64,000 bases of DNA from Pelagibacteraceae bacterium AG-319-F18 (GTDB lineage: Bacteria > Pseudomonadota > Alphaproteobacteria > Pelagibacterales > Pelagibacteraceae). The position numbers and the translations under genes were made by a program. This document shows, in pieces, positions 1-64,000 of this stretch. The stretch's first letter is position 1, and each line of letters opens with the position of its first letter. The stretch covers positions 1 to 64,000 of the forward strand of contig QBXA01000005.1 in NCBI GenBank assembly GCA_003283905.1, in the 5' to 3' direction. The notes beneath the pieces were generated by a model. That model was not told the DNA's origin and ran no database searches. It worked only from the letters and a program-made list of their open reading frames with translations.

Positions 1-36
1 GCTGATATTAAGCAATCACTTAAACATTTAAAGTAA
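1..36 (+). CDS. C-terminal tail of an upstream gene (partial)
   Basis: The first 36 bases read in frame 1 as eleven codons ending in TAA (ADIKQSLKHLK, then stop). The stop lies 7 bases before the next gene's ATG, a spacing typical of this compact genome, so this is probably the end of a co-transcribed upstream gene. Too little is present to name it. Confidence 0.35.
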   Translation, partial: ADIKQSLKHLK

Positions 37-43
37 TCTTTAA

Positions 44-1264
44 ATGTCTTCTGAAAAATTTATTAAAAATAAAACAGTCTTAATCACTCTAGTTTCAGCT
101 TGTTTAATTGTCATAATTTCACTTGGTATTAGACAAACATTTGGAATGTTTTATTTTGATTTTTCAACTGATTTAGGAATAACCTTGTCTCAGTTTGGTT
201 TTGCCTTAGGGCTTCAAATGTTTTTGTGGGGTGCTTTTGCTCCTTGGTTTGGTGTGATTACGGATAAATATGGTGGTCACATAGCTGTATTCATAGGTTT
301 TATTTTTTATTTACTTGGTATTTTGATGTTGGTTTCAGAATACAACACAGGACTTTATTTTGTTACTGGTATTGGTGTTTTAATAGGTGTAGCACTTGGT
401 GGAACTGCAATCAGTATTCCCGTTTCTGTAGTTGCAAAGCATTTTCCTCAGTCTAATAGAACTGCCGCTATTGGAATCGTTACCGCTGCTGGCTCATTTG
501 GCTACTTTGTGTCTCCTGTATTTACAAGATATGCACTTGTTGAATACGGTTGGGAAAGCACACTTTTAATTTTTGCAGCTTTTATTTTTGCAGGTTTAAT
601 ATTAGCTTTCTATTTAACTACTCCAAAAGATGTTGTTGGAGGAATAATCGATGATAAACAAACAGCAAGTGAAGCTCTTCAAGAAGCTTTTAAAAGTAAA
701 AGTTTTATATATTTAACTTTAGGTTTTTTTGTATGTGGATGGCACATCGCTTTAGTAGCAACGCACATTCCAATTTATATCAATGACAGAGGTTTGCCTG
801 AGTGGTGCACTGTAACAATTTTATCAATGATAGGCTTGTTTAATATTGCTGGTACATTAACATCAGGATATTTAGCTCAAAAATTTAGTAAAAAATTAAT
901 TTTGAGCAGTATTTATTTAGCAAGAGGTTTAGTTATAGCTATATTCATTTTTCTACCATCTAATCCTATCATAGCTGTGTTATTTGGCGTTACTTTTGGT
1001 TTTTTATGGCTTTCAACAGTCCCACCAACAATGGGGTTAGTTAGTTTCATTTTTGGAACTAAATACATCGGTTTATTATATGGAATAGTTTTCTTAAGCC
1101 ATCAAGTAGGGTCTTTTCTAGGAGCTTATTTAGGTGGAGTATTTCATGATTTATATGGTTCGTATGATTATGCTTGGTATATATCTATTGTTCTATCAAT
1201 TTTTGCAGGCTTGATACATTTACCAATAATAGAAAAACAAGTTCCAAGAATTCAAACAACTTAG
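44..1264 (+). CDS. MFS transporter, monocarboxylate / oxalate-formate antiporter-like
   Basis: This 406-residue protein consists almost entirely of hydrophobic segments, about 12, with a short charged loop near residues 200-220 between the two six-helix halves. An early RQTFGMF segment, an acidic-basic loop after helix 2 (TDKYGGH) and a polar stretch FPQSNRTAA after helix 4 match the major facilitator superfamily, in the group containing oxalate/formate antiporters and MCT-like carriers. It sits in the inner membrane and probably moves a small organic anion, but the substrate cannot be read from the sequence. The gene ends 4 bases before pabB. It lies a few kilobases from sulfonate genes, so a sulfonate or carboxylate substrate is possible but unproven. 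Confidence 0.8.
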   Translation: MSSEKFIKNKTVLITLVSACLIVIISLGIRQTFGMFYFDFSTDLGITLSQFGFALGLQMFLWGAFAPWFGVITDKYGGHIAVFIGFIFYLLGILMLVSEYNTGLYFVTGIGVLIGVALGGTAISIPVSVVAKHFPQSNRTAAIGIVTAAGSFGYFVSPVFTRYALVEYGWESTLLIFAAFIFAGLILAFYLTTPKDVVGGIIDDKQTASEALQEAFKSKSFIYLTLGFFVCGWHIALVATHIPIYINDRGLPEWCTVTILSMIGLFNIAGTLTSGYLAQKFSKKLILSSIYLARGLVIAIFIFLPSNPIIAVLFGVTFGFLWLSTVPPTMGLVSFIFGTKYIGLLYGIVFLSHQVGSFLGAYLGGVFHDLYGSYDYAWYISIVLSIFAGLIHLPIIEKQVPRIQTT

Positions 1265-1268
1265 AAAA

Positions 1269-2432
1269 TTGAATAAAAAAAATTATTTAGACAACATCAG
1301 CAATTCAAAAAAACCTTTTATAATATATAAAAAAAATAAAGGTTTTGATCTTTTTACTGATTTTTCAAATAAGATAATTTTAAACAATCAAAATATTAGA
1401 AATTTTTTAAAACGAAAGTACGATTTAAAGAAAAAATATAAAAGCACAGATTTGTTAATAGGTTTTTTTGGATATGAATTATTAAATAATTTGATTGGAG
1501 TAAAAATACCTAGGCAAAAAAATATTAATTTTCCAAAAGGAATTTTTTACAAACCTGAAACAAAAATTAATTTGAAAGAAGATTTAATTTATGATTTTAA
1601 ATCTACTCATAAAATAGATAGTAATTTTAAGATAAATATTAACCAAAAGTCATATACGAAAATTTTTGATAAATTTAAAAAAAAAATAAGATCTGGTGAA
1701 ACATATCAAATAAAGATATGTACAAAATATAAAAACAAATCACAAATTGATCCTTTAGATTTTTTTTGTAGACTTACAAAAACCAATTTAGCTCCTGAGT
1801 CATTTATTATTAAAGATAAGAATTATTCTATTATAAGCTGTTCTCCTGAAAATTTAATTAACAAAAAAGGTTCCTCTATATCAACGAAACCAATAGCTGG
1901 TACTTTAAGAAAGACTAAAAAAATCAACAAAAGAAAAGCATTAAATTTTTTTAGAAACAATCTTAAAGAAACAAAAGAGCACAATATGATTGTTGATATG
2001 GAAAGAAATGATCTTTCAAGAATTTGTATTCCTGGCAGTGTAAAGTTAAAAAAAGAAAAATCTGTTGAGGAATATAAAGATCTTTATCACTATGTAAGTT
2101 TAATTTCTGGCAAACTTAGAAAAAAATTGGAAAATATAGATATTATAAAGGCCATGATGCCCGGCGGTTCTGTAATTGGTTGTCCAAAAATAAGTACCCT
2201 CAACCTTTTAAACAATCAGGAAAAAGAAAATAGAAATATATACACAGGCAGCTTTGGTTTTATAAAATTTAATGGCGATATGAGATTTAACATTATTATT
2301 AGATCAATATTAAATTATAAAAATATTTCTGAGATTTCAGTTGCATCGGGTGTTGTAATTGACAGTAATGCAAAACATGAATTTAATGAAAATTTTATCA
2401 AAGCGAAAGCATTAATAGATTTATATAAATGA
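1269..2432 (+). CDS. pabB: Aminodeoxychorismate synthase component I
   Basis: The chorismate-binding enzyme joins chorismate and ammonia to give 4-amino-4-deoxychorismate for folate synthesis. At 387 residues it is shorter than TrpE and fits PabB. Conserved family segments are KPIAGTLRKT, KETKEHNMIVDMERNDLSR and MMPGGSVIGCPK, followed by YTGSFGFIKFNGDMRFN near the end, so the C-terminal catalytic domain looks complete. The start is a TTG 4 bases after the MFS stop. The end overlaps pabA by 4 bases (ATGA), and pabA and pabC follow directly, which favours folate over tryptophan synthesis. It is very lysine- and asparagine-rich, as expected from the base composition. Confidence 0.85.
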   Translation: MNKKNYLDNISNSKKPFIIYKKNKGFDLFTDFSNKIILNNQNIRNFLKRKYDLKKKYKSTDLLIGFFGYELLNNLIGVKIPRQKNINFPKGIFYKPETKINLKEDLIYDFKSTHKIDSNFKININQKSYTKIFDKFKKKIRSGETYQIKICTKYKNKSQIDPLDFFCRLTKTNLAPESFIIKDKNYSIISCSPENLINKKGSSISTKPIAGTLRKTKKINKRKALNFFRNNLKETKEHNMIVDMERNDLSRICIPGSVKLKKEKSVEEYKDLYHYVSLISGKLRKKLENIDIIKAMMPGGSVIGCPKISTLNLLNNQEKENRNIYTGSFGFIKFNGDMRFNIIIRSILNYKNISEISVASGVVIDSNAKHEFNENFIKAKALIDLYK

Positions 2433-2986
2433 TATATGTAATTGATCATAAAGATTCCTTTACACATAATGTTGTTCACCAATTGTCATTATTTGATGAT
2501 GTGGAGTGTGATAATTTTAGTGATATTGATAAATCAAAATTAAATCAAGCATCTACAATTGTTTTTTCTCCAGGACCAGGTTCACCTAAAAACTATCCAT
2601 TAACTTCAAAGATTTATAAACAATTCAAAGGAAAAAAAAGAATATTAGGAGTTTGTCTCGGATTTCAGCAAATATTATTTAGTGAAGGTGCTGAAATAAT
2701 TCAGCAAAACAAAATATACCATGGTTTTCAATCAGAAATATTAGTAAATAAATCAAGTAAATTATTTAATGCAGGAAGTAAATTTAAGGTTGGTCGTTAT
2801 CACTCTTTGAAATTAAAAGAACCTTTCGAGGCAAAAAATTTTGACATAACGATGAGATGTGTTATTTCAGGTGTCGCGATGTCATTTGAAAACAACATTG
2901 ATAAAATTTATGGATTTCAATTTCACCCTGAGTCATTTTTAACATTAAATGGTAAACTACTTATTAAAAAAATCTTATCAGCTTAA
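2429..2986 (+). CDS. pabA: Aminodeoxychorismate/anthranilate synthase glutamine amidotransferase
   Basis: Class I glutamine amidotransferase of 185 residues that supplies ammonia to PabB. The oxyanion segment FSPGPGSPKNYP, the nucleophile elbow GVCLGFQQ (catalytic Cys) and the catalytic FQFHPES (His, Glu) are all visible. The N-terminus YVIDHKDSFTHNVVHQL is typical of TrpG/PabA. It starts inside the pabB stop and its last 38 bases overlap the start of pabC, indicating translational coupling. A dual role with an unlinked trpE cannot be excluded. Confidence 0.85.
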   Translation: MIYVIDHKDSFTHNVVHQLSLFDDVECDNFSDIDKSKLNQASTIVFSPGPGSPKNYPLTSKIYKQFKGKKRILGVCLGFQQILFSEGAEIIQQNKIYHGFQSEILVNKSSKLFNAGSKFKVGRYHSLKLKEPFEAKNFDITMRCVISGVAMSFENNIDKIYGFQFHPESFLTLNGKLLIKKILSA

Positions 2987-3719
2987 AGATCTTAAAGAAA
3001 TTGAATTTAAAGATCTTTGGGGAGATCATGGTGTATTCACAACAATGTGGATATTTGACAATCCATCAAAAATTCTCTTTTTTAATGAACATATTAATAA
3101 TCTAATTAAATCTTCTAAAGTTTACTCGATATTTAAAAAATCATTGAAATCAGATATTTTAAATTTATTAAAAGATAATTTAAAATCAAATACAAAGTAT
3201 AATCACTTATTAAGAATTGCTGTTAATAAAAAAATTCTATCAATTTCATTAAGAAAACGTATCAAACCTAAATCAAATTTCGATTTAAAATTAGTAAATT
3301 TAAAAAGACAAAAACCTGAATTTAAAAATTTAAAATATAGAGAAATATTGAGATATTTAACAAAATTTGATAATTCAAAAGTAGACATTGGGTTATGCTC
3401 AAACAATAAAATTTTAGAAACCGGTACTTCTAATTTGTTTTTTATAAAAGACAATAAAGTTTTTTCACCAAAAAATAAATTTTATAAAGGTATCACTTAT
3501 AAATTTTTTAAATCAAAAATAAAAAAAATTATTAAAAAAGATATTCTTGTTAATTCTTTAAAAGAGTTTGATGAAATTATTTTAATTGGGTCCGGGAAAG
3601 GAGTTACATCAGTAAAAACTATCAACCAGATAAAATGGAAAAGAAAAAGTTTAAAATTTTACAATATTTTTTTAAAACATTATAAAACTGCTGTTAACAA
3701 GTGCCAAAGATATAAGTAA
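2949..3719 (+). CDS. pabC: Aminodeoxychorismate lyase (class IV PLP aminotransferase fold)
   Basis: A 256-residue class IV PLP enzyme that most likely releases pyruvate from aminodeoxychorismate to give p-aminobenzoate. Supporting segments are DHGVFTTMW near residue 26, KYREILRYLTKFD (candidate PLP lysine region), and ILETGTSNLFFIKDNKVFSP, which matches the family's cofactor-binding ET(G)TSN signature. The pabB-pabA-pabC order strongly suggests PabC rather than branched-chain or D-amino acid aminotransferase. The assigned ATG overlaps pabA by 38 bases. The next in-frame start lies well inside the domain, so the overlap is probably real. Confidence 0.75.
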   Translation: MVNYLLKKSYQLKDLKEIEFKDLWGDHGVFTTMWIFDNPSKILFFNEHINNLIKSSKVYSIFKKSLKSDILNLLKDNLKSNTKYNHLLRIAVNKKILSISLRKRIKPKSNFDLKLVNLKRQKPEFKNLKYREILRYLTKFDNSKVDIGLCSNNKILETGTSNLFFIKDNKVFSPKNKFYKGITYKFFKSKIKKIIKKDILVNSLKEFDEIILIGSGKGVTSVKTINQIKWKRKSLKFYNIFLKHYKTAVNKCQRYK

Positions 3720-3724
3720 ATATT

Positions 3725-4123
3725 ATGAGAGATCCCAATAATCCATGTTTATTTTGTAATTCAAAAATTAGTGGTATAGTTCATGAAAACGAGTTGGCTT
3801 ATGCAAGTTATGATACGTATCCTGTATCTGAACACCACTGCCTAATAATTCCAAAAAGACATGTAATGGATTACTTTGAATTATCTAATGAGGAATTAAT
3901 TGCGTGTAATGATTTGATTAAGATTGTCAAACAAGAAGTTATAGAAAAAGATAAAAGTATAAAAGCATTTAATGTTGGAACTAACGCCGGAAAAGCAGCA
4001 GGACAATCAATTATGCATTGTCACATTCATTTGATTCCAAGAAGAGAAGGTGATGTTGATAATCCTCAAGGAGGTGTAAGATCAGTAATAGCTAAAAAAC
4101 AGCATTATAAACGTAAAATATAA
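3725..4123 (+). CDS. HIT family nucleotide-binding hydrolase
   Basis: A 132-residue histidine-triad protein. The N-terminal pair CLFCNSK resembles the metal-binding end of Hint-type proteins. The triad HCHIHLIPRR lies near residue 98, preceded by the usual NVGTNAGKAAGQS segment. These proteins hydrolyse phosphoramidate or other nucleotide conjugates; the natural substrate here is unknown. It is 5 bases after pabC and probably in the same transcript. Confidence 0.85.
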   Translation: MRDPNNPCLFCNSKISGIVHENELAYASYDTYPVSEHHCLIIPKRHVMDYFELSNEELIACNDLIKIVKQEVIEKDKSIKAFNVGTNAGKAAGQSIMHCHIHLIPRREGDVDNPQGGVRSVIAKKQHYKRKI

Positions 4124-4148
4124 ATTATAGGTTGTTATTAAAGACACA

Positions 4149-4177
4149 TTGACCAATAGTTTGGGTTGAACTATAGA
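4149..4177 (+). promoter_or_regulatory. Sigma-70-type promoter of the apr operon
   Basis: TTGACC (4149-4154) and TATAGA (4172-4177) are separated by exactly 17 bases, close to the sigma-70 consensus. They lie in the 111-base gap before aprM. Initiation near 4184 would leave a leader of about 50 bases with an AAGGG ribosome-binding site just before the ATG. This is the only clear gap between the pab genes and aprM. Confidence 0.6.
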
Positions 4178-4234
4178 ATTAAGTAGATTAGAAAAACTTT
4201 TTAATTTTACTAAAAAAATTAACATAAGGGTAAC

Positions 4235-5035
4235 ATGCTAGGAACAAATCCATTCTCTATTTTAGCAGAAACTGTATCTCCAATATACATGCAGTCCTTT
4301 GTTGTTTTAATGGTACTATTAATAGTTGTTGGAACTCTTTTAGACATTATTCACAAAAAAAATGTTAAATATTTTTTTGAGAATGCAAAAAAAGCAAAAC
4401 TATCCGCAACAAAAACTTTAAATACTACTGAAAAAATAACTGTTATTTCAAAAACTATTGTTAGTGATATAGCAACAACCTCTGAATTAGGAGCAGGAAA
4501 AAGAAGAGCAGCTCATTTATTAGGAATGTACGGTACAATTTTATTCTGGATTGGATCTGCAATAATGATTTTTTGCTACTCGAATTCATCTTCAGACACC
4601 CCATCTTTTTGGCCTTTCATTTGGCATGTTGGTGCTATAATGACAGTTATTGGAGGAGGTTGGTTTTGGTTTTTTTTAAGAGTAGATGTTTATTCAGAAG
4701 CACAACCTTGGTATAGAATTATTAAAGCAGATTTATTTGTACTTGCGCTTGTTGCTTCTTCTTTAACTGGTTTAATTTGGTCTTATTTACAATCTTTAAA
4801 TTTAAATAATAGATGGGATGATAAAGTTTTTTTAGTTTTATTTATTGTATCAAATCTAATTCTATTTGGAGGAGTATATTGGTCAAAATTTGCACACATG
4901 TTTTATAAACAGGGAGCTGCAATACAAAAAAATTTAGCTGAAGCTGATGGATCTAGAGATAATTTACCTCCAGAAGCAGAAGCACCTAAACAGTTTGGAT
5001 TAGGTATGAAAAGAGAAGAACCAAAACACTATTAA
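4235..5035 (+). CDS. aprM: Membrane anchor subunit of APS reductase
   Basis: A 266-residue inner membrane protein with about five hydrophobic helices (around residues 20-40, 96-117, 128-150, 164-185 and 197-216) and a soluble, acidic C-terminal tail. Its place directly before aprB and aprA matches the aprM-aprB-aprA arrangement known from SAR11 and some sulfur oxidisers, where AprM is thought to tie the soluble AprBA to the quinone pool. The assignment rests mostly on context. A strong AAGGG ribosome-binding site precedes the ATG. Confidence 0.75.
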   Translation: MLGTNPFSILAETVSPIYMQSFVVLMVLLIVVGTLLDIIHKKNVKYFFENAKKAKLSATKTLNTTEKITVISKTIVSDIATTSELGAGKRRAAHLLGMYGTILFWIGSAIMIFCYSNSSSDTPSFWPFIWHVGAIMTVIGGGWFWFFLRVDVYSEAQPWYRIIKADLFVLALVASSLTGLIWSYLQSLNLNNRWDDKVFLVLFIVSNLILFGGVYWSKFAHMFYKQGAAIQKNLAEADGSRDNLPPEAEAPKQFGLGMKREEPKHY

Positions 5036-5061
5036 TATGATAAAAGGAAATAAATAAAATT

Positions 5062-5532
5062 ATGTCAACATTTGTATATATGACTAGATGTGATGGTTGT
5101 GGTCATTGCGTAGATATTTGTCCATCAGATATAATGCATATTGATGAAAATATTAGACGTGCAAAAAATATAGAACCAAATTTTTGTTGGGAATGTTATT
5201 CTTGTGTTAAAGCATGTCCAAATCATGCTATTGATGTTAGGGGATATGCAGACTTTGCTCCAATGGGACATAGTGTGAGAGTGAGACGCGAAGAAGAAAA
5301 AGGAACTATTTCGTGGAAAATTAAGTTCAGAAATGGAACTACTAAAGATTTTGTTTCACCAATTACAACTAAACCTTGGGGTAAATTTATTCCAAAACTT
5401 GCTGAAGGAGATAAACCTAATCAAGATGAAATAAATTCTCAAAGACTTTATTTAGAACCTGAGGGTTTAAACACTGAAAAAGAATTACCAACTGTTCCTA
5501 AAGATTCATTTAAAAAAGGAGTTTATTATTAA
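5062..5532 (+). CDS. aprB: Adenylylsulfate (APS) reductase beta subunit
   Basis: Iron-sulfur subunit of 156 residues that passes electrons between the FAD of AprA and the membrane. Two complete 4Fe-4S ligand sets are visible: Cys10, 13, 16, 20 (CDGCGHCVDICP) and Cys42, 45, 48, 52 (CWECYSCVKACP). The remaining roughly 90 residues form the AprB tail that in known structures wraps around AprA. The stop overlaps the aprA start by one base. In a SAR11-like cell without sulfate respiration the reaction probably runs from sulfite and AMP to APS. Confidence 0.93.
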   Translation: MSTFVYMTRCDGCGHCVDICPSDIMHIDENIRRAKNIEPNFCWECYSCVKACPNHAIDVRGYADFAPMGHSVRVRREEEKGTISWKIKFRNGTTKDFVSPITTKPWGKFIPKLAEGDKPNQDEINSQRLYLEPEGLNTEKELPTVPKDSFKKGVYY

Positions 5533-7391
5533 TGGCTAAACATAAAACACATTACGAAGATTGCGATATTCTAGTTGTTGGTGGTGGTATGGCTGGAACT
5601 GGAGCTACTTTTGAAGCTAGGCACTGGGGTAGAGACATGAAAATTATTTGTGTTGAAAAAGCTAATATTGATAGAAGTGGAGCTGTTGCTCAAGGTCTTT
5701 ATGCAATCAACTGCTACATGGGAATGCAATGGGATGAAAACCAACCTGAAGACCATGTAAGATATGCAAGAAATGACTTAATGGGAATGGTTAGAGAAGA
5801 TTTAGGTTACGACATGGCTCGTCACGTAGATTCATCTGTTCATATGTTTGATGAATGGGGTCTTCCGATGATGAAAAATGAAGAAACTGGCAGATACCTT
5901 AGAGAAGGTAAATGGCAAATCATGATACATGGTGAAAGCTATAAGCCAATTGTTGCAGAAGCAGCAAAAAAATCAGCAGACAAAATTTATAACAGAATTA
6001 TGATTACCCATCTATTAATGGATGAGTCCCAAGAAAACAGAGTAGGTGGTGCTGTTGGATTTAATATGAGAACAGGAGATTTTCATGTATTCAGAGCTAA
6101 AACAGTAATAGTTGCTGCTGGAGGAGCATCTCACATATTTAAACCAAGAGCTGTTGGTGAAGGAATGGGAAGAACTTGGTATGCACCTTGGAGTAATGGT
6201 TCAGCTTATGCTTTACCGATTGCAGCTGGAGCAAAAATGACACAAATGGAAAATAGAATTGTGTTATGTAGATTTAAAGATGGATATGGACCAGTTGGAG
6301 CATATTTTCTTCATTTAAAAACTTATACTCAAAACGCTAACGGCGAAAATTATGAGAAAAAATGGTACGACCAAACAAAAGAGCTAGTTGGTGAATATAT
6401 TGATCACCATCCAACCCCAACTTGTTTGAGAAACCATGCTTTTATTCAAGAAACTATGGCTGGAGGTGGACCAATTCACATGGTTACAACTGAGGCTTTT
6501 CAAGACCCACATTTAGAAACTGTTGGTTGGGAAAATTTCTTAGGAATGACAGTTGGACAAGCAGTTGTTTGGGCATCTCAAAATATCGATCCAAAATATA
6601 CAAATCCAGAATTAACAACATCTGAGCCATACGTAATGGGGTCACATGCTACTTGTTCAGGAGCTTGGGTAAGTGGTCCAGAAGATTTATCTCCACCAGA
6701 GTATTTCTGGGGATACAATAGAATGCTTACGATTGATGGATTGTTTGGAGCAGGTGATACAGTAGGTGGAAGTGCTCATAAATTTTCTTCAGGTTCATTC
6801 ACTGAAGGTAGATTAGCCGCTAAAGCTGCAGTTAAATACATTGAAGATAAAAAAGCTGAAGGTTTGAAAGTATCAGACAAGCAATGTGAAGATTTTAAAA
6901 CTAAAGTCTATAAACCTCTTGAAACATATACAGTTGCTCAAAATGAAATTACTGGTGGAACAGTATCTCCAAGCTATATTTCACCAATTCAAGGTCTTCA
7001 AAGACTCCAAAGAATTATGGATGAGTATGTAGGTGGAATTGCAACTAATTACATGACTAATGCTAATATGCTTAAAAGAGGTTTAGAGCTATTAGCCTGG
7101 TTAGAGGAAGATCTTGAAAATGTTGGAGCTGAAGATTATCACCAGCTAATGAGAGCTTGGGAGCTAAAACATAGAGCACTTACGTCACAGTGTGTAACAG
7201 AACACACGATGTTTAGGGAAGAGACTAGGTGGCCAGGATATTATTATAGAGGAGATCATATGAAATTAGACGATGATAACTGGCATTGTCTTACTGTTTC
7301 TAGAAGAGATCCTAAGACTGGCAAATTTAGTATGGAAAAAGTTCCCGTCTACCATATAGTGGATGAGAATGAGAAGAAAAAAGCTTCATAA
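5532..7391 (+). CDS. aprA: Adenylylsulfate (APS) reductase alpha subunit
   Basis: A 619-residue FAD enzyme interconverting APS and sulfite plus AMP. The dinucleotide-binding segment ILVVGGGMAGTGATFEA lies near residues 13-30, the active-site region GSHATCSGAWVSGPEDL near 370-386, and the FAD-binding GAGDTVGGSAHKFSSGSF near 406-423. The length is normal for the family and no key region is missing. Xsc and SuyAB encoded nearby both release sulfite, so AprBA is well placed to oxidise cytoplasmic sulfite. The partner that turns APS into sulfate (ATP sulfurylase or an APS:phosphate adenylyltransferase) is not in this window. Confidence 0.95.
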   Translation: MAKHKTHYEDCDILVVGGGMAGTGATFEARHWGRDMKIICVEKANIDRSGAVAQGLYAINCYMGMQWDENQPEDHVRYARNDLMGMVREDLGYDMARHVDSSVHMFDEWGLPMMKNEETGRYLREGKWQIMIHGESYKPIVAEAAKKSADKIYNRIMITHLLMDESQENRVGGAVGFNMRTGDFHVFRAKTVIVAAGGASHIFKPRAVGEGMGRTWYAPWSNGSAYALPIAAGAKMTQMENRIVLCRFKDGYGPVGAYFLHLKTYTQNANGENYEKKWYDQTKELVGEYIDHHPTPTCLRNHAFIQETMAGGGPIHMVTTEAFQDPHLETVGWENFLGMTVGQAVVWASQNIDPKYTNPELTTSEPYVMGSHATCSGAWVSGPEDLSPPEYFWGYNRMLTIDGLFGAGDTVGGSAHKFSSGSFTEGRLAAKAAVKYIEDKKAEGLKVSDKQCEDFKTKVYKPLETYTVAQNEITGGTVSPSYISPIQGLQRLQRIMDEYVGGIATNYMTNANMLKRGLELLAWLEEDLENVGAEDYHQLMRAWELKHRALTSQCVTEHTMFREETRWPGYYYRGDHMKLDDDNWHCLTVSRRDPKTGKFSMEKVPVYHIVDENEKKKAS

Positions 7392-7412
7392 TTAAATCTT
7401 TAAGTTAGTAAA

Positions 7413-7763
7413 ATGGATATTTTATCAAAAAATGATGATGAGATATATGAATTGGCCAAACCTATTTGGGACAATTTGGTAAAATCATCTAATCTCAAAG
7501 ACTATGGTGGTTTTACTAAAGATTTTTCAACGCAAATGTTATTTGGTGCAAACGAAGTCGAGCTTGGTAAACAATGGGCTAATAATAAGATTATCACAAA
7601 CTTAAAAGAAACATTTGAGCCATTTGGATGCCTTAGAAGAGGTGTTCATGTAACAGTTTTGATAAAACAAACTAATAAAGAAATTTCAGGAGAATTTCTT
7701 GGTCGTCTAGTTCTAGGTGAGGAAGATGGAGCAGTTAAAGTCTTTGGTGCTACTATTTACTAG
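7413..7763 (+). CDS. Conserved-looking protein of unknown function in the apr operon
   Basis: A 116-residue soluble protein that I do not recognise. It starts 21 bases after aprA on the same strand, so it is probably co-transcribed. It has no signal peptide or membrane helix. An amphipathic helical start (DEIYELAKPIWDNL) is followed by a strand-rich half ending in VHVTVLIKQ, EFLGRLVLGEEDG and VKVFGATIY. That order loosely recalls small NTF2/SnoaL-type folds, which is a guess. It has a single cysteine (FGCLRRG). Location suggests a role in sulfite or APS metabolism or in assembly of AprBA. Confidence 0.6.
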   Translation: MDILSKNDDEIYELAKPIWDNLVKSSNLKDYGGFTKDFSTQMLFGANEVELGKQWANNKIITNLKETFEPFGCLRRGVHVTVLIKQTNKEISGEFLGRLVLGEEDGAVKVFGATIY

Positions 7764-7832
7764 AAAATAAAAATTGATCTAAAATCAAATATTTATTTGA
7801 CAAATAGCTTTACAGGTGTATTCACGGTTGTA

Positions 7833-7967
7833 ATGCAACTTTCCAACGTAAAAATCATTGATAAAATATTAAGCTCTAAAATTGTTATTATTAAAACAGG
7901 TATATTTTTAAGTCTTGCTACTTACTGGAGTGTTATTTTAGTTGGAACTTTTATTACTTTTAATTAA
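7833..7967 (+). CDS. Small membrane protein candidate, 44 aa
   Basis: An ORF of 44 codons opens with ATG in the 233-base gap between the apr operon and the TauE-like gene. The N-terminal half is basic (MQLSNVKIIDKILSSK). The second half is one long hydrophobic stretch, IVIIKTGIFLSLATYWSVIL and onward, compatible with a single membrane helix, positive end inside. It starts 70 bases after the 116-aa gene and ends 29 bases before the TauE gene on the same strand. No homologue is known to me. The rest of the gap shows nothing else clear. Confidence 0.45.
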   Translation: MQLSNVKIIDKILSSKIVIIKTGIFLSLATYWSVILVGTFITFN

Positions 7968-7996
7968 GTTATTTTTTAATAACATTTAAAATCTTT

Positions 7997-9076
7997 ATGG
8001 AAGTATTTTTACCAATCGCTCAAGTTTTTGTTAATCCAATTGAAATATTAATGCTTAGTGCAATAGTTGGAATTCTTTCAGGATTATTTGGTGTGGGCGG
8101 TGGATTTTTAATGACTCCATTTTTAATTTTTTTAGGTGTTCCTCCAGCTTATGCAGTTGCAAATGAAGCTAACAATATTCTTGCAACATCAGTATCTGGA
8201 TCAACAACACATTATTTAAAAAATACCTTAGATTATAAATTAGGTATGATGATTGTAATCGGTGGTACTGTTGGTACAGCACTTGGTATTTATACTTTTA
8301 CTTATTTTAAAGGGATTGGAAAAATAGATACAGTTATTTCTTTAGCGTACATGTATATTTTGGCAATTATCGGAACTTTGATGTTGGTAGAAAGTCTTGG
8401 TGAGATTGATAAAGCAAAAAGAAACCTTTTAGTCAAAAAAAAATTACATGTTCATTATTGGATACATGGTCTTCCTTTAAGGATGAGATTTCCAAAATCA
8501 AAATTATACGAAAGTATATTTACTCCAATTATAATAGGTTTACTTGTAGGATTCATAGCTGCTATCATGGGTATAGGAGGAGCTTTTATTTTAGTACCCG
8601 CTATGATTTATATTATTAAAATGCCAACTAAATTAGTTCCAGGCACTTCACTCTTTGTAACTATTTTTGTAAGCGTGATAGTTACTTTTCTTCACTCTTT
8701 TAATTATGGGTCTATAGATTTATTACTTGTGTTTATGTTGGTTGTTGGATCAATTGTAGGGGTTCAAATTGGTCAAAAACTTGGTGAAAAAATTGATAGC
8801 TCAGGACTAAAAGTATTACTTGCAATTTTATTATTGATTGTCGGCATAGCTATTGCTTACGACACTTTTTTTGCAGAACAAGTTTCGAACGATATAGTTA
8901 AAGTTTCAAATAAAGATCTTAACTTCTTTTCATTATTTATTTTAGAATTTTCTAACGATATGCCATTCTTTTATGGATTATTTTCAATTATGTTTGCAAT
9001 TTTTCTAGGGGTTGGTGCTGCTTTTATCAGACGATTTTTTTCAAATTTAAGAAAAAAAATAATGTTAAAATCTTAA
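7997..9076 (+). CDS. Sulfite exporter TauE/SafE family membrane protein
   Basis: A 359-residue polytopic protein with two internally similar halves: GILSGLFGVGGGFLMTPFLI near residue 25 and GFIAAIMGIGGAFILVPAMI near 185. The paired G-G-G-F-x-x-x-P motif is the hallmark of the TauE/SafE (formerly DUF81) family. Members export sulfite, sulfoacetate or other organosulfur anions. Lying between aprA and suyAB/xsc, it most likely relieves sulfite stress by export, though import of an organosulfur anion is possible. A hydrophilic loop near residues 130-165 and an extra C-terminal helix pair make it longer than minimal members. Confidence 0.88.
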   Translation: MEVFLPIAQVFVNPIEILMLSAIVGILSGLFGVGGGFLMTPFLIFLGVPPAYAVANEANNILATSVSGSTTHYLKNTLDYKLGMMIVIGGTVGTALGIYTFTYFKGIGKIDTVISLAYMYILAIIGTLMLVESLGEIDKAKRNLLVKKKLHVHYWIHGLPLRMRFPKSKLYESIFTPIIIGLLVGFIAAIMGIGGAFILVPAMIYIIKMPTKLVPGTSLFVTIFVSVIVTFLHSFNYGSIDLLLVFMLVVGSIVGVQIGQKLGEKIDSSGLKVLLAILLLIVGIAIAYDTFFAEQVSNDIVKVSNKDLNFFSLFILEFSNDMPFFYGLFSIMFAIFLGVGAAFIRRFFSNLRKKIMLKS

Positions 9077-9084
9077 ATTTACTA

Positions 9085-9104
9085 AATACTTTTTTTAAAG
9101 TATT
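9085..9104. terminator. Possible bidirectional terminator between convergent genes
   Basis: An 8-base inverted repeat, AATACTTT (9085-9092) and AAAGTATT (9097-9104), with a TTTT loop lies in the 55-base gap between the plus-strand TauE-like gene and the minus-strand suyB. The stem is AT-rich and no long T tract follows outside it, so strength is uncertain. The place is right for ending both transcripts. Confidence 0.4.
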
Positions 9105-9131
9105 GAAAATTAATAGGCACTCAATTAGATC

Positions 9132-10298
9132 TTATGCACTTCTGTATAGTTTAGTCATCACAAATTCTTTGTGACCTAAAGCTTCTGCACAAGTTAATCT
9201 TCCGTTAGCTACCCTTAAAGTTGTTTTAATTAATTCATCTCCAGCTTCAGATAAATTCATTTCTCTAGAAAGAATTTTAGAAACATCTAAATCAATATGT
9301 TCTTTCATATTAGCAGCTGTACTTGGGTTACCTGTTAATTTAACTACAGGTTCAATTGCATTACCAATAATATTTCCCTGTCCAGTTGGAAACAAATGAA
9401 TGTTAAATCCTGCAGCAGCTTGTAAAGTTAAACATTCTCCAGCGGCAGAGGATGTGTCCATAAAGTATAGACCTGGACCCTTTTTGGGTTCCTCAGCTGG
9501 TGTTAATACATCAATAAATTTTCTTGATCCAATTTTTTGAAAATTACCAAAAGCTTTTTCCTCAATTGTTGTAAGACCACCTGCAATATTACCTGCTGTC
9601 GGTTGACTTTCTGAAAGATCATCAGTCGCTTCTTTAAGAATAAAATCATTATAATCACTCCAAGTTTTCATAAATTTTTTAGATGCTTCAGGAGTTGCCC
9701 CTCTTGTAGCGCAAACTTTTTCAGCTCCTGTAAGTTCTGATGTTTCACCAAAGCATAGGTGAACTCCTAATGGCTCTAATTTATCCATTAAATTTCCAAC
9801 TGCAGGGTTAGCTGCCATACCAGAAGTAGTATCTGATTCACCACATTTTACTGAAATCCATAAATCACTTAGAGGACATTCTTCTCTTTGTTTTTCAGAT
9901 GCCCACTGTGAAAATTCTTGTGCTTTTTGTGAAGCCTTCATTGTAGTTTTAATATCACCAGACCCTTCAATACTAAAACCTTCTACAGGTTTTCCTGTAG
10001 TTGCTATAGCATCAACAATTCTTTTAGTCCATTTTGGCTCTATACCAATAACAATTACTGCAGCAACATTTGGATTTTTACCTGTTCCAATCATAGTGTC
10101 AAAAAATAATTCTAAATCTGCACCAAACTGAAGTCTTCCATAAGCATGAGGTATTGCAAAAGTACCTTTAATATTATTTGCAACAGCTTCAGCGCATGCA
10201 TTTGAAATGTCGTCAACTGGAAGAATGATTACGTGATTTCTAGTACCCGCTCTACCATTTTCTCTTTTATAACCTAAAAAACTTTTTGGAATTTCCAT
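9132..10298 (-). CDS. suyB: (2R)-sulfolactate sulfo-lyase, large (beta) subunit
   Basis: An altronate dehydratase-like (UxaA C-terminal) protein of about 388 residues, which with SuyA splits 3-sulfolactate into pyruvate and sulfite. The segment [20 protein letters not shown] at the N-terminus is typical of the UxaA/GarD/SuyB family, as are [19 protein letters not shown] mid-protein and [19 protein letters not shown] near the C-terminus. I place the start at the ATG at 10298 (MEIPKSF), five bases after the suyA stop, rather than at an upstream ATG inside suyA. The split small/large subunits and the neighbouring xsc and apr genes favour sulfolactate over altronate or galactarate. Confidence 0.8.
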
Positions 10299-10302
10299 AT
10301 TA

Positions 10303-10587
10303 CTACCACTTCTTTGTTTTAACATTGTGAACATGTACGTGTTCACCTTTTTTAATTGATTTAACCACTTTTCCTATGTCATGACCATATTTAAGGATTG
10401 TGTCACCCTCGTTTAGATCAATCATAGCAATTTTATGCCCTAAAGGAATTTCATCTAAAGATTGAATCTTTGTAGAACTATCATCTTCCATTATCCAGCA
10501 AGCACAGTCTTGTTTTGGAGTGATTTTTTCAATAACAACTACTCCTACGTTATCTTTTTTATCATGAATTATAATATCTGTAGCCAT
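10303..10587 (-). CDS. suyA: (2R)-sulfolactate sulfo-lyase, small (alpha) subunit
   Basis: A 94-residue SAF-domain protein matching the small subunit of the split sulfolactate lyase. The central [20 protein letters not shown] and final [13 protein letters not shown] (His-rich end) are characteristic of the UxaA N-terminal/SAF domain. The start is placed at [11 protein letters not shown] (10587) because the upstream extension is unlike the family. It is divergent from xsc, with 117 bases between the two start codons, allowing shared regulation. Confidence 0.8.
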
Positions 10588-10704
10588 ATTTATTGTGTCG
10601 ATTTGTTTGTTTGAAATTTGTAAAATCTTATATATTAATCGCAAAAATTAACAAACGAATTTTAAAATAGTTTTAAATTTATACTTTAGAGAGGTTTCAG
10701 TTTT

Positions 10705-12489
10705 ATGACAAAAATGACAACAGAAGAGGCTTTTGTAAAAGTTTTACAAATGCACGGTATTGAACACGCATTCGGAATTATTGGTTCAGCCTTTATGCCA
10801 ATTTCAGATATTTTTCCTGATGCAGGAATAACTTTCTGGGATGTTGCTCATGAAACTAATGGTGGATTAATTGCTGACGGTTATACAAGAGCTACCGGAA
10901 AAATGTCAATGGTAGTTGCACAAAATGGTCCAGGAATTACAGGTTTGGTAACACCAATTAAAACCGCATACTGGAATCATACTCCGCTTTTATTAGTAAC
11001 TCCTCAAGCTGCAAATAAAACTATGGGACAAGGCGGTTTTCAAGAAGTTGAACAAATGAATTTATTTAAAGATATGGTTTGCTACCAGGAAGAAGTTAGA
11101 GATCCTTCAAGAATGGCAGAAGTATTAAATAGAGTTATTGAAAAAGCAATAAGAGGATCAGCCCCAGCACAAATAAATGTACCAAGAGATTATTGGACAC
11201 AAGTTATTGATATTGACCTTCCTCCTATTGTAAGACTAGAAAAGCAAGCAGGTGGAGTTGATGCAATTAAAAAAGCAGCTGACTTATTATCTAACGCAAA
11301 GTTTCCAGTTATATTATCTGGTGCTGGAGTTGTGATCGGTGACGCTATTGAAAATTGTAAAAAACTTGCTGAAAAATTAGATGCACCAGTTTGTTCTGGT
11401 TATCAACATAATGATAGTTTTCCTGGAAGTCATCCTTTGGCAGCTGGTCCTTTAGGTTATAATGGTTCAAAAGCTGGGATGGAATTAATTAAACAAGCTG
11501 ATGTAGTTTTAGCATTAGGAACAAGATTAAATCCTTTCTCAACATTGCCAGGATATGGAATGGATTACTGGCCAAAAGAAGCAAGTATCATTCAAGTTGA
11601 TATGAATTCAGATCGTATTGGTCTAACAAAAAAAGTTACTGTTGGTATTTGTGGCGATGCTAAATTAGTTGCTCAACAATTACTTGCTCAACTTTCACCA
11701 ACAGCAGGTGATACTGATAGACAAAAAAGAAAAGATATTATTCATCAAACTAAATCTGCTTGGTTACAAAAATTATCAAGTTTAGATCATGAAGATGATG
11801 ACGAAGGTACAGTTTGGAATAAAGAAGCAAGAGAAAGAGATTCTGATAGAATGTCACCAAGACAAGCTTGGAGAGCCATTCAATCAGGAATGCCTGAGGA
11901 AGCAATTATTTCTAGTGATATTGGAAATAATTGTGCAATTGGAAATGCTTATCCTACATTTGAAAAAGGAAGAAAATATTTAGCACCAGGATTGTTTGGT
12001 CCATGCGGATATGGTTTTCCTTCAATCTTAGGAGCTAAAATTGGTTGTCCAGATACTCCAGTAATTGGTTTTGCTGGTGATGGTGCTTTTGGTATCAGTA
12101 TGAACGAGATGAGCTCTTGCGCTAGAGAAGAATGGCCTTCAATTGCAATGGTTATCTTTAGAAATTATCAATGGGGAGCTGAAAAAAGAAATTCTATTCT
12201 TTGGTTTGATGATAATTTTGTTGGCACTGAATTAGATCCAGAATTAAGTTATGCAAAAGTAGCTGATGCATGTGGTCTTAAAGGTGTAACTGTTAGAACA
12301 ATGGAAGAAACCACTAATGCTATAAAACAATCTTGTGAAGATCAAAAGAAAGGAATTACAACATTTATTGAAGTAATTCTTAACCAAGAACTTGGTGAAC
12401 CATTTAGAAGAGATGCTATGAAAAAACCAGTTAAAGTAGCTGGTATCAATAAAGCAGATATGAAGAAGCAACCTTCTTTAAATTCTTAA
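10705..12489 (+). CDS. xsc: Sulfoacetaldehyde acetyltransferase
   Basis: A thiamine-diphosphate enzyme of 594 residues that converts sulfoacetaldehyde and phosphate to acetyl phosphate and sulfite. The N-terminal Pyr domain holds the catalytic glutamate in VAHETNGGLIADGYTRATG (Glu about residue 50), and GFAGDGAFGISMNEM near residue 455 opens the ThDP/Mg motif. Overall pattern and length fit Xsc better than acetolactate synthase. Sulfoacetaldehyde could come from taurine, isethionate or sulfoacetate; acetyl phosphate would then enter central metabolism. A GAGAGG ribosome-binding site precedes the ATG. Confidence 0.9.
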   Translation: MTKMTTEEAFVKVLQMHGIEHAFGIIGSAFMPISDIFPDAGITFWDVAHETNGGLIADGYTRATGKMSMVVAQNGPGITGLVTPIKTAYWNHTPLLLVTPQAANKTMGQGGFQEVEQMNLFKDMVCYQEEVRDPSRMAEVLNRVIEKAIRGSAPAQINVPRDYWTQVIDIDLPPIVRLEKQAGGVDAIKKAADLLSNAKFPVILSGAGVVIGDAIENCKKLAEKLDAPVCSGYQHNDSFPGSHPLAAGPLGYNGSKAGMELIKQADVVLALGTRLNPFSTLPGYGMDYWPKEASIIQVDMNSDRIGLTKKVTVGICGDAKLVAQQLLAQLSPTAGDTDRQKRKDIIHQTKSAWLQKLSSLDHEDDDEGTVWNKEARERDSDRMSPRQAWRAIQSGMPEEAIISSDIGNNCAIGNAYPTFEKGRKYLAPGLFGPCGYGFPSILGAKIGCPDTPVIGFAGDGAFGISMNEMSSCAREEWPSIAMVIFRNYQWGAEKRNSILWFDDNFVGTELDPELSYAKVADACGLKGVTVRTMEETTNAIKQSCEDQKKGITTFIEVILNQELGEPFRRDAMKKPVKVAGINKADMKKQPSLNS

Positions 12490-12520
12490 GATCTTTAAAA
12501 TATTAAACAATTATCGTAAG

Positions 12521-12539
12521 GTCACTTCATGGAAGTGAT
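12521..12539 (+). promoter_or_regulatory. Hairpin holding the start codon of the FAD oxidoreductase gene in its loop
   Basis: The inverted repeat TCACTTC (12522-12528) and GAAGTGA (12532-12538) is perfect, and its three-base loop is exactly the ATG start at 12529-12531. One G-T pair extends it on each side (12521/12539). The purine-rich AAGG ribosome-binding site (12517-12520) is immediately upstream. In mRNA this stem would hide the start codon, so it could limit translation. Chance is possible and no ligand or factor is implied. Confidence 0.4.
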
Positions 12540-13833
12540 TAATGATAATGGGTGTAGTTGGATTAAAGATTTAACTCCTCGTACAAATGTTAAAACTCTT
12601 AAGTCTAACGAAGATTGTGACTGGCTAATAATTGGGGCGGGTTATACAGGTTTATCTGCAACAAGAAAATTAGATCAATTATATCCAAATCAAAAAATTA
12701 TATTAGTAGATGCTCAGTTAGCAGGTGAGGGGGCAAGTAGCAGAAATTCAGGTTATCTAGTTGATACCACTCTAAATGATGGATTCACTTCAAATAAAGA
12801 ATTAGAAAATTATAAAAAAAAAGCTGATATTTATGATTTGGGGATAAAAATTGTAAAAAAATTTATTAATGAACATCAGGTAGATTGCGATTGGAACGAA
12901 TGTGGAAAATTTTTTGCATCCTCAAAACCAGAAGATGAAAAGATTTTAGTAAATTTTTCCAATACACTCTCTCAATTAGGTTTTGAACATAATTTATTGA
13001 AAAGAGAAGATTTATCAAAAAGACTAGGAACTAATTTTTATAATATTGCTCTTCATACAAGAGGAGGAATTTTATTACATCCTGGTAAACTTGTTAGATC
13101 AATGATTGACGTGTTACCTAGTAACGTGTGTTTATATGAAAATTCATGTTTAATAAATTGGAATAAGAACAAAGATTTTATTTCATGTAATTTTAAAAAT
13201 GGAAAAATAAATGCTAAGAAAATTATCTTTGCTACGAATGGTTTTTTTAAATCTTTAGGGATTAAATCTAACTATAATTTTCCAATTACTTTAACTGCAA
13301 GCATGACAAGATCATTAACTGATGAAGAATTTAAATCTATTGGTGAGCCAAAAGAATGGGGTGTATTACCAGTAAGACCGATGGGAGCAACAATTAGAAT
13401 GACTAAAGATAGAAGAATTTTGATTAGAAATACTGCTGAAGTTTACAATCCATTTAAAATGTCTAAGTCAAATTTAGAAAAAAGATCGATAAATCAAAGA
13501 ATTGGAATAAAAAAAAGATTTCCACAATTACCAAATGATATTATTCAATCAACATGGTCAGGAATTGTATCAAGAACAAGAAATAGCTCTCAAATATTTG
13601 AAAAAATTGATACCAATATTTTTGCTGCAGGTTGTTATAATGGCTCAGGTATAGGTGTTGGAATCTTATTTGGAGAACAAATTGCTCTAAAAGCAAATAA
13701 TGAAAATACAAAAGAAATAGAAACTATTGAAGCTAGAAATAAACCAACTTTGTTACCACCAGAACCGTTTTTGAATTTAGGTGTTAAAATGAGATTATTT
13801 TATGAAAGGATTAGAGCACGATCAGAAATTTAA
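12529..13833 (+). CDS. DadA-like FAD-dependent oxidoreductase
   Basis: A 434-residue DAO-superfamily flavoprotein. The ADP-binding motif WLIIGAGYTGLSATRKL lies near residue 33 and is followed by GEGASSRNSGYLVD, the usual flavin-contact segment. The C-terminal GCYNGSGIGVGILFGEQIA contacts FAD. Such enzymes oxidise amines or amino acids, often passing electrons to the respiratory chain. It starts 39 bases after xsc on the same strand, so a role in making sulfoacetaldehyde from taurine (as in the FAD subunit of taurine dehydrogenase) is attractive but unproven; D-amino acid or N-methylated amino acid oxidation are alternatives. Confidence 0.75.
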   Translation: MEVINDNGCSWIKDLTPRTNVKTLKSNEDCDWLIIGAGYTGLSATRKLDQLYPNQKIILVDAQLAGEGASSRNSGYLVDTTLNDGFTSNKELENYKKKADIYDLGIKIVKKFINEHQVDCDWNECGKFFASSKPEDEKILVNFSNTLSQLGFEHNLLKREDLSKRLGTNFYNIALHTRGGILLHPGKLVRSMIDVLPSNVCLYENSCLINWNKNKDFISCNFKNGKINAKKIIFATNGFFKSLGIKSNYNFPITLTASMTRSLTDEEFKSIGEPKEWGVLPVRPMGATIRMTKDRRILIRNTAEVYNPFKMSKSNLEKRSINQRIGIKKRFPQLPNDIIQSTWSGIVSRTRNSSQIFEKIDTNIFAAGCYNGSGIGVGILFGEQIALKANNENTKEIETIEARNKPTLLPPEPFLNLGVKMRLFYERIRARSEI

Positions 13834-13891
13834 AAAATTTACTTATTAGACTTGTTCAATAAACTTTATTAGATAAAATAATAGATAAAAT

Positions 13892-15043
13892 TTAAAGAAC
13901 TACTAAGTCCAACTTTTGTTTACCTAAACGTTCATTACCATTCTCAGTAACTAAATAAGTTTCACCCAAATTCATCGCTAAATTGCTATCTGAGTCCATG
14001 AGTATCATATGCATAAAGAAGACATTACCTGGCTGTATGATGTAGGGATTGCCCGTGTAAAGCATTGGCCAATCCATCCAATTAGGAGAAAAAGTTGAAC
14101 CCAAAGAATAGCCACAGGCATTCATTCTTGCTTTATTAAAACCTAAATTATCAAAAGTTTTTGCGTGAACATCAAATACTTCTCCAGCTGTTTTTCCAGG
14201 AACTAAAGTTTCTACACAATTTGTTAATGCTTCAATACATGCTTCATGCATTTGAGAATGTTTAAGATCAGCTTTTCCAATAGGGATAGTTCTAAACATT
14301 GCAGAGTGATAGTGTTTGAAAGTACCAGCCCATTCTAAACTTAGTTGATCTGTATTTGATAAGTTTCTTTTTTCAGCTTGGTATCTACAGAGTAGGGCAT
14401 TATCTCCAGAGCCAATGATATATTCATTAGCAGGATAATCGCCACCACCTTCAAGAACAGCTTTTTGCATTTCTGCTAAAATTTTTGCTTCGCTTACACC
14501 TGCTTTTGTGTATTTCCAAGCTTGATCTAGCGCTTTATCAGCTAATTCAGCAGCTTTTCTAACGTATACTAATTCTTCGTTAGATTTTATTACTCTTAAT
14601 TTTGTAATCAATTCTGATTGATCTTCAGCTTTACAGTAATTTTCTAAAGATTTGTTTAATCTTAAAGCGTTACGTCCTGTCATTCCGTAAGCTTCATATT
14701 CAATCCCAATATTTTTATTTATTAAATCAAGTTCATTTAAAATTTTTTTAAGATCATCTGTTGGATTTATTCCATCTTTATCAACCCAAATTCTTATATC
14801 TTTAATATTAGAAGTATTCTGAGCTTGTCTTAAATCAGGCGCACGAGTTAACAAAATAATATTTCCATTTTTATCTAGTATTAGAGTCTGAAAAAAAACA
14901 TAACCAAATGTATCGTAACCAGTCAGCCAATACATTGATTCTTGTCTAAACATTAAAAGAGCATCTAAGTTTTGTTCTTTCATAGATTTTAAAACATCTT
15001 GTTTTCTTTTAGATAATTCTTCTTTACTAAAATGAAGTGCCAT
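13892..15043 (-). CDS. M24-family C-N hydrolase of the ectoine hydrolase/creatinase type (metal ligands absent)
   Basis: A 383-residue pita-bread fold protein with an N-terminal creatinase domain (MYWLTGYDTFGYVF near residue 38) and a C-terminal M24 domain. Usual metal ligands are replaced: the segment normally carrying two aspartates reads LEWAGTFKHYHSAMFRT, the usual histidine region reads CGYSLGSTFSPNW, and only the final glutamate (LGETYLVTENG) is kept. This resembles creatinase and ectoine hydrolase (DoeA), which work without the metal pair, rather than Xaa-Pro aminopeptidase or the DMSP lyase DddP. Substrate is unknown; a small amidine, ureido or ectoine-like solute is likely. It is last in the GMC-TerC-SDR-M23 operon. 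Confidence 0.7.
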   Translation of the reverse strand: MALHFSKEELSKRKQDVLKSMKEQNLDALLMFRQESMYWLTGYDTFGYVFFQTLILDKNGNIILLTRAPDLRQAQNTSNIKDIRIWVDKDGINPTDDLKKILNELDLINKNIGIEYEAYGMTGRNALRLNKSLENYCKAEDQSELITKLRVIKSNEELVYVRKAAELADKALDQAWKYTKAGVSEAKILAEMQKAVLEGGGDYPANEYIIGSGDNALLCRYQAEKRNLSNTDQLSLEWAGTFKHYHSAMFRTIPIGKADLKHSQMHEACIEALTNCVETLVPGKTAGEVFDVHAKTFDNLGFNKARMNACGYSLGSTFSPNWMDWPMLYTGNPYIIQPGNVFFMHMILMDSDSNLAMNLGETYLVTENGNERLGKQKLDLVVL

Positions 15044-15053
15044 AAAGAGACTA

Positions 15054-15857
15054 TTATTTTAATACTGACATTGGATCAAGTCTAGTTTGAAACCAATTAA
15101 TTCTAAAATCAAGATGTGGTCCAGTTGATCTACCAGTTGATCCAACAGTTCCTATTATATCTCCTTGATTTATTTGATCGCCTACTGAAACTAAAACATT
15201 TTCAAGATGAGAATATATCGTTGAAATACCATGCCCATGATCTATTATAATTGTACCACCTGTATAATACAAATCATCTTCAGCCAATGTTATTACTCCA
15301 GTCGCGGAGGATTTAATCATTGTTCCTTGTTTTGCAGCTATATCAATTCCATAATGAGGCCATTTAGGTTTGCCGTTTAATATTCTTTGACTGCCGTAGA
15401 CACCACTAATTATACCTTCTACAGGCATAATAAATTTTTCTTTAAAGAAAAGTAGATCTGAATTGATAGCTCTTGCTTCACCAATTGCATTATTTTCTTT
15501 TTTAATTCTTTTATATACTGATTCAGGTGGAGTTACCTTGCTTTCCTCAAGTCCGTCAATTCTTTGAATATTGTATTTTCTCTTTAAAACTTTTTTTATT
15601 ATCTTTGATTTTTTATCATTTATAATTTTAGTAAAAGTTAAATCGAATTTTCTATCTCTATCAATTCCAAAAACAAAAAAACCATCTTTAGATACTTTCA
15701 CTTCTTTTTTTTCGACAATAATTTTTGCATCAGGATCAGTTTTTCCCAAGATAAAATGACCTTGTATAAATTTTCCTTGAAACTCTATTGCGTTAACTTG
15801 TGATGCTGTGAAAAAGAATAATACTAAAAGAAATCTATAAATTATTGAGCTGTCCAT
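15054..15857 (-). CDS. Secreted M23 (LytM) peptidoglycan endopeptidase
   Basis: About 267 residues. I choose the ATG at 15857 because it begins a good signal peptide (MDSSIIYRFLLVLFFFTASQ, cut after VNA); the longer upstream reading lies in the SDR gene. A basic beta-type region precedes the C-terminal LytM domain. Zinc and catalytic motifs are present: HYGIDIA (HxxxD), IYSHLENV and GPHLDFRI (HxD-like end), with a GSTGRSTGPH lead-in. It acts in the periplasm on cell-wall crosslinks. It overlaps the SDR stop by 16 bases and ends 10 bases before the M24 gene. Confidence 0.8.
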   Translation of the reverse strand: MDSSIIYRFLLVLFFFTASQVNAIEFQGKFIQGHFILGKTDPDAKIIVEKKEVKVSKDGFFVFGIDRDRKFDLTFTKIINDKKSKIIKKVLKRKYNIQRIDGLEESKVTPPESVYKRIKKENNAIGEARAINSDLLFFKEKFIMPVEGIISGVYGSQRILNGKPKWPHYGIDIAAKQGTMIKSSATGVITLAEDDLYYTGGTIIIDHGHGISTIYSHLENVLVSVGDQINQGDIIGTVGSTGRSTGPHLDFRINWFQTRLDPMSVLK

Positions 15858-16600
15858 CCACCGTCTATTACTATTGATGTTCCAGTTATCATCGAAGAAG
15901 CTGAAGATGCTAAAAAGCAAACTGTTGTTGCTATATCGCTTTCTGTTGCAGCTTTTCCTAATGGAATATTACCTAAAGCAAGTTTTTTAAATTCTTTGTT
16001 TTTAAAGAAATTTTTAACCATTGGAGTTTCCACAAAGGTTGGAGCTACAGAGTTAACTCTGATATTTTTCTTTGCTAATTCAACACCCATACCTTTAGTT
16101 AATCCTTCAATTCCAAATTTTGTCATATTGTATACATTTCTTCCACTCATACCCACATGACCTAACTGAGAAGACATATTAATTATTGAACCTGGTCTTT
16201 TCTTATTTTTTAACATCTTTTTAACTACAAGTTGAGCAACATTGAAAGCAGCTTTAAGGTTAAGATCAACTAAGTAGTTCATACTTTTTTGTTTAATTTT
16301 TTCAAAAGGCTCTGGAATATTAGTTCCTGCATTATTTACTAACACATCTATAATCTTAATTTTATCTATCTTTTTTTTTAAATCCTCATAATTCATCACA
16401 TCACATGGAACTTTAATAATTTTACCTTTAATTCTTTTTATTAGTTTTTCTAATTTATCTAAATCTGATGATGTTCTGCTTAGTGCAATTACTGTTGCAC
16501 CAGCTTCAGCTAACGCTATCGAACAAGCTCTTCCCAAACCTTTGCCAGCTCCTGTTACTAGAGCATATTTATTCTTTAAATTTATTTTTTGTAAGTACAT
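15842..16600 (-). CDS. Short-chain dehydrogenase/reductase (SDR)
   Basis: A classical 252-residue SDR. The cofactor motif TGAGKGLGRA (TGxxxGxG) lies near residue 16, NNAG near 90, a catalytic serine in IINMSSQLG near 145 and YNMTK (Tyr, Lys) near 160. The C-terminus TGTSIVIDGGWTAQ is usual for gluconate 5-dehydrogenase or 3-oxoacyl reductase-like members. It oxidises or reduces a secondary alcohol/ketone with NAD(P). In this setting a sulfonated or sugar-derived alcohol is possible. The start is one base after the frameshifted end of the TerC reading frame. Confidence 0.8.
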   Translation of the reverse strand: MYLQKINLKNKYALVTGAGKGLGRACSIALAEAGATVIALSRTSSDLDKLEKLIKRIKGKIIKVPCDVMNYEDLKKKIDKIKIIDVLVNNAGTNIPEPFEKIKQKSMNYLVDLNLKAAFNVAQLVVKKMLKNKKRPGSIINMSSQLGHVGMSGRNVYNMTKFGIEGLTKGMGVELAKKNIRVNSVAPTFVETPMVKNFFKNKEFKKLALGNIPLGKAATESDIATTVCFLASSASSMITGTSIVIDGGWTAQ

Positions 16601-16601
16601 T

Positions 16602-16690
16602 TTATAAAAATAGTTTTATATCAGTATATATCAAGTCTATTGCAACTATAAGTATAGCAACTAAACCTATCCAAGCTATCCATTTATATT
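16602..16690 (-). pseudogene. Out-of-frame C-terminal helix of the TerC-like protein
   Basis: Just past the six-A run, the frame shifted by one base reads YKWIAWIGLVAILIVAIDLI and then a short tail, ending in TAA at 16602-16604, one base before the SDR start codon. That is a membrane helix in the position where TerC proteins have their last helix. Seven A's instead of six would join it to the main frame. It is either a real one-base deletion, a sequencing or assembly error, or a slippage site. Confidence 0.6.
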
Positions 16691-17176
16691 TTTTATCCAA
16701 TTAGAAATTAAAGTTGCTGCCGTAGCCATTAATATTATTGATAAAACTAAGCCAAAAATTAAAAGAATATAGTGATCTTTTGCAGCACCAGCTACTCCTA
16801 ACACGTTATCTAAACTCATGCTAACATCGGCAATAATTACAGTCGTAATTGCTTTAAAAAAACTTGAATTATCAACTTTAATTTTATTTTCTTCGTTAGA
16901 TTGGTTTTGAACTACATCTACATATAACTTGTAGCAAATATATAAAAGTAGCAAACCTCCTATTAATCGAATACCTGTAATTTGAAGCAAATAAGCTGTA
17001 ATTAATGTAAATAATATTCTTAAAATAACTGCTGCACCAATTCCCCAAAAGATTATTTTTTTTCTTTGATCTAAAGGAAATTGAGAGGCTACCATTCCAA
17101 TAATTATTGCATTATCACCAGCCAATACCAAATCAATGAATACAATTTGAAAAAAAATTAAAACTTGTTCTGTCAT
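16676..17176 (-). CDS. TerC family membrane protein, C-terminus cut by a frameshift
   Basis: A 166-residue TerC/YjbE-type integral membrane protein. The family motifs are clear: FIDLVLAGDNAIIIGMVA near residue 13 and IIADVSMSLDNVLGVAGAA near 115, each with the acidic-Asn pattern of this putative metal carrier family. The open frame stops at NWIKNING, but the next frame continues without a stop to 16602 and encodes the missing last helix. The slip lies in a run of six A on the coding strand (16689-16694). The start overlaps the GMC stop by 4 bases. Function is likely metal efflux linked to exoenzyme loading or metal stress. Confidence 0.75.
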   Translation of the reverse strand: MTEQVLIFFQIVFIDLVLAGDNAIIIGMVASQFPLDQRKKIIFWGIGAAVILRILFTLITAYLLQITGIRLIGGLLLLYICYKLYVDVVQNQSNEENKIKVDNSSFFKAITTVIIADVSMSLDNVLGVAGAAKDHYILLIFGLVLSIILMATAATLISNWIKNING

Positions 17177-18777
17177 GCTTTGCTATCCTCAATTATCATA
17201 TCTGAAGCTTTTTCTGCAATCATAATTGTTGGCGCATTTGTATTTCCTGAAGTAATACTAGGCATTACAGAAGCATCAACTATCCTTAAATTTTCTAGTC
17301 CATGAGCAATGCATCTATCATTTACAACAGCATTATCATCATTTCCCATTCTGCAGGTGCTTACAGGATGAAATATAGTATTAGCAAATTTACCAGCTTC
17401 TTTAGCTAAAGTTTCATTATCAGTAATATTTATCCCAGGTCTTAATTCTTCTGGGTGATAATCTTTATAAGCTTTAGAATTCATAACAATATTACGAACA
17501 ATTTTTAAAGATTTTCCTGCTATTTCTCTATCTTCATCTGTTGATAAATAATTCATTTTTATTTTCGGTGGAACTCTTGTATCGGGAGATTTTAATTCTA
17601 TAGAACCTCTACTAGTTGGTCTTACATTTGTTATAGTTGGAGTAAAACCAGGAAATTTATGAAGAGAAGATTTACCTAAATAATCTGTGCTTGCTGGAGA
17701 AACGTGAAATTGTAAATTTGGAGTTTCTAAATGAGAATCACTTTTAATAAAACCACACAAATAACTAGCCCCAACTGTCAAAGGTCCTTTTCTAAATAAA
17801 AAGAAATTTAATCCAGTAATAATTTTTTTGGAAATACTATAATAGATGTCATTTAAAGTTTCTAAATTTTTTACTTTATAAACAGGTCTAAGCATTAAAT
17901 GATCAGTAAGATTTCTTCCTATTCCTTGATGATCTTTAATGACATTAATATTATTATTTTTTAAAAGTTCTCCAGGACCAATACCTGAAGCTTGCAAAAT
18001 ATGAGGAGAACCAATAGTACCTGCACTTAAAATTATTTCTTTATTTGCTTTAACTGAGATTAAATTATTATTTATCCAATAGTTAACATTTGTTGCTTTA
18101 TTGTTTTCAAAATCAATATTTTTTATATGAGCCTTTGTAATAATTTTTAAATTTTTTCTATTTTTTACTGGGTTTAAATAACCAACAGCAGTACTACATC
18201 TAAAACCATTTTTAACAGTAAGAGGAAAATATCCCATACCTTCATTGTTACCACTGTTAAAATCTTCAGTATTTTTATAACCAAACTCTTCTGCGGCTTC
18301 TAAAAATAAATCTAAAACTTTAAAAGTTGATCTTATTTTTTCAACTTTTATTGGTCCACCTGATCCGTGAAACTCATTTTCACCAAATTGAAAATCTTCA
18401 GATTTTTTAAAATAAGGAAGAACATCTTTCCATGACCAACCTACGTTTCCAAGTTGCCTCCAATAATTGTAATCGTTAGATTGACCTCTAATATAAAGCA
18501 TTCCATTGATTGAAGAACTGCCACCCAATGTTTTTCCTCTTGGATAAACCATCTGTCTATTATCACAATTAGCTTCATTTTCAGTATTAAAACACCAATC
18601 AGTTTTAGGATTGTGCATTGTTTTAAAATACCCACCAGGTATATGTATCCATGGATTGTTATCTTTTCCTCCAGCTTCTAAAAGAAGAACTTTATTATTT
18701 GGATTGGAAGACAATCTATTTGCTAAAACACAACCTGCAGAACCAGCGCCAATAATTATAAAATCAAAATTTTCCAT
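17173..18777 (-). CDS. GMC-family FAD oxidoreductase (choline dehydrogenase / IseJ-like)
   Basis: A 534-residue GMC flavoprotein that oxidises a primary alcohol to an aldehyde. The FAD motif GAGSAGCVLANRLS is near residue 10, GMC signature one (GGSSSINGMLYIRG) near 85 and signature two (GSPHILQASGIGP) near 257. The C-terminal pair is HPVSTCRMG (His about 470) and GNTNAPT (Asn about 512). It is first in a minus-strand operon and divergent from a TRAP transporter. Isethionate dehydrogenase (IseJ) of other bacteria is a GMC enzyme with a linked TRAP system, giving sulfoacetaldehyde, the Xsc substrate encoded 5 kb away. Choline or another alcohol is the main alternative. Confidence 0.8.
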   Translation of the reverse strand: MENFDFIIIGAGSAGCVLANRLSSNPNNKVLLLEAGGKDNNPWIHIPGGYFKTMHNPKTDWCFNTENEANCDNRQMVYPRGKTLGGSSSINGMLYIRGQSNDYNYWRQLGNVGWSWKDVLPYFKKSEDFQFGENEFHGSGGPIKVEKIRSTFKVLDLFLEAAEEFGYKNTEDFNSGNNEGMGYFPLTVKNGFRCSTAVGYLNPVKNRKNLKIITKAHIKNIDFENNKATNVNYWINNNLISVKANKEIILSAGTIGSPHILQASGIGPGELLKNNNINVIKDHQGIGRNLTDHLMLRPVYKVKNLETLNDIYYSISKKIITGLNFFLFRKGPLTVGASYLCGFIKSDSHLETPNLQFHVSPASTDYLGKSSLHKFPGFTPTITNVRPTSRGSIELKSPDTRVPPKIKMNYLSTDEDREIAGKSLKIVRNIVMNSKAYKDYHPEELRPGINITDNETLAKEAGKFANTIFHPVSTCRMGNDDNAVVNDRCIAHGLENLRIVDASVMPSITSGNTNAPTIMIAEKASDMIIEDSKA

Positions 18778-18849
18778 TTTAAAAGTCTTATAAATTATTT
18801 TAAATTATTAAGCTATTTAAAGGTTTTTTTAAAAAAAAATATCTTATTT

Positions 18850-18880
18850 CTTGCTTGTATCTCAAAGATAATTTTGCAAG
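18850..18880 (+). promoter_or_regulatory. Hairpin in the GMC-dctP divergent intergenic region
   Basis: CTTGC (18850-18854) pairs with GCAAG (18876-18880), and inside it TATCT (18858-18862) pairs with AGATA (18866-18870). This two-part stem lies about 40 bases before the dctP start in the 142-base gap between the divergent GMC and TRAP genes. It may be an operator or a 5' mRNA structure. No promoter boxes with good spacing were found. A strong AAGAGGG ribosome-binding site follows at about 18907. Confidence 0.3.
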
Positions 18881-18919
18881 TATGCCGTTCGTTAAATTTA
18901 ACAATAAAGAGGGAAAATA

Positions 18920-20014
18920 ATGAAAAAAGTCGTTTCAATGCTATTTGCGGTCACTCTTGTTTTTGGTTTTATATCAAATGCAAACGCTGCAAAAACATTT
19001 AAATGTCAGACAGTTTTAAACGCAAAAGGTGACGAAGTTATTATGCTTAAAGACTTTACTGACACAGTTACTAAATTAACAGGTGGTTCATTAAAATTCG
19101 AAATTATGCCAGCGGGTACAGTTGTAGGAGTTAAAGAAACTCTTGATGCTGTTGACAAAGGTTTAATTGATTGTGGATTTGCTTGGACTCACTATTGGTC
19201 AGGTGAACACCCAGCTGCAATGTTATTTGGATCTCCAGTAGCAGGTGCAGGTGTTGGTATAGATAATATTGCATTCTTATCTTGGTTCTTATCAGGTGGT
19301 GGAGAACAACTTTATGATCAACTTTGGAAAGAAATGAAAAGAGACATCAAAGGTTTCATGCTTCAACCAGTTGGACCAGAAGCTTTAGGATGGTTTCCAG
19401 AGCCAATCAAAAACATGGATGATTTCAGAAAATTGAAATTCAGAACTCCTCCAGGAATTCCAGGACAAACTTATAAAGATATCGGAATTGCATCAGTTGC
19501 TATGGGCGGTGGAGATATTCTTCCAGCACTTGAAGCAGGAACTATTGATGCTGCTGAATGGTGTTGTCCTAAGCCTGACATGGTTTTTGGTTTCCAAAAA
19601 GTTCTTAAACATTACTACTTACAAGGTTTACACCAAGTAGTGGTTAATGCTGACTTTTATATAAATGGAACTAAATACAACAAATTAAGTGAGCATGAGA
19701 AAACTTCTTTAAAAGTTGCAGCAGATGCTTCATTAATGAAATCTTTAGCAAGAAGAATTCTTGTAAACGGAGAAGCATTACATGAATTGACTACTAAACA
19801 TGGTGTTCAATTACATGATACTCCTAAAGATTACTTTGTTGAGTACATGGCAGCAGCTAATGCTACTTTAAATAAAAATGCAGAAAAAAATGCATTTTTC
19901 AAAAAAGTATGGGACTCTCAGAAAAAATTTGCTGATACAGCAGTTCCTTTCTGGGCAGGTGCTCAAATGTCAAATGCGCAGCTAGGTATGGCTCACGCAG
20001 CGACATTAAAGTAG
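18920..20014 (+). CDS. dctP: TRAP transporter substrate-binding protein (DctP, TakP-like)
   Basis: A 364-residue periplasmic binding protein with a clear signal peptide (MKKVVSMLFAVTLVFGFISN, cleavage after ANA). Family segments are the substrate-contact arginine in KFRTPPGIPGQTYKDIG near residue 173, LPALEAGTIDAAEW near 200, and GPEALGWF near 153, the pattern of TakP/SmoM-like members that bind 2-oxo acids or related anions. It feeds the DctQM permease. Substrate is unknown; linkage to the GMC gene suggests an organic anion such as isethionate. A hairpin terminator after it probably gives it higher expression than dctQ and dctM. Confidence 0.85.
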   Translation: MKKVVSMLFAVTLVFGFISNANAAKTFKCQTVLNAKGDEVIMLKDFTDTVTKLTGGSLKFEIMPAGTVVGVKETLDAVDKGLIDCGFAWTHYWSGEHPAAMLFGSPVAGAGVGIDNIAFLSWFLSGGGEQLYDQLWKEMKRDIKGFMLQPVGPEALGWFPEPIKNMDDFRKLKFRTPPGIPGQTYKDIGIASVAMGGGDILPALEAGTIDAAEWCCPKPDMVFGFQKVLKHYYLQGLHQVVVNADFYINGTKYNKLSEHEKTSLKVAADASLMKSLARRILVNGEALHELTTKHGVQLHDTPKDYFVEYMAAANATLNKNAEKNAFFKKVWDSQKKFADTAVPFWAGAQMSNAQLGMAHAATLK

Positions 20015-20036
20015 TATATAGGTAATAAATAATTAT

Positions 20037-20075
20037 AACTAAAGCGATCTTAACAGGTCGCTTTAGTTTTTTTTT
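20037..20075 (+). terminator. Intrinsic terminator/attenuator between dctP and dctQ
   Basis: The stem AACTAAAGCGA (20037-20047) and TCGCTTTAGTT (20058-20068) is an 11-base perfect inverted repeat with a 10-base loop, followed by T's to 20075. It is the best rho-independent terminator in the window. Because dctQM continue on the same strand right after it, it probably acts partially, lowering permease relative to binding protein. Confidence 0.8.
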
Positions 20076-20088
20076 AAGAGAATTTTTT

Positions 20089-20700
20089 ATGTCAAATGAA
20101 CCAACCAAATTAGATATTTCAGATGAAATGATTGCCGAAAGGCGTGGTGGTTCAGGCAAAATGCCAGATGATATGCCAAGATGGATGGCATTAACAATTA
20201 CAAGAATTGATTTATTTAGTAAATGGGTTGGAAATATTGTTTGCTGGATAACAGTCCCTTTAATCCTAGGTATGGTTTATGAAGTTTTTGCAAGAAAATT
20301 ATTTCTTGCACCAACTATTTGGGCCTATGATATGAGTAGATTTTTTTATGGGGCCTTATTTATGTTGGGAGCTGGATATGCATTATCTAAAGGTGTTCAT
20401 ATAAGAGCAGATTTTTTATATAGAAATTTTAAAATAAAAACACAAGGTATGATTGATTTTTGGTTATATCTTTTGTTTTATTTTCCGGGATTAATTGTTT
20501 TCTTGTATATGACGGCTGGATTTGTTCAGGAGTCAATTATGAGAGGTGAAAAAGGTATGGATACAACTTGGATGCCTTATATGTGGCCAATAAAAACATG
20601 TTTGTTAATTGGAATTATATTTTTACTAATTCAAGGAATTTCTGAATTATTAAAAAGTTATTGGGCTTCGACTAAATCCCAGTGGCCTGGAGAAGAATAA
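20089..20700 (+). CDS. dctQ: TRAP transporter small permease subunit (DctQ)
   Basis: A 203-residue membrane protein with four hydrophobic helices after a hydrophilic N-terminus of about 45 residues. EVFARKLFLAPTIWAYDMSR near residue 64 and LSKGVHIRADFLY near 103 are typical of DctQ. It bridges the binding protein and DctM in the inner membrane. The gene follows the terminator at 20037-20075 and its stop overlaps the dctM start by one base. Confidence 0.85.
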   Translation: MSNEPTKLDISDEMIAERRGGSGKMPDDMPRWMALTITRIDLFSKWVGNIVCWITVPLILGMVYEVFARKLFLAPTIWAYDMSRFFYGALFMLGAGYALSKGVHIRADFLYRNFKIKTQGMIDFWLYLLFYFPGLIVFLYMTAGFVQESIMRGEKGMDTTWMPYMWPIKTCLLIGIIFLLIQGISELLKSYWASTKSQWPGEE

Positions 20701-22034
20701 TGTTAGCAGAATTCATCGATCCAGCAATTTTAGGCTTTATTTTGATTGGTGTTATGTTGTTTTCTATATTTATTGGTTTTCCAATATCTTTTACTTTGAT
20801 ATTTTTAGGTTTTGTTTTTGGATACTTAGGTTTTGGAAAATTAGTATTTTATTTAATGACCTTGCAGTTTTCGATGGTCATGACCGAACAAACTCTCGCG
20901 GCTGTCCCACTCTTTGTATTTATGGGAATTATGATGGAACAAGCTGGTTTAATGGAAAGATTATTTTCAGCATTTCAATTAATGCTAGCTAAAGTTAGAG
21001 GATCTTTATATTACGCAGTTTTATTTGTTTCTGTAGTATTTGCTGCAGCAACTGGAATAGTTGGTGCTTCTGTAACAATACTTGGAATTATGGCAGCTAA
21101 ATCTATGAATAAATCTGGTTATAATGTTCGTTTGGCAGCCGGAACAATTACAGCTGGTGGTACTTTAGGAATTTTAATTCCACCAAGCATTATGCTTGTT
21201 GTAATGGGACCTATTATGGAAATTCCAGTTATAGATTTATTTGCTGCAGCGATTATACCAGGAATTCTTTTAGCAACACTATATGCAGGTTATGTAACTA
21301 TAAGATGTTGGATGGATCCAAGTTTAGGACCAGTTTTACCTCCTGAATTACGAGCCTCTAGTATGACAGCTGTCTGGAAAGAGTTTTTTATTGGATTAGT
21401 TCCACCAGCTTTATTAGTATTTGCTGCACTTGGAAGTATTTTGTTTGGTTTTGCAACCCCTACAGAAGCAGCAGGATGTGGTGCTATGGGCTCATTACTT
21501 TTAGCTTTAGGATATAAAAAATTAACTCTTAAAAAGCTGCAAGGTGCATTGGTTAAAACTTTAGAAATTTCTGCTTTAATAATGGTTTTAGTTGCAGCAT
21601 CTAATTTTTTTGGAGCAGTTTTTTCAAGACTTGGAACACCAATGTTATTAACTGATTTTTTGTTAGGTCTTGAAATGAATAAATATGTAATTTTAGCCAT
21701 CATAATGGCAATGATTTTTTTATTAGGTTGGCCTTTAGAATGGGTTCCAATAGTGATGATTATTGTTCCTATAATCTTACCTTTGGTAGAAGCCTTAGAA
21801 TTTAATCTAACATGGTTTGCTATTTTAGTCGCAGTAAATCTCCAGACCGCCTGGCTCTCACCTCCAGTTGCGCTATCAGCTTACTTTTTAAAAGGTGTAG
21901 TTCCAGAGTGGGATCTAAAAGATATATACTATGGAATGATGCAATTTATGGTAATTCAAGTAATTGGACTAATTCTAATAATTTCATTCCCTAAAATTGC
22001 TTTATGGCTACCAACCTATCTTTATGGACAGTAG
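20700..22034 (+). CDS. dctM: TRAP transporter large permease subunit (DctM)
   Basis: A 444-residue, 11-12 helix protein of the DctM/ion-transporter superfamily, which forms the Na+-coupled channel. GTLGILIPPSIMLVVMG (the IPPS-type motif) lies about a third of the way in, and GFATPTEAAGCGAMGSL (PTEAA motif) mid-protein. I start it at the ATG at 20700, overlapping the dctQ stop as TAATG, rather than at an upstream in-frame GTG. Together with dctP and dctQ it makes a complete TRAP system. Confidence 0.88.
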   Translation: MLAEFIDPAILGFILIGVMLFSIFIGFPISFTLIFLGFVFGYLGFGKLVFYLMTLQFSMVMTEQTLAAVPLFVFMGIMMEQAGLMERLFSAFQLMLAKVRGSLYYAVLFVSVVFAAATGIVGASVTILGIMAAKSMNKSGYNVRLAAGTITAGGTLGILIPPSIMLVVMGPIMEIPVIDLFAAAIIPGILLATLYAGYVTIRCWMDPSLGPVLPPELRASSMTAVWKEFFIGLVPPALLVFAALGSILFGFATPTEAAGCGAMGSLLLALGYKKLTLKKLQGALVKTLEISALIMVLVAASNFFGAVFSRLGTPMLLTDFLLGLEMNKYVILAIIMAMIFLLGWPLEWVPIVMIIVPIILPLVEALEFNLTWFAILVAVNLQTAWLSPPVALSAYFLKGVVPEWDLKDIYYGMMQFMVIQVIGLILIISFPKIALWLPTYLYGQ

Positions 22035-22060
22035 AAATTATTAGTTTAATATAATTTTTA

Positions 22061-23518
22061 GTGAATCAGCCAAAAGTTAAATACTCTCTATCAAACTGGG
22101 ATCTTGTTACTGTTAATCCAAATTATAAAACTTGGAATTGGAAAGATATTTTTTGTTTTTGGGGGGTAAATGTTCAGAGTATAATTGGTTTTTCTATAAT
22201 TGCTTCGCTTTATACAATTTACAATCTTAACACTTTTATTGTTTTTATTGGGACCATTTTAGGCTCAATATTAGTTTATTTCTTTTCCAATTTAATTGGT
22301 AAACCATCTCAAAAATTTGGCTTACCTTTTTCTGTTCTTTTAAGATCTTCTTTGGGATTTAGAGGAGCTAAGTTTTTTGGACTTTTAAGAAGTATCGTTG
22401 GAATTTTTATGTTTGGTATTCAAACATATTTTTTATCAAAAGCTATAGGTTATCTTATAAGAATTTCAATTTTTTCAATTGATAACTCTTTTTTAGAACA
22501 AGAAATATTTCTTACTTTTTTATTAGGATTAAACATTATTGACTGGATATCATTTAGTATCGTTATAATTTTTCAAGCGATGATGTTTAGCGTTGGCATT
22601 CAATTTAATAAAAAGTTGATTAATGCTTCAGCTATTACAGTTTATTTAGGAATGATTTTATTTTTCTTTGTTGTATTTTTAACTGATGTAAAGATTACAA
22701 TACAAGCATTTACTGAAATTTTAAATTTTGGAAATATTTTAGATATCAATAACTTGTCTCCAATATTAACTGTAACAGGCACAATATTTGCATATTTTTC
22801 AATCATAATAATTAGTTTTGGAGATTATTCTCGATATGTAAAAGATGAACAAAATTTAAAAAAAGGAAATTTAAGTTTAATCTTAAATTTAATTATATTT
22901 TCTTTTTTCGCAGTTTTTATTGTTGTTGGCTCTGATGTTTTTTTAAATCAAAAATTTGGAAATTTAGAAAGAATTTTCACTAATCCAACAGATATAATTG
23001 GAAAATTTGATAATTTACAAATTACAATTGTTGTTCTTTTTTTTATTATAGTCGCGTCAGCTTCGACTAATTTGGTAGCTAATTTTATTCCTTCTCAGTA
23101 CTCACTTATTAATTTTTTACCACAGACACTTACTTTAAAAAGTGCTAGTTATATAATATCAACTATTGGCTTCTTAATCGGAATATTTTGGTTTACATTG
23201 TTAAGTCAAATCGGAATTTTGTCTTTCATAGATACTTTTGGCTCTTTTTTTGGTCCTATATTTGGATTAATGATTACAGACTATTATCTGATAAAAAAAA
23301 GTATTATAAGTAATAAAGATATTTACTCAGTAGAAAATGAGAGTATTTACTATTATTCAAAAGGATGGCATATCAAAGGTGTTTATTCTTTGATTTTAGG
23401 ATTTATTTTTTCAGCATCAACAATTTGGAACCCTAATTTGATGTTCTTACAATCATATGCTTGGATAATAGGTGCAATTGTTTCTTCAATAACTTACTAT
23501 CTCCTAGCAAGAAAATAA
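22061..23518 (+). CDS. NCS1-family permease (nucleobase/hydantoin/allantoin type)
   Basis: A 485-residue protein with about 12 membrane helices. NCS1 signatures are the N-terminal WDLVTVNPNYKTWNWKDIF and FWGVNVQSIIGF, GKPSQKFGLPFSVLLRSSLG in the second helix region, and FGDYSRYVKD after mid-protein. It takes up a nitrogen-rich ring compound or similar solute with a cation. The start is GTG at 22061. A zinc alcohol dehydrogenase follows after one base, so both probably serve one unknown substrate. The nearby ectoine hydrolase/creatinase-like gene makes a small cyclic solute conceivable. Confidence 0.8.
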   Translation: MNQPKVKYSLSNWDLVTVNPNYKTWNWKDIFCFWGVNVQSIIGFSIIASLYTIYNLNTFIVFIGTILGSILVYFFSNLIGKPSQKFGLPFSVLLRSSLGFRGAKFFGLLRSIVGIFMFGIQTYFLSKAIGYLIRISIFSIDNSFLEQEIFLTFLLGLNIIDWISFSIVIIFQAMMFSVGIQFNKKLINASAITVYLGMILFFFVVFLTDVKITIQAFTEILNFGNILDINNLSPILTVTGTIFAYFSIIIISFGDYSRYVKDEQNLKKGNLSLILNLIIFSFFAVFIVVGSDVFLNQKFGNLERIFTNPTDIIGKFDNLQITIVVLFFIIVASASTNLVANFIPSQYSLINFLPQTLTLKSASYIISTIGFLIGIFWFTLLSQIGILSFIDTFGSFFGPIFGLMITDYYLIKKSIISNKDIYSVENESIYYYSKGWHIKGVYSLILGFIFSASTIWNPNLMFLQSYAWIIGAIVSSITYYLLARK

Positions 23519-23519
23519 A

Positions 23520-24524
23520 ATGAAAGCTTTGGTCTATACTGGCGTTCAAGAATTAACATATAGAGAAGAAAAAAATCCTATAGAAAAAGACGGAGAAAGT
23601 ATTCTTGAAGTTCAAGCATCCGGTATTTGTGGTTCAGACATGCATGCGTATCACGGCAAAGATGAAAGAAGAGTTCCACCATTAATTTTGGGCCACGAAG
23701 TAAGTGGAAAAATAATTAATGGTAAATTTAAAGATAAAACTGCAGTTTTAAATCCACTTATAACTTGTGGAAAATGCGAATTTTGCCTAGTTAAAAGAGA
23801 ACATCTTTGTCCTAACAGAGTTCTTTTAGGAATGAACAGACCTTATGAAAGACAAGGTGCTTTTGCTGAATTAATTACGGTTCCAAATACTAATATTTAT
23901 AATGTACCTCAAAAACTTAATATCTTAGAAGCTGCTGTAGCAGAACCTACGGCTGTAGCTTACCATGCTGTTGAAATTGGTGAAAAATCTTTAAAAAAAA
24001 ACATTAAAGATTGTAGAATTTTAGTTCAAGGTGCAGGTGCTATAGGGCTATTGTGTTCACTTATTTTGTCAAAAATAAAAAACAGTCAAAATATGATTAT
24101 GTCTGATCCAAATGAGTTAAGATTGAAAGAATGTTCAAAATATGTTGAAGCAAAATTTGTTGGCCCATTAGACAAAGAGGTTAAAGTAGATGGATTTGAT
24201 ATTGTTTTTGATACTGTTGGATTAGAGGTTTCAAGGCAGCAAGCAATAAATGTAGTAAAACCTGGTGGCTCAATTATACATATCGGTCTTACTCAGCCAG
24301 CGGGAGAGTTTAATTTTAGAAAAGCAACCCTTCAGGAAATTACATTTATAGGCACTTATTGTTACACCAATCAAGATTTTAGTGACACAATTCAAATTTT
24401 AGCAAATAAAGATATTGGTGACCTAGATTGGATTGAGTATAGAGATCTAAAAAAAGGTGGAGATGCATTTAAACAGATCCATGATGGCACATGTTCAGCC
24501 CCAAAAATTGTTCTAATTCCCTAG
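23520..24524 (+). CDS. Zinc-dependent MDR alcohol dehydrogenase
   Basis: A 334-residue medium-chain dehydrogenase. The catalytic zinc site is SGICGSDMHAYHG (Cys about 37) with GHEVSGK (His, Glu about 59-60), and the structural zinc cysteines are CGKCEFCLVKREHLC. The nucleotide fold is weakly visible at VQGAGAIGLLCSLIL. It belongs near threonine, sorbitol or galactitol-phosphate dehydrogenases and oxidises a polyol or hydroxy compound with NAD(P). It starts one base after the NCS1 permease stop, suggesting a joint uptake and oxidation unit. Substrate unknown. Confidence 0.8.
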   Translation: MKALVYTGVQELTYREEKNPIEKDGESILEVQASGICGSDMHAYHGKDERRVPPLILGHEVSGKIINGKFKDKTAVLNPLITCGKCEFCLVKREHLCPNRVLLGMNRPYERQGAFAELITVPNTNIYNVPQKLNILEAAVAEPTAVAYHAVEIGEKSLKKNIKDCRILVQGAGAIGLLCSLILSKIKNSQNMIMSDPNELRLKECSKYVEAKFVGPLDKEVKVDGFDIVFDTVGLEVSRQQAINVVKPGGSIIHIGLTQPAGEFNFRKATLQEITFIGTYCYTNQDFSDTIQILANKDIGDLDWIEYRDLKKGGDAFKQIHDGTCSAPKIVLIP

Positions 24525-24531
24525 ATTATTT

Positions 24532-24672
24532 TTATAAATTTCTAATTTTTGTTACTGTAAATTTAGCTTGTTTAATGTTTAAACGGCTCATTTTGATATC
24601 TTTTGACATTACAGGAGCAAATATCATGATTGACCAGTAAATCAATAAAATGAACATTAAAATTGTCTTCAT
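24532..24672 (-). CDS. Small membrane or secreted protein candidate, 46 aa
   Basis: An ORF of 46 codons on the minus strand starts MKTILMFILLIYWSIMIFAP and continues with a basic tail (KMSRLNIKQAKFTVTKIRNL). The first 20 residues look like a membrane helix or a signal sequence. It lies alone between two plus-strand genes and its end is 8 bases from the alcohol dehydrogenase end. No family is recognised. Strong N-terminal hydrophobicity with a basic remainder is unlikely for random AT-rich sequence but not proof of coding. Confidence 0.4.
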   Translation of the reverse strand: MKTILMFILLIYWSIMIFAPVMSKDIKMSRLNIKQAKFTVTKIRNL

Positions 24673-24749
24673 GATCATTATTTAGTCTACAATGATGATT
24701 TTTGAATGTTTAAAATTTGTCAAAATAATGTATTAAAAGTTTTTTAATT

Positions 24750-25400
24750 ATGAAATTATTTTTTAAATTTCTGTTTTTGATTTTAAGTCTAATAAGTTTC
24801 AGTTCTGCAGATGAAGTAAAGGTTTTTGAATTTACTAAATTAGAACTTTCTGAACTTGATGTCAGAAAAGTTAGAGGAGCAGATAATAAAACTTTTTATT
24901 CCGTAGGAACTAATGAAAATGGAAATTTTTTAAAAGCTGTAGCAGAAAATGCAGCATCAGGACTAGGAAAAAAAATTAAAATTGATTTAAACAAAACACC
25001 TATTATCAATATTACATGGAAAGTTGAAAAAGATTTGCCTGGTATTAAAGAAAATACTAAAAAAGGTCATGATTTTGCCGCACGTGTTTTTGTAATAAAA
25101 AAAACTGGAGCAACACCCTTGTCAAATAGAGCAATTAATTATGTTTTTTCTAGTAATAATGAAGTTGGATTTAACTCAGCAAGCCCATATACCAAAAAAT
25201 CTATTGACAATGTTTTGTCCAGCACAAAATATAATTTAAATAAATGGATTACAGTAAAAGCAAATGTAAAAGATGATTTTAAAAAATTTCATGATCTAGA
25301 TGTGAATCAATTAGATGGTTTAGCAATTATGTCAGACACAGATAATTCAAAAATGAAAACTGTAACTTATTATCAGAATATTTATTTTTCAGCTGATTAA
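24750..25400 (+). CDS. Secreted DUF3047 family protein
   Basis: A 216-residue protein with a signal peptide (MKLFFKFLFLILSLISFSSA). The body is strand-rich with the DUF3047-like pattern ITWKVEKDLPG, FAARVFVIKKTG, AINYVFSS and LDGLAIMSDTDNS, ending with YYQNIYFSAD. The family is uncharacterised and exported; its beta-sandwich-like pattern recalls carbohydrate-binding folds, which is only an inference. It stands alone with its own 225-base upstream gap, which contains the minus-strand small ORF. Confidence 0.7.
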   Translation: MKLFFKFLFLILSLISFSSADEVKVFEFTKLELSELDVRKVRGADNKTFYSVGTNENGNFLKAVAENAASGLGKKIKIDLNKTPIINITWKVEKDLPGIKENTKKGHDFAARVFVIKKTGATPLSNRAINYVFSSNNEVGFNSASPYTKKSIDNVLSSTKYNLNKWITVKANVKDDFKKFHDLDVNQLDGLAIMSDTDNSKMKTVTYYQNIYFSAD

Positions 25401-25540
25401 TTAAATTTTAACCATTTCTTAAGACCGATACTTAAAAAAGATAAAAGAATTGCAACAATAACATCAGCTATAGGGGGAGCATTTGGAAAACCAAAATTCC
25501 ATAAGACTACGCCAATTAACCAAATGATGTATATTTTCAT
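25397..25540 (-). CDS. Small two-helix membrane protein candidate, 47 aa
   Basis: An ORF of 47 codons on the minus strand reads MKIYIIWLIGVVLWNFGFPN, then a short APPIAD turn, then VIVAILLSFLSIGLKKWLK. It would form a two-helix hairpin with a Pro-rich turn and a basic end. It overlaps the convergent DUF3047 stop by 4 bases and starts 57 bases before ybgC on the other strand. The organised hydrophobic pattern, including turn and positive C-terminus, supports a real protein. Function unknown. Confidence 0.5.
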   Translation of the reverse strand: MKIYIIWLIGVVLWNFGFPNAPPIADVIVAILLSFLSIGLKKWLKFN

Positions 25541-25596
25541 TAGACAATTATATCTTAGTTTATATAAAATATTATTTTTTTTGATACAATATTGTT

Positions 25597-26019
25597 ATGC
25601 ATGAAAATTTTTATCACAACATAAAAGTTTACTATGAAGATACAGATGCTGGTGGTGTTGTCTACTATGCCAATTATCTTAAATATTTAGAAAGAGCTAG
25701 AACAGAAGCATTGTCGACCATTGGATTAAGCAATGTTCAAATAAAAGATAAATTTGGAGCTCTTATTATCGTTAAATCTATCAATATTGAGTATAAAAAA
25801 TCTGCACAGTTAGAAGATGAATTAAGAATTAGATCTTTTATAAAATCAGTTACTAAAACATCTTTTTATATGAACCAAATTATAACAAAAGGCGAAAATA
25901 TTGTTGTAGAGTCTCAAGTTCATTTAGTTTTTGTAAATGAAAAAGGCAAACCAGTTAAAGTTCCAGAAATAATTTTTGATAATTTTAAGCCTTATTTTTG
26001 TGATAGCATTAAATTGTAG
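25597..26019 (+). CDS. ybgC: YbgC/Tol-Pal-type acyl-CoA thioesterase
   Basis: A 140-residue hot-dog fold protein. The YbgC/FadM signature YYEDTDAGGVVYYANYLKYLERART lies at residues 11-35 in shortened form here as EDTDAGGVVYYANYLKY, with the catalytic aspartate in DTDAGG. The family hydrolyses short acyl-CoAs in the cytoplasm and is often linked to the tol-pal genes, which are not next to it here. It converges with the uracil-DNA glycosylase gene and overlaps it by 11 bases. Confidence 0.85.
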   Translation: MHENFYHNIKVYYEDTDAGGVVYYANYLKYLERARTEALSTIGLSNVQIKDKFGALIIVKSINIEYKKSAQLEDELRIRSFIKSVTKTSFYMNQIITKGENIVVESQVHLVFVNEKGKPVKVPEIIFDNFKPYFCDSIKL

Positions 26020-26689
26020 ATATTTTTTTTGCTTTTTTAAATAAATCTATCATCATTTTTTGAGATATTAATTTAGTATTTACATTTCGCGGACTTGGGT
26101 GATAGGAGGGAATTAAAGTTATATTATTGGGCAAAATATAAGATTTACCATGTTTAAAATGAAATTTTTTATTTATATTATATTTTTCTTTATAAAATTT
26201 TAGACAATTATCAAAAGCAACCTTTCCTAAAGTAATGATAATTTTTAATTTTTTTAAATTAGAAATTTCAGAGTCAAAATACTTAGAGCAATTATTAAGT
26301 TCTTTATTAAGAGGCTTATCACCTGGTGGTACGCATTTTAAAATATTAGTTATATAAGTAGAGTTAAGTTTAAGACCATCTTTTAAATTCTTAGAATTTG
26401 ACTGATTAGCAATTTTGACCTCATGTAGACATTTAAATAAAAATTCTCCAGATTTATCACCTGTAAAAACACGACCGGTTCGAGTCCCACCATGAGCAGC
26501 TGGCGCTAAACCCAAGATTAACAGCTTTGCATTAATATCTCCAAAACCTGTAACAGGTTTTCCCCAATAAGTTTCATTGATATTTTGCTTTCTTTTTTTT
26601 GTAGAAATTTTTTTAATAAATTTTACTAATCTTGGACATTTTCTACATTTAATAATTGTTTTATTAAGATTTTTAAATTTATTACTCAT
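26009..26689 (-). CDS. Uracil-DNA glycosylase, family 5 (UDGb)-like, Fe-S type
   Basis: A 226-residue DNA repair enzyme. Motif A reads LAPAAHGGTRTGRVFTG (residues about 57-73), the pattern of UDGb, which lacks the catalytic Asp/Asn of classical UNG. The C-terminal SYHPSPRN gives the histidine loop. Cysteines in CRKCPRL near the N-terminus and KCVPPG and NCSKYF later would bind a 4Fe-4S cluster. It removes uracil and possibly other deaminated bases, a useful activity in an AT-rich genome. It is longer than minimal family members. Confidence 0.8.
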   Translation of the reverse strand: MSNKFKNLNKTIIKCRKCPRLVKFIKKISTKKRKQNINETYWGKPVTGFGDINAKLLILGLAPAAHGGTRTGRVFTGDKSGEFLFKCLHEVKIANQSNSKNLKDGLKLNSTYITNILKCVPPGDKPLNKELNNCSKYFDSEISNLKKLKIIITLGKVAFDNCLKFYKEKYNINKKFHFKHGKSYILPNNITLIPSYHPSPRNVNTKLISQKMMIDLFKKAKKISTI

Positions 26690-26901
26690 TGATGAAATTT
26701 ATAAAATTTTTTATTAATAATAATTATATCTATTAAATCACCAATTAAAGCAGATTTAAAAAAAAATTTAATTAATGAACATAAAAAGTGTGGAAAACTA
26801 ATTTTTATATGAAATGCCTACTTTTCAGATTAGATAGTTGTATTAGATAAAGATTTTAAAGTTATTGATACAATTAAAATAGAATATTAAAATAAATTAT
26901 T

Positions 26902-27030
26902 ATGTCTTCAAAAAAAGCAATGAAACAAGCTCAAAAGCAATCTTACGCAAAACATAGAAGAAATATTGGTAACAATAAATTTGATTTAAAAAAAAAATTT
27001 TTACAGAAAATTAATAAAAAGAAAGATTAA
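26902..27030 (+). CDS. Small highly basic protein candidate, 42 aa
   Basis: An ORF of 42 codons, MSSKKAMKQAQKQSYAKHRR followed by NIGNNKFDLKKKF and a lysine-rich end. It has about 18 basic residues and no hydrophobic segment, so a nucleic acid- or ribosome-binding protein is possible. It lies alone in the gap 26690-27032, whose first 212 bases show nothing else convincing. Lysine codons are AAA, so low-complexity A-rich DNA could mimic such a gene; the mixed Gln/Ala/Arg/His content argues somewhat against that. Confidence 0.4.
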   Translation: MSSKKAMKQAQKQSYAKHRRNIGNNKFDLKKKFLQKINKKKD

Positions 27031-27032
27031 AT

Positions 27033-27203
27033 TTAATTATTATCTTTTTTTTCTGTTAAAAAAAGTCCAATTAAAAGTAGAACTGTCCAACCAATACCTA
27101 GAAAAGCTTTAGGACTAGTCTCAGCACTCCATATATCTAGCACAATAGCACCAAAAATAAGACCAACTATATAAATAATAATTACAATCATTGATTTATT
27201 CAT
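27033..27203 (-). CDS. Small two-helix membrane protein candidate, 56 aa
   Basis: An ORF of 56 codons begins MNKSMIVIIIYIVGLIFGAI, has a polar middle LDIWSAETSPKA, a second helix FLGIGWTVLLLIGLFL and a charged TEKKDNN end. It overlaps the stop of the upstream DUF1289 gene by 8 bases on the same strand, the coupling seen for real gene pairs in this genome. Function unknown; the two helices and short loop suggest a membrane-embedded accessory protein. Confidence 0.55.
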   Translation of the reverse strand: MNKSMIVIIIYIVGLIFGAIVLDIWSAETSPKAFLGIGWTVLLLIGLFLTEKKDNN

Positions 27204-27447
27204 TTTCTAATTTTTTTTTAAATAAAGATATACCATTTTTTATTTTGTACTCATATGACTCGTTAAAACTCTTAAGTTGCCATCCCTCAAGTCTTTCTCG
27301 AATGTTTTGAAGGTTGTTCATTTTCCATTCGTCTGTTGTTTTGGGTTGTTTCCAGATATTTCTTTCCTCAATTGTTCGCGCGCAACCATAACAATAGCCT
27401 GTTGAAGGATCTGTTTTACAAATACTAATACAAGGTGAAACAATCAT
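27196..27447 (-). CDS. DUF1289 family small Fe/Zn-type protein
   Basis: An 83-residue protein when started at MIVSPCISICKTDPSTG (27447), the usual beginning of DUF1289. The cysteine set PCISICKTDPSTGYCYGCART matches the family's C-x3-C-x7-C-x2-C pattern, likely a metal site, followed by the ERNIWKQ helix. The longer in-frame reading to 27513 adds residues unlike the family and would run into the tRNA-Leu promoter. Function unknown. A small membrane ORF follows with overlap. Confidence 0.75.
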   Translation of the reverse strand: MIVSPCISICKTDPSTGYCYGCARTIEERNIWKQPKTTDEWKMNNLQNIRERLEGWQLKSFNESYEYKIKNGISLFKKKLENE

Positions 27448-27505
27448 TTTTTTTAAATTAATATAATAATTATTAGATAAATAGTTAATTTTACAATAAT
27501 TGTCA

Positions 27506-27534
27506 TTGGACAAATAGTTTCAATAATATATAAA
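27506..27534 (+). promoter_or_regulatory. Sigma-70-type promoter of tRNA-Leu
   Basis: TTGGAC (27506-27511) and TATAAA (27529-27534) have exactly 17 bases between them. Initiation near 27541 is 8 bases before the tRNA 5' end. A promoter just before the tRNA and probably read through into tig is consistent with the short gap downstream. Confidence 0.6.
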
Positions 27535-27548
27535 ACCTCGTAATTTGT

Positions 27549-27633
27549 GGGGCGATGGCGGAATTGGTAGACGCGTTGGTCTTAGGAACCAATATGGCAA
27601 CATGTGAAGGTTCGAGTCCTTTTCGCCCTACCA
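27549..27633 (+). tRNA. tRNA-Leu (anticodon TAG)
   Basis: An 85-base class II tRNA. The acceptor GGGGCGA pairs with TCGCCCT near the 3' end, the D-arm contains GGTAGAC, the anticodon stem-loop TTGGT-CTTAGGA-ACCAA gives TAG, there is a long variable arm, and the T-loop TTCGAGT is standard. CCA is encoded (27631-27633). The gene precedes tig by 11 bases. Confidence 0.93.
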
Positions 27634-27644
27634 CTTAAATTATT

Positions 27645-29072
27645 ATGAAAGTAACTGTAGAAAATAAAAAAGGTTTAAATAAAGACGTTAAAGTTTTTAT
27701 CGATAAAGAGACAATGAGCTCTTATATGGATGAAAAATACGAAGAAATTAAAGGCACAGTTAATTTAAAAGGGTTTCGTCCAGGTAAAGTCCCAAGAGAA
27801 ATTTTAAAAAGACAATTTGGAAAAGCAGTTTTTGGTGAAGTTTTAGACAAAGTATTAAAAGAAACATCAACTAAAGCCTTAGAAGAAAATAAGATCAAAC
27901 CTGCAGGTCAACCCAAGCTAGATTTAAAAACTTATGGTGAAGATAAAGAATTAGAGTATGTTTTGTCAGTTACCGAACTACCTAAAGTCGAAGTAAAATC
28001 CTTAGAAAATATAAAATTTGATCAATATTCAGTTAAAATAGATAGCAGTGAAACAGATAAAAGAATTAAAGAAATAGCAAAAAATCAACCTAGTTTTAAA
28101 GAAGCAAGCCCCGATACAAAAGCAAAAGAAGGTGATTTAGTTACTTTAGATTACAATGCTACAGTTGATGGCAAAAAATTTAAAGGAAATGAGGGTAAAA
28201 ACACTCAATTAACACTAGGCAAAGATTTATTTTTAAAAGATTTTGATAAACAATTAATAGGTTTAAAAAAAGATGATGAAAAAGTTGTTGAAGCAATTTT
28301 ACCTGAAAATTTTCCTGAAAAAGAACTAGTTAATAAAAAAGCTAAGTTTAATTGCAAAATTATAAATATAAAAATTCCTGAAGAAGTAAAAATTAATGAT
28401 GATTTTGCTAAAAACTTAGGTGCAAAAGATTTAAAAGATTTAAAAAATTTAATCTCTAAACAAATTAATGATGAGTATAAAAATTCTTTAGATCAACTAT
28501 CTAAAAATCAGATTTTAAAAGAAATTGAAAAAATTAAAGTAGACGAAATACCGGAAAATTTAATTGAAGAAGAAATAAAGATTCTGTCACAAGGCATGTC
28601 TGAAGAAGAAGCTAAAAAGAATAAAACTAAATTTACAGAAAAAGCAAAAACTAGAATTAAAACAGGTTTAATTTTAAATGAATTTGGAGAAAAAAACAAA
28701 ATTCAAGTATCTGAACAAGAAATTCAAGCTGAAGTTCAAAAACAATTAAGAATGATGCCAGGGCAAGAAAAAATGGTAATGGATTTTTATCAAAAAAATC
28801 CATCAGCTGTAGCCAGTTTAAGAGGAACTGTATATGAGGAAAAGATTTTAAATTTAATTAAAGAAAAAGCGAAACCAAATAAAAAAGAAATCTCAAAAGA
28901 TGAAGCTGAAAAGATTTTAAAAGAAACCCATAATCATGATCACGACCATGATAAAGAAGATAAAAAAAAAGATATAAAGAAAAAAGTTGAAACAAAATCT
29001 AAAGAGAAAAAAAAACCTTTACCAAAAGCCTCAAAATCAAAGCCTAAAGTAAAAAAAGTTAGCAAAAAGTAA
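27645..29072 (+). CDS. tig: Trigger factor, with a His/Lys-rich tail
   Basis: Ribosome-associated chaperone and peptidyl-prolyl isomerase of 475 residues. The ribosome-docking loop [12 protein letters not shown] is near residue 43, the FKBP-like domain spans about 150-245 ([30 protein letters not shown]), and the C-terminal helical arms follow. The last 45 or so residues, after the usual end, are unusual: [15 protein letters not shown] followed by a Lys/Pro/Ser-rich stretch ending [10 protein letters not shown]. Such a tail could bind metal or rRNA. The tig-clpP-clpX-lon order is standard in alphaproteobacteria. Confidence 0.92.
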
Positions 29073-29104
29073 TCTCAAGTTGTATAAGTAATACGAATCA
29101 ACTT

Positions 29105-29716
29105 ATGAGATCAAAATTATTTGAACACATGAATACTTTAGTTCCAATGGTAGTCGAGCAATCTAATAAAGGTGAAAGAGCATACGATATATATTCAAGA
29201 CTTTTAAAAGAAAGAATTATTTTTTTAACTGGACAGATAAATGATAATGTAGCTTCATTAGTTACGGCTCAATTGTTATTTCTTGAAGCGGAAGATCCTA
29301 AAAAAGACATTTATTTATATATAAATAGTCCTGGTGGACTTGTTACTGCTGGTCTTGGAATTTATGACACTATGCAATATGTGAAACCAGATATCTCTAC
29401 TCTATGTATTGGTCAGGCAGCCTCAATGGGATCATTTTTGCTTGCAGCCGGAACGAAAGGTAAAAGATTTTCACTTCCAAATTCGAGGGTAATGGTACAC
29501 CAACCATCAGCAGGATTTCAAGGTCAAGTGACTGATATTGAGATACACGCTAATGAAGTATCATCACTTAAAAAAAGATTAAATGAAATTTATTCCAAAC
29601 ATACAGGTAAATCCGTGGATGAAGTTAAGTCTGCTTTAGAGAGAGATAATTTTATGACAGCAGACGTTGCTAAAGATTTTGGTTTAATAGACGAAGTAGT
29701 AGAAAAAAGATCTTAA
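29105..29716 (+). CDS. clpP: ATP-dependent Clp protease proteolytic subunit
   Basis: A 203-residue serine protease that assembles as a double heptameric barrel in the cytoplasm. The catalytic serine is in [14 protein letters not shown] (about residue 103) and the histidine in [11 protein letters not shown] (about 128); the aspartate lies in [18 protein letters not shown] near the end. The N-terminus lacks a long propeptide. It sits between trigger factor and clpX, its unfoldase partner. Confidence 0.95.
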
Positions 29717-29807
29717 ACCACCATATATTGAATGTGATACAATCCAAACTTGATAAGTAGGAGTCTTCTATAATAAAGTAACTTAATTGATTCGTTAAAA
29801 AAAAATT

Positions 29808-31076
29808 ATGACAACAAATAATAAAAATATTCTTTACTGTTCTTTTTGCGGAAAGAGTCAGCATGAAGTAAGAAAATTAATTGCTGGACCTACAGTCTTT
29901 ATTTGTGATGAGTGCGTTGAATTGTGTATGGATATCATTAAAGAAGAGAACAAAGATACTTTTGCAAATCATCAAAATGGTCTTCCTTCGCCTAAAGAAA
30001 TTTGTTCGGTCCTTGATGATTATGTAATAGGTCAACCTCATGCAAAAAAAGTTTTATCTGTTGCAGTTCACAATCATTACAAAAGATTAGATTATGAGAG
30101 CAAAACTAGCAAAAATGTTGAGCTTGCAAAATCAAATATATTATTAGTTGGTCCAACAGGATGCGGAAAAACATTGTTAGCCCAAACTCTGGCTAGAATT
30201 TTAGATGTTCCTTTTACCATGGCAGATGCAACAACTTTGACAGAAGCAGGTTACGTTGGTGAAGATGTTGAAAACATAATTTTAAAATTATTACAAGCAT
30301 CAGACTATAATGTTGAAAAAGCACAAAGAGGAATTGTTTATATTGATGAAGTTGACAAAATTAGTAGAAAATCAGAAAATCCATCAATAACCAGAGATGT
30401 TTCAGGCGAAGGTGTTCAGCAAGCATTACTAAAAATTATGGAGGGAACAATTGCAAGTGTTCCGCCTCAAGGAGGCAGAAAGCATCCACAACAAGAATTT
30501 TTACAAGTTGACACAACAAATATATTATTTATTTGCGGCGGTGCTTTTGCTGGCTTAGATAAAATTATTTCTCAAAGAGACAAAGGTACATCAATAGGTT
30601 TTGGTGCTGATGTTAAAAATACACAAGATAAGAAAACAGGTGAATGGATGAAAACATTAGAACCAGAGGATTTATTAAAATTTGGATTAATTCCTGAATT
30701 TATAGGTAGACTCCCTATGATAGCAACACTTGAAGATTTAGATGAAAAATCTTTGATTAAAATTTTACAAGAACCAAAAAATTCATTAACAAAACAATAC
30801 CAAGAATTGTTTAAACTTGATGGAGCAAAATTAACTTTTAAAGAAAATGCCCTAAAAGAAATAGCTCAAAAAGCAATTAAAAAGAAAACAGGTGCAAGAG
30901 GATTGAGATCAATTTTAGAAAATATTTTACTAAAAACTATGTACGATTTACCAAGTCAAGAAAATATAGAAGAAGTTATAGTTGACGCAGGAGTCGCCAA
31001 AGGTCAGTCTCAACCCATATTGGTACATGCAAAAGGCGATGATAAATTAAAGTCAAAAAAGCCATCAGCGGCTTAA
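29808..31076 (+). CDS. clpX: ATP-dependent Clp protease ATP-binding subunit ClpX
   Basis: AAA+ unfoldase of 422 residues that feeds proteins to ClpP. A four-cysteine zinc-binding domain opens the protein (YCSFCGKSQ and ICDECVELC). The Walker A motif is [12 protein letters not shown] (about residue 115), Walker B is VYIDEVDKI, the sensor region [10 protein letters not shown]-like segment reads [12 protein letters not shown], and ARGLRSILE is near the end. All motifs are intact. A 91-base gap separates it from clpP. Confidence 0.95.
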
Positions 31077-31136
31077 TATCCTTAATAACTAACAAAAATC
31101 TATTGCAATATAAAATATTATAACCATATTATCACC

Positions 31137-33515
31137 ATGGAAGTTAAAATAACATTACCTCTATTACCATTAAGGGACATCGTAGTGTTTCCCAGTATGG
31201 TAATTCCTCTATTTGTTGGGAGAGACAAATCCATCTCTTCTTTGAATGAGGTAATGAAAAAGGATAAAAAGATAATTTTAGTTACACAAAAAAACTCCGA
31301 AATTGATGACCCTAAAAAAACAGACATATTTATGTATGGATGTGAAGGAAGTATTCTTCAGCTTTTAAAACTTCCTGACGGAACTGTCAAAGTTCTAGTT
31401 GAAGGCATTAAAAGAGTAAAAATATTAGATTTTAAAGATAATGATAAATTTATAACATGTGAATATTCTTATTATAGTGATGTTATTTCTAAAGATGAAG
31501 ATTTGTTTCCACTTGCTGCAACCGCATTAAGAAGATTGGAAAAATTAACCTCTATTAATAAAAAAGTTTCTAATGAAACTATTAATAACATTAAACAACT
31601 TAAAGACCCATCTCAAATAGCTGATAATATAGCTTCTCATATCAATGCAACTATCTCTGAAAAACAACAAATCTTTGAAACAGTTGATGTGAAGAAAAGA
31701 TTAAATGACATTATCAAAATAATGGAAAATGAAACAAGCATCATAGGTGTTGAGAAAAAAATTAGAGGTAGAGTTAAAAATCAAATGGAGAAAACTCAAA
31801 GAGAGTATTATTTAAACGAACAGTTAAAAGCTATCCAAAAAGAATTAGGTGAAATTGAAGACGGTAAAGATGAAACATCAAGTCTTAATAAAGCTATTAC
31901 AAAAGCTAAAATGCCAAAAGAAGTTGAAAAGAAATGCCTACAAGAACTAAAAAAATTGAAAAATATGAGCCCAATGTCAGCTGAAGCAACAGTTGTTAGA
32001 AATTATCTAGATTGGATGACCGATCTTCCTTGGCACAAAAAAAGTGAAGTTGATATTGATTTAACAAAAGCTTTAAATATTCTAGATAAAGACCATTTTG
32101 GATTAGAAAAAGTTAAAGAAAGAATTATAGAATTTCTTGCAGTTCAAAAAAGAATGGAAAAAATTAAAGGACCAATATTATGTTTAGTAGGCCCACCTGG
32201 TGTTGGAAAAACTTCTTTAGGTAAATCAATAGCAAAAGCTACCAATCGAGAATTTGTAAGAATGTCCGTTGGCGGTATGAGGGATGAGGCTGAAATAAGA
32301 GGACACCGAAGAACTTATATAGGTTCGCTACCTGGTAAAATTATTCAAATGATGAAAAAAGCGGGAACTAAAAACCCATTAATTTTGTTAGATGAGATTG
32401 ATAAAATTGGAAATGATTATAGAGGAGATCCATCTTCAGCATTATTAGAGGCTCTTGATCCAGAACAAAACACCTTATTTAATGATCATTACTTAGAAGT
32501 TGATTATGATTTGTCAGATGTGATGTTTGTAACGACTGCAAATACACTTAATATTTTACCTCCATTATTAGATAGAATGGAAGTAATTAGACTTGCTGGA
32601 TATACTGAAGATGAAAAAATAAGTATTGCTAACAAGTACCTACTTCCAAAACAAATTAAAGATAATGGTGTTAAAGAAAAAGAAATGAAATTAGATGATG
32701 ATATAATTAAAGAAGTCATAAGAGAATACACAAAAGAATCTGGTGTTAGAAATTTAGAAAGAGAAATTTCAAAATTAGCAAGAAAAGTAGTTAAGAAAAT
32801 CGTTTCTGGAGAACAGAAGGAAGTAAACATTAATAATAAAAATTTACCTGATTTTCTAGGTGTAGCTAAATTTAAGTTTGGAGAATTAGAATCTAATAAT
32901 AGAATTGGAATTGTAACTGGACTAGCATGGACGGAATATGGTGGAGAAATTTTAAAAATTGAAACTGTAACAATGCCAGGTAAAGGAAGAATGCAAATTA
33001 CAGGTAAGCTTGGTGATGTAATGCAAGAGTCCGTCAAAGCTGCAAAATCTTTTGTAAGATCTAAATGTTTAGAATATGGAATTATTCCACCTTTATTTGA
33101 AAAGAAAGATTTTCACATTCACGTACCTGAGGGAGCCACACCAAAAGATGGCCCATCAGCAGGAATTGGGATGGTAACTTCTATAGTTTCATCAATTACT
33201 GGAATTCCTGTCAGAAGAGATGTTGCTATGACAGGTGAGGTTACTCTAACAGGTCAGGTATTACCAATTGGAGGATTAAAAGAAAAACTATTAGCAGCTC
33301 ATAGAGCTGGAATTAAAGAGGTATTGATACCAAAAGAAAATGAAAAAGATTTAATTGATATGCCAAAGAAAATAATTGATGATATTAAAATAACACCAGT
33401 TGAATACGCTGATCAAGTTTTAAAAGTCGCTTTAACAAAAGAGTTAAAACCTATAGAGTGGGTTGAAGTTGATATTTCTAAAAAAGACGAAAAGTCTCAA
33501 GCTAGTATTCAATAA
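31137..33515 (+). CDS. lon: ATP-dependent protease Lon
   Basis: A 792-residue LonA protease. The N-terminal substrate-binding domain begins LPLLPLRDIVVFP, the Walker A motif is GPPGVGKTSLG (about residue 352), Walker B is ILLDEIDKI, and the catalytic serine lies in PKDGPSAGIGMV (about 681) with the lysine in GGLKEKLLAAHRAGI. It degrades damaged and regulatory proteins in the cytoplasm. The gene starts after a 60-base gap from clpX and its stop codon is part of an AT-only palindrome (33512-33531). No hupB-like gene follows. Confidence 0.95.
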   Translation: MEVKITLPLLPLRDIVVFPSMVIPLFVGRDKSISSLNEVMKKDKKIILVTQKNSEIDDPKKTDIFMYGCEGSILQLLKLPDGTVKVLVEGIKRVKILDFKDNDKFITCEYSYYSDVISKDEDLFPLAATALRRLEKLTSINKKVSNETINNIKQLKDPSQIADNIASHINATISEKQQIFETVDVKKRLNDIIKIMENETSIIGVEKKIRGRVKNQMEKTQREYYLNEQLKAIQKELGEIEDGKDETSSLNKAITKAKMPKEVEKKCLQELKKLKNMSPMSAEATVVRNYLDWMTDLPWHKKSEVDIDLTKALNILDKDHFGLEKVKERIIEFLAVQKRMEKIKGPILCLVGPPGVGKTSLGKSIAKATNREFVRMSVGGMRDEAEIRGHRRTYIGSLPGKIIQMMKKAGTKNPLILLDEIDKIGNDYRGDPSSALLEALDPEQNTLFNDHYLEVDYDLSDVMFVTTANTLNILPPLLDRMEVIRLAGYTEDEKISIANKYLLPKQIKDNGVKEKEMKLDDDIIKEVIREYTKESGVRNLEREISKLARKVVKKIVSGEQKEVNINNKNLPDFLGVAKFKFGELESNNRIGIVTGLAWTEYGGEILKIETVTMPGKGRMQITGKLGDVMQESVKAAKSFVRSKCLEYGIIPPLFEKKDFHIHVPEGATPKDGPSAGIGMVTSIVSSITGIPVRRDVAMTGEVTLTGQVLPIGGLKEKLLAAHRAGIKEVLIPKENEKDLIDMPKKIIDDIKITPVEYADQVLKVALTKELKPIEWVEVDISKKDEKSQASIQ

Positions 33516-33737
33516 AAATTAAAATTTTTATCTTAGAAATTACTATTTTTTAATCATAGCTATCTTAAATTTATCATGTTTATTAAAACCTATTACTAAT
33601 CTTGAAAAAGAGAGTTTTAAAAATATAAACATCTAGCATGGTTATTTTAATTTTTTTATCAATAAATAAGCGTTTTTTCTCAAATAATAAATTTAAGAAA
33701 TTAGTAGTTTTAGCTATTTTTTGAATATTAATAGAAC

Positions 33738-33765
33738 TTGACGTTATTGTACTAAAAGATATAAA
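33738..33765 (+). promoter_or_regulatory. Sigma-70-type promoter of the tRNA-Val/tRNA-Asp unit
   Basis: TTGACG (33738-33743) and TATAAA (33760-33765) are spaced by 16 bases, giving initiation about 13 bases before tRNA-Val. It lies at the end of the 269-base gap 33516-33784 after lon. The remainder of that gap holds only the AT palindrome at the lon stop and AT-rich sequence without a convincing ORF. Confidence 0.6.
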
Positions 33766-33784
33766 TCACTGTATTTTTGGGATT

Positions 33785-33860
33785 GGGTGGTTAGCTCAGT
33801 TGGTAGAGCATCTCGTTTACACCGAGGGGGTCAAAGGTTCGAGTCCTTTACTACCCACCA
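33785..33860 (+). tRNA. tRNA-Val (anticodon TAC)
   Basis: A 76-base tRNA. The acceptor GGGTGGT pairs with ACTACCC, the D-arm TAGCTCAGTTGGTAGAGCA is standard, the anticodon arm TCTCG-TTTACAC-CGAGG gives TAC, and the T-loop is TTCGAGT. CCA is encoded at the 3' end. It lies 13 bases before tRNA-Asp, so both are probably cut from one transcript. Confidence 0.94.
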
Positions 33861-33873
33861 AAATAAATAAAGT

Positions 33874-33950
33874 GGGGGTGTAGCTCAGTTGGTTAGAGCG
33901 ATCGCCTGTCACGCGATAGGTCGAGGGTTCGAGTCCCTTCACTCCCGCCA
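33874..33950 (+). tRNA. tRNA-Asp (anticodon GTC)
   Basis: A 77-base tRNA. The acceptor GGGGGTG pairs with CACTCCC, the D-arm is TAGCTCAGTTGGTTAGAGC, the anticodon arm ATCGC-CTGTCAC-GCGAT gives GTC, and the T-arm GAGGGTTCGAGTCCCTTC is intact, followed by G and encoded CCA. It follows tRNA-Val on the same strand. Confidence 0.94.
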
Positions 33951-33985
33951 CTTATATCTAAATTTTATTGATTCAACGTTAAACC

Positions 33986-34038
33986 ACTGATTTTGTTAGT
34001 TTTTTTTGCATATATGCTGTAAATAACTGATTTTGTTA
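33986..34038 (+). repeat. Two direct copies of a 13-base T-tract-linked repeat
   Basis: ACTGATTTTGTTA occurs at 33986-33998 and again at 34026-34038, start to start 40 bases, each followed within two bases by a run of eight or nine T's. The second copy is flanked as ATAAC-TGATTTT-GTTAT, a weak hairpin before the T run. They lie between tRNA-Asp and nuoA and may be tandem weak terminators for the tRNA transcript. Confidence 0.5.
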
Positions 34039-34107
34039 TCTTTTTTTTTATTAAAAATGTGACGTATCAACGCTTCAACATAAAATAAAAACTGATATAT
34101 AGTTTCC

Positions 34108-34476
34108 ATGTTATCTGATTTTCTTAAAGATTACTTACCAATAATTATATTTTTAGTCATTGCACTTGGATTGAGTTGTGCTTTTGTGGTAATTAATTTT
34201 ATTCTATCGCCAAAAAAACCTGATCCAGAAAAGCTATCAGCTTACGAATGTGGATTTGAACCTTTCGAGGACTCTAGACTCGAGTTTGATGTTAGATTTT
34301 ACTTAGTTGCAATTTTGTTTATCATATTTGATTTGGAAATAGCCTTTTTATTTCCATGGGCAATTTCACTTGGCAATATCGGATTATTAGGTTTTTCATC
34401 AATGATGATTTTTTTATTCATTCTTACAATTGGTTTTATTTATGAATGGAAAAAAGGCGCTTTAGATTGGGAATAA
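34108..34476 (+). CDS. nuoA: NADH-quinone oxidoreductase subunit A
   Basis: A 122-residue membrane subunit of complex I with three helices. The family-specific [20 protein letters not shown] loop (residues about 46-65) and [20 protein letters not shown] are well conserved. It opens the complete 14-gene nuo operon, which runs to 47966 without large gaps. Upstream, 157 bases separate it from tRNA-Asp. Confidence 0.95.
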
Positions 34477-34488
34477 AAATTAACTAAA

Positions 34489-35004
34489 ATGAATAATAAG
34501 ATAGATCAGGTACCAGAAGAATTTAAAAAATTAGCTGAAGATTTCAGTAAAAAAGGTTTTATTACAACTTCTTTAGACAACTTAATTAACTGGTCTAGAT
34601 CTGGATCATTACATTGGATGACATTTGGACTTGCTTGTTGTGCTGTTGAGATGATGCAAACAGCGATGCCTAGATATGATTTAGAAAGATTTGGAGCAGC
34701 TCCAAGGGGATCACCTAGACAATCTGATGTTATGATTGTAGCTGGTACCTTAACTAACAAAATGGCCCCAGCACTCAGAAAAGTCTATGATCAAATGCCT
34801 GAACCAAGATATGTAATATCTATGGGGAGTTGCGCTAATGGAGGTGGATATTATCATTATTCATATTCTGTAGTAAGAGGCTGCGATCGGATAGTTCCTG
34901 TTGATGTTTATGTTCCCGGGTGTCCTCCTTCTGCTGAAGCTTTGTTATATGGTATACTTCAACTACAGAAAAAAATAAGAAACAAAGGTTCTTTTATTAG
35001 ATAG
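34489..35004 (+). CDS. nuoB: NADH-quinone oxidoreductase subunit B
   Basis: A 171-residue peripheral-arm subunit carrying the terminal 4Fe-4S cluster N2, which hands electrons to quinone. The adjacent cysteine pair is in [11 protein letters not shown] (about residue 45), with the other ligands in SMGSCANGG and YVPGCPP. The last residues are IRNKGSFIR. The gene sits 12 bases after nuoA. Confidence 0.96.
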
Positions 35005-35006
35005 TT

Positions 35007-35612
35007 ATGAATAATTTAATAGATTTAGAAAAAAAAGTTAATTCAGGGTTAACTACTAAAATAAATAAGACCGAGATTAAACATGATCAACTTTACATAG
35101 AGATAGATAAAGATGATTTAATTGATGTAACTCTTTCAATTAAAACTAACCAAGATACTAAATTTAGACAATTAATTGATATTACCGTTGTAGATTATCC
35201 AGAAAATACACAAAGATTTAAAATGGTTTATTTATTCTTAAGTCATGAATTTAATCAAAGAATTATCCTAAGTTATACGATTGCTGAAAATGAAGTAATA
35301 CCATCTTTAACAACAATTTTTCCTGCTGCAAATTGGATGGAAAGAGAGGTTTTTGATATGTATGGCGTCTCATTTAAAGATCATCCTGATTTAAGAAGAA
35401 TATTAACTGATTATGGTTTTGAGGGTCACCCTTTACGAAAAGATTTTCCATTAACAGGAAATACTGAAGTTAGATATAGCGAGGATCAAAAGAAAGTAAT
35501 TAGTGAACCAGTTAAATTAGAACAAAACTACAGAAATTTTGATTATGAAAGTCCTTGGGAGGGAACAAAGTATATTAAAGAAGAAATTGATAATAATGAC
35601 AAAAAAAATTAA
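35007..35612 (+). CDS. nuoC: NADH-quinone oxidoreductase subunit C
   Basis: A 201-residue, 30-kDa-type subunit of the peripheral arm, encoded separately from nuoD. The signature [20 protein letters not shown] followed by [19 protein letters not shown] is near residue 112. It starts 2 bases after nuoB and overlaps nuoD by 17 bases. Confidence 0.95.
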
Positions 35613-36771
35613 AAATTTAAATTTAAATTTTGGCCCTCAACACCCTGCGGCCCATGGTGTTTTAAGATTGATTTTAGAACTAGATGGTGAAGTTGTTGAA
35701 AAAGCTGACCCACATATAGGTTTACTTCATCGAGGAACTGAAAAGTTAATTGAAAATAAGACTTATATGCAAGCAATACCTTATTTTGATAGACTTGATT
35801 ATGTAGCACCTATGAATCAAGAACATGCATTTGCTCTTGCCATTGAGAAGATTTTAAATATTGATGTACCAATTAGAGCCCAATACATAAGAGTCATTTT
35901 TTGTGAAATTGGAAGAATTTTAAGTCACATTTTAAATGTTACCACACAAGCATTAGACGTTGGTGCTCTAACTCCTTCATTGTGGGGTTTTGAAGAAAGA
36001 GAAACTCTTATGACTTTCTATGAAAGAGCATCAGGATCAAGACTTCATGCAAATTATTTTAGAGCTGGTGGTGTTCATCAAGATTTACCTAATGGTTTAG
36101 AGGAGGATATTGCAAAATTTTGTAAAACATTTCCAAAAATCATTAATGATTTAGAGAGTTTATTAACTGATAATAGAATTTTTAAGCAAAGAAATGTTGA
36201 TATAGGAATTGTAACTAAAGAGGACGCATTAGATTATTCTTTCTCAGGTGTTATGATTAGAGGGTCGGGAGTACCATGGGATTTAAGAAAATCTCAACCA
36301 TATGATTGTTATAATCAATTAGAGTTTAAAATTCCAGTTGGTAAAAATGGTGACTGTTATGATCGATACTTATGTAGAATAGAAGAAATGAAGGAAAGTG
36401 TTTCTATAATAAATCAATGTCTTGCAAAAATAGAAAAAGGCCCAATTAAAACCTCAAATGGAAAAATAAGCCCTCCACCAAAAAAAGATATTAAACAATC
36501 AATGGAAGCCTTAATTCATCATTTTAAACTTTTCACTGAGGGTTACAGAGTACCAAATGATGAAATTTATACAGCTGTTGAAGCTCCTAAAGGTGAATTT
36601 GGTGTTTATCTTATTTCAGATGGTTCAAGTAAACCCTACAAATGCAAGATAAGAGCCCCAGGTTTTTCACATTTACAATCTATGGATTACTTAATTAAAG
36701 GACATATGTTAGCCGATGTACCAGCAGTATTAGGTTCATTAGACATTGTTTTTGGAGAGGTTGATAGATGA
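35596..36771 (+). CDS. nuoD: NADH-quinone oxidoreductase subunit D
   Basis: A 391-residue, 49-kDa-type subunit that forms the quinone site with NuoB. I use the ATG at 35596 ([17 protein letters not shown]) since the region before it lies in nuoC and does not match the family. Quinone-site motifs are [14 protein letters not shown] near the N-terminus and [12 protein letters not shown] near residue 55. The end overlaps nuoE by 4 bases. Confidence 0.95.
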
Positions 36772-37376
36772 GTTTAAGAAGACCTTCAAAAGATCAACCA
36801 GAAAATTTTGAATTCAATTCTTCCTCATTAGAGGCAGCAAAATCTATTGTTGCACAATATCCTGAAGGTAAACAACAAAGTGGAGTTATGGCTTTACTTT
36901 ATATTGCACAAAGACAAAACAATAATTGGATACCTTTAGCTGCAATAAAATATATCGCTAAATTTTTAGACATGCCTTACATAAAAGTTTATGAGGTAGC
37001 TACTTTTTATACAATGTATAACTTATCACCTGTAGGAAAATTTTTTGTGCAAGTTTGCACAACAACACCTTGCATGATTAGAGGTGCAAATAAATTAGTT
37101 GAAGCTTGTAAAGAAAAAATTTCAGAAAACGAGTCAGAGCTTTCAAGTGATAAAAATTGTTCTTGGATGGAAGTCGAATGCTTGGGTGCTTGTGTGAATG
37201 CTCCAATGATGCAGATTAACGATGACTATTATGAGGATTTAGATAAAGAAAAAACTTTAAAAATTTTAGACAAGATTTTAAAAGGTGAAAATCCTAAATC
37301 AGGATCATATAGAGGTCGTGTCAATAATGAACCTGAAAATGGTAGAAAAACACTAATGGATTTAAAAAATGCTTAA
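36768..37376 (+). CDS. nuoE: NADH-quinone oxidoreductase subunit E
   Basis: A 202-residue, 24-kDa-type subunit carrying the 2Fe-2S cluster N1a. The ligand cysteines are in [13 protein letters not shown] (about residues 101-106) and [13 protein letters not shown] (about 142-146). The C-terminal extension after about 165 ([19 protein letters not shown]) is as in other alphaproteobacteria. It overlaps nuoD by 4 bases and nuoF by 8. Confidence 0.95.
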
Positions 37377-38700
37377 AGATAAAGATAGGATTTTTCAAAA
37401 TTTATATAACGATATGGGATCTGACGTTAATTCCTCAAAAAAAAGAGGGGATTGGGTTGATACAAAAAATATTACGGACAAAGGTAGAGATTGGATAATC
37501 AATGAAATTAAAGAGTCGCAGCTTAGAGGAAGAGGCGGTGCAGGATTTCCTACAGGATTAAAATGGTCTTTTGCACCTAAAGAGGTTGGATCTAGGCCTC
37601 ATTATTTAGTTATTAATGGTGACGAGTCAGAACCCGGAACTTGCAAAGATAGAGATATTTTAAGATTTGAACCACATAAATTAATTGAAGGATGCCTAAT
37701 TGCTTCCTACGCAGTACAAGCTCATGTTTGTTATATTTATATTAGAGGTGAGTATTTTGTTGACGGTCAAAAGCTTCAAGCTGCAATTGATGAAGCTTAT
37801 GAAAAAAAACTGATAGGAAAAAATGCATCAGGTACAGGTTGGGACTTAGATATTTATATTCATTATGGAGCAGGAGCATATATATGTGGTGAAGAAACTG
37901 CTTTACTCGAAAGTATTGAAGGTAAAAAAGGTCAACCAAGATTAAAACCACCTTTCCCAGCTTTAATTGGATTATATGGATGTCCAACAATAATTAATAA
38001 TGTAGAAACAATTGCTGTTGTTTCAACTATACTTAGAAGAGGTGGAAAATGGTTTGCATCCTTAGGAAGAGATAAAAATACTGGGACTAAAATTTTCTGC
38101 ATATCTGGAAATGTTAATAATCCTTGTAATGTTGAAGAAGAAATGAACATACCTTTAAAAGAATTAATCGAAGTTCATGCGGGAGGAGTTATTGGTGGAT
38201 GGGAAAATTTACAGGCAGTAATACCAGGTGGATCTTCTATGCCATTAATTCCACAAGAAAAATGTGAAACTCTCACGATGGATTTTGACTCCTTAATGGC
38301 AGAAAAAAGTGGATTAGGAACAGCTGGTATAGTTGTTATTAATAAAGATCAAGACATAATTAAATGTATGGCAAGAATTGCAAGATTTTATAAACATGAA
38401 AGTTGTGGTCAATGCACACCATGCAGAGAAGGATCTGGTTGGATGTGGAGAATGTTGGAAAGAATGGCAGCTGGTGAAGCAACAAAAGATGAAGTAGAAA
38501 TGTTAGGCGATGTTACAAATCAAATATCAGGTCATACTATCTGTGCTTTTGGCGAAGGTTCATCTTGGCCTGTTCAAGGTTTGTTAAGGCATTTTAAAAA
38601 AGAAATAGAAAAAAGAAATAACTTAGACCCTATAGTACAGAAAAAAATTGATATTCCTTACTTAGTTGATCAACACTTACTGGATAAAAAAAATGCTTAA
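37369..38700 (+). CDS. nuoF: NADH-quinone oxidoreductase subunit F
   Basis: The 443-residue NADH- and FMN-binding subunit. The FMN/NADH motif [15 protein letters not shown] is near residue 54, [19 protein letters not shown] near 168, and the N3 4Fe-4S ligands are in [15 protein letters not shown] (about 346-354) with a fourth cysteine in HTICAFGEG. It overlaps nuoG by 8 bases. Confidence 0.96.
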
Positions 38701-40720
38701 ATTAAAAGTAAATGATATTGATGTTGAAATAGAAGAAGGTTTAACTGTTCTTCAAGCATGTGAAAAAGCTGGAGTTGAAATTCCAAGATTTTGTTATCAT
38801 GAAAAATTATCAATAGCAGGAAATTGTAGAATGTGTTTAGTTGAAATGGAAAAATCACCTAAACCAGTTGCTTCTTGCGCCATGCCAGCTGCAGAAGGGA
38901 TGATTATTAAAACAAATACTCCTTTTGTTGAAAAAGCGAGAAAAGGGGTAATGGAGTTTTTATTAGCTAACCATCCTTTGGATTGTCCGGTTTGTGATCA
39001 AGGTGGAGAGTGTGACCTTCAAGATCAATCAATGTTTTATGGTGTAGATAAATCTAGATTTAAAGAAAATAAAAGAGCAGTCCCTGAAAAGAATATGGGC
39101 CCACTCATTAAAACTCAAATGACAAGATGTATTCATTGTACTCGTTGTGTAAGATTTGCAACTGAAATTGCCGGTGTTCCAGAAATAGGAGCAATTGGCA
39201 GGGGTGAGGATATGCAAATCACTACTTATTTAGAACAGTCAATGCAATCTGAACTTTCTGCAAATGTTGTAGATTTATGTCCAGTAGGTGCTTTGACATC
39301 AAAACCTTATGTATTTGAAGCTAGACCATGGGAATTAAAAAAAACTGAAACAATCGATGTTATGGATGCGATTGGTTCTAACATAAGAGTTGATACTTAT
39401 GATTGGGAAGTAAAAAGAGTTCTTCCAATTATCAATGAAGATGTCAATGAAGAATGGATTTCAGATAAAACTAGATATGCTTGTGATGGGTTGCTTCATC
39501 AACGATTAGATACACCATTTATTAAATACAACGGTAAATTTGAGAAAGCATCATGGGATGAAGTTTATAAAATTATTAAATCTAAATTTGAAAACACTTC
39601 TAAAGAAAAAATTTGTGGATTTGTTGGTGACTTAACGAATATGGAAACCAGTTATATTTTTAAAGAATTCTTTGATCGAACATTAGACACTAAAAATTAT
39701 GAATCTAGATCAGATAATAGATTTATAAATACCTCAAAAAGAGAAAATTATTTATTCAATTCTTCTATTAATGGAATTGAAGAAGCAGATCTAATTTTAT
39801 TAGCTGGCGCAAACCCAAGATACGAAGCAACAATTTTAAATGCTAGAATTAGAAAAGCTTATTTAAACTCTAATACAAAAATTATTTCATTAAGTGATGT
39901 TGGTGATTTAACGTATTCATATCAAAGTTTGGATGGTCAAACACAAACATTAAATGACATTTTCGAAGGAAATCACGAGATATCTCAAGATATTATTAAT
40001 TCAAAAAAACCAATGATAATAATTGGCGAGTCTTTATTGAGATTAAAATCTTCTGAATTTTTATTTAATAGAACTAAAGAATTTTTAATAAAAAACAATA
40101 AAATCTCTGATGATTGGAACTCTTTAAACATTTTATCATGTGACGCAGCAACAGTAGGAAATTTTGATCTTGGCATAATCAATAATCAAAATAATTTATT
40201 AAATGATTTAAAAGAACATAAATTTGATATTCTTTATTTAGTTGGTCAAGATTGTTTAAATTTTGATAAAAGAGATGAATTCATAATTTATCAAGGTAGC
40301 CATGGTGATAAGGGGGCTGAATATGCGGACATTATTTTACCAGGGTCAGCTTATACGGAACAAGATGGATACTTTACAAATCTAGAGGGAAAAGTTCAAA
40401 AAGCTTACAAAGCATCATACCCACCAGGTGAAGCAAAAGAAGATTGGCAAATAATTAATAAACTAGCTGAATACACGAATAATAGAAAATTATTCAATGA
40501 TAAAGATGAATTAGAAAGCAGTATGTTTAATTACTTAAATTTACAAAAAGAGAAACAAACAAATGAATTAAATAATTCAAACAAAGAGTTTCAAGGTCAA
40601 AAGTTAATAATCAATGTAAAAGATTATTATTTTTCAAATGTAATTGCCAGATCATCAAAAACAATGATTGAGTGTAATAATTCTAAAATAAACTTAAAAT
40701 TTACAGGTACAGAGGGTTAA
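38693..40720 (+). CDS. nuoG: NADH-quinone oxidoreductase subunit G
   Basis: A 675-residue, 75-kDa-type subunit. I start it at the ATG at 38693 ([16 protein letters not shown]) overlapping nuoF. 2Fe-2S ligands are in [17 protein letters not shown], the N5 region in [20 protein letters not shown], and N4 in [16 protein letters not shown] with [13 protein letters not shown] later. A molybdopterin oxidoreductase-like domain without a cofactor follows, as in all NuoG. Confidence 0.95.
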
Positions 40721-40721
40721 C

Positions 40722-41723
40722 ATGGAGTACGTAAGTATAATTTTTCAAGAAGTTTATAAAATTTTATTTTTATTAGTTCCTTTATTAGTTTCTGTTGCAC
40801 TGATTGTTTGGCTTGATAGAAGAGTGTGGGCATTTGTTCAAAAAAGGCAAGGACCAAATGTTGTTGGACCTTTTGGTTTATTACAATCACTTGCAGATGC
40901 TTTAAAATATATTTTTAAAGAGATTATAATTCCTTCAAGTTCAAATAAGGTAATTTTTATTTTAGCTCCAATAGTTACAATGACTCTTGCTTTAGTAGCT
41001 TGGGCAGTTATTCCATTTAGTGCTACCCAAGTATTAGCTGATATTAATGTTGGAATACTTTACTTATTTGCAGTTTCTTCACTTGGTGTCTATGGAATTA
41101 TTATGGGTGGCTGGGCTTCAAACTCTAAATATCCCTTTCTTGGTGCAATTAGATCCGCTGCACAAATGGTATCTTATGAAGTTTCTATAGGAGTAATTAT
41201 TATTAATGTTTTACTTTGTGTAGGATCTTTAAATCTAAATGATATTGTAATTGCTCAACAAAATTTATGGTTCATTATTCCACTATTTCCAATGTTTGTA
41301 ATTTTTTTTATTTCAGCATTGGCAGAAACTAATAGACCTCCATTTGATTTACCTGAAGCTGAAGCTGAACTAGTAGCTGGTTATCAAACAGAATATTCAG
41401 GCATGATGTATGCTATGTTTTGGTTAGGTGAATATGCTAATATTTTATTAATGTGTGCAATGGGCGCAATATTGTTTTTAGGAGGCTGGCTGTCACCGAT
41501 AGAGGTTTATCCGTTAACACATATACCAGGAGCATTATGGTTAATATTAAAAATTTTATTTTTGTTTATTTTGTTTGCTTTAGTTAAAGCGATTGTACCA
41601 AGATATCGATACGATCAATTGATGAGACTTGGTTGGAAAGTGTTTTTACCACTATCATTAACTTGGGTAGTGCTTACAGCTAGTTACTTATTTTATTTCA
41701 ACCTTTTACCAGTACATCAATAA
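40722..41723 (+). CDS. nuoH: NADH-quinone oxidoreductase subunit H
   Basis: A 333-residue membrane subunit with about eight helices at the junction of the two arms of complex I. Conserved loops are [20 protein letters not shown] near residue 33, [20 protein letters not shown] near 206 and [19 protein letters not shown] near 289. It starts one base after nuoG. Confidence 0.95.
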
Positions 41724-42208
41724 TGAAATTATCTAGATTTTTTAAAACTATATTAATGACAGACTTTATTGGTGGTTTAGTAATTGCAATTAAAGAATTA
41801 TTTAAATCAAAAAAAACAATTAATTATCCATTTGAAAAAGGAAAAATAAGTCCACGTTTTAGAGGCGAACATGCACTCAGAAGATATCCAAATGGGGAAG
41901 AAAGATGTATTGCCTGTAAATTATGTGAAGCTGTTTGTCCAGCGCAAGCTATTACTATTGAGTCAGCAGCTAGAGAAGATGGTAGTAGAAAAACTACAAG
42001 ATACGATATTGATATGATGAAATGTATTTATTGTGGTTTATGTGAAGAGTCTTGCCCAGTAGATGCAATCGTTCAAGGTCCAAATTTTGAATTTTCAACA
42101 GAAACAAGAGAAGAACTATATTATACGAAAGAAAAACTTTTAGACAATGGTGATAGATGGGAGAATGTATTAGCAGCTAATATTAAAGCTGATAATCCAT
42201 ACAGATAA
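41723..42208 (+). CDS. nuoI: NADH-quinone oxidoreductase subunit I
   Basis: A 161-residue ferredoxin-like subunit with clusters N6a and N6b. The two ligand sets are [16 protein letters not shown] (about residues 61-72) and [16 protein letters not shown] (about 100-111). An N-terminal amphipathic helix attaches it to the membrane side. One-base overlap with nuoH. Confidence 0.96.
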
Positions 42209-42212
42209 ATCT

Positions 42213-42845
42213 ATGATTGCTCATTCAATTTTCTTTTATACATTTTCATTTATAGCTGTTATTTCGGCAATCATGGTTACAGCTTCAAAAAATACTGTTC
42301 ATTCAGTTTTTTTTCTAATTTTAGATTTTATTAGCATTTCATGCCTCTTTATAATGATTGGTGCTGAATTTTTAGGAATGATAATGTTAATTGTTTATGT
42401 TGGAGCAGTTGCTGTTTTGTTTTTATTTGTAGTAATGATGTTAAATGTTGCTCAACAAAAAAACCAATGGTTTGCAAGTCAAGAAAGCTCCAAACATATT
42501 CCTGTTGGTTTAATTATAGGTACATTAATTTTTTTTGAAATTATAATTGTAATTGGTGGGTGGAAATACAAACCAGACATTTTTGATATTAACAATTCAA
42601 TTTCTCAAACCAGTTTAAGCAATACCCATTCTTTAGGTCAGATTTTATACACTGATTATATTCATGTTTTTCAAATAAGTGGAATGATACTGTTAGTTGC
42701 CATGGTAGGAGCTATTGTATTAACGTTTAGACAAAGAGTTGGTGTTAAAAGACAAAGTTATATCAAGCAAATATCACGCGAAAGAGCTGAAGGTGTAGAG
42801 GTATTAGAGGTTAAGTCTAACAGAGGAGTTAAAATAGATGACTGA
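42213..42845 (+). CDS. nuoJ: NADH-quinone oxidoreductase subunit J
   Basis: A 210-residue membrane subunit with five helices. The conserved [20 protein letters not shown] helix with the Glu-Phe-Leu preceding it (GAEFLGMI) is near residue 50, and [13 protein letters not shown] is near 165. The hydrophilic C-terminus is basic and acidic mixed. It overlaps nuoK by 8 bases. Confidence 0.94.
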
Positions 42846-43149
42846 GATAGGTTTAGGACATTATTTAACTTTAGGTGCTGTTATTTTCTCAATTGGAATA
42901 ATTGGTATTTTCCTTAATAGAAAGAATATCATTGTAATATTAATGAGTATTGAGTTGATATTGCTTGCTGTAAATATCAACCTAGTAGCTTTTTCAATTT
43001 ATTTAGGTGATTTGGCAGGACAAGTTTTTACTCTATTTATCCTTACCGTTGCAGCTGCAGAAGCAGCAATAGGATTAGCAATCATAGTCGTATATTTTAG
43101 AAACTCTGGAACTATAAGAGTTGAAGAAATAGATAAGTTAAAAGGATAA
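42838..43149 (+). CDS. nuoK: NADH-quinone oxidoreductase subunit K
   Basis: A 103-residue, three-helix subunit related to MnhC/MrpC. The membrane glutamates needed for proton translocation are in [18 protein letters not shown] (about residue 36) and [13 protein letters not shown] (about 72). It lies between nuoJ and nuoL with only a 2-base gap to the latter. Confidence 0.95.
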
Positions 43150-43151
43150 TC

Positions 43152-45065
43152 GTGGAACTATTAATTATATTTCTTCCACTTATTGCTTCAATTATTTCAG
43201 GTTTTTTTGGAAGATATATTGGTGATAGAAATTCTGAAATAGTAACAAGTGCTCTTGTTTCAATTTCTGCACTCTTATCAATTTATGTTCTTTATCAAGT
43301 AATTGTAAATCAATATGAAGAAAATATTGTTATAACTACTTGGATAAATTCTGGATCTTTAGATGTTAATTGGTCTATGTTAATTGATCCATTGTCAGCC
43401 GTGATGCTAGTTGTAGTTACGTCGGTATCTTCTTTGGTGCACATATATTCTATAGGTTATATGTCTCATGACCCTCATAAGCCAAGATTTATGGCTTATT
43501 TATCATTATTTACCTTTGCAATGTTGATGCTAGTAACTTCAGATAATTTTATTCAATTATTTTTTGGTTGGGAAGGTGTTGGTCTTTGTTCATACTTCCT
43601 AATAGGTTTTTGGTTTAAAAAAGAAAGTGCAAATGCTGCAGCAATTAAAGCATTCGTTGTAAATAGAGTAGGTGACTTCGGTTTTGCATTAGGAATTTTT
43701 TTAGTTTTCTATTTATTTGGAACTGTAAATTATTCAGAAGTGTTTCAGCAAATCCCAACAGTAATTGATAAAAATTTATCATTTTTAGGTTTTAAAGTTA
43801 AAGCAATAGATTTAATTTGTTTACTTTTATTTATTGGTGCTATGGGTAAATCAGCACAAATATTACTTCACACTTGGCTTCCAGATGCCATGGAAGGTCC
43901 CACACCTGTCTCTGCATTAATTCATGCAGCGACAATGGTAACAGCAGGAGTGTTTCTGGTTGTAAGATGTTCGCCAATTTATGAATACTCACCTTTAATT
44001 TTGAATTTGATAACTATTGTTGGAATGACAACCGCATTTTTTGCTGCAACTGTAGCATTAGTTCAAACAGACATAAAAAAAATAATAGCTTATTCAACAT
44101 GTAGTCAGTTAGGTTATATGTTTTTTGCTGCCGGCGTAGGGGCTTACAATGTTGCTATGTTTCATTTATTTACCCACGCTTTCTTTAAAGCTTTATTGTT
44201 TTTAGGTTCAGGTTCTGTAATTCACGCTTTTAAAGATGAACAAAATATAAATAATATGGGTGGTGTATGGAAAAAATTACCATACACATACGCTTTAATG
44301 ATTATAGGAACTTTGGCATTAACAGGGTTTCCATTTTTATCAGGATTTTATTCTAAAGATGCAATCATTGAATTTGCATATTTAAGAGGAAATACTGTTG
44401 GCTATTATGCTGCTGGAATTGGTATAATTACTGCGTTTTTAACATCTATTTATTCATGGAGACTAATTTTTAAAACATTCCATGGTAATTATAATAATAA
44501 AGATATCAAGATAGAGGAAACTCATGAATCTCCTTTGGTCATGCTTGTTCCTTTATTTATTCTATCAATTGGAGCTGTATTAGCAGGTTTTTTATTTAAA
44601 GGACTTTTTATTGGCCATGAAGGTGATAATTTATTTTGGGCAGAGTCGATTAAGTTTTTAGAACCTTTGAGTACAGAACATCCGCCTACATGGTTTTTAC
44701 TTTTAACACCTTGTTTAGTTTTATTATCAATTCCAATTGCTTATTACTTATTTGTTAAAAATAAAAATTTACCTAATGCAATAGCATCAATGAATAAACC
44801 TTTATATAATTTTTTAGTGAACAAGTGGTACTTCGATGAATTGTATGAATTATTATTCATTAAATCCTCAAAAAAATTCGGTTTATTTTTATGGAAATTT
44901 TGTGATGAAACTATAATTGATGGTTTTGGTCCTGATGGAATTTCTTCTTTTATAAAAAAATGTTCAATTAAAGCAACTAAATTTCAAAGTGGTTTTATCT
45001 ATCAATATGCATTTGTAATACTGTTAGGTTTTTCTGCTTTATTAACTTTTTTAATCATTAAATAA
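43152..45065 (+). CDS. nuoL: NADH-quinone oxidoreductase subunit L
   Basis: A 637-residue antiporter-like subunit with about 16 helices, including the long lateral helix at the C-terminus. The start is GTG. Conserved regions are FFGWEGVGLCSYFLIGFW (about residue 138, key Glu), WLPDAMEGPTPVSALIHAAT (about 240) and ACST-like region TCSQLGYMFFAAG. It pumps protons in the membrane arm and shares its last base with nuoM. Confidence 0.95.
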   Translation: MELLIIFLPLIASIISGFFGRYIGDRNSEIVTSALVSISALLSIYVLYQVIVNQYEENIVITTWINSGSLDVNWSMLIDPLSAVMLVVVTSVSSLVHIYSIGYMSHDPHKPRFMAYLSLFTFAMLMLVTSDNFIQLFFGWEGVGLCSYFLIGFWFKKESANAAAIKAFVVNRVGDFGFALGIFLVFYLFGTVNYSEVFQQIPTVIDKNLSFLGFKVKAIDLICLLLFIGAMGKSAQILLHTWLPDAMEGPTPVSALIHAATMVTAGVFLVVRCSPIYEYSPLILNLITIVGMTTAFFAATVALVQTDIKKIIAYSTCSQLGYMFFAAGVGAYNVAMFHLFTHAFFKALLFLGSGSVIHAFKDEQNINNMGGVWKKLPYTYALMIIGTLALTGFPFLSGFYSKDAIIEFAYLRGNTVGYYAAGIGIITAFLTSIYSWRLIFKTFHGNYNNKDIKIEETHESPLVMLVPLFILSIGAVLAGFLFKGLFIGHEGDNLFWAESIKFLEPLSTEHPPTWFLLLTPCLVLLSIPIAYYLFVKNKNLPNAIASMNKPLYNFLVNKWYFDELYELLFIKSSKKFGLFLWKFCDETIIDGFGPDGISSFIKKCSIKATKFQSGFIYQYAFVILLGFSALLTFLIIK

Positions 45066-46546
45066 TGAACTTTCCTATTCTTTCATCATTAATATTATTA
45101 CCAACAATCGGTGCTCTATTTTTATTTTTTACTAAAGATAAAGATGGAAATAATTTAACTATTAAATATGTTGCTTTATTTACTTCAGTTGTTAATTTTT
45201 TAATTTCAATATACTTATGGATTTCTTTTGACCAATCTACTTCTAGTTTTCAATTTATAGAAGAAAGAACATGGATTGAAGGATTCATTAATTATAAAGT
45301 TGGAGTAGATGGAATTTCAATTTTATTCATTATACTAACAACCTTCATTACACTTTTATGTATTATATCTGTAAATAATTCTGTTAAAAATAGATTAAGA
45401 GATTTTTTAATTGCAATACTAATCATGGAAAGTTTTATGATTGGTGTTTTTTGTGCGCTTGATCTTGTAGTATTTTATTTATTTTTTGAAGCTGGATTAA
45501 TTCCAATGTTTTTAATAATAGGAATTTGGGGAGGTCCTAAGAGAGTTTATTCAGCATTCAAATTCTTTTTGTATACATTGCTTGGTTCTGTATTAATGTT
45601 GGTTGCAATCATTTCAATTTATTGGATTACTGGCACTACCGACGTAGTTAAACTTTATGATCTTGGTATTGATGTTAAATATCAAAATCTTTTATGGTTA
45701 GCATTCTTCAGTTCATTTGCAGTCAAAACACCTATGTGGCCAGTTCATACTTGGTTGCCTGATGCTCATGTTGAGGCTCCTACAGCTGGATCTGTCCTTT
45801 TAGCTGCTATTTTGTTAAAAATGGCTGGATATGGTTTCATAAGATTTTCTTTGGGCCTCTTCCCTGTTGCATCAGAGGTATTTACACCTTTAATTTATAC
45901 TTTAAGTGTAATAGCAATCATATTTACTTCACTGATAGCTTTAATGCAGGAAGATATGAAAAAGCTAATTGCTTATTCATCAGTTGCACATATGGGTTTT
46001 GTAACTTTAGGAATATTTACTCTGCAACAACAGGGTATTGAGGGAAGCATAATTCAAATGATTAGCCACGGATTAGTTTCAGCAGCTTTATTTTTAACTG
46101 TTGGAGTGATCTATGATAGAATGCATTCTAGATTGATAAGCACCTATGGTGGATTAGTTTCTGTAATTCCAAAATATTCAATACTGTTTATGTTGTTTGC
46201 TTTAGCCTCTCTTGGTTTACCTGGTACCAGTGGTTTTATTGGTGAGTTTTTGATATTAATGGGAGCCTTTAAAGATAATTTTTTAGTAGCTGTTATAGCA
46301 AGTCTTGGTGTGATTTTGGGTGCTGTATATATGTTATGGCTATACAAAAGAGTGGTATTTGGAAAACTAACTAATGAAGGTCTTAAAAAAATCTTAGATT
46401 TAAATAGATCTGAGTATTTTATTTTAAGTTGCTTAGCTGCTCCAATTTTATTTTTTGGATTTTATCCAGATCCGTTAATTAATACGATCGAAGTTTCTGT
46501 AGCTGATTTAATAAACATGCATTCAACAAATTTGGCTAGCAAATAA
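45065..46546 (+). CDS. nuoM: NADH-quinone oxidoreductase subunit M
   Basis: A 493-residue antiporter-like subunit with about 14 helices. Key segments are VFYLFFEAGLIPMFLIIGIWGG near residue 138 (essential glutamate), shown here in part as FYLFFEAGLIPMFLI, WLPDAHVEAPTAGSVLLA near 235 and AYSSVAHMGFVTLG near 306. It starts at the last base of nuoL and ends one base before nuoN. Confidence 0.95.
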   Translation: MNFPILSSLILLPTIGALFLFFTKDKDGNNLTIKYVALFTSVVNFLISIYLWISFDQSTSSFQFIEERTWIEGFINYKVGVDGISILFIILTTFITLLCIISVNNSVKNRLRDFLIAILIMESFMIGVFCALDLVVFYLFFEAGLIPMFLIIGIWGGPKRVYSAFKFFLYTLLGSVLMLVAIISIYWITGTTDVVKLYDLGIDVKYQNLLWLAFFSSFAVKTPMWPVHTWLPDAHVEAPTAGSVLLAAILLKMAGYGFIRFSLGLFPVASEVFTPLIYTLSVIAIIFTSLIALMQEDMKKLIAYSSVAHMGFVTLGIFTLQQQGIEGSIIQMISHGLVSAALFLTVGVIYDRMHSRLISTYGGLVSVIPKYSILFMLFALASLGLPGTSGFIGEFLILMGAFKDNFLVAVIASLGVILGAVYMLWLYKRVVFGKLTNEGLKKILDLNRSEYFILSCLAAPILFFGFYPDPLINTIEVSVADLINMHSTNLASK

Positions 46547-46547
46547 C

Positions 46548-47966
46548 ATGGAAAATTTAAATTTATTATTACCTGAAATATTTATCTCACTTTCAATTAT
46601 GTTTTTACTTGTTCAGGGTGTATTTAAAAAAGAAAGCTCAAAACTTACATTTAATTTATCTTTATTTGTAATTTTAATAACAACGATAATTACTATCAAC
46701 GAAACATTTTCAGTAAGTCGAGCAACTTTGTTCAATCAAAGTGTTGTTATTGATTATATGTCTTCTTTTATGAAAATAATTACCTTAATTGGTGGATTTT
46801 TGGTTTTAGTTATTTCATCAAGCTATTTAAAGACATTTAAATTATATAACATTGAGTATCCCATCCTTATTTTAAGTTCAATTTTAGGAATGATGGTAAT
46901 GATTAGCTCAAATGATTTAATTGTTTTTTATATGGGCTTAGAATTACAATCTTTAGCACTTTATGTTTTAGCTGCCTACAATAGAGATCAATTAAAATCG
47001 TCTGAGGCTGGCTTAAAATACTTTGTTTTAAGTGCATTATCTTCAGGTTTGTTATTATACGGATGTTCTCTAGTATATGGTTTTTCTGGTTCAACTAATT
47101 TTGATGTAATTTCAAATCAACTTAATTCAAATGAATATGTTTTGACATTTGGAATTGTGTTTATTTTAGTTGGTTTAGCATTTAAAATTTCTGCAGTTCC
47201 ATTTCATATGTGGGCCCCAGATGTATACGAGGGATCACCAACAACTGTAACGTTATTTTTTACAATGGTGCCAAAGATTGCAGCATTGACTGTATTTATA
47301 AGGTTTTTATATGTTCCTTTTTCAAATTTATTAGATCAATGGCAGATGATTATTGTATTTTTATCAATCGCTTCAATGTTGTTTGGCGCTATAGCAGCTA
47401 TAGGACAAACAAACATTAAAAGACTTATAGCTTACAGTTCAATTGGACATATCGGTTATACATTAGCTGGTCTTGCCACAGCAACAAATGAGGGAATTCA
47501 AAGTTCAATAATTTATATATCGATTTACGTTGTAATGAACTTGGCTCTATTTTCTTGCCTGTTAATGCTTAAAAGAAAAAATCAGTATTACGAGGATATT
47601 GATGATCTATCAGGTTTATCAAAAAATCATCCGCTATTATCATTATGTTTGCTTGCAATTTTATTTTCTTTAGCTGGAATACCTCCATTAGCAGGTTTTT
47701 TTGCAAAATTTTATATTTTTACAGCTGTTTTGGAGCAATCAATGTATTTCTTAGCAATAGTAGGTTTGTTATCAACTGTAGTGGCAGCGTTTTATTACTT
47801 AAGAATTATTAAAATAATATATTTCGATAAAGAGAAAGAAAAATATGATGATGATCATAGCTTATGGTTAAAATTTTCTCTCACATTTTCTACAATATTA
47901 ATTCTTTTATACTTCATCTTTCCAAGTCAACTGATAGATGTAGTGTCAAGAATTAATATTATTTGA
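46548..47966 (+). CDS. nuoN: NADH-quinone oxidoreductase subunit N
   Basis: A 472-residue antiporter-like subunit closing the nuo operon. Conserved segments are FYMGLELQSLALYVLAAY (about residue 126, key Glu), FHMWAPDVYEGSPTTVTLFF (about 221) and AYSSIGHIGYTLAGLA (about 299). The stop TGA overlaps the birA ATG as ATGA-type coupling, so birA and coaX are probably transcribed with complex I. Confidence 0.95.
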   Translation: MENLNLLLPEIFISLSIMFLLVQGVFKKESSKLTFNLSLFVILITTIITINETFSVSRATLFNQSVVIDYMSSFMKIITLIGGFLVLVISSSYLKTFKLYNIEYPILILSSILGMMVMISSNDLIVFYMGLELQSLALYVLAAYNRDQLKSSEAGLKYFVLSALSSGLLLYGCSLVYGFSGSTNFDVISNQLNSNEYVLTFGIVFILVGLAFKISAVPFHMWAPDVYEGSPTTVTLFFTMVPKIAALTVFIRFLYVPFSNLLDQWQMIIVFLSIASMLFGAIAAIGQTNIKRLIAYSSIGHIGYTLAGLATATNEGIQSSIIYISIYVVMNLALFSCLLMLKRKNQYYEDIDDLSGLSKNHPLLSLCLLAILFSLAGIPPLAGFFAKFYIFTAVLEQSMYFLAIVGLLSTVVAAFYYLRIIKIIYFDKEKEKYDDDHSLWLKFSLTFSTILILLYFIFPSQLIDVVSRINII

Positions 47967-48520
47967 TGAAATTAAAAAAATTTAGATTTAAAAAAGTTTA
48001 TAGCACGAACAATACAGCAATTAGAATTATTAAAAATTCCAATTATAAATTTGGTATGGTCACGGCTGACACACAGTCAAGTGGTAAGGGTCAACATGGA
48101 AAAAAATGGATTTCATTTAAAGGAAATTTATTTGTAAGTTTTTTTTATGAATTAAAAAACATAAATAAGTCTCTTCCTGCTTTGACAAAAATAAACTGTT
48201 TATTAGTTAAAAAAACTTTAGGAAAACATTATAAAAATAAGATTATTTTTAAAAAACCGAATGATTTATTAATTGATAAAAAAAAGATAAGTGGAATTTT
48301 ACAAGAAATAATTTCAATATCAGGTAATAAATTTCTTATAGTTGGTATTGGCATAAATTTGATCAAAAATCCCAACATTAAGAATTATCCTACAACAAAC
48401 CTATCTGAATTAATTGATGAACGTATAAATAAGATTAAATTTGAAAATGAATTAAAAGTAATTTTTGAAAAAAATTTAACAAGAATGTATAAAATTAATT
48501 ATAAAGTAAAAAAAAATTAA
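47966..48520 (+). CDS. birA: Biotin-[acetyl-CoA-carboxylase] ligase, minimal form
   Basis: A 184-residue biotin protein ligase that attaches biotin to the carboxylase carrier protein. The biotinyl-AMP loop GKGQHGKKWIS is near residue 37 and the KWPND-type motif appears as KKPNDLLIDKKKISGILQE near 93, with GIGINL later. It lacks both the N-terminal DNA-binding domain of repressor-type BirA and the small C-terminal domain, so it cannot act as a repressor. I begin it at the ATG at 47966, overlapping the nuoN stop. Confidence 0.88.
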   Translation: MKLKKFRFKKVYSTNNTAIRIIKNSNYKFGMVTADTQSSGKGQHGKKWISFKGNLFVSFFYELKNINKSLPALTKINCLLVKKTLGKHYKNKIIFKKPNDLLIDKKKISGILQEIISISGNKFLIVGIGINLIKNPNIKNYPTTNLSELIDERINKIKFENELKVIFEKNLTRMYKINYKVKKN

Positions 48521-49267
48521 ATGCATATACTTGGAGATATAGGAAATACAGAAACGAAACTTTGTTTGGTTTCAAATAAAAATAAGATAATCAAAAAAAT
48601 AAATTTTCCATCAAAAAAATTAGATTATAAAAAATTAAATAAATATTTTAATAGTTTTGGACTTAACTATAAAAGAATTAACAAAATTTTATTTTGTAGC
48701 GTTGTTCCAAAATCTTTTACTTTAATTAAAAAATTTCTTTCAAAAAAAACTAAAATCAAGTGCCATGAAGTAAAAAATTTAGATTTAAAATCTTTAATAA
48801 AGATAAAAGTAAATTACAAACAAGTTGGCTCAGATCGAATTACAAATTCTATAAGTTTGGTTAATAATAAGAATAATTTTATTATCCTTGATTTTGGAAC
48901 AGCAACTACTTTTGATGTGTTAATAAAAGATACTTATGCTGGAGGAATTATTGCCCCGGGTATTAAACTTTCCTTAGAAACTCTATCTGATAGAGCGACA
49001 TTAATTCCAAAAATAAATCTAAAAATGATTAAAAAAGTTATAGGAAGCGATACTGTCTCAGCTGTAAGATCGGGTTTTTTTTGGGGTTATGCAGGTTTAA
49101 TTGACAATATCGTTAAATTAATTAAGAAAGAAACTAGAAAGTCTTTTAAAGTAATAATTACTGGAGGATTTTCTGATTTATTTAAAAAATCAATAAATAC
49201 GAAAGTTAGTCACAATAAAAATATTACTATTAACGGACTTATCAAAATCTCAAAATTAATTAAATAA
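48521..49267 (+). CDS. coaX: Type III pantothenate kinase
   Basis: A 248-residue ASKHA-fold kinase for the first step of coenzyme A synthesis. The phosphate-1 motif DIGNTETKLCLV is at the N-terminus, QVGSDRITNS near residue 105, the phosphate-2 motif LDFGTATTFDVL near 124, and GGIIAPGIKLSLETLSD near 139. It begins directly after the birA stop and ends one base before rnj, an arrangement common in alphaproteobacteria. Confidence 0.9.
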   Translation: MHILGDIGNTETKLCLVSNKNKIIKKINFPSKKLDYKKLNKYFNSFGLNYKRINKILFCSVVPKSFTLIKKFLSKKTKIKCHEVKNLDLKSLIKIKVNYKQVGSDRITNSISLVNNKNNFIILDFGTATTFDVLIKDTYAGGIIAPGIKLSLETLSDRATLIPKINLKMIKKVIGSDTVSAVRSGFFWGYAGLIDNIVKLIKKETRKSFKVIITGGFSDLFKKSINTKVSHNKNITINGLIKISKLIK

Positions 49268-49268
49268 C

Positions 49269-50927
49269 ATGAAAGATGAACTATTATTTTGTCCATTAGG
49301 TGGATCGGGTGAAATAGGAATGAACATGAACCTTTTTGGTTATGGTCAACCTAGTGATCATAAATGGATAATGGTTGATATTGGTGTAACTTTTGCAGAT
49401 GACACTATTCCTGGAGTAGATTTAATTTATCCAGATCCAGGTTTTATTGTTGAGAGAAAAGATAACTTGCTGGGGATAGTATTAACACATGCTCATGAAG
49501 ATCATATAGGAGCAATTGCACACCTCTGGCCACAACTTAAGTGTAAAATTTATGCCACTCCTTTCACAGCCGTTCTTATAAAAGAAAAATTTAGAGAAAA
49601 ACATATAGATATAACTAAAGATTTGAAAATTGTTGAACTCAATGGAACTGTATCTTTAGATCCTTTTGAAATTGAATATATAACTCTTACTCATTCTATC
49701 TTAGAACCAAATGGTCTAAGAATTAAAACTCCAGCAGGATCCATTTTACATACAGGTGATTGGAAAGTTGACCCTGATCCATTGATAGGAGATAAAATTA
49801 ATGCAAATAGATTAAAAGAAATAGGAGAAGAAGGCGTTCTTGCTATGATTTGTGACTCAACTAATGTCTTTAACGCCGGTAGATCAGGTTCAGAGTTAGA
49901 TGTTAGAAAAAATTTACTAAATATAATGTCGCGACTAAAAAAAAGAATTATAATAACTTCTTTTGCATCTAATGTGGCTAGGATGGAAACAGCTTTTTAT
50001 TGTGCTGAGAAAACTGGAAGGCAAATTTCACTTGTTGGAAGATCGATGCATAGAATTTATAAAGCAGCACGTCAATGTGGTTACTTAAAAAATACTATTG
50101 AATCTGTAGATCCTAGAGAAGCTAAAAACTTTTCAAGAGAAAAAATTGTTTATTTGTGTACAGGTAGCCAGGGCGAACCAATGGGTGCGATGATGAGAAT
50201 ATCAAGTTATACACATCCAGATGTTTTTATTGAACAAGGTGATGCAGTAATATTTTCTTCTAAAATTATTCCTGGTAATGAAAAAAAACTTTATAAACTT
50301 CACAATCAGCTTGTTAAAGATGGTATTGAAGTTATCTCTGAAGAAACTGAGTTCATTCATGTTTCTGGACACCCCAACAGAGAAGATCTTAAAGATATGT
50401 ATAATTGGGTTAAACCAAAATGTGTAATACCAGTTCATGGCGAGCACAGACATATGATTGAACACATCAACTTTGCTAAAGAAATGCAAGTTCCACACCC
50501 AGTTCAAGTTGAAAATGGAGATATAGTGAAATTATATCCAGGTGATAAACCTGAGGTATATGATAAAGCGCCAAGCGGTAGGTTATATTTGGATGGTAAT
50601 GTAAGTGTCGATGGAGACTCGCAATCTATAAAAGATAGAAAAAATTTAAGTGCTAACGGTTATCTAGAGGTGACTATAATGATTACTCCAAAAGGTAATG
50701 TGCATAATAACCCTGTATTGTCTTATAGAGGATTGCCAGTTTATGATAAAGATGAATTTGATTATGGTTTAGAATACGAGATAAAAAAAACAACTAGAAC
50801 ATTTAAAGTTGGAAGTAGACAACAAGAACTTAATTTGATTGATGCTCTTAAAATTGCTTGTAGAAAATTTTCAAAAGAAAAAACAGGAAAAAAACCATTT
50901 ACCAATATTAATTTAATCAGAATTTAA
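49269..50927 (+). CDS. rnj: Ribonuclease J
   Basis: A 552-residue metallo-beta-lactamase/beta-CASP RNase with 5'-exo and endo activity in RNA processing. The start is PLGGSGEIGMNMNLFGYG, zinc ligands are in LTHAHEDHIGAIAHL (HxHxDH, about residue 78) and HTGDWKVDPDPL (about 163), and the beta-CASP region has SGHPNREDLKDM and PVHGEHRHMIEH. It shares its last base with the DUF1467 gene. Confidence 0.92.
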   Translation: MKDELLFCPLGGSGEIGMNMNLFGYGQPSDHKWIMVDIGVTFADDTIPGVDLIYPDPGFIVERKDNLLGIVLTHAHEDHIGAIAHLWPQLKCKIYATPFTAVLIKEKFREKHIDITKDLKIVELNGTVSLDPFEIEYITLTHSILEPNGLRIKTPAGSILHTGDWKVDPDPLIGDKINANRLKEIGEEGVLAMICDSTNVFNAGRSGSELDVRKNLLNIMSRLKKRIIITSFASNVARMETAFYCAEKTGRQISLVGRSMHRIYKAARQCGYLKNTIESVDPREAKNFSREKIVYLCTGSQGEPMGAMMRISSYTHPDVFIEQGDAVIFSSKIIPGNEKKLYKLHNQLVKDGIEVISEETEFIHVSGHPNREDLKDMYNWVKPKCVIPVHGEHRHMIEHINFAKEMQVPHPVQVENGDIVKLYPGDKPEVYDKAPSGRLYLDGNVSVDGDSQSIKDRKNLSANGYLEVTIMITPKGNVHNNPVLSYRGLPVYDKDEFDYGLEYEIKKTTRTFKVGSRQQELNLIDALKIACRKFSKEKTGKKPFTNINLIRI

Positions 50928-51172
50928 TGAGCGTTACAGGCTTAGCTATAATCTATATAATTATTTGGTGGATATTATTTTTTGCAATATTACCAATCGA
51001 TGTAAATAGGTCAAAAACTGCTAAAATTGAAGGAGAGGATCCTGGATCGCCTGAAAATCCAAAAATGCTGAAAAAGTTCTTCTATTGTACAGGTATTACT
51101 ACTGTTATTTTTATTATTATTTATCTACTAATTAAATTTGAATATTTAAATTTAAGAAATATTATTAATTAA
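50927..51172 (+). CDS. DUF1467 family membrane protein
   Basis: An 81-residue protein with two helices (about residues 6-23 and 50-68). The conserved loop WWILFFAILPIDVNRS, then GEDPGSPENPKMLKKF, marks the alphaproteobacterial DUF1467 family, which typically sits between rnj and proS. Function unknown. Confidence 0.85.
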   Translation: MSVTGLAIIYIIIWWILFFAILPIDVNRSKTAKIEGEDPGSPENPKMLKKFFYCTGITTVIFIIIYLLIKFEYLNLRNIIN

Positions 51173-51173
51173 G

Positions 51174-52508
51174 ATGCTTTTATCAAAATCTTTTATACCA
51201 ATATTAAAAAATAATCCTTCTGAGGCAAAGATTAAATCTCATCAACTTATGTTGAGAGTAGGAATGATCAAACAAGCTTCAGCTGGTATTTATTCGTGGT
51301 TACCCCTTGGATTTAAAGTTATGAAAAAGATAGAAGCCATTGTAAGACAAGAACAGGATAAAATTGGTGCTCAAGAAATTTTAATGCCAACAATTCAGAC
51401 AAGTGAAATTTGGAAAGAGAGTGGAAGATATGATGATTATGGAGAAGAAATGCTCAGAATTAAAGATCGTCAGGATAGAGAAATGCTTTATGGACCAACT
51501 AATGAGGAGCAAGTAACTGAAATTTTTAGATCCTCATTTAAATCATATAAATCACTACCTCAACTACTATATCACATACAATGGAAATTTAGAGATGAAA
51601 TAAGACCTCGTTTTGGAATTATGAGAGGTAGAGAATTTTATATGAAAGACGCATATTCATTTGACGTTACTGATGAAGATGCATTTTATTCTTACAATAA
51701 ATTTTTCTTATCTTATTTGAGAACATTTAAAAGATTATCATTAACAGCTATCCCTATGGCTGCTGACACAGGTCCAATAGGTGGAAATTTATCACATGAA
51801 TTTATTATTCTAGCTGATACAGGTGAAAGTAAAATTTTTACTGATAAACGAATTTTTGATTTAACTAGTGATGGTACTGATTTAAAAAAATCTTCATTAG
51901 AACAAATGCGAAAAAAATATAAACAATTTTATTCAGTAACTGATGAAAAATTTAATAAAGATGAATTTGAAAAAATGGTTTTAAAAGAAAATAGATTAAT
52001 AACAAAAGGTATTGAAGTAGGACATATATTTTATTTTGGTGACAAATATTCAAAAGCTATGGATGCTGCAGTTGATCTTCCTGGTGGTAAAAAGGATTTT
52101 GTCAAAATGGGCTCTTACGGGATTGGTGTATCAAGGTTAGTAGGGGCAATTATTGAGGCTAAATATGATGACAAAAATGAAATCATGAAATGGCCATTGT
52201 CTGTTGCTCCATATGATATTGCACTTATACCTATGATAAATAAAAATGATAACTCTGCTCTTGAAAAGGCTAATAATATAAATTCTGAACTGATAAAAAA
52301 TAGCATTGATGCGATTATTGATGATACTGATGAAAATTATTCATCAAAAATAAAAAAGATGAATTTAATTGGAGCTCCGTATCAAGTTGTTATAGGAAAA
52401 AAATCTGAGGGTGATCTTCTTGAATTTAAGGAGACAGGTGGTGAAACTCAGAATTTAAGTTTAGATAAAATAATAGAAATTATAAAAAAACAAAAAGCTT
52501 CAAATTGA
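51174..52508 (+). CDS. proS: Prolyl-tRNA synthetase, short alphaproteobacterial form
   Basis: A class II aminoacyl-tRNA synthetase of 444 residues. Motif 2 region FRDEIRPRFGIMRGREFYMK (about residue 140) and motif 3 GSYGIGVSRLVGAIIEA are clear, with the N-terminal LPLGFKVMKKIEAIV. It lacks the editing insertion found in long bacterial ProS, consistent with the short type usual in alphaproteobacteria. The C-terminal anticodon-binding domain is complete. The stop overlaps the TTG start of lolC. Confidence 0.93.
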   Translation: MLLSKSFIPILKNNPSEAKIKSHQLMLRVGMIKQASAGIYSWLPLGFKVMKKIEAIVRQEQDKIGAQEILMPTIQTSEIWKESGRYDDYGEEMLRIKDRQDREMLYGPTNEEQVTEIFRSSFKSYKSLPQLLYHIQWKFRDEIRPRFGIMRGREFYMKDAYSFDVTDEDAFYSYNKFFLSYLRTFKRLSLTAIPMAADTGPIGGNLSHEFIILADTGESKIFTDKRIFDLTSDGTDLKKSSLEQMRKKYKQFYSVTDEKFNKDEFEKMVLKENRLITKGIEVGHIFYFGDKYSKAMDAAVDLPGGKKDFVKMGSYGIGVSRLVGAIIEAKYDDKNEIMKWPLSVAPYDIALIPMINKNDNSALEKANNINSELIKNSIDAIIDDTDENYSSKIKKMNLIGAPYQVVIGKKSEGDLLEFKETGGETQNLSLDKIIEIIKKQKASN

Positions 52509-53740
52509 TTTCTACGTTAGAAAAAGAAATTACCTTAAGATTTTTAAAAGCTAGAAAAAAAGATGGCTTTCTGAATGTTATTTCAATTTTTTCCTTTATA
52601 GGCATTAGTCTTGGTGTTGCTGTCTTAATAATTGTTATGTCTGTTATGAATGGATTCAGAACAGAGTTAGTAAATAAGATAGTCGGATTTAACCCACATA
52701 TAACTGTAAAATCTTATGACAATAACGGAATTGATCGTGAAAAATTAAATAATAATAATTTGAATTTAATTACTGAGAGTCTAATTTTTAGTAACTCTGG
52801 TGAGGCCATTATTTTAAAAAATAATACTTCAAAAGGAATAGTTTTAAGAGGATATCAAACTAAAGAATTTTCTAATTTGACAATAATTAAAAATGATAAA
52901 TTTAAAGGTGACAAATCTAAGTTAAATAAAAACTCTATATCTATAGGTAATGAACTAAGTTTTAGTTTGGATCTTAAAATAGGAGATAAAATTACCCTTA
53001 TGTCGCCTTCAGGAGTTGAAACAATTATTGGAAGCATGCCAAAACAAAAAACTTTTGAAGTAACATCAATTTTTAATAGTGGTTTAGCTGATTTTGACAA
53101 CAATATAGCTCTGATTAATTTAGATACATTAGATGATTTTTTTGGCTTTAAAAAAAAAAATAGAAATTTAGAAATTTATTTAAAAGATCCTAAAAATATT
53201 GAAGAACAAAAACAAATAATTCAAAAAATTTTTGACCAAGAATTTATTTACACTTGGGCGGATATGAATAACTCTTTATTTTCTGCATTAAAAGTTGAAA
53301 GAAATGTTATGTTTATAATTTTATCTTTAATAATTATTGTAGCTGCATTTAATATTATATCTGGATTAACAATTTTAGTTAAGAATAAAACAAGAGACAT
53401 AGCAATATTAAAATCAATTGGTGTTTTAAATAAATCAATTATTAAAATATTTTTTTTAGTAGGTATTATAATTGGAACTTCAGCAACAATATTTGGAATT
53501 TTTTTAGGTGTTACATTTTCATTATATATAGAAAATTTTAGACAATTTTTAAGCTCAACTTTTAATATTAGTTTATTCCCAGAGGAAATTTATTTTTTAA
53601 GTACAATGCCTTCTGAAATTAATCCACATTCAATCTTGATGATATCAATTTGCTCAATATTAATAACTACTATTGTTTCTATATTTCCTGCATTTAAAGC
53701 AGCTAATTTAGATCCAATTCAAGCATTAAAATATGAATAA
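52505..53740 (+). CDS. lolC: Lipoprotein-releasing ABC transporter permease (LolC/E)
   Basis: A 411-residue inner membrane permease with one N-terminal helix (VISIFSFIGISLGVAVLIIV near residue 24), a large periplasmic domain and three C-terminal helices. MSVMNGFRTELVNKIVGFN after helix 1 is typical of LolC/LolE. It moves lipoproteins to the LolA carrier. Only one permease gene is present next to lolD, so it may act as a homodimer (LolF-like). The start is TTG; it overlaps lolD by 8 bases. Confidence 0.88.
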   Translation: MISTLEKEITLRFLKARKKDGFLNVISIFSFIGISLGVAVLIIVMSVMNGFRTELVNKIVGFNPHITVKSYDNNGIDREKLNNNNLNLITESLIFSNSGEAIILKNNTSKGIVLRGYQTKEFSNLTIIKNDKFKGDKSKLNKNSISIGNELSFSLDLKIGDKITLMSPSGVETIIGSMPKQKTFEVTSIFNSGLADFDNNIALINLDTLDDFFGFKKKNRNLEIYLKDPKNIEEQKQIIQKIFDQEFIYTWADMNNSLFSALKVERNVMFIILSLIIIVAAFNIISGLTILVKNKTRDIAILKSIGVLNKSIIKIFFLVGIIIGTSATIFGIFLGVTFSLYIENFRQFLSSTFNISLFPEEIYFLSTMPSEINPHSILMISICSILITTIVSIFPAFKAANLDPIQALKYE

Positions 53741-54410
53741 TTTTTTAAAATTAAAAAATATTTCAAAGCACTTTAATACTGAAAAGAAAATAAAAGTCAT
53801 AAAAAATTTGTCCTATAATTTTAAAAAAGGAAAAATGTATGCCTTAATGGGTCCTTCAGGATCTGGAAAATCAACATTATTAAATTTAATTTCTTTAATA
53901 GATAGACCCACACTTGGATCCATTAGATTTGATAATGTCTTGATCAATTTCTTAAATAATAAAAAAAACGATATTTTTAGAGCTAAAAATATTGGTATTG
54001 TTTATCAACAAAATAACTTGCTATCTGATTTTACAGCTTTAGAAAATGTTTATTTAGCAAATTTATCTATAAATAATGATAAAGATTTAGCTATAACTAA
54101 AGCAATAGATTTATTAAAAAAAATTGGATTATCAAATAGATTAAATCATTTTCCTTCTCAATTATCTGGTGGAGAGTGTCAGCGTGTAGCTATCGCTAGA
54201 GCAATTATTAATGATCCTGAAATAATTCTTGCTGACGAACCTACTGGAAGTTTAGATTTAAATACTGCTAAAGAAATATTTCAACTTTTAAATATTCAAA
54301 AAAAACCAAGTAGACTAATAATATTTGCAACCCATAATAGATTTTTTGCTAATAAGGCAGATTGCCTTTTGGAGATGGTAGATGGTAGTATAAAAACTAC
54401 TAATGCCTGA
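53733..54410 (+). CDS. lolD: Lipoprotein-releasing ABC transporter ATPase
   Basis: A 225-residue ABC ATPase. Walker A is GPSGSGKSTLL (about residue 40), the Q-loop region VYQQNNLLSDFTALENV, the signature LSGGECQRVAIARAI (about 144) and Walker B ILADEPTGSLD, with a final His in FATHNR. It powers lipoprotein release together with the overlapping upstream permease. It overlaps dnaE by 8 bases. Confidence 0.92.
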   Translation: MNNFLKLKNISKHFNTEKKIKVIKNLSYNFKKGKMYALMGPSGSGKSTLLNLISLIDRPTLGSIRFDNVLINFLNNKKNDIFRAKNIGIVYQQNNLLSDFTALENVYLANLSINNDKDLAITKAIDLLKKIGLSNRLNHFPSQLSGGECQRVAIARAIINDPEIILADEPTGSLDLNTAKEIFQLLNIQKKPSRLIIFATHNRFFANKADCLLEMVDGSIKTTNA

Positions 54411-57400
54411 GTCTTCTAACCAAAATTTTAATCATCTAAAAATACACTCTCAATACTCGATTTGTGAAGGTGCTGTTAAAATTGATAATTTACAAGACTT
54501 TTCAAAATCAAATAAAATAAAAGCTTTAGGTCTTTGTGATACATCAAATTTATGTGGAGCATTAGAATTTGCTGAAAAAATTTCTAAAGTTGGAACGCAA
54601 CCAATTATTGGCACTCAAATTAATTTTAAATATGGTGACTGCATCGGCTTACTACCTTTATTTGCACTCAATGAAGAGGGCTATAAAAGAATAATTAAAT
54701 TATCTTCAACTTCATTTCTTGAAAATGATGAACTTTCTGATCCACATATTGATTTTAAAGAATTATTAGAGGACAACACTGGTGTTGCTGTTTTTTCTGG
54801 ATCTATTTTTGGTTTTTTTGGTGAATTATTTAATAAAGGAAAATTTAGTGAAATTCTTGAATTTTATAGAAAACTTAAATCAAATTTTGGTGATCGATTT
54901 TATTTAGAGATACAAAGACACGGTGATCAAAATGAGTTAGGTTTTGAAAAATTTAATTTAAATAAATCCTTAGAATTAGAAATTCCTTTAATTGCAACGA
55001 ATGAAGTTTTCTATTTAGATAAAGATATGCATGAAGCACATGATGCATTAATTTGCATTGGTAATAAAACTTATGTTAATGAAAAATCCAGAATAAGACT
55101 AAGCAATCAACACTATTTTAAAAATAATTCAGAAATGAACGAATTATTTGCAGATTTGCCAGAAGCTTTAGAAAATAATTATAATTTCCCTTTAAGATGT
55201 AATTTCAGACCACTATTTTCAAGTCCAATTTTACCAAACATAAGTTCCGAAAAAGGAGGAAATGCAGATGATGTTTTAAAAAAAGATTCTTTGCATGGAT
55301 TAAGAATTAAATTTGATAAAGTTTTTGGTATCAAAGCCAATGAGCTTAAAAATAGCAAAACATACTTAGATTATAAAGATAGATTAGATCATGAATTATC
55401 TATTATAATAGAAATGAAATATTCTAGTTATTTTCTTATCGTTTCTGATTATATTAAATGGGCTAAAAATAACGATATTCCTGTTGGCCCTGGTAGAGGT
55501 TCAGGAGCTGGATCCCTAGTTGCATGGTGCCTTTCAATTACGGATGTTGACCCAATTAAATTTAATTTAATTTTTGAAAGATTTTTAAATCCTGACCGTA
55601 TTTCAATGCCAGACTTTGATATCGATTTTTGTGAGGAAAAAAGAGATCTTGTGTTTGAATATTTAACAAAAAAATATCAAGATAGTGTCGCTCACATCAT
55701 TACCTTTGGTAAATTAAAAGCAAGAATGGTTATTAGAGATGTTGGAAGAGTATTAGGTTTACCTTATGGCTTTGTTGATAGTATTTCAAAAATGATACCG
55801 TTTGATCCATCAAGACCTCAAAATTTATCTCAATGCATTGCAGGAGAACCTAGATTACAAAAACTTGTAAACGAAGATCCTAGAGTAAAAAAATTAACTG
55901 ATCTTTCTTTAAAACTTGAAGGGTTAAATCGAAATGTAGCTACACATGCCGCTGGTGTTGTTATAGCTGATAAAAAACTTACTGAAGTTGTACCTTTATA
56001 TAAAGATGTTTCAGCAGATTTATTATTACCATCCACTCAATTCGACATGTACTCTGCAGAAAATGCTGGATTAGTAAAATTTGATTTTTTAGGATTAAAA
56101 ACACTAACTGTAATTAATAACACTCAAAAATTAGTAAAAAAAATTGACAAAAATTTTGACATAGAAAACATCAGTTATGAGGACCAAAAAGTATTTGATT
56201 TGTTATCAAGTGGTAATACCGTTGGATTGTTTCAGGTTGAAAGTGCTGGAATGAGAGAAGCTCTTGTTCAAATGAAACCTAATCATATTGAAGATATAAT
56301 TGCTTTAGTTGCTCTTTATAGACCAGGACCAATGAGTAATATTCCAACCTATAATGATTGTAAACATGGGAGACAAACTCCAGATTATCTTCATCCTCTT
56401 TTAGAAGATATTCTAAAACCAACATATGGTGTAATTATATATCAAGAGCAAGTAATGCAAATTGCTCAAAATTTATCTGGTTTTACTGCTGGTCAAGCTG
56501 ATCTCCTTAGAAGAGCAATGGGAAAAAAGAAAAGAACAGAATTAGAAAAACAGAAACAAGGTTTCATTGCTGGAGCATTAAAAAATGGTATAGCAAAAGA
56601 TGTTGCGGCTGGTATTTTTCTAAAAATTGAACCCTTTGCAGAATATGGTTTTAACAAAAGTCACGCTGCTGCTTATGCTATTATATCATATCAAACAGCT
56701 TTCTTAAAAACTTACTACCCTAAAGAATTTATTGCAGCATCAATGACAATGGATATTTCAAATCAAAACAAGTTAAGTGAATTTTATGAAGAGCTAAAAA
56801 GATTAAAAGTTGATGTGGTCAGACCCGACATAAATGAATGTTTTGCTGATTTTAGAACAATTGATAATAAATTTTATTATGCTTTAGGAGGTATTAAAGC
56901 AGTTGGATATGAAGCTATTTCTAATGTTGTTAAGGAAAGAGCTGAGAATGGTAAATTTCAATCTATAAATGATTTTTTAAATAGAGTTAATCCTAAAGAT
57001 ATGAATAAATTACAGTTAGAAGGTTTAGTTAAAGCTGGAGCATTTGATAGTATAAATAAAAATAGACAATCACTTTTTGATTCTATACCGAATTTTATTC
57101 TTAAAACTAAAAATATATTTGAAAATAAGTCTGCAAATCAAATAGATCTATTTTCTGAAGATGAAACTTCGGAAAATAATATTATTAATGAAATAGATGA
57201 TTGGAAATTTGAAGAACGTTTATCTAAAGAATTTGAAGCTGTTGGTTTTTTTATTTCAGATCATCCTTTAAATCAATTTACTGAAATTTTTGATGATTAT
57301 AAAATTATTGAATATTCAAATTTTAATTCTAATGATGAAACAAGAGAAGCTAATATTGCTGCCACCTTGTTAAAAGTTCAAGAAAGAAAAACAGCAAAAG

Positions 57401-57819
57401 GTAATTCTTATGCTGTACTAAAATTAACCGACTTAAGTAGTGTTTTTGAATTATTTATCTTTTCAGATGTTTTAGAATTAAATCGAGAAATTTTAAAAGA
57501 AGGAAGTTCTTTGCTATTAACTCTAGCTAAAAGTATTTCAAATGATGAAAACAGATTTAAAAGAGTTAATGTGCAAAAAATAGGGTCTTTAATGGACCTT
57601 TTTAATAGCCCAATTAAAGAAGTTTCTTTTGATGTGAATTCTGATGAAAATTTAGAAACTATTTCAAAAATTCTTGTTGAAGACGGTAAAACCGAGGTTA
57701 ATTTTAATATGGATATTGATGACAAAATTTTGAAATTTAAACTTAAAAAAACCCGGAATCTTGACCGAAAATCACTCAATCTTTTAAGAAAAAAGGAAAT
57801 TTCTAGCACTATAAACTAA
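54403..57819 (+). CDS. dnaE: DNA polymerase III alpha subunit
   Basis: The replicative polymerase, 1138 residues, close to the usual DnaE1 length. An N-terminal PHP domain starts HLKIHSQYSICEG; the polymerase core shows PVGPGRGSGAGSLVAWCL (about residue 364), the catalytic PDFDIDFCEEKRD (about 402) and SHAAAYAIISYQTAFLK (about 753), followed by HhH, OB-fold (IAATLLKVQERKTAKGNSYA) and C-terminal domains. The start overlaps lolD by 8 bases and rpsB follows after a 129-base gap. Confidence 0.95.
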   Translation: MPESSNQNFNHLKIHSQYSICEGAVKIDNLQDFSKSNKIKALGLCDTSNLCGALEFAEKISKVGTQPIIGTQINFKYGDCIGLLPLFALNEEGYKRIIKLSSTSFLENDELSDPHIDFKELLEDNTGVAVFSGSIFGFFGELFNKGKFSEILEFYRKLKSNFGDRFYLEIQRHGDQNELGFEKFNLNKSLELEIPLIATNEVFYLDKDMHEAHDALICIGNKTYVNEKSRIRLSNQHYFKNNSEMNELFADLPEALENNYNFPLRCNFRPLFSSPILPNISSEKGGNADDVLKKDSLHGLRIKFDKVFGIKANELKNSKTYLDYKDRLDHELSIIIEMKYSSYFLIVSDYIKWAKNNDIPVGPGRGSGAGSLVAWCLSITDVDPIKFNLIFERFLNPDRISMPDFDIDFCEEKRDLVFEYLTKKYQDSVAHIITFGKLKARMVIRDVGRVLGLPYGFVDSISKMIPFDPSRPQNLSQCIAGEPRLQKLVNEDPRVKKLTDLSLKLEGLNRNVATHAAGVVIADKKLTEVVPLYKDVSADLLLPSTQFDMYSAENAGLVKFDFLGLKTLTVINNTQKLVKKIDKNFDIENISYEDQKVFDLLSSGNTVGLFQVESAGMREALVQMKPNHIEDIIALVALYRPGPMSNIPTYNDCKHGRQTPDYLHPLLEDILKPTYGVIIYQEQVMQIAQNLSGFTAGQADLLRRAMGKKKRTELEKQKQGFIAGALKNGIAKDVAAGIFLKIEPFAEYGFNKSHAAAYAIISYQTAFLKTYYPKEFIAASMTMDISNQNKLSEFYEELKRLKVDVVRPDINECFADFRTIDNKFYYALGGIKAVGYEAISNVVKERAENGKFQSINDFLNRVNPKDMNKLQLEGLVKAGAFDSINKNRQSLFDSIPNFILKTKNIFENKSANQIDLFSEDETSENNIINEIDDWKFEERLSKEFEAVGFFISDHPLNQFTEIFDDYKIIEYSNFNSNDETREANIAATLLKVQERKTAKGNSYAVLKLTDLSSVFELFIFSDVLELNREILKEGSSLLLTLAKSISNDENRFKRVNVQKIGSLMDLFNSPIKEVSFDVNSDENLETISKILVEDGKTEVNFNMDIDDKILKFKLKKTRNLDRKSLNLLRKKEISSTIN

Positions 57820-57861
57820 ATAAAACTTGTTAATTTCATTAATTATTAGTAAATAATGCCT

Positions 57862-57948
57862 AATTTAAATTAACACGCACACAGTTGTTGGTTTTATACC
57901 TCCGGTCCTTAATTGGAAATTACTGTGGTGGCTTAACCGGGAATAAAT
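57862..57948 (+). promoter_or_regulatory. Structured 5' leader of rpsB, possible autoregulatory pseudoknot
   Basis: The sequence just before rpsB is unusually GC-rich for this window. CACAGT (57880-57885) can pair with ACTGTG (57922-57927), and CCGGT (57902-57906) with ACCGG (57936-57940); the two helices interleave, giving an H-type pseudoknot next to the ribosome-binding region. Rps2 represses its own synthesis through mRNA leaders in other bacteria, so a similar S2-sensing element is likely. A weak promoter, TTGTTA (57827-57832) and TAAATA (57850-57855) with 17 bases between, would start this leader. Confidence 0.5.
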
Positions 57949-58767
57949 ATGAAAATACCTAACATAACAATACAACAATTATTAGAAGCAGGCGTTCATC
58001 TTGGACATAAAACGTTGAGATGGAACCCAAAAATGAAAAAATACATTTTTGGAAAAAGAGACTCAATCCATATAATGGACTTAACACAAACTTTAGAGCT
58101 TACAAAAGTTGCTTTAGAGAAAATTTATTCAACAATAGCAAATAACGGCAAAATTTTATTTGTTTCTACTAAAAAACAAGCTTCAGAAGCTATTGCTGAA
58201 GTTGCTAAAGAAACAGATCAATACTTTGTAAATTACAGATGGCTTGGTGGTATGCTCACTAATTGGGGAACTATATCTGGTTCAATTAAAAAGATGAAAA
58301 AATATGAAGCTGATCTAGTTGCAGAAAATAGAGGCTTCACAAAAAAAGAACTTTTAAAAATGAGTGTCAAAAAAGATAAACTTGAAAGATCATTAGGTGG
58401 AATAGCTGAAATGAAAAAAACTCCTGATTTGGTTTTCATAATTGATACAAATTATGAGTCACTAGCGATAGCAGAGTCAGTAAAATTAGGAATACCAATA
58501 GTTGCTATTCTTGATAGCAATTCTAATCCAGATAATATTGATTATCCAATTCCTGGTAATGACGATGCTCGTAGATCTATAGATCTTTATTGTAATCTGA
58601 TTAAAGAAACTATTAATAATGCAAAAAGTTCAATACCAACTCCTGAACCTAAAAAGGATGTTGAAAAAGATACTAAAAAAATAACTCAAGGAAAAACTGT
58701 TCAAGAGATAGATAGAAAAAAACTAGAGCAAAAATTTTCTAAAGATAAAAAGAAGACATTAAATTAA
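57949..58767 (+). CDS. rpsB: 30S ribosomal protein S2
   Basis: A 272-residue ribosomal protein S2. It begins with [20 protein letters not shown], then [20 protein letters not shown], and keeps [14 protein letters not shown] near residue 92 and [20 protein letters not shown] near 180. A lysine-rich tail of about 45 residues follows the conserved core. It begins the translation/envelope cluster with tsf one base downstream. Confidence 0.95.
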
Positions 58768-58768
58768 T

Positions 58769-59620
58769 ATGAGTGATATTGAAAATGTTAAAAAATTAAG
58801 AGAGGCAACAGGAGCTGGATTTAAAGATTGCAATCTTGCAATTAAAGAGTCTGGAGGCGATATTGAAAAGGCTATTGAAATTTTACGAGTAAAAGGAATT
58901 TCAAAAGCATCTAAAAAAATGTCTAGAGATGCTAAGGAAGGTGTTGTTGCGGTAAGTGGCAATGATACCAAAACTTCAGTTATAGAAGTTAACTGTGAGA
59001 CAGACTTTGTTGCAAAAAATGAAGATTTCACAAATTTTGTAAAAGAACTCAGTGAACTTAATAATGAAAAAAATTCAAATCTTGATGATTTAAAAAGTTC
59101 TAAAATGAAAAATGGTGAAACTGTAGAAAATAATGTGGTGTCATTAATTGCTAAAATTGGTGAAAAAATTACTATTGGTAAAGCTAAAACAATTAAAAAT
59201 GCAGGGACTGTTAATAATCATTATTTGCATACAGTCGTTAAAGATAATATTTCAAAATTAGCTGTTATTGTATCTTTAGAAACAAAAGAAAACTCTGATA
59301 CTGTTAAAAATTTTGGAAAACAATTATCTATGCATATCGCTGCTTCTAATCCATTAGCACTTACTGCTGATCTAATTGATCAATCAGTTATTAATAAAGA
59401 GCAAGAACTTGTAACTGAAGAATTAAAAAATTCGGGAAAACCAGAGGATATTGCAAAAAAAATTAGCTTAGGTAAGATGAATAAATTTAAAGAGGAAAAT
59501 TCTCTACTATCTCAAGCTTGGGTGATGGAACCTAAAAAGAAGGTACAAGATATAGTTAAAGAACTCTCAATTGCAGATTTAAAAATAAAAGAGTTTTATA
59601 GAATAAAGATCGGAGAATAA
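58769..59620 (+). CDS. tsf: Elongation factor Ts
   Basis: A 283-residue guanine-nucleotide exchange factor for EF-Tu. The N-terminal [20 protein letters not shown] (signature TGAG..DCK) is near residue 9, the core motif [14 protein letters not shown] near 76, and [11 protein letters not shown] near 187. It starts one base after rpsB and abuts frr directly; pyrH, which often lies between them, is absent. Confidence 0.95.
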
Positions 59621-60172
59621 ATGTTTGACGAAAAGTCGTACAATATCAAAATGGATAAAGCCATTGAGGTTTTTTTAAAAGAATTATCTTCGCTAAGAAC
59701 TGGTAGAGCAAATGCTGCCATGTTGGATTTAGTTAAAGTCGATGTTTATGGTCAGCAAATGCCTATAAACCAAGTTGGTAGCATAACTACACCAGAACCT
59801 AGAATGATTAATATTCAAGTTTGGGATGCAAATAATGTCCCTTTAGTTGATGCGGCAATTAAAAAATCTGATTTGGGTTTGAATCCTCAAATAGATGGTC
59901 AGTTAATTAGACTTCCTGTTCCAGAACTTAATGAAGAACGAAGAACAGAGTTAAAAAAACTTATAAAATCAATCGGTGAAAAATGCAAAGTTTCTATTAG
60001 AAATATTCGAAGAGAAGCTAATGAAGAATTAAAAAAACTTTTAAAATCAAAAGAAATTGGTGAAGATAATGAAAAATCATCTGAAAAAAATGTTCAAACA
60101 ATTACGGATGATCACATTAAGATTGTTGAAGAAAAGGTTTCTTTAAAAGAAAAAGAAATAATGACTATATAA
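59621..60172 (+). CDS. frr: Ribosome recycling factor
   Basis: A 183-residue factor that splits post-termination ribosomes with EF-G. LSSLRTGRANAAMLDLVKV (about residue 21), PINQVGSITTPEPRMINIQVWD and PELNEERRTELKKLIK are hallmark segments. It abuts the tsf stop with no gap and ends one base before uppS. Confidence 0.95.
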   Translation: MFDEKSYNIKMDKAIEVFLKELSSLRTGRANAAMLDLVKVDVYGQQMPINQVGSITTPEPRMINIQVWDANNVPLVDAAIKKSDLGLNPQIDGQLIRLPVPELNEERRTELKKLIKSIGEKCKVSIRNIRREANEELKKLLKSKEIGEDNEKSSEKNVQTITDDHIKIVEEKVSLKEKEIMTI

Positions 60173-60173
60173 A

Positions 60174-60848
60174 ATGAACCTGCTTAATCACGTGGCCATT
60201 ATAATGGATGGTAATGGAAGGTGGGGTTTAAAAAATAAAAGTTCAAGAAATCAAGGTCATAAGGCTGGTCTTAATACAGTTGAAAAAATAATTAAAGAAA
60301 CCATAAATCAAAAAATTAAGTATCTTACTTTATATGCTTTTTCTACGGAAAACTGGAAAAGACCGAAGAAAGAAATAAATTATTTATTTAATTTACTAGA
60401 AAATTTCCTTCTAAATAAAATAGAAGACCTTAATAAACAAAATATAAAGCTCAACGTAATTGGTGCTAAAAATTTTTCAAAAAAATTAAATAAACTCTTA
60501 ATTTTATCTGAAAAAAAAACATCAAAAAATACAACTCTCCAAATTAATCTTGCATTAAATTATGGCTCAAAATTTGAAATAATTAATGCATTAAAAAAAA
60601 TGAATAAAAATAATGATAAAATAAATGAAATGAATTTATCAAAATATTTACAAACAAAAAATACTCCTGATCCTGAAATATTAATTAGAACAGGTAACAC
60701 AAAAAGATTGAGTAATTTTTTATTATGGCAGTTAGCTTATTCTGAAATTTTTTTTGAAAAGAAATTATGGCCTGATTTTGATGAAAAAGATTATATTAAA
60801 ATAATTAAAAAGTTTAAAAAAATAAAAAGAAATTTTGGTAACATTTAA
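60174..60848 (+). CDS. uppS: Undecaprenyl diphosphate synthase
   Basis: A 224-residue cis-prenyltransferase that makes the lipid carrier for cell-wall synthesis. The catalytic IIMDGNGRWGLKN with the DGNGRW motif is near residue 10, GHKAGLNTV near 28, YAFSTENWKRP near 62, and PDPEILIRTGNTKRLSNFL near 165. It is slightly shorter than usual. Its last base is the first base of cdsA. Confidence 0.93.
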   Translation: MNLLNHVAIIMDGNGRWGLKNKSSRNQGHKAGLNTVEKIIKETINQKIKYLTLYAFSTENWKRPKKEINYLFNLLENFLLNKIEDLNKQNIKLNVIGAKNFSKKLNKLLILSEKKTSKNTTLQINLALNYGSKFEIINALKKMNKNNDKINEMNLSKYLQTKNTPDPEILIRTGNTKRLSNFLLWQLAYSEIFFEKKLWPDFDEKDYIKIIKKFKKIKRNFGNI

Positions 60849-61546
60849 TGTCAAAAAATTTATTAAAAAGAACAATTACTTCTATTATATTGTTAGCTAT
60901 TTTATTAATAGTGAACTACAGCCATCATTTTATTTTTATAATATCGATTACAATACTTGGTGGAATTATTTGTGTGGAAGCCAACAATATATTTTCAAGA
61001 TTGGTAGGTCCTTCATTCACGAAATATAATAAGAACAATCGTATCGCAAAAAAATTAAATTATAAGTTTTTATTGATAAATGTAGTTGTTATTTATTATA
61101 TTTTTTTTATATTTTGTCAGTATTCATACGAAATTCATAGACTGGAAAGTCCAACTTTTTTTCTTTATGTAATTAGCATATGTTTTTTAACAGATATTGG
61201 TGGATATGTATTTGGTAAAATTATAGGTGGAAAAAAATTAACAAAAATTAGTCCTAATAAAACTATTTCAGGAACAATGGGATCATTTATATTTTGTATA
61301 TTCCCGTTAATAGTATTTTCTAATTTGAGTAATTTTGATTTAGAATTTACTTTAAAAAATATAATGTTTGTTTTACTTGTATCTCTTGTAAGTCAATTTG
61401 GCGATTTATTTATCTCTTATCTCAAAAGAAAAGCTAAAATTAAAGATACAGGAAAAATTTTACCTGGTCATGGAGGTGCTCTTGATAGAGTTGACGGTAT
61501 TGTATTTGCTTTACCTTTTTCTTATTTTCTATTGAAATTTATTTAA
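60848..61546 (+). CDS. cdsA: Phosphatidate cytidylyltransferase
   Basis: A 232-residue, six-to-seven helix membrane enzyme making CDP-diacylglycerol. Conserved segments are FLTDIGGYVFGKIIGGKKLT (about residue 114), SPNKTISGTMGS and the signature LPGHGGALDRVDGIVFALP (about 205). It is shorter than E. coli CdsA, in keeping with genome streamlining. It lies between uppS and dxr. Confidence 0.9.
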   Translation: MSKNLLKRTITSIILLAILLIVNYSHHFIFIISITILGGIICVEANNIFSRLVGPSFTKYNKNNRIAKKLNYKFLLINVVVIYYIFFIFCQYSYEIHRLESPTFFLYVISICFLTDIGGYVFGKIIGGKKLTKISPNKTISGTMGSFIFCIFPLIVFSNLSNFDLEFTLKNIMFVLLVSLVSQFGDLFISYLKRKAKIKDTGKILPGHGGALDRVDGIVFALPFSYFLLKFI

Positions 61547-61547
61547 C

Positions 61548-62711
61548 ATGAAAAAAAAAATAGCTATACTAGGTTCAACAGGTTCAATTGGAAAAAATTT
61601 AATTACAATATTAAAAAAAGATAAGAATAATTTTGAAATAATCTTATTAACAGGGGATAAAAATTATAAAGAACTTTCAAAACAGACAAAATTATTTAAA
61701 GTTAAAAATATTATAATTACAAATAATAATAGTTATTTAAAATTTAAAAAAATAAAATTTTCTCATAAAATTAAAATCTTTAATAACTTTGATTTACTTA
61801 ATGAAATTTTTAAAAATAAAATTGATTATGTGATGAGTTCTATTTCTGGGATTAATGGGCTAGAACCAACTATAAAGATTATTAAACATACAAAAAAAAT
61901 AGCAATTGCGAATAAAGAAGCAATTATCTGTGGTTGGCATCTCATAAAAAGAGATTTAAAAAAATTTAAAACAACATTTATTCCAGTAGATTCAGAACAT
62001 TTTTCAATTTTTTATTCTCTAAGGGAAAATGATATTTCAAATGTAGAAAAAATATATCTAACTGCTTCAGGAGGACCTTTAAACAATATACCTAAGAAAA
62101 AATTTAAGTCTGTTAAAATTTCTGAAGCTGTAAATCATCCAAATTGGAAAATGGGAAAAAAAATATCTATAGACTCAGCTACAATGATGAATAAAGTTTT
62201 CGAAATTATAGAAGCAAAAAAAATATTTAACTTAAATTATAATAAGTTAGATATATTGATCCATCCATCTTCTTATATCCATGCAATTACTAAATTTAAT
62301 GATGGCATGATTAAAATCATTGCGCATGACACCAATATGAGAATACCTATTTTTAATTCACTATACGATAAGCAAAAAAAAATAATTAAAACAGATAAAT
62401 TAAATTTAAAGAAACTTAATTTTTTAGATTTCAAAAAAGTTGATACAGATAAATTTCCTTCAATTAAAATTATAAAAAAACTTCAAAATAAAGATTCATT
62501 GCTAGAAACTATCATTGTTTTAGCTAACGATGAATTAGTGAACCTTTTTTTATTAAAAAAGATTAATTTTAATGATATAATGAAAATTCATCAAAAATTA
62601 ATAAATATGAAAGAATTTAAAAAATATAGTCAAAAAAACCCAGGTAATATTAAGACGATAATTTCTTTGGATAACTATATTCGAAAAAAAATTAATAAAA
62701 TAATTCATTAA
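61548..62711 (+). CDS. dxr: 1-deoxy-D-xylulose 5-phosphate reductoisomerase
   Basis: A 387-residue enzyme for the first committed step of the MEP isoprenoid route, using NADPH and a divalent metal. The nucleotide motif ILGSTGSIGKN is at residue 5, IANKEAIICGW near 125, PVDSEHFSIF near 145, LTASGGPLNN near 174 and KMGKKISIDSATMMNK near 200. The next gene is bamA, not rseP as in many proteobacteria. Confidence 0.93.
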   Translation: MKKKIAILGSTGSIGKNLITILKKDKNNFEIILLTGDKNYKELSKQTKLFKVKNIIITNNNSYLKFKKIKFSHKIKIFNNFDLLNEIFKNKIDYVMSSISGINGLEPTIKIIKHTKKIAIANKEAIICGWHLIKRDLKKFKTTFIPVDSEHFSIFYSLRENDISNVEKIYLTASGGPLNNIPKKKFKSVKISEAVNHPNWKMGKKISIDSATMMNKVFEIIEAKKIFNLNYNKLDILIHPSSYIHAITKFNDGMIKIIAHDTNMRIPIFNSLYDKQKKIIKTDKLNLKKLNFLDFKKVDTDKFPSIKIIKKLQNKDSLLETIIVLANDELVNLFLLKKINFNDIMKIHQKLINMKEFKKYSQKNPGNIKTIISLDNYIRKKINKIIH

Positions 62712-62713
62712 TT

Positions 62714-64000
62714 ATGATGCGTTTAATAAAGAATTTTTTTAAGATAATTGTTTTTACTTCTATCTTTTTTTCAACTTATGCATTTTCTAATACTTTAGAA
62801 AAAATTAAAATAGTTGGTAACGATCGTATATCTGATGAAACTATAAAATTATTTATCAATGTAAATATAAGTGATGAAGTAGATAATAATAAAATGAATG
62901 ATATTTTAAAAGATCTTTATGAAACTGATTTTTTTAAGGATATTAGTATAAGTTTTAATAATCAAACTTTAATTATCAATGTTTTAGAAAATCCTATTAT
63001 TGAAAATATTTTTTATGAAGGAATTAAAAGTGATAGAATTTTAAATATTGTAAAAGATGTAAGCTCAATAAGATCAAGATCTTCTTATAATGAGAGTCTT
63101 ATTAAAAAAGAAAAATTAAAAATTGAAAATATTCTAAAAAGTCTAGGATATTATAAATCTGATTTAAAAATATTAGTTGAGGAAACTGAAAATAATCTCG
63201 TAAATATTACATATGATATAAATTTAGGAAAAAAATCAAAAATTAAAAAAATTACTTTTGTTGGTAATAAAGTTTTTAAAGAAAAAAAATTACGTGGAGT
63301 TATAACTAGTTCTGAATATAAGTTTTGGAAAATTATTTCTGGTAGAAAATATCTAAATCAAAATACTGTAATTCTTGACGAAAGACTTTTAAGAAATTTT
63401 TATAAAAATAATGGATATTATAACGTTAAAATAAATTCATCATTTGCAAAATTAATTGATGATAATAATTTTGAATTAATTTTTAATATTGATCCAGGCT
63501 CTAAAATTTACTTTGGTAATTTAATTCTTAATTTACCATTCGATTTTGATGAAAAAAACTTTAGCTTAATTAAAAAATTATTTGAAAAAACTAAAGGTAA
63601 GCCATATTCGATAAATACAATTGACAAAATTCTAGATGAAATTGATACAATTACTGCTCTTGAACAATACAAGTTTATTAAAGCTAATGTTAAAGAAAAT
63701 ATTGATCAAAATTTAATTAATCTTGAATTTGTTGTTGAAGAGGGAGAAAAATTTTACGTTGATAGAATTAATATTTTTGGAAATACAGTTACAGCAGAGA
63801 ATGTGATTCGTAACCAATTGATGTTAGATGAAGGTGATCCGTTTAGTGAAATCCTGCTTAATAAATCTATTAATAACATAAAAAGTTTGAATTTTTTTAA
63901 ACAAGTAAAACAAAAAATTGTAAATAATGAAGAGAATAAAACAAAATCAATTAACATTTTTGTTGATGAAAAACCAACAGGTGAAATTTATGCCTCAGCA
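62714..64000 (+). CDS. bamA: Outer membrane protein assembly factor BamA (5' part, 429 codons)
   Basis: An open frame runs from 62714 to the window end without a stop. Two adjacent ATG codons are possible starts. A signal peptide of about 25 residues (KNFFKIIVFTSIFFSTYAFS) is followed by repeated POTRA-type domains, seen as EKIKIVGNDRISDETIKLF, KKITFVGNKVFKEKKLRG and VDRINIFGNTVTAENVIRN near residues 28, 175 and 350. Only the POTRA region is in the window; the barrel lies beyond. Confidence 0.92.
   Translation, partial: MMRLIKNFFKIIVFTSIFFSTYAFSNTLEKIKIVGNDRISDETIKLFINVNISDEVDNNKMNDILKDLYETDFFKDISISFNNQTLIINVLENPIIENIFYEGIKSDRILNIVKDVSSIRSRSSYNESLIKKEKLKIENILKSLGYYKSDLKILVEETENNLVNITYDINLGKKSKIKKITFVGNKVFKEKKLRGVITSSEYKFWKIISGRKYLNQNTVILDERLLRNFYKNNGYYNVKINSSFAKLIDDNNFELIFNIDPGSKIYFGNLILNLPFDFDEKNFSLIKKLFEKTKGKPYSINTIDKILDEIDTITALEQYKFIKANVKENIDQNLINLEFVVEEGEKFYVDRINIFGNTVTAENVIRNQLMLDEGDPFSEILLNKSINNIKSLNFFKQVKQKIVNNEENKTKSINIFVDEKPTGEIYASA

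Follow-up and report, generated by a model that had tools for sequence, protein, structure and literature searches.

A conserved SAR11 gene cluster for predicted organosulfonate cleavage and APS reductase, with a linked HIT-family protein as a tentative candidate for the step from APS to sulfate

The window analyzed here is a stretch of 64,000 nucleotides from the SAR11 genome of Pelagibacteraceae bacterium AG-319-F18 (GCA_003283905.1, contig QBXA01000005.1, positions 1-64,000, forward strand). Positions 4235-12489 contain, in order, the APS reductase genes aprM-aprB-aprA, a 116-aa ORF (ORF116), a gene for a TauE-family carrier, suyBA and xsc. An earlier note on this DNA had described the interval as a sulfonate and sulfite gene hub, which is confirmed, every gene that it named being found at its coordinates; in place of the two ORFs without known function that it listed, just one was found (7413..7763, + strand), which is the sole ORF of at least 60 aa in the interval that lacks a known function and does not overlap another gene. 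A 56-aa ORF with a TTG start at 7797-7967 may be what the earlier reader counted. The unit may extend past this interval, up to the gene for a 132-aa HIT-family protein (3725..4123, + strand), itself preceded by pabB-pabA-pabC (1269..3719, + strand; named by eye from translations), which are neighbors outside the sulfur pathway. A gene for a DAO-family FAD oxidoreductase (12529..13833, + strand; PF01266, 118 bits) lies 39 bases 3' of xsc. At gathering scores, an Rfam scan of the window returned tRNAs only, and scans for promoters (44 sites, compared with 46.5 in shuffles) and terminators (5, compared with 4.0) were uninformative.

In profile searches, AprA (5532..7391, + strand) scores 989 bits against TIGR02061 (cut-off 642) and AprB (5062..5532, + strand) 185.5 bits against TIGR02060 (cut-off 135.7), placing the predicted AprBA above the equivalog cut-offs of dissimilatory APS reductase in both subunits, and AprA residues 7-611 align with the solved structure of A. 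fulgidus AprA (2fja, 2.5e-197). The putative QmoC-like membrane anchor AprM (4235..5035, + strand) is assigned by its position before aprBA and by a weak QmoC match (1.5e-6, 28 bits against a cut-off of 300), and a Pfam match at E 0.001 was not found. Location of aprM upstream of aprBA is described as the arrangement of SOB Apr lineage I (PMC2211403); in the window aprM stands directly before aprBA, and an aprM homolog precedes aprB in 35/35 relative loci.

The sulfoacetaldehyde acetyltransferase gene xsc (10705..12489, + strand) encodes a protein that exceeds both Xsc cut-offs in profile searches (TIGR03457, 961 bits against 676; PRK07525, 1035 bits), and its score of about 298 bits against the acetolactate synthase model, below the cut-off of 538, speaks against that assignment. 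The suyB and suyA genes (9132..10298 and 10303..10587, both - strand), for the predicted large and small subunits of (2R)-sulfolactate sulfo-lyase, adjoin each other. No family that they match carries their name, and their identity rests on context. SuyB matches PF20629 and PF04295, and SuyA matches the N-terminal part of the galactarate dehydratase model TIGR03248, against which SuyB scores 158 bits, far below the cut-off of 731. SuyB is 67.5% identical to its top-ranked plasmid relative, a Paracoccus protein from a cluster (L175) with the order suyA-suyB-transporter-hydroxyacid dehydrogenase-Ldh-putative sulfate exporter, and 78-79% identical to suyB products in two sister genomes, where a 2-hydroxyacid dehydrogenase gene and then an Ldh_2 dehydrogenase gene are found. 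The Paracoccus locus and two SAR11 relatives (L179 and L181) share suyA-suyB with orthologous large subunits; there suyAB lies beside two dehydrogenase genes, with a transporter gene added in L175 and L181, whereas in the window it lies beside apr and xsc. An Ldh_2 protein, which might produce or consume sulfolactate, is encoded elsewhere in the window genome (C29). Separate small and large subunits, together with close relatives in sulfolactate clusters, point to SuyAB as a sulfolactate enzyme, with sulfite release as its predicted activity. SuyB probably starts at the ATG at 10298 rather than at 10346, and many relatives have a stop codon within the match to the longer version; the SuyA start is likewise probably the ATG at 10587, replacing 10644.

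The earlier note had held that its reading would fall if SuyAB turned out to dehydrate altronate or galactarate and Xsc to be acetolactate synthase. On that alternative there would be no sulfonate unit. Both proteins do belong to those superfamilies, but the profile scores given above and the sulfolactate clusters around close SuyB relatives speak against it, as does a further protein of 501 aa in the same genome, which combines SAF and GD_AH domains and shares 28-29% identity with SuyB; this alternative is highly improbable and was rejected.

The association of these genes was surveyed in 147 Pelagibacteraceae genomes (68 apr+ and 79 apr-), many of them incomplete, with counts that ignore kinship. 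The suyB gene is present in 64/68 apr+ and 3/79 apr- genomes, and xsc in 62/68 and 3/79, which supports the earlier proposal of one functional unit, again with kinship ignored. In the fetched stretches around 35 relative aprA loci, aprM was found in 35, ORF116 in 34, suyB in 32, xsc in 31 and a TauE homolog in 29, a linkage suggesting that the cluster is more than chance. A homolog of the DAO-family gene follows xsc in 9 of these loci, directly in 7 (the latter counted by eye), and its membership of the unit is uncertain; considered as a taurine oxidase, the protein has 12 plasmid relatives among the matches listed, at 31-35% identity, annotated as generic FAD oxidoreductases or unannotated.

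ORF116 is present in 66/68 apr+ and 0/79 apr- genomes, a nearly constant AprBA companion in SAR11 whose tie to apr is new here. Searches of its sequence against Pfam, NCBIfam and PDB found nothing. An AlphaFold2 model (pLDDT 84.8), predicted from 13 rows comprising the window's own and 12 of the 88 found, had no Foldseek match at E 0.001 or better, and VIA-align gave Z 7.6-9.2 among the 50 matches listed, many of them NTF2-like, with Z of at least 8 for 25/1000 chains, where a Z near 8 can mean a mere common arrangement. By this model, ORF116 would have an NTF2-like fold, without a specific relative.

Taken together, these genes suggest a conserved SAR11 module for the utilization of organosulfonates as carbon and energy sources with disposal of the sulfite, a reading to which a probability of roughly 80% is assigned, covering the module and its sulfite logic but not the HIT step discussed below. 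By family assignment, SuyAB would cleave sulfolactate and Xsc sulfoacetaldehyde, both freeing sulfite in the cytoplasm, and the earlier suggestion that different sulfonates converge on sulfite finds support in the Xsc scores, the Suy gene context and the co-occurrence counts. AprBA would then join sulfite and AMP to form APS, and two electrons would reach the quinone pool by way of AprM. Both this set of genes and the notion of sulfite removal have been published before, in PMC12636525, PMC5069961 and PMC10356861. The account in PMC12636525 lists aprAB, suyAB and xsc among SAR11 core or near-core genes, and concerns the same genes in the same organism family, with the same proposal that Apr removes organosulfur-derived sulfite; the shared locus, ORF116 and the HIT gene are described here and are absent from that account in the portion covered. 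In 'Ca. Taurinisymbion ianthellae', as in the window, Xsc-released sulfite is described as being oxidized through AprAB, but that organism has ATP sulfurylase and QmoAB (PMC10356861), whereas the window genome has AprM, adds SuyAB, and yielded no Sat.

The earlier note left the end product open and suggested a search for sat. In the window genome, which is 79.6% complete, a Sat gene (PF01747) was not found, and across the family sat is present in 3/68 apr+ and 2/79 apr- genomes; most SAR11 are reported to lack ATP sulfurylase though using AprAB (PMC10356861). With Sat not found, APS must leave by another way. One such way would be via PAPS, with APS kinase acting first and PAPS then used or cleaved (CysQ), without a dedicated APS hydrolase. 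Strain HTCC1062 is listed with cysC and cysQ (PMC5069961), but the APS-kinase-like protein of the window genome is a partial one of 134 aa (88/152 model positions, 42 bits), encoded beside a nucleotidyltransferase gene, and apr- genomes have proteins of this sort too. Domains that cover the kinase model wholly or for the most part are present in 26/147 genomes, 13/68 of the apr+ ones. The window's partial protein was rejected as the APS sink, and the PAPS route is improbable. In several relatives the kinase-like/nucleotidyltransferase pair precedes aprM; as an APS enzyme it is not favored, since the window genome has it at a distance from apr and since kinase-like matches are also seen in apr- genomes. 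The sulfite oxidase family (PF00174) is represented in the window genome only by a shorter, 303-aa member, and the type of about 400 aa was rejected as an alternative, having no link to apr (12/68 apr+ and 16/79 apr- genomes).

The HIT-family protein (PF01230, 70 bits, cut-off 21.5; motif HCHIHLIPRR) carries an HxHxH motif (H118, H120 and H122 in the alignment) that is invariant in 10 aligned rows. Its gene is present in 40/68 apr+ and 0/79 apr- genomes, lying within 4 kb of aprA in 39 of the 40, and among the 53 genomes with a completeness of 90% or more and no more than 5% contamination (membership from rounded values) it occurs in 27/34 apr+ and 0/19 apr-. Two apr+ genomes have a second copy away from apr, and in one apr+ genome (G010) the sole copy is on a different contig from apr; one apr+ genome without HIT (G097) has an aprA cut short, apparently by the contig end. 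The linkage of HIT to apr is new here: in the portions covered of the open-licence literature on apr, SAR11 and sulfonates, neither a HIT gene nor a 116-aa ORF beside SAR11 apr is named, and among the open-licence papers covered on HIT, APS and apr, those on HIT with APS include none that is bacterial by title, and the others do not contain the words 'HIT family'.

Two divergent HIT types occupy two places in the hub, 61 loci upstream of aprM and 17 downstream (59 and 13 loci, respectively, with distinct sequences). The upstream type is that of the window, where the gene begins 5 bases after pabC; across 58 loci its median spacing from pabC is 3 bases, with aprM 79-114 bases away, suggesting that it may belong to a pab operon. 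The downstream type overlaps suyB by 1-8 bases in 17/17 loci. With near-identical rows entered once (72 of 78 loci), sequence identity between the two types is about 50%, compared with means of 65-70% for within-type pairs at like ORF116 divergence, which is hardly expected of one relocated gene. As for a single origin of the SAR11 HIT genes, a tree of 66 of 107 rows, likewise with near-identical rows entered once, splits the two groups, but the AU test does not reject one group of all 45 SAR11 rows (p 0.31); the identity comparison is the stronger evidence for two sequence lineages.

To look beyond SAR11, aprA was sought across the class in 385 genomes, of which 23 had a match, 20 of these outside SAR11, and 20 non-SAR11 aprA loci from 19 of the 20 genomes were fetched (two from G147, with a fragment from G339 left out). 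One alphaproteobacterium from outside SAR11, whose apr is distant, has the order apr-YkgJ-HIT-xsc; this organism also has sat, so HIT is not a simple Sat substitute there. The HIT subfamily is otherwise widespread outside SAR11 and mostly away from apr, being near it in 1/24 named loci (from the best 80 of at least 560 confirmed stretches, query contig excluded, some contigs short).

Some HIT proteins cleave adenylylsulfate, which makes the linked protein a candidate for the absent APS-to-sulfate step. The APAT of Thiobacillus denitrificans is an APS-cleaving enzyme of the GalT branch of the HIT superfamily; we know of no APS assay of the subfamily found in the window. The APS-cleaving HIT-superfamily enzymes Fhit, Hint4 and DcpS described in PMC7072326 are all eukaryotic, and share with the window protein the superfamily and the HxHxH motif. 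The SAR11 protein would split APS by hydrolysis or phosphorolysis, yielding sulfate and either AMP or ADP, with AMP as a recycled carrier, an assignment that is tentative, the odds being against it.

Even odds are given to a different account, in which HIT hydrolyzes dinucleotides or phosphoramidates in general and accompanies its neighbors fortuitously or together with pab, while the ordinary Hint paralog or other housekeeping enzymes cleave APS. The absence of this HIT from 28/68 apr+ genomes and the close abutment of the window type on pabC both favor this account and count against the HIT step; HIT is moreover present in 18/20 pab+ loci (counted by eye), some HIT match, mostly weak, occurs in 125/147 genomes, and one plasmid relative is annotated as a diadenosine polyphosphate hydrolase. 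Against a general hydrolase stand the complete absence of this HIT from the apr- genomes, a downstream type that overlaps suyB instead of adjoining pabC, and the low identity between the types. No replacement was identified in the 28 HIT-less apr+ genomes, where the PF00174 type of about 400 aa is not significantly commoner (7/28, compared with 5/40; p 0.21).

The TauE/SafE-family carrier (7997..9076, + strand; PF01925, 153.8 bits, cut-off 32.6) is a possible sulfite or sulfonate exporter, which in the proposed module would bleed off surplus sulfite or sulfonate. Alternatively, sulfite might be mainly exported by this carrier, with AprBA a slow detoxifier or acting without net sulfate formation, consistent with the location of a TauE homolog within the unit, with the failure to find Sat in the window genome, and with the statement that sulfate excretion from taurine is unproven for SAR11 in culture (PMC10356861). 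This is unlikely: purifying selection on aprAB is reported as strong (PMC12636525), and PF03601, whose members are putative sulfate exporters, has a gene next to suyB in 13/13 of the apr+ genomes with such a gene; in an apr- sister its neighbor is a gene of the sulfite oxidase family, and both placements suit sulfate as the product. A PF03601 gene was not found in the window genome, and with this family absent from 55/68 apr+ genomes and the TauE homolog from 6/35 loci, neither carrier is general.

Returning to the module with a HIT step, SAR11 might complete sulfite oxidation without ATP sulfurylase through AprBA and a hub-linked HIT protein that exists in two unlike forms, probably recruited more than once, with AMP as a catalytic sulfur carrier, electrons feeding respiration, and ORF116 as a nearly constant AprBA partner; this full scheme is speculative and rather doubtful. 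SAR11 bacteria make up a large share of the ocean plankton; among the compounds of dissolved organic sulfur, sulfonates are major ones. The apr-bound ORF116 may bear on the workings of AprM-type APS reductases, and a linked candidate enzyme makes the absent APS-to-sulfate step a simple biochemical test. If the scheme is true, cells that rank among Earth's most abundant would respire with electrons from sulfite.

The hub of the window, which lies on contig C5 of a 1.13 Mb assembly (42 contigs, 79.6% complete), comprises aprM (4235-5035), aprB (5062-5532), aprA (5532-7391), a 116-aa ORF (ORF116, 7413-7763), a TauE-family carrier gene (7997-9076) and xsc (10705-12489) on the plus strand, with suyB and then suyA on the minus strand after the carrier gene; the sequence points to 10587 as the start of SuyA and to 10298 as that of SuyB. 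The earlier note's grouping of aprMBA, the TauE carrier, suyAB and xsc in one hub is borne out, with decisive family scores for AprA, AprB, Xsc and TauE; the solved Archaeoglobus enzyme can be aligned with nearly the full length of AprA. Left outside the unit by that note was a HIT-family gene (3725-4123) directly upstream of aprM. Directly 3' of xsc lies a DAO-family FAD oxidoreductase (12529-13833), an arrangement shared, counted by eye, with 7 of the 35 loci from relatives; the enzyme might act on a sulfonate amine such as taurine. In one relative (L050), xsc is followed by a 611-aa carbamoyltransferase-family protein (12939-14774; PF02543, PF16861), and ORFs of equal length occupy this position in several others.

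SuyAB has no family model carrying that name. The galactarate dehydratase model scores 158 bits on SuyB against a cut-off of 731. The plasmid relative ranked first for SuyB (Paracoccus aestuarii, 67.5% identity) has the order suyA-suyB-tripartite transporter-hydroxyacid dehydrogenase-Ldh-putative sulfate exporter. Two sister genomes lacking aprA (G023 and G048) contain suyB orthologues with 78-79% identity, in the order suyA-suyB-2-hydroxyacid dehydrogenase (PF02826)-Ldh_2 (PF02615), adjoined in G048 by genes for the transporter components TctC and TctA. A distinct 501-aa protein of the window genome combines SAF and GD_AH domains and is 28-29% identical to SuyB. The model score, the sulfolactate-cluster relatives and this separate protein speak strongly against an altronate/galactarate dehydratase, the identity that the earlier note named as one that would refute its reading, and SuyAB is most probably a sulfolactate enzyme.

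In 35 aprA loci taken from relatives as stretches of at most 20 kb (some stopping at a contig edge), aprM was found in 35, ORF116 in 34, suyB in 32, xsc in 31 and a TauE homologue in 29; in L055 and L071, suyB and xsc lie farther away in the genome, beyond the fetched stretch. Each gene was sought in the same 147 SAR11 family genomes, with aprA called at E < 1e-90 (weaker matches have ~25% identity over ~200 residues). In these counts, which are uncorrected for kinship and include many incomplete genomes, aprA is present in 68 genomes (apr+), and suyB occurs in 64 of 68 apr+ versus 3 of 79 apr- genomes, xsc in 62 versus 3, and ORF116 in 66 versus 0; ATP sulfurylase is present in 5 of the 147 genomes, of which 3 are apr+. 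For G119 and G143, two of the three xsc-bearing apr- genomes, the contig starts near the hub, so their apr may be absent from the assembly only.

ORF116 follows aprA in SAR11, and a homologue (42% identity) has the same place in one other alphaproteobacterium (L074). Its predicted model (pLDDT 84.8; three helices and four strands) appears to resemble NTF2-like proteins, with no specific relative found. As a guess, it may be a partner of AprBA or help in its assembly.

A close homologue of the HIT gene (E < 1e-30) is present in 40 of the 68 apr+ genomes and in none of the 79 apr- genomes, again uncorrected for kinship and with many genomes incomplete; when completeness of 90% or more and contamination of 5% or less are required, the figures are 27 of 34 and 0 of 19. 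The gene lies <4 kb from aprA in 39 of the 40; the exception, G010 (8% contamination), has the two on different contigs. Among the best 80 of 560 confirmed stretches from a genome-collection scan with HIT, each of the 55 SAR11 loci also includes an apr gene. Two SAR11 genomes contain an unlinked second copy. No common replacement was found in the 28 of 68 apr+ genomes where the search returned no close HIT homologue (one perhaps by a contig edge). Two further contexts were seen: in L066, a homocysteine S-methyltransferase-family gene (8524-9830; PF02574) directly follows HIT in a suyA-suyB-HIT row, and in G063, a HIT domain occurs in an ORF of 330 aa (L176, 4452-5444) located two genes away from one for a C-5 cytosine DNA methylase (PF00145).

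The 78 SAR11 hub loci with HIT (including the window; some repeat one another) fall into two arrangements: in 61, HIT lies upstream of aprM in the same orientation, and in 17 it lies downstream in the opposite one (59 and 13 distinct loci). Mean pairwise identity is 65-70% within the upstream type (at ORF116 identity 65-75%) and 65-68% within the downstream type (at 70-80%), but 50-51% between types, the ranges barely meeting at 58%; these look like two lineages, not one relocated gene, because identity between types is well under that within them. The HIT tree is in agreement, with one clade of 33 rows (support 92/86) and another of 12 (100/100), but a single SAR11 clade is not rejected (AU p 0.31). 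At least 7 changes of HIT state are required on an AprA tree built quickly from 36 loci. In the window, pabBAC (1269-3719) lies between an MFS gene and aprM, and the upstream-type HIT, situated 79-114 bases before aprM (60 loci), is separated from the preceding pabC by a median gap of 3 bases (58 loci), such that the window-type gene could be a member of a pab operon; in all 17 loci of the downstream type, HIT instead overlaps the suyB end by 1-8 bases.

In several relatives, the pabBAC slot contains a TENA/PQQC-family protein of ~223 aa and no pabBAC (L046, 3569-4240, PF03070; by eye, L066, 3924-4607 and L058, 3046-3771), which we take to be possibly a CADD-type 4-aminobenzoate synthase; this may be a swap of folate-precursor enzymes. 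Upstream of aprM, some genera encode a P-loop protein resembling APS kinase together with a nucleotidyltransferase of the HxGH type (motif by eye) (L058, 2216-2992; L066, 3041-3828), fused in one relative and with the nucleotidyltransferase alone in L046 (4263-4643); the window genome has such genes elsewhere (L184, 5260-6062).

Outside SAR11, one of 20 alphaproteobacterial apr loci (L075; JAJFIL010000125.1, isolate OFTM99; AprA ~50% identical to that of the window) has aprB-aprA-YkgJ-like-HIT-xsc in a row, together with an ATP sulfurylase read from sequence. Among the listed matches, 24 other named non-SAR11 HIT loci include one with apr (L112), where a distance of 2.3 kb and a TPR-like gene (by eye) separate the two. 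Given these frequencies, this HIT subfamily is common and has no general link to apr; the linkage is characteristic of SAR11, with one clear parallel elsewhere.

According to PMC12636525, aprAB is core and suyAB and xsc are core or near-core in Pelagibacteraceae, with a sulfite-removal hypothesis. PMC5069961 reports that sat and cys genes are missing and that apr transcript levels are lower when sulfur is limiting, and PMC10356861 describes ATP sulfurylase as absent from most SAR11 and sulfate release from taurine as unproven in culture. The gene set and the sulfite-removal idea are thus already published; neither the HIT gene nor ORF116 was found as part of an apr-suy-xsc unit in the accessible open-licence literature on SAR11 apr/sulfonates and HIT/APS, and their membership is what appears new.

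SuyAB and Xsc are, by family, sulfite-releasing enzymes. The earlier note had found no enzyme in the window releasing sulfate from APS, and a search beyond it returned no ATP sulfurylase in the window genome (79.6% complete). In the proposed route, AprBA would act in the direction sulfite to APS, as suggested for sulfur oxidisers (PMC2211403), AprM would pass the electrons from AprBA to quinone, and the HIT protein would cleave APS. The last step is plausible chemistry by analogy, because APS hydrolysis or phosphorolysis is reported for the HIT proteins Fhit, Hint4 and DcpS (PMC7072326). As the actual enzyme of this step, the HIT protein is a tentative candidate, with a probability of about 0.28-0.3; against it stand the 28 of 68 apr+ genomes without such a gene, the possible membership of the window-type copy in a pab operon, and the presence of sat in L075.

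Genes of PF03601, a family of putative sulfate exporters, were found in neither the window genome nor 55 of 68 apr+ genomes; in all 13 apr+ genomes having one (L039, 9344-10441, and 12 further genomes) it adjoins suyB, and in 10 of 35 fetched loci it lies between TauE and suyB (by eye, from ORF lengths). In G023, which has suyAB and xsc, the gene immediately before the PF03601 gene (L180, 7511-9930) encodes a 410-aa protein of the molybdopterin sulfite-oxidase family (PF00174, PF03404), perhaps another sulfite oxidiser in the same job as apr. Both placements of PF03601 genes, by suyB in apr+ genomes and next to a sulfite-oxidase-family gene in this apr- sister, fit sulfate as the end product.
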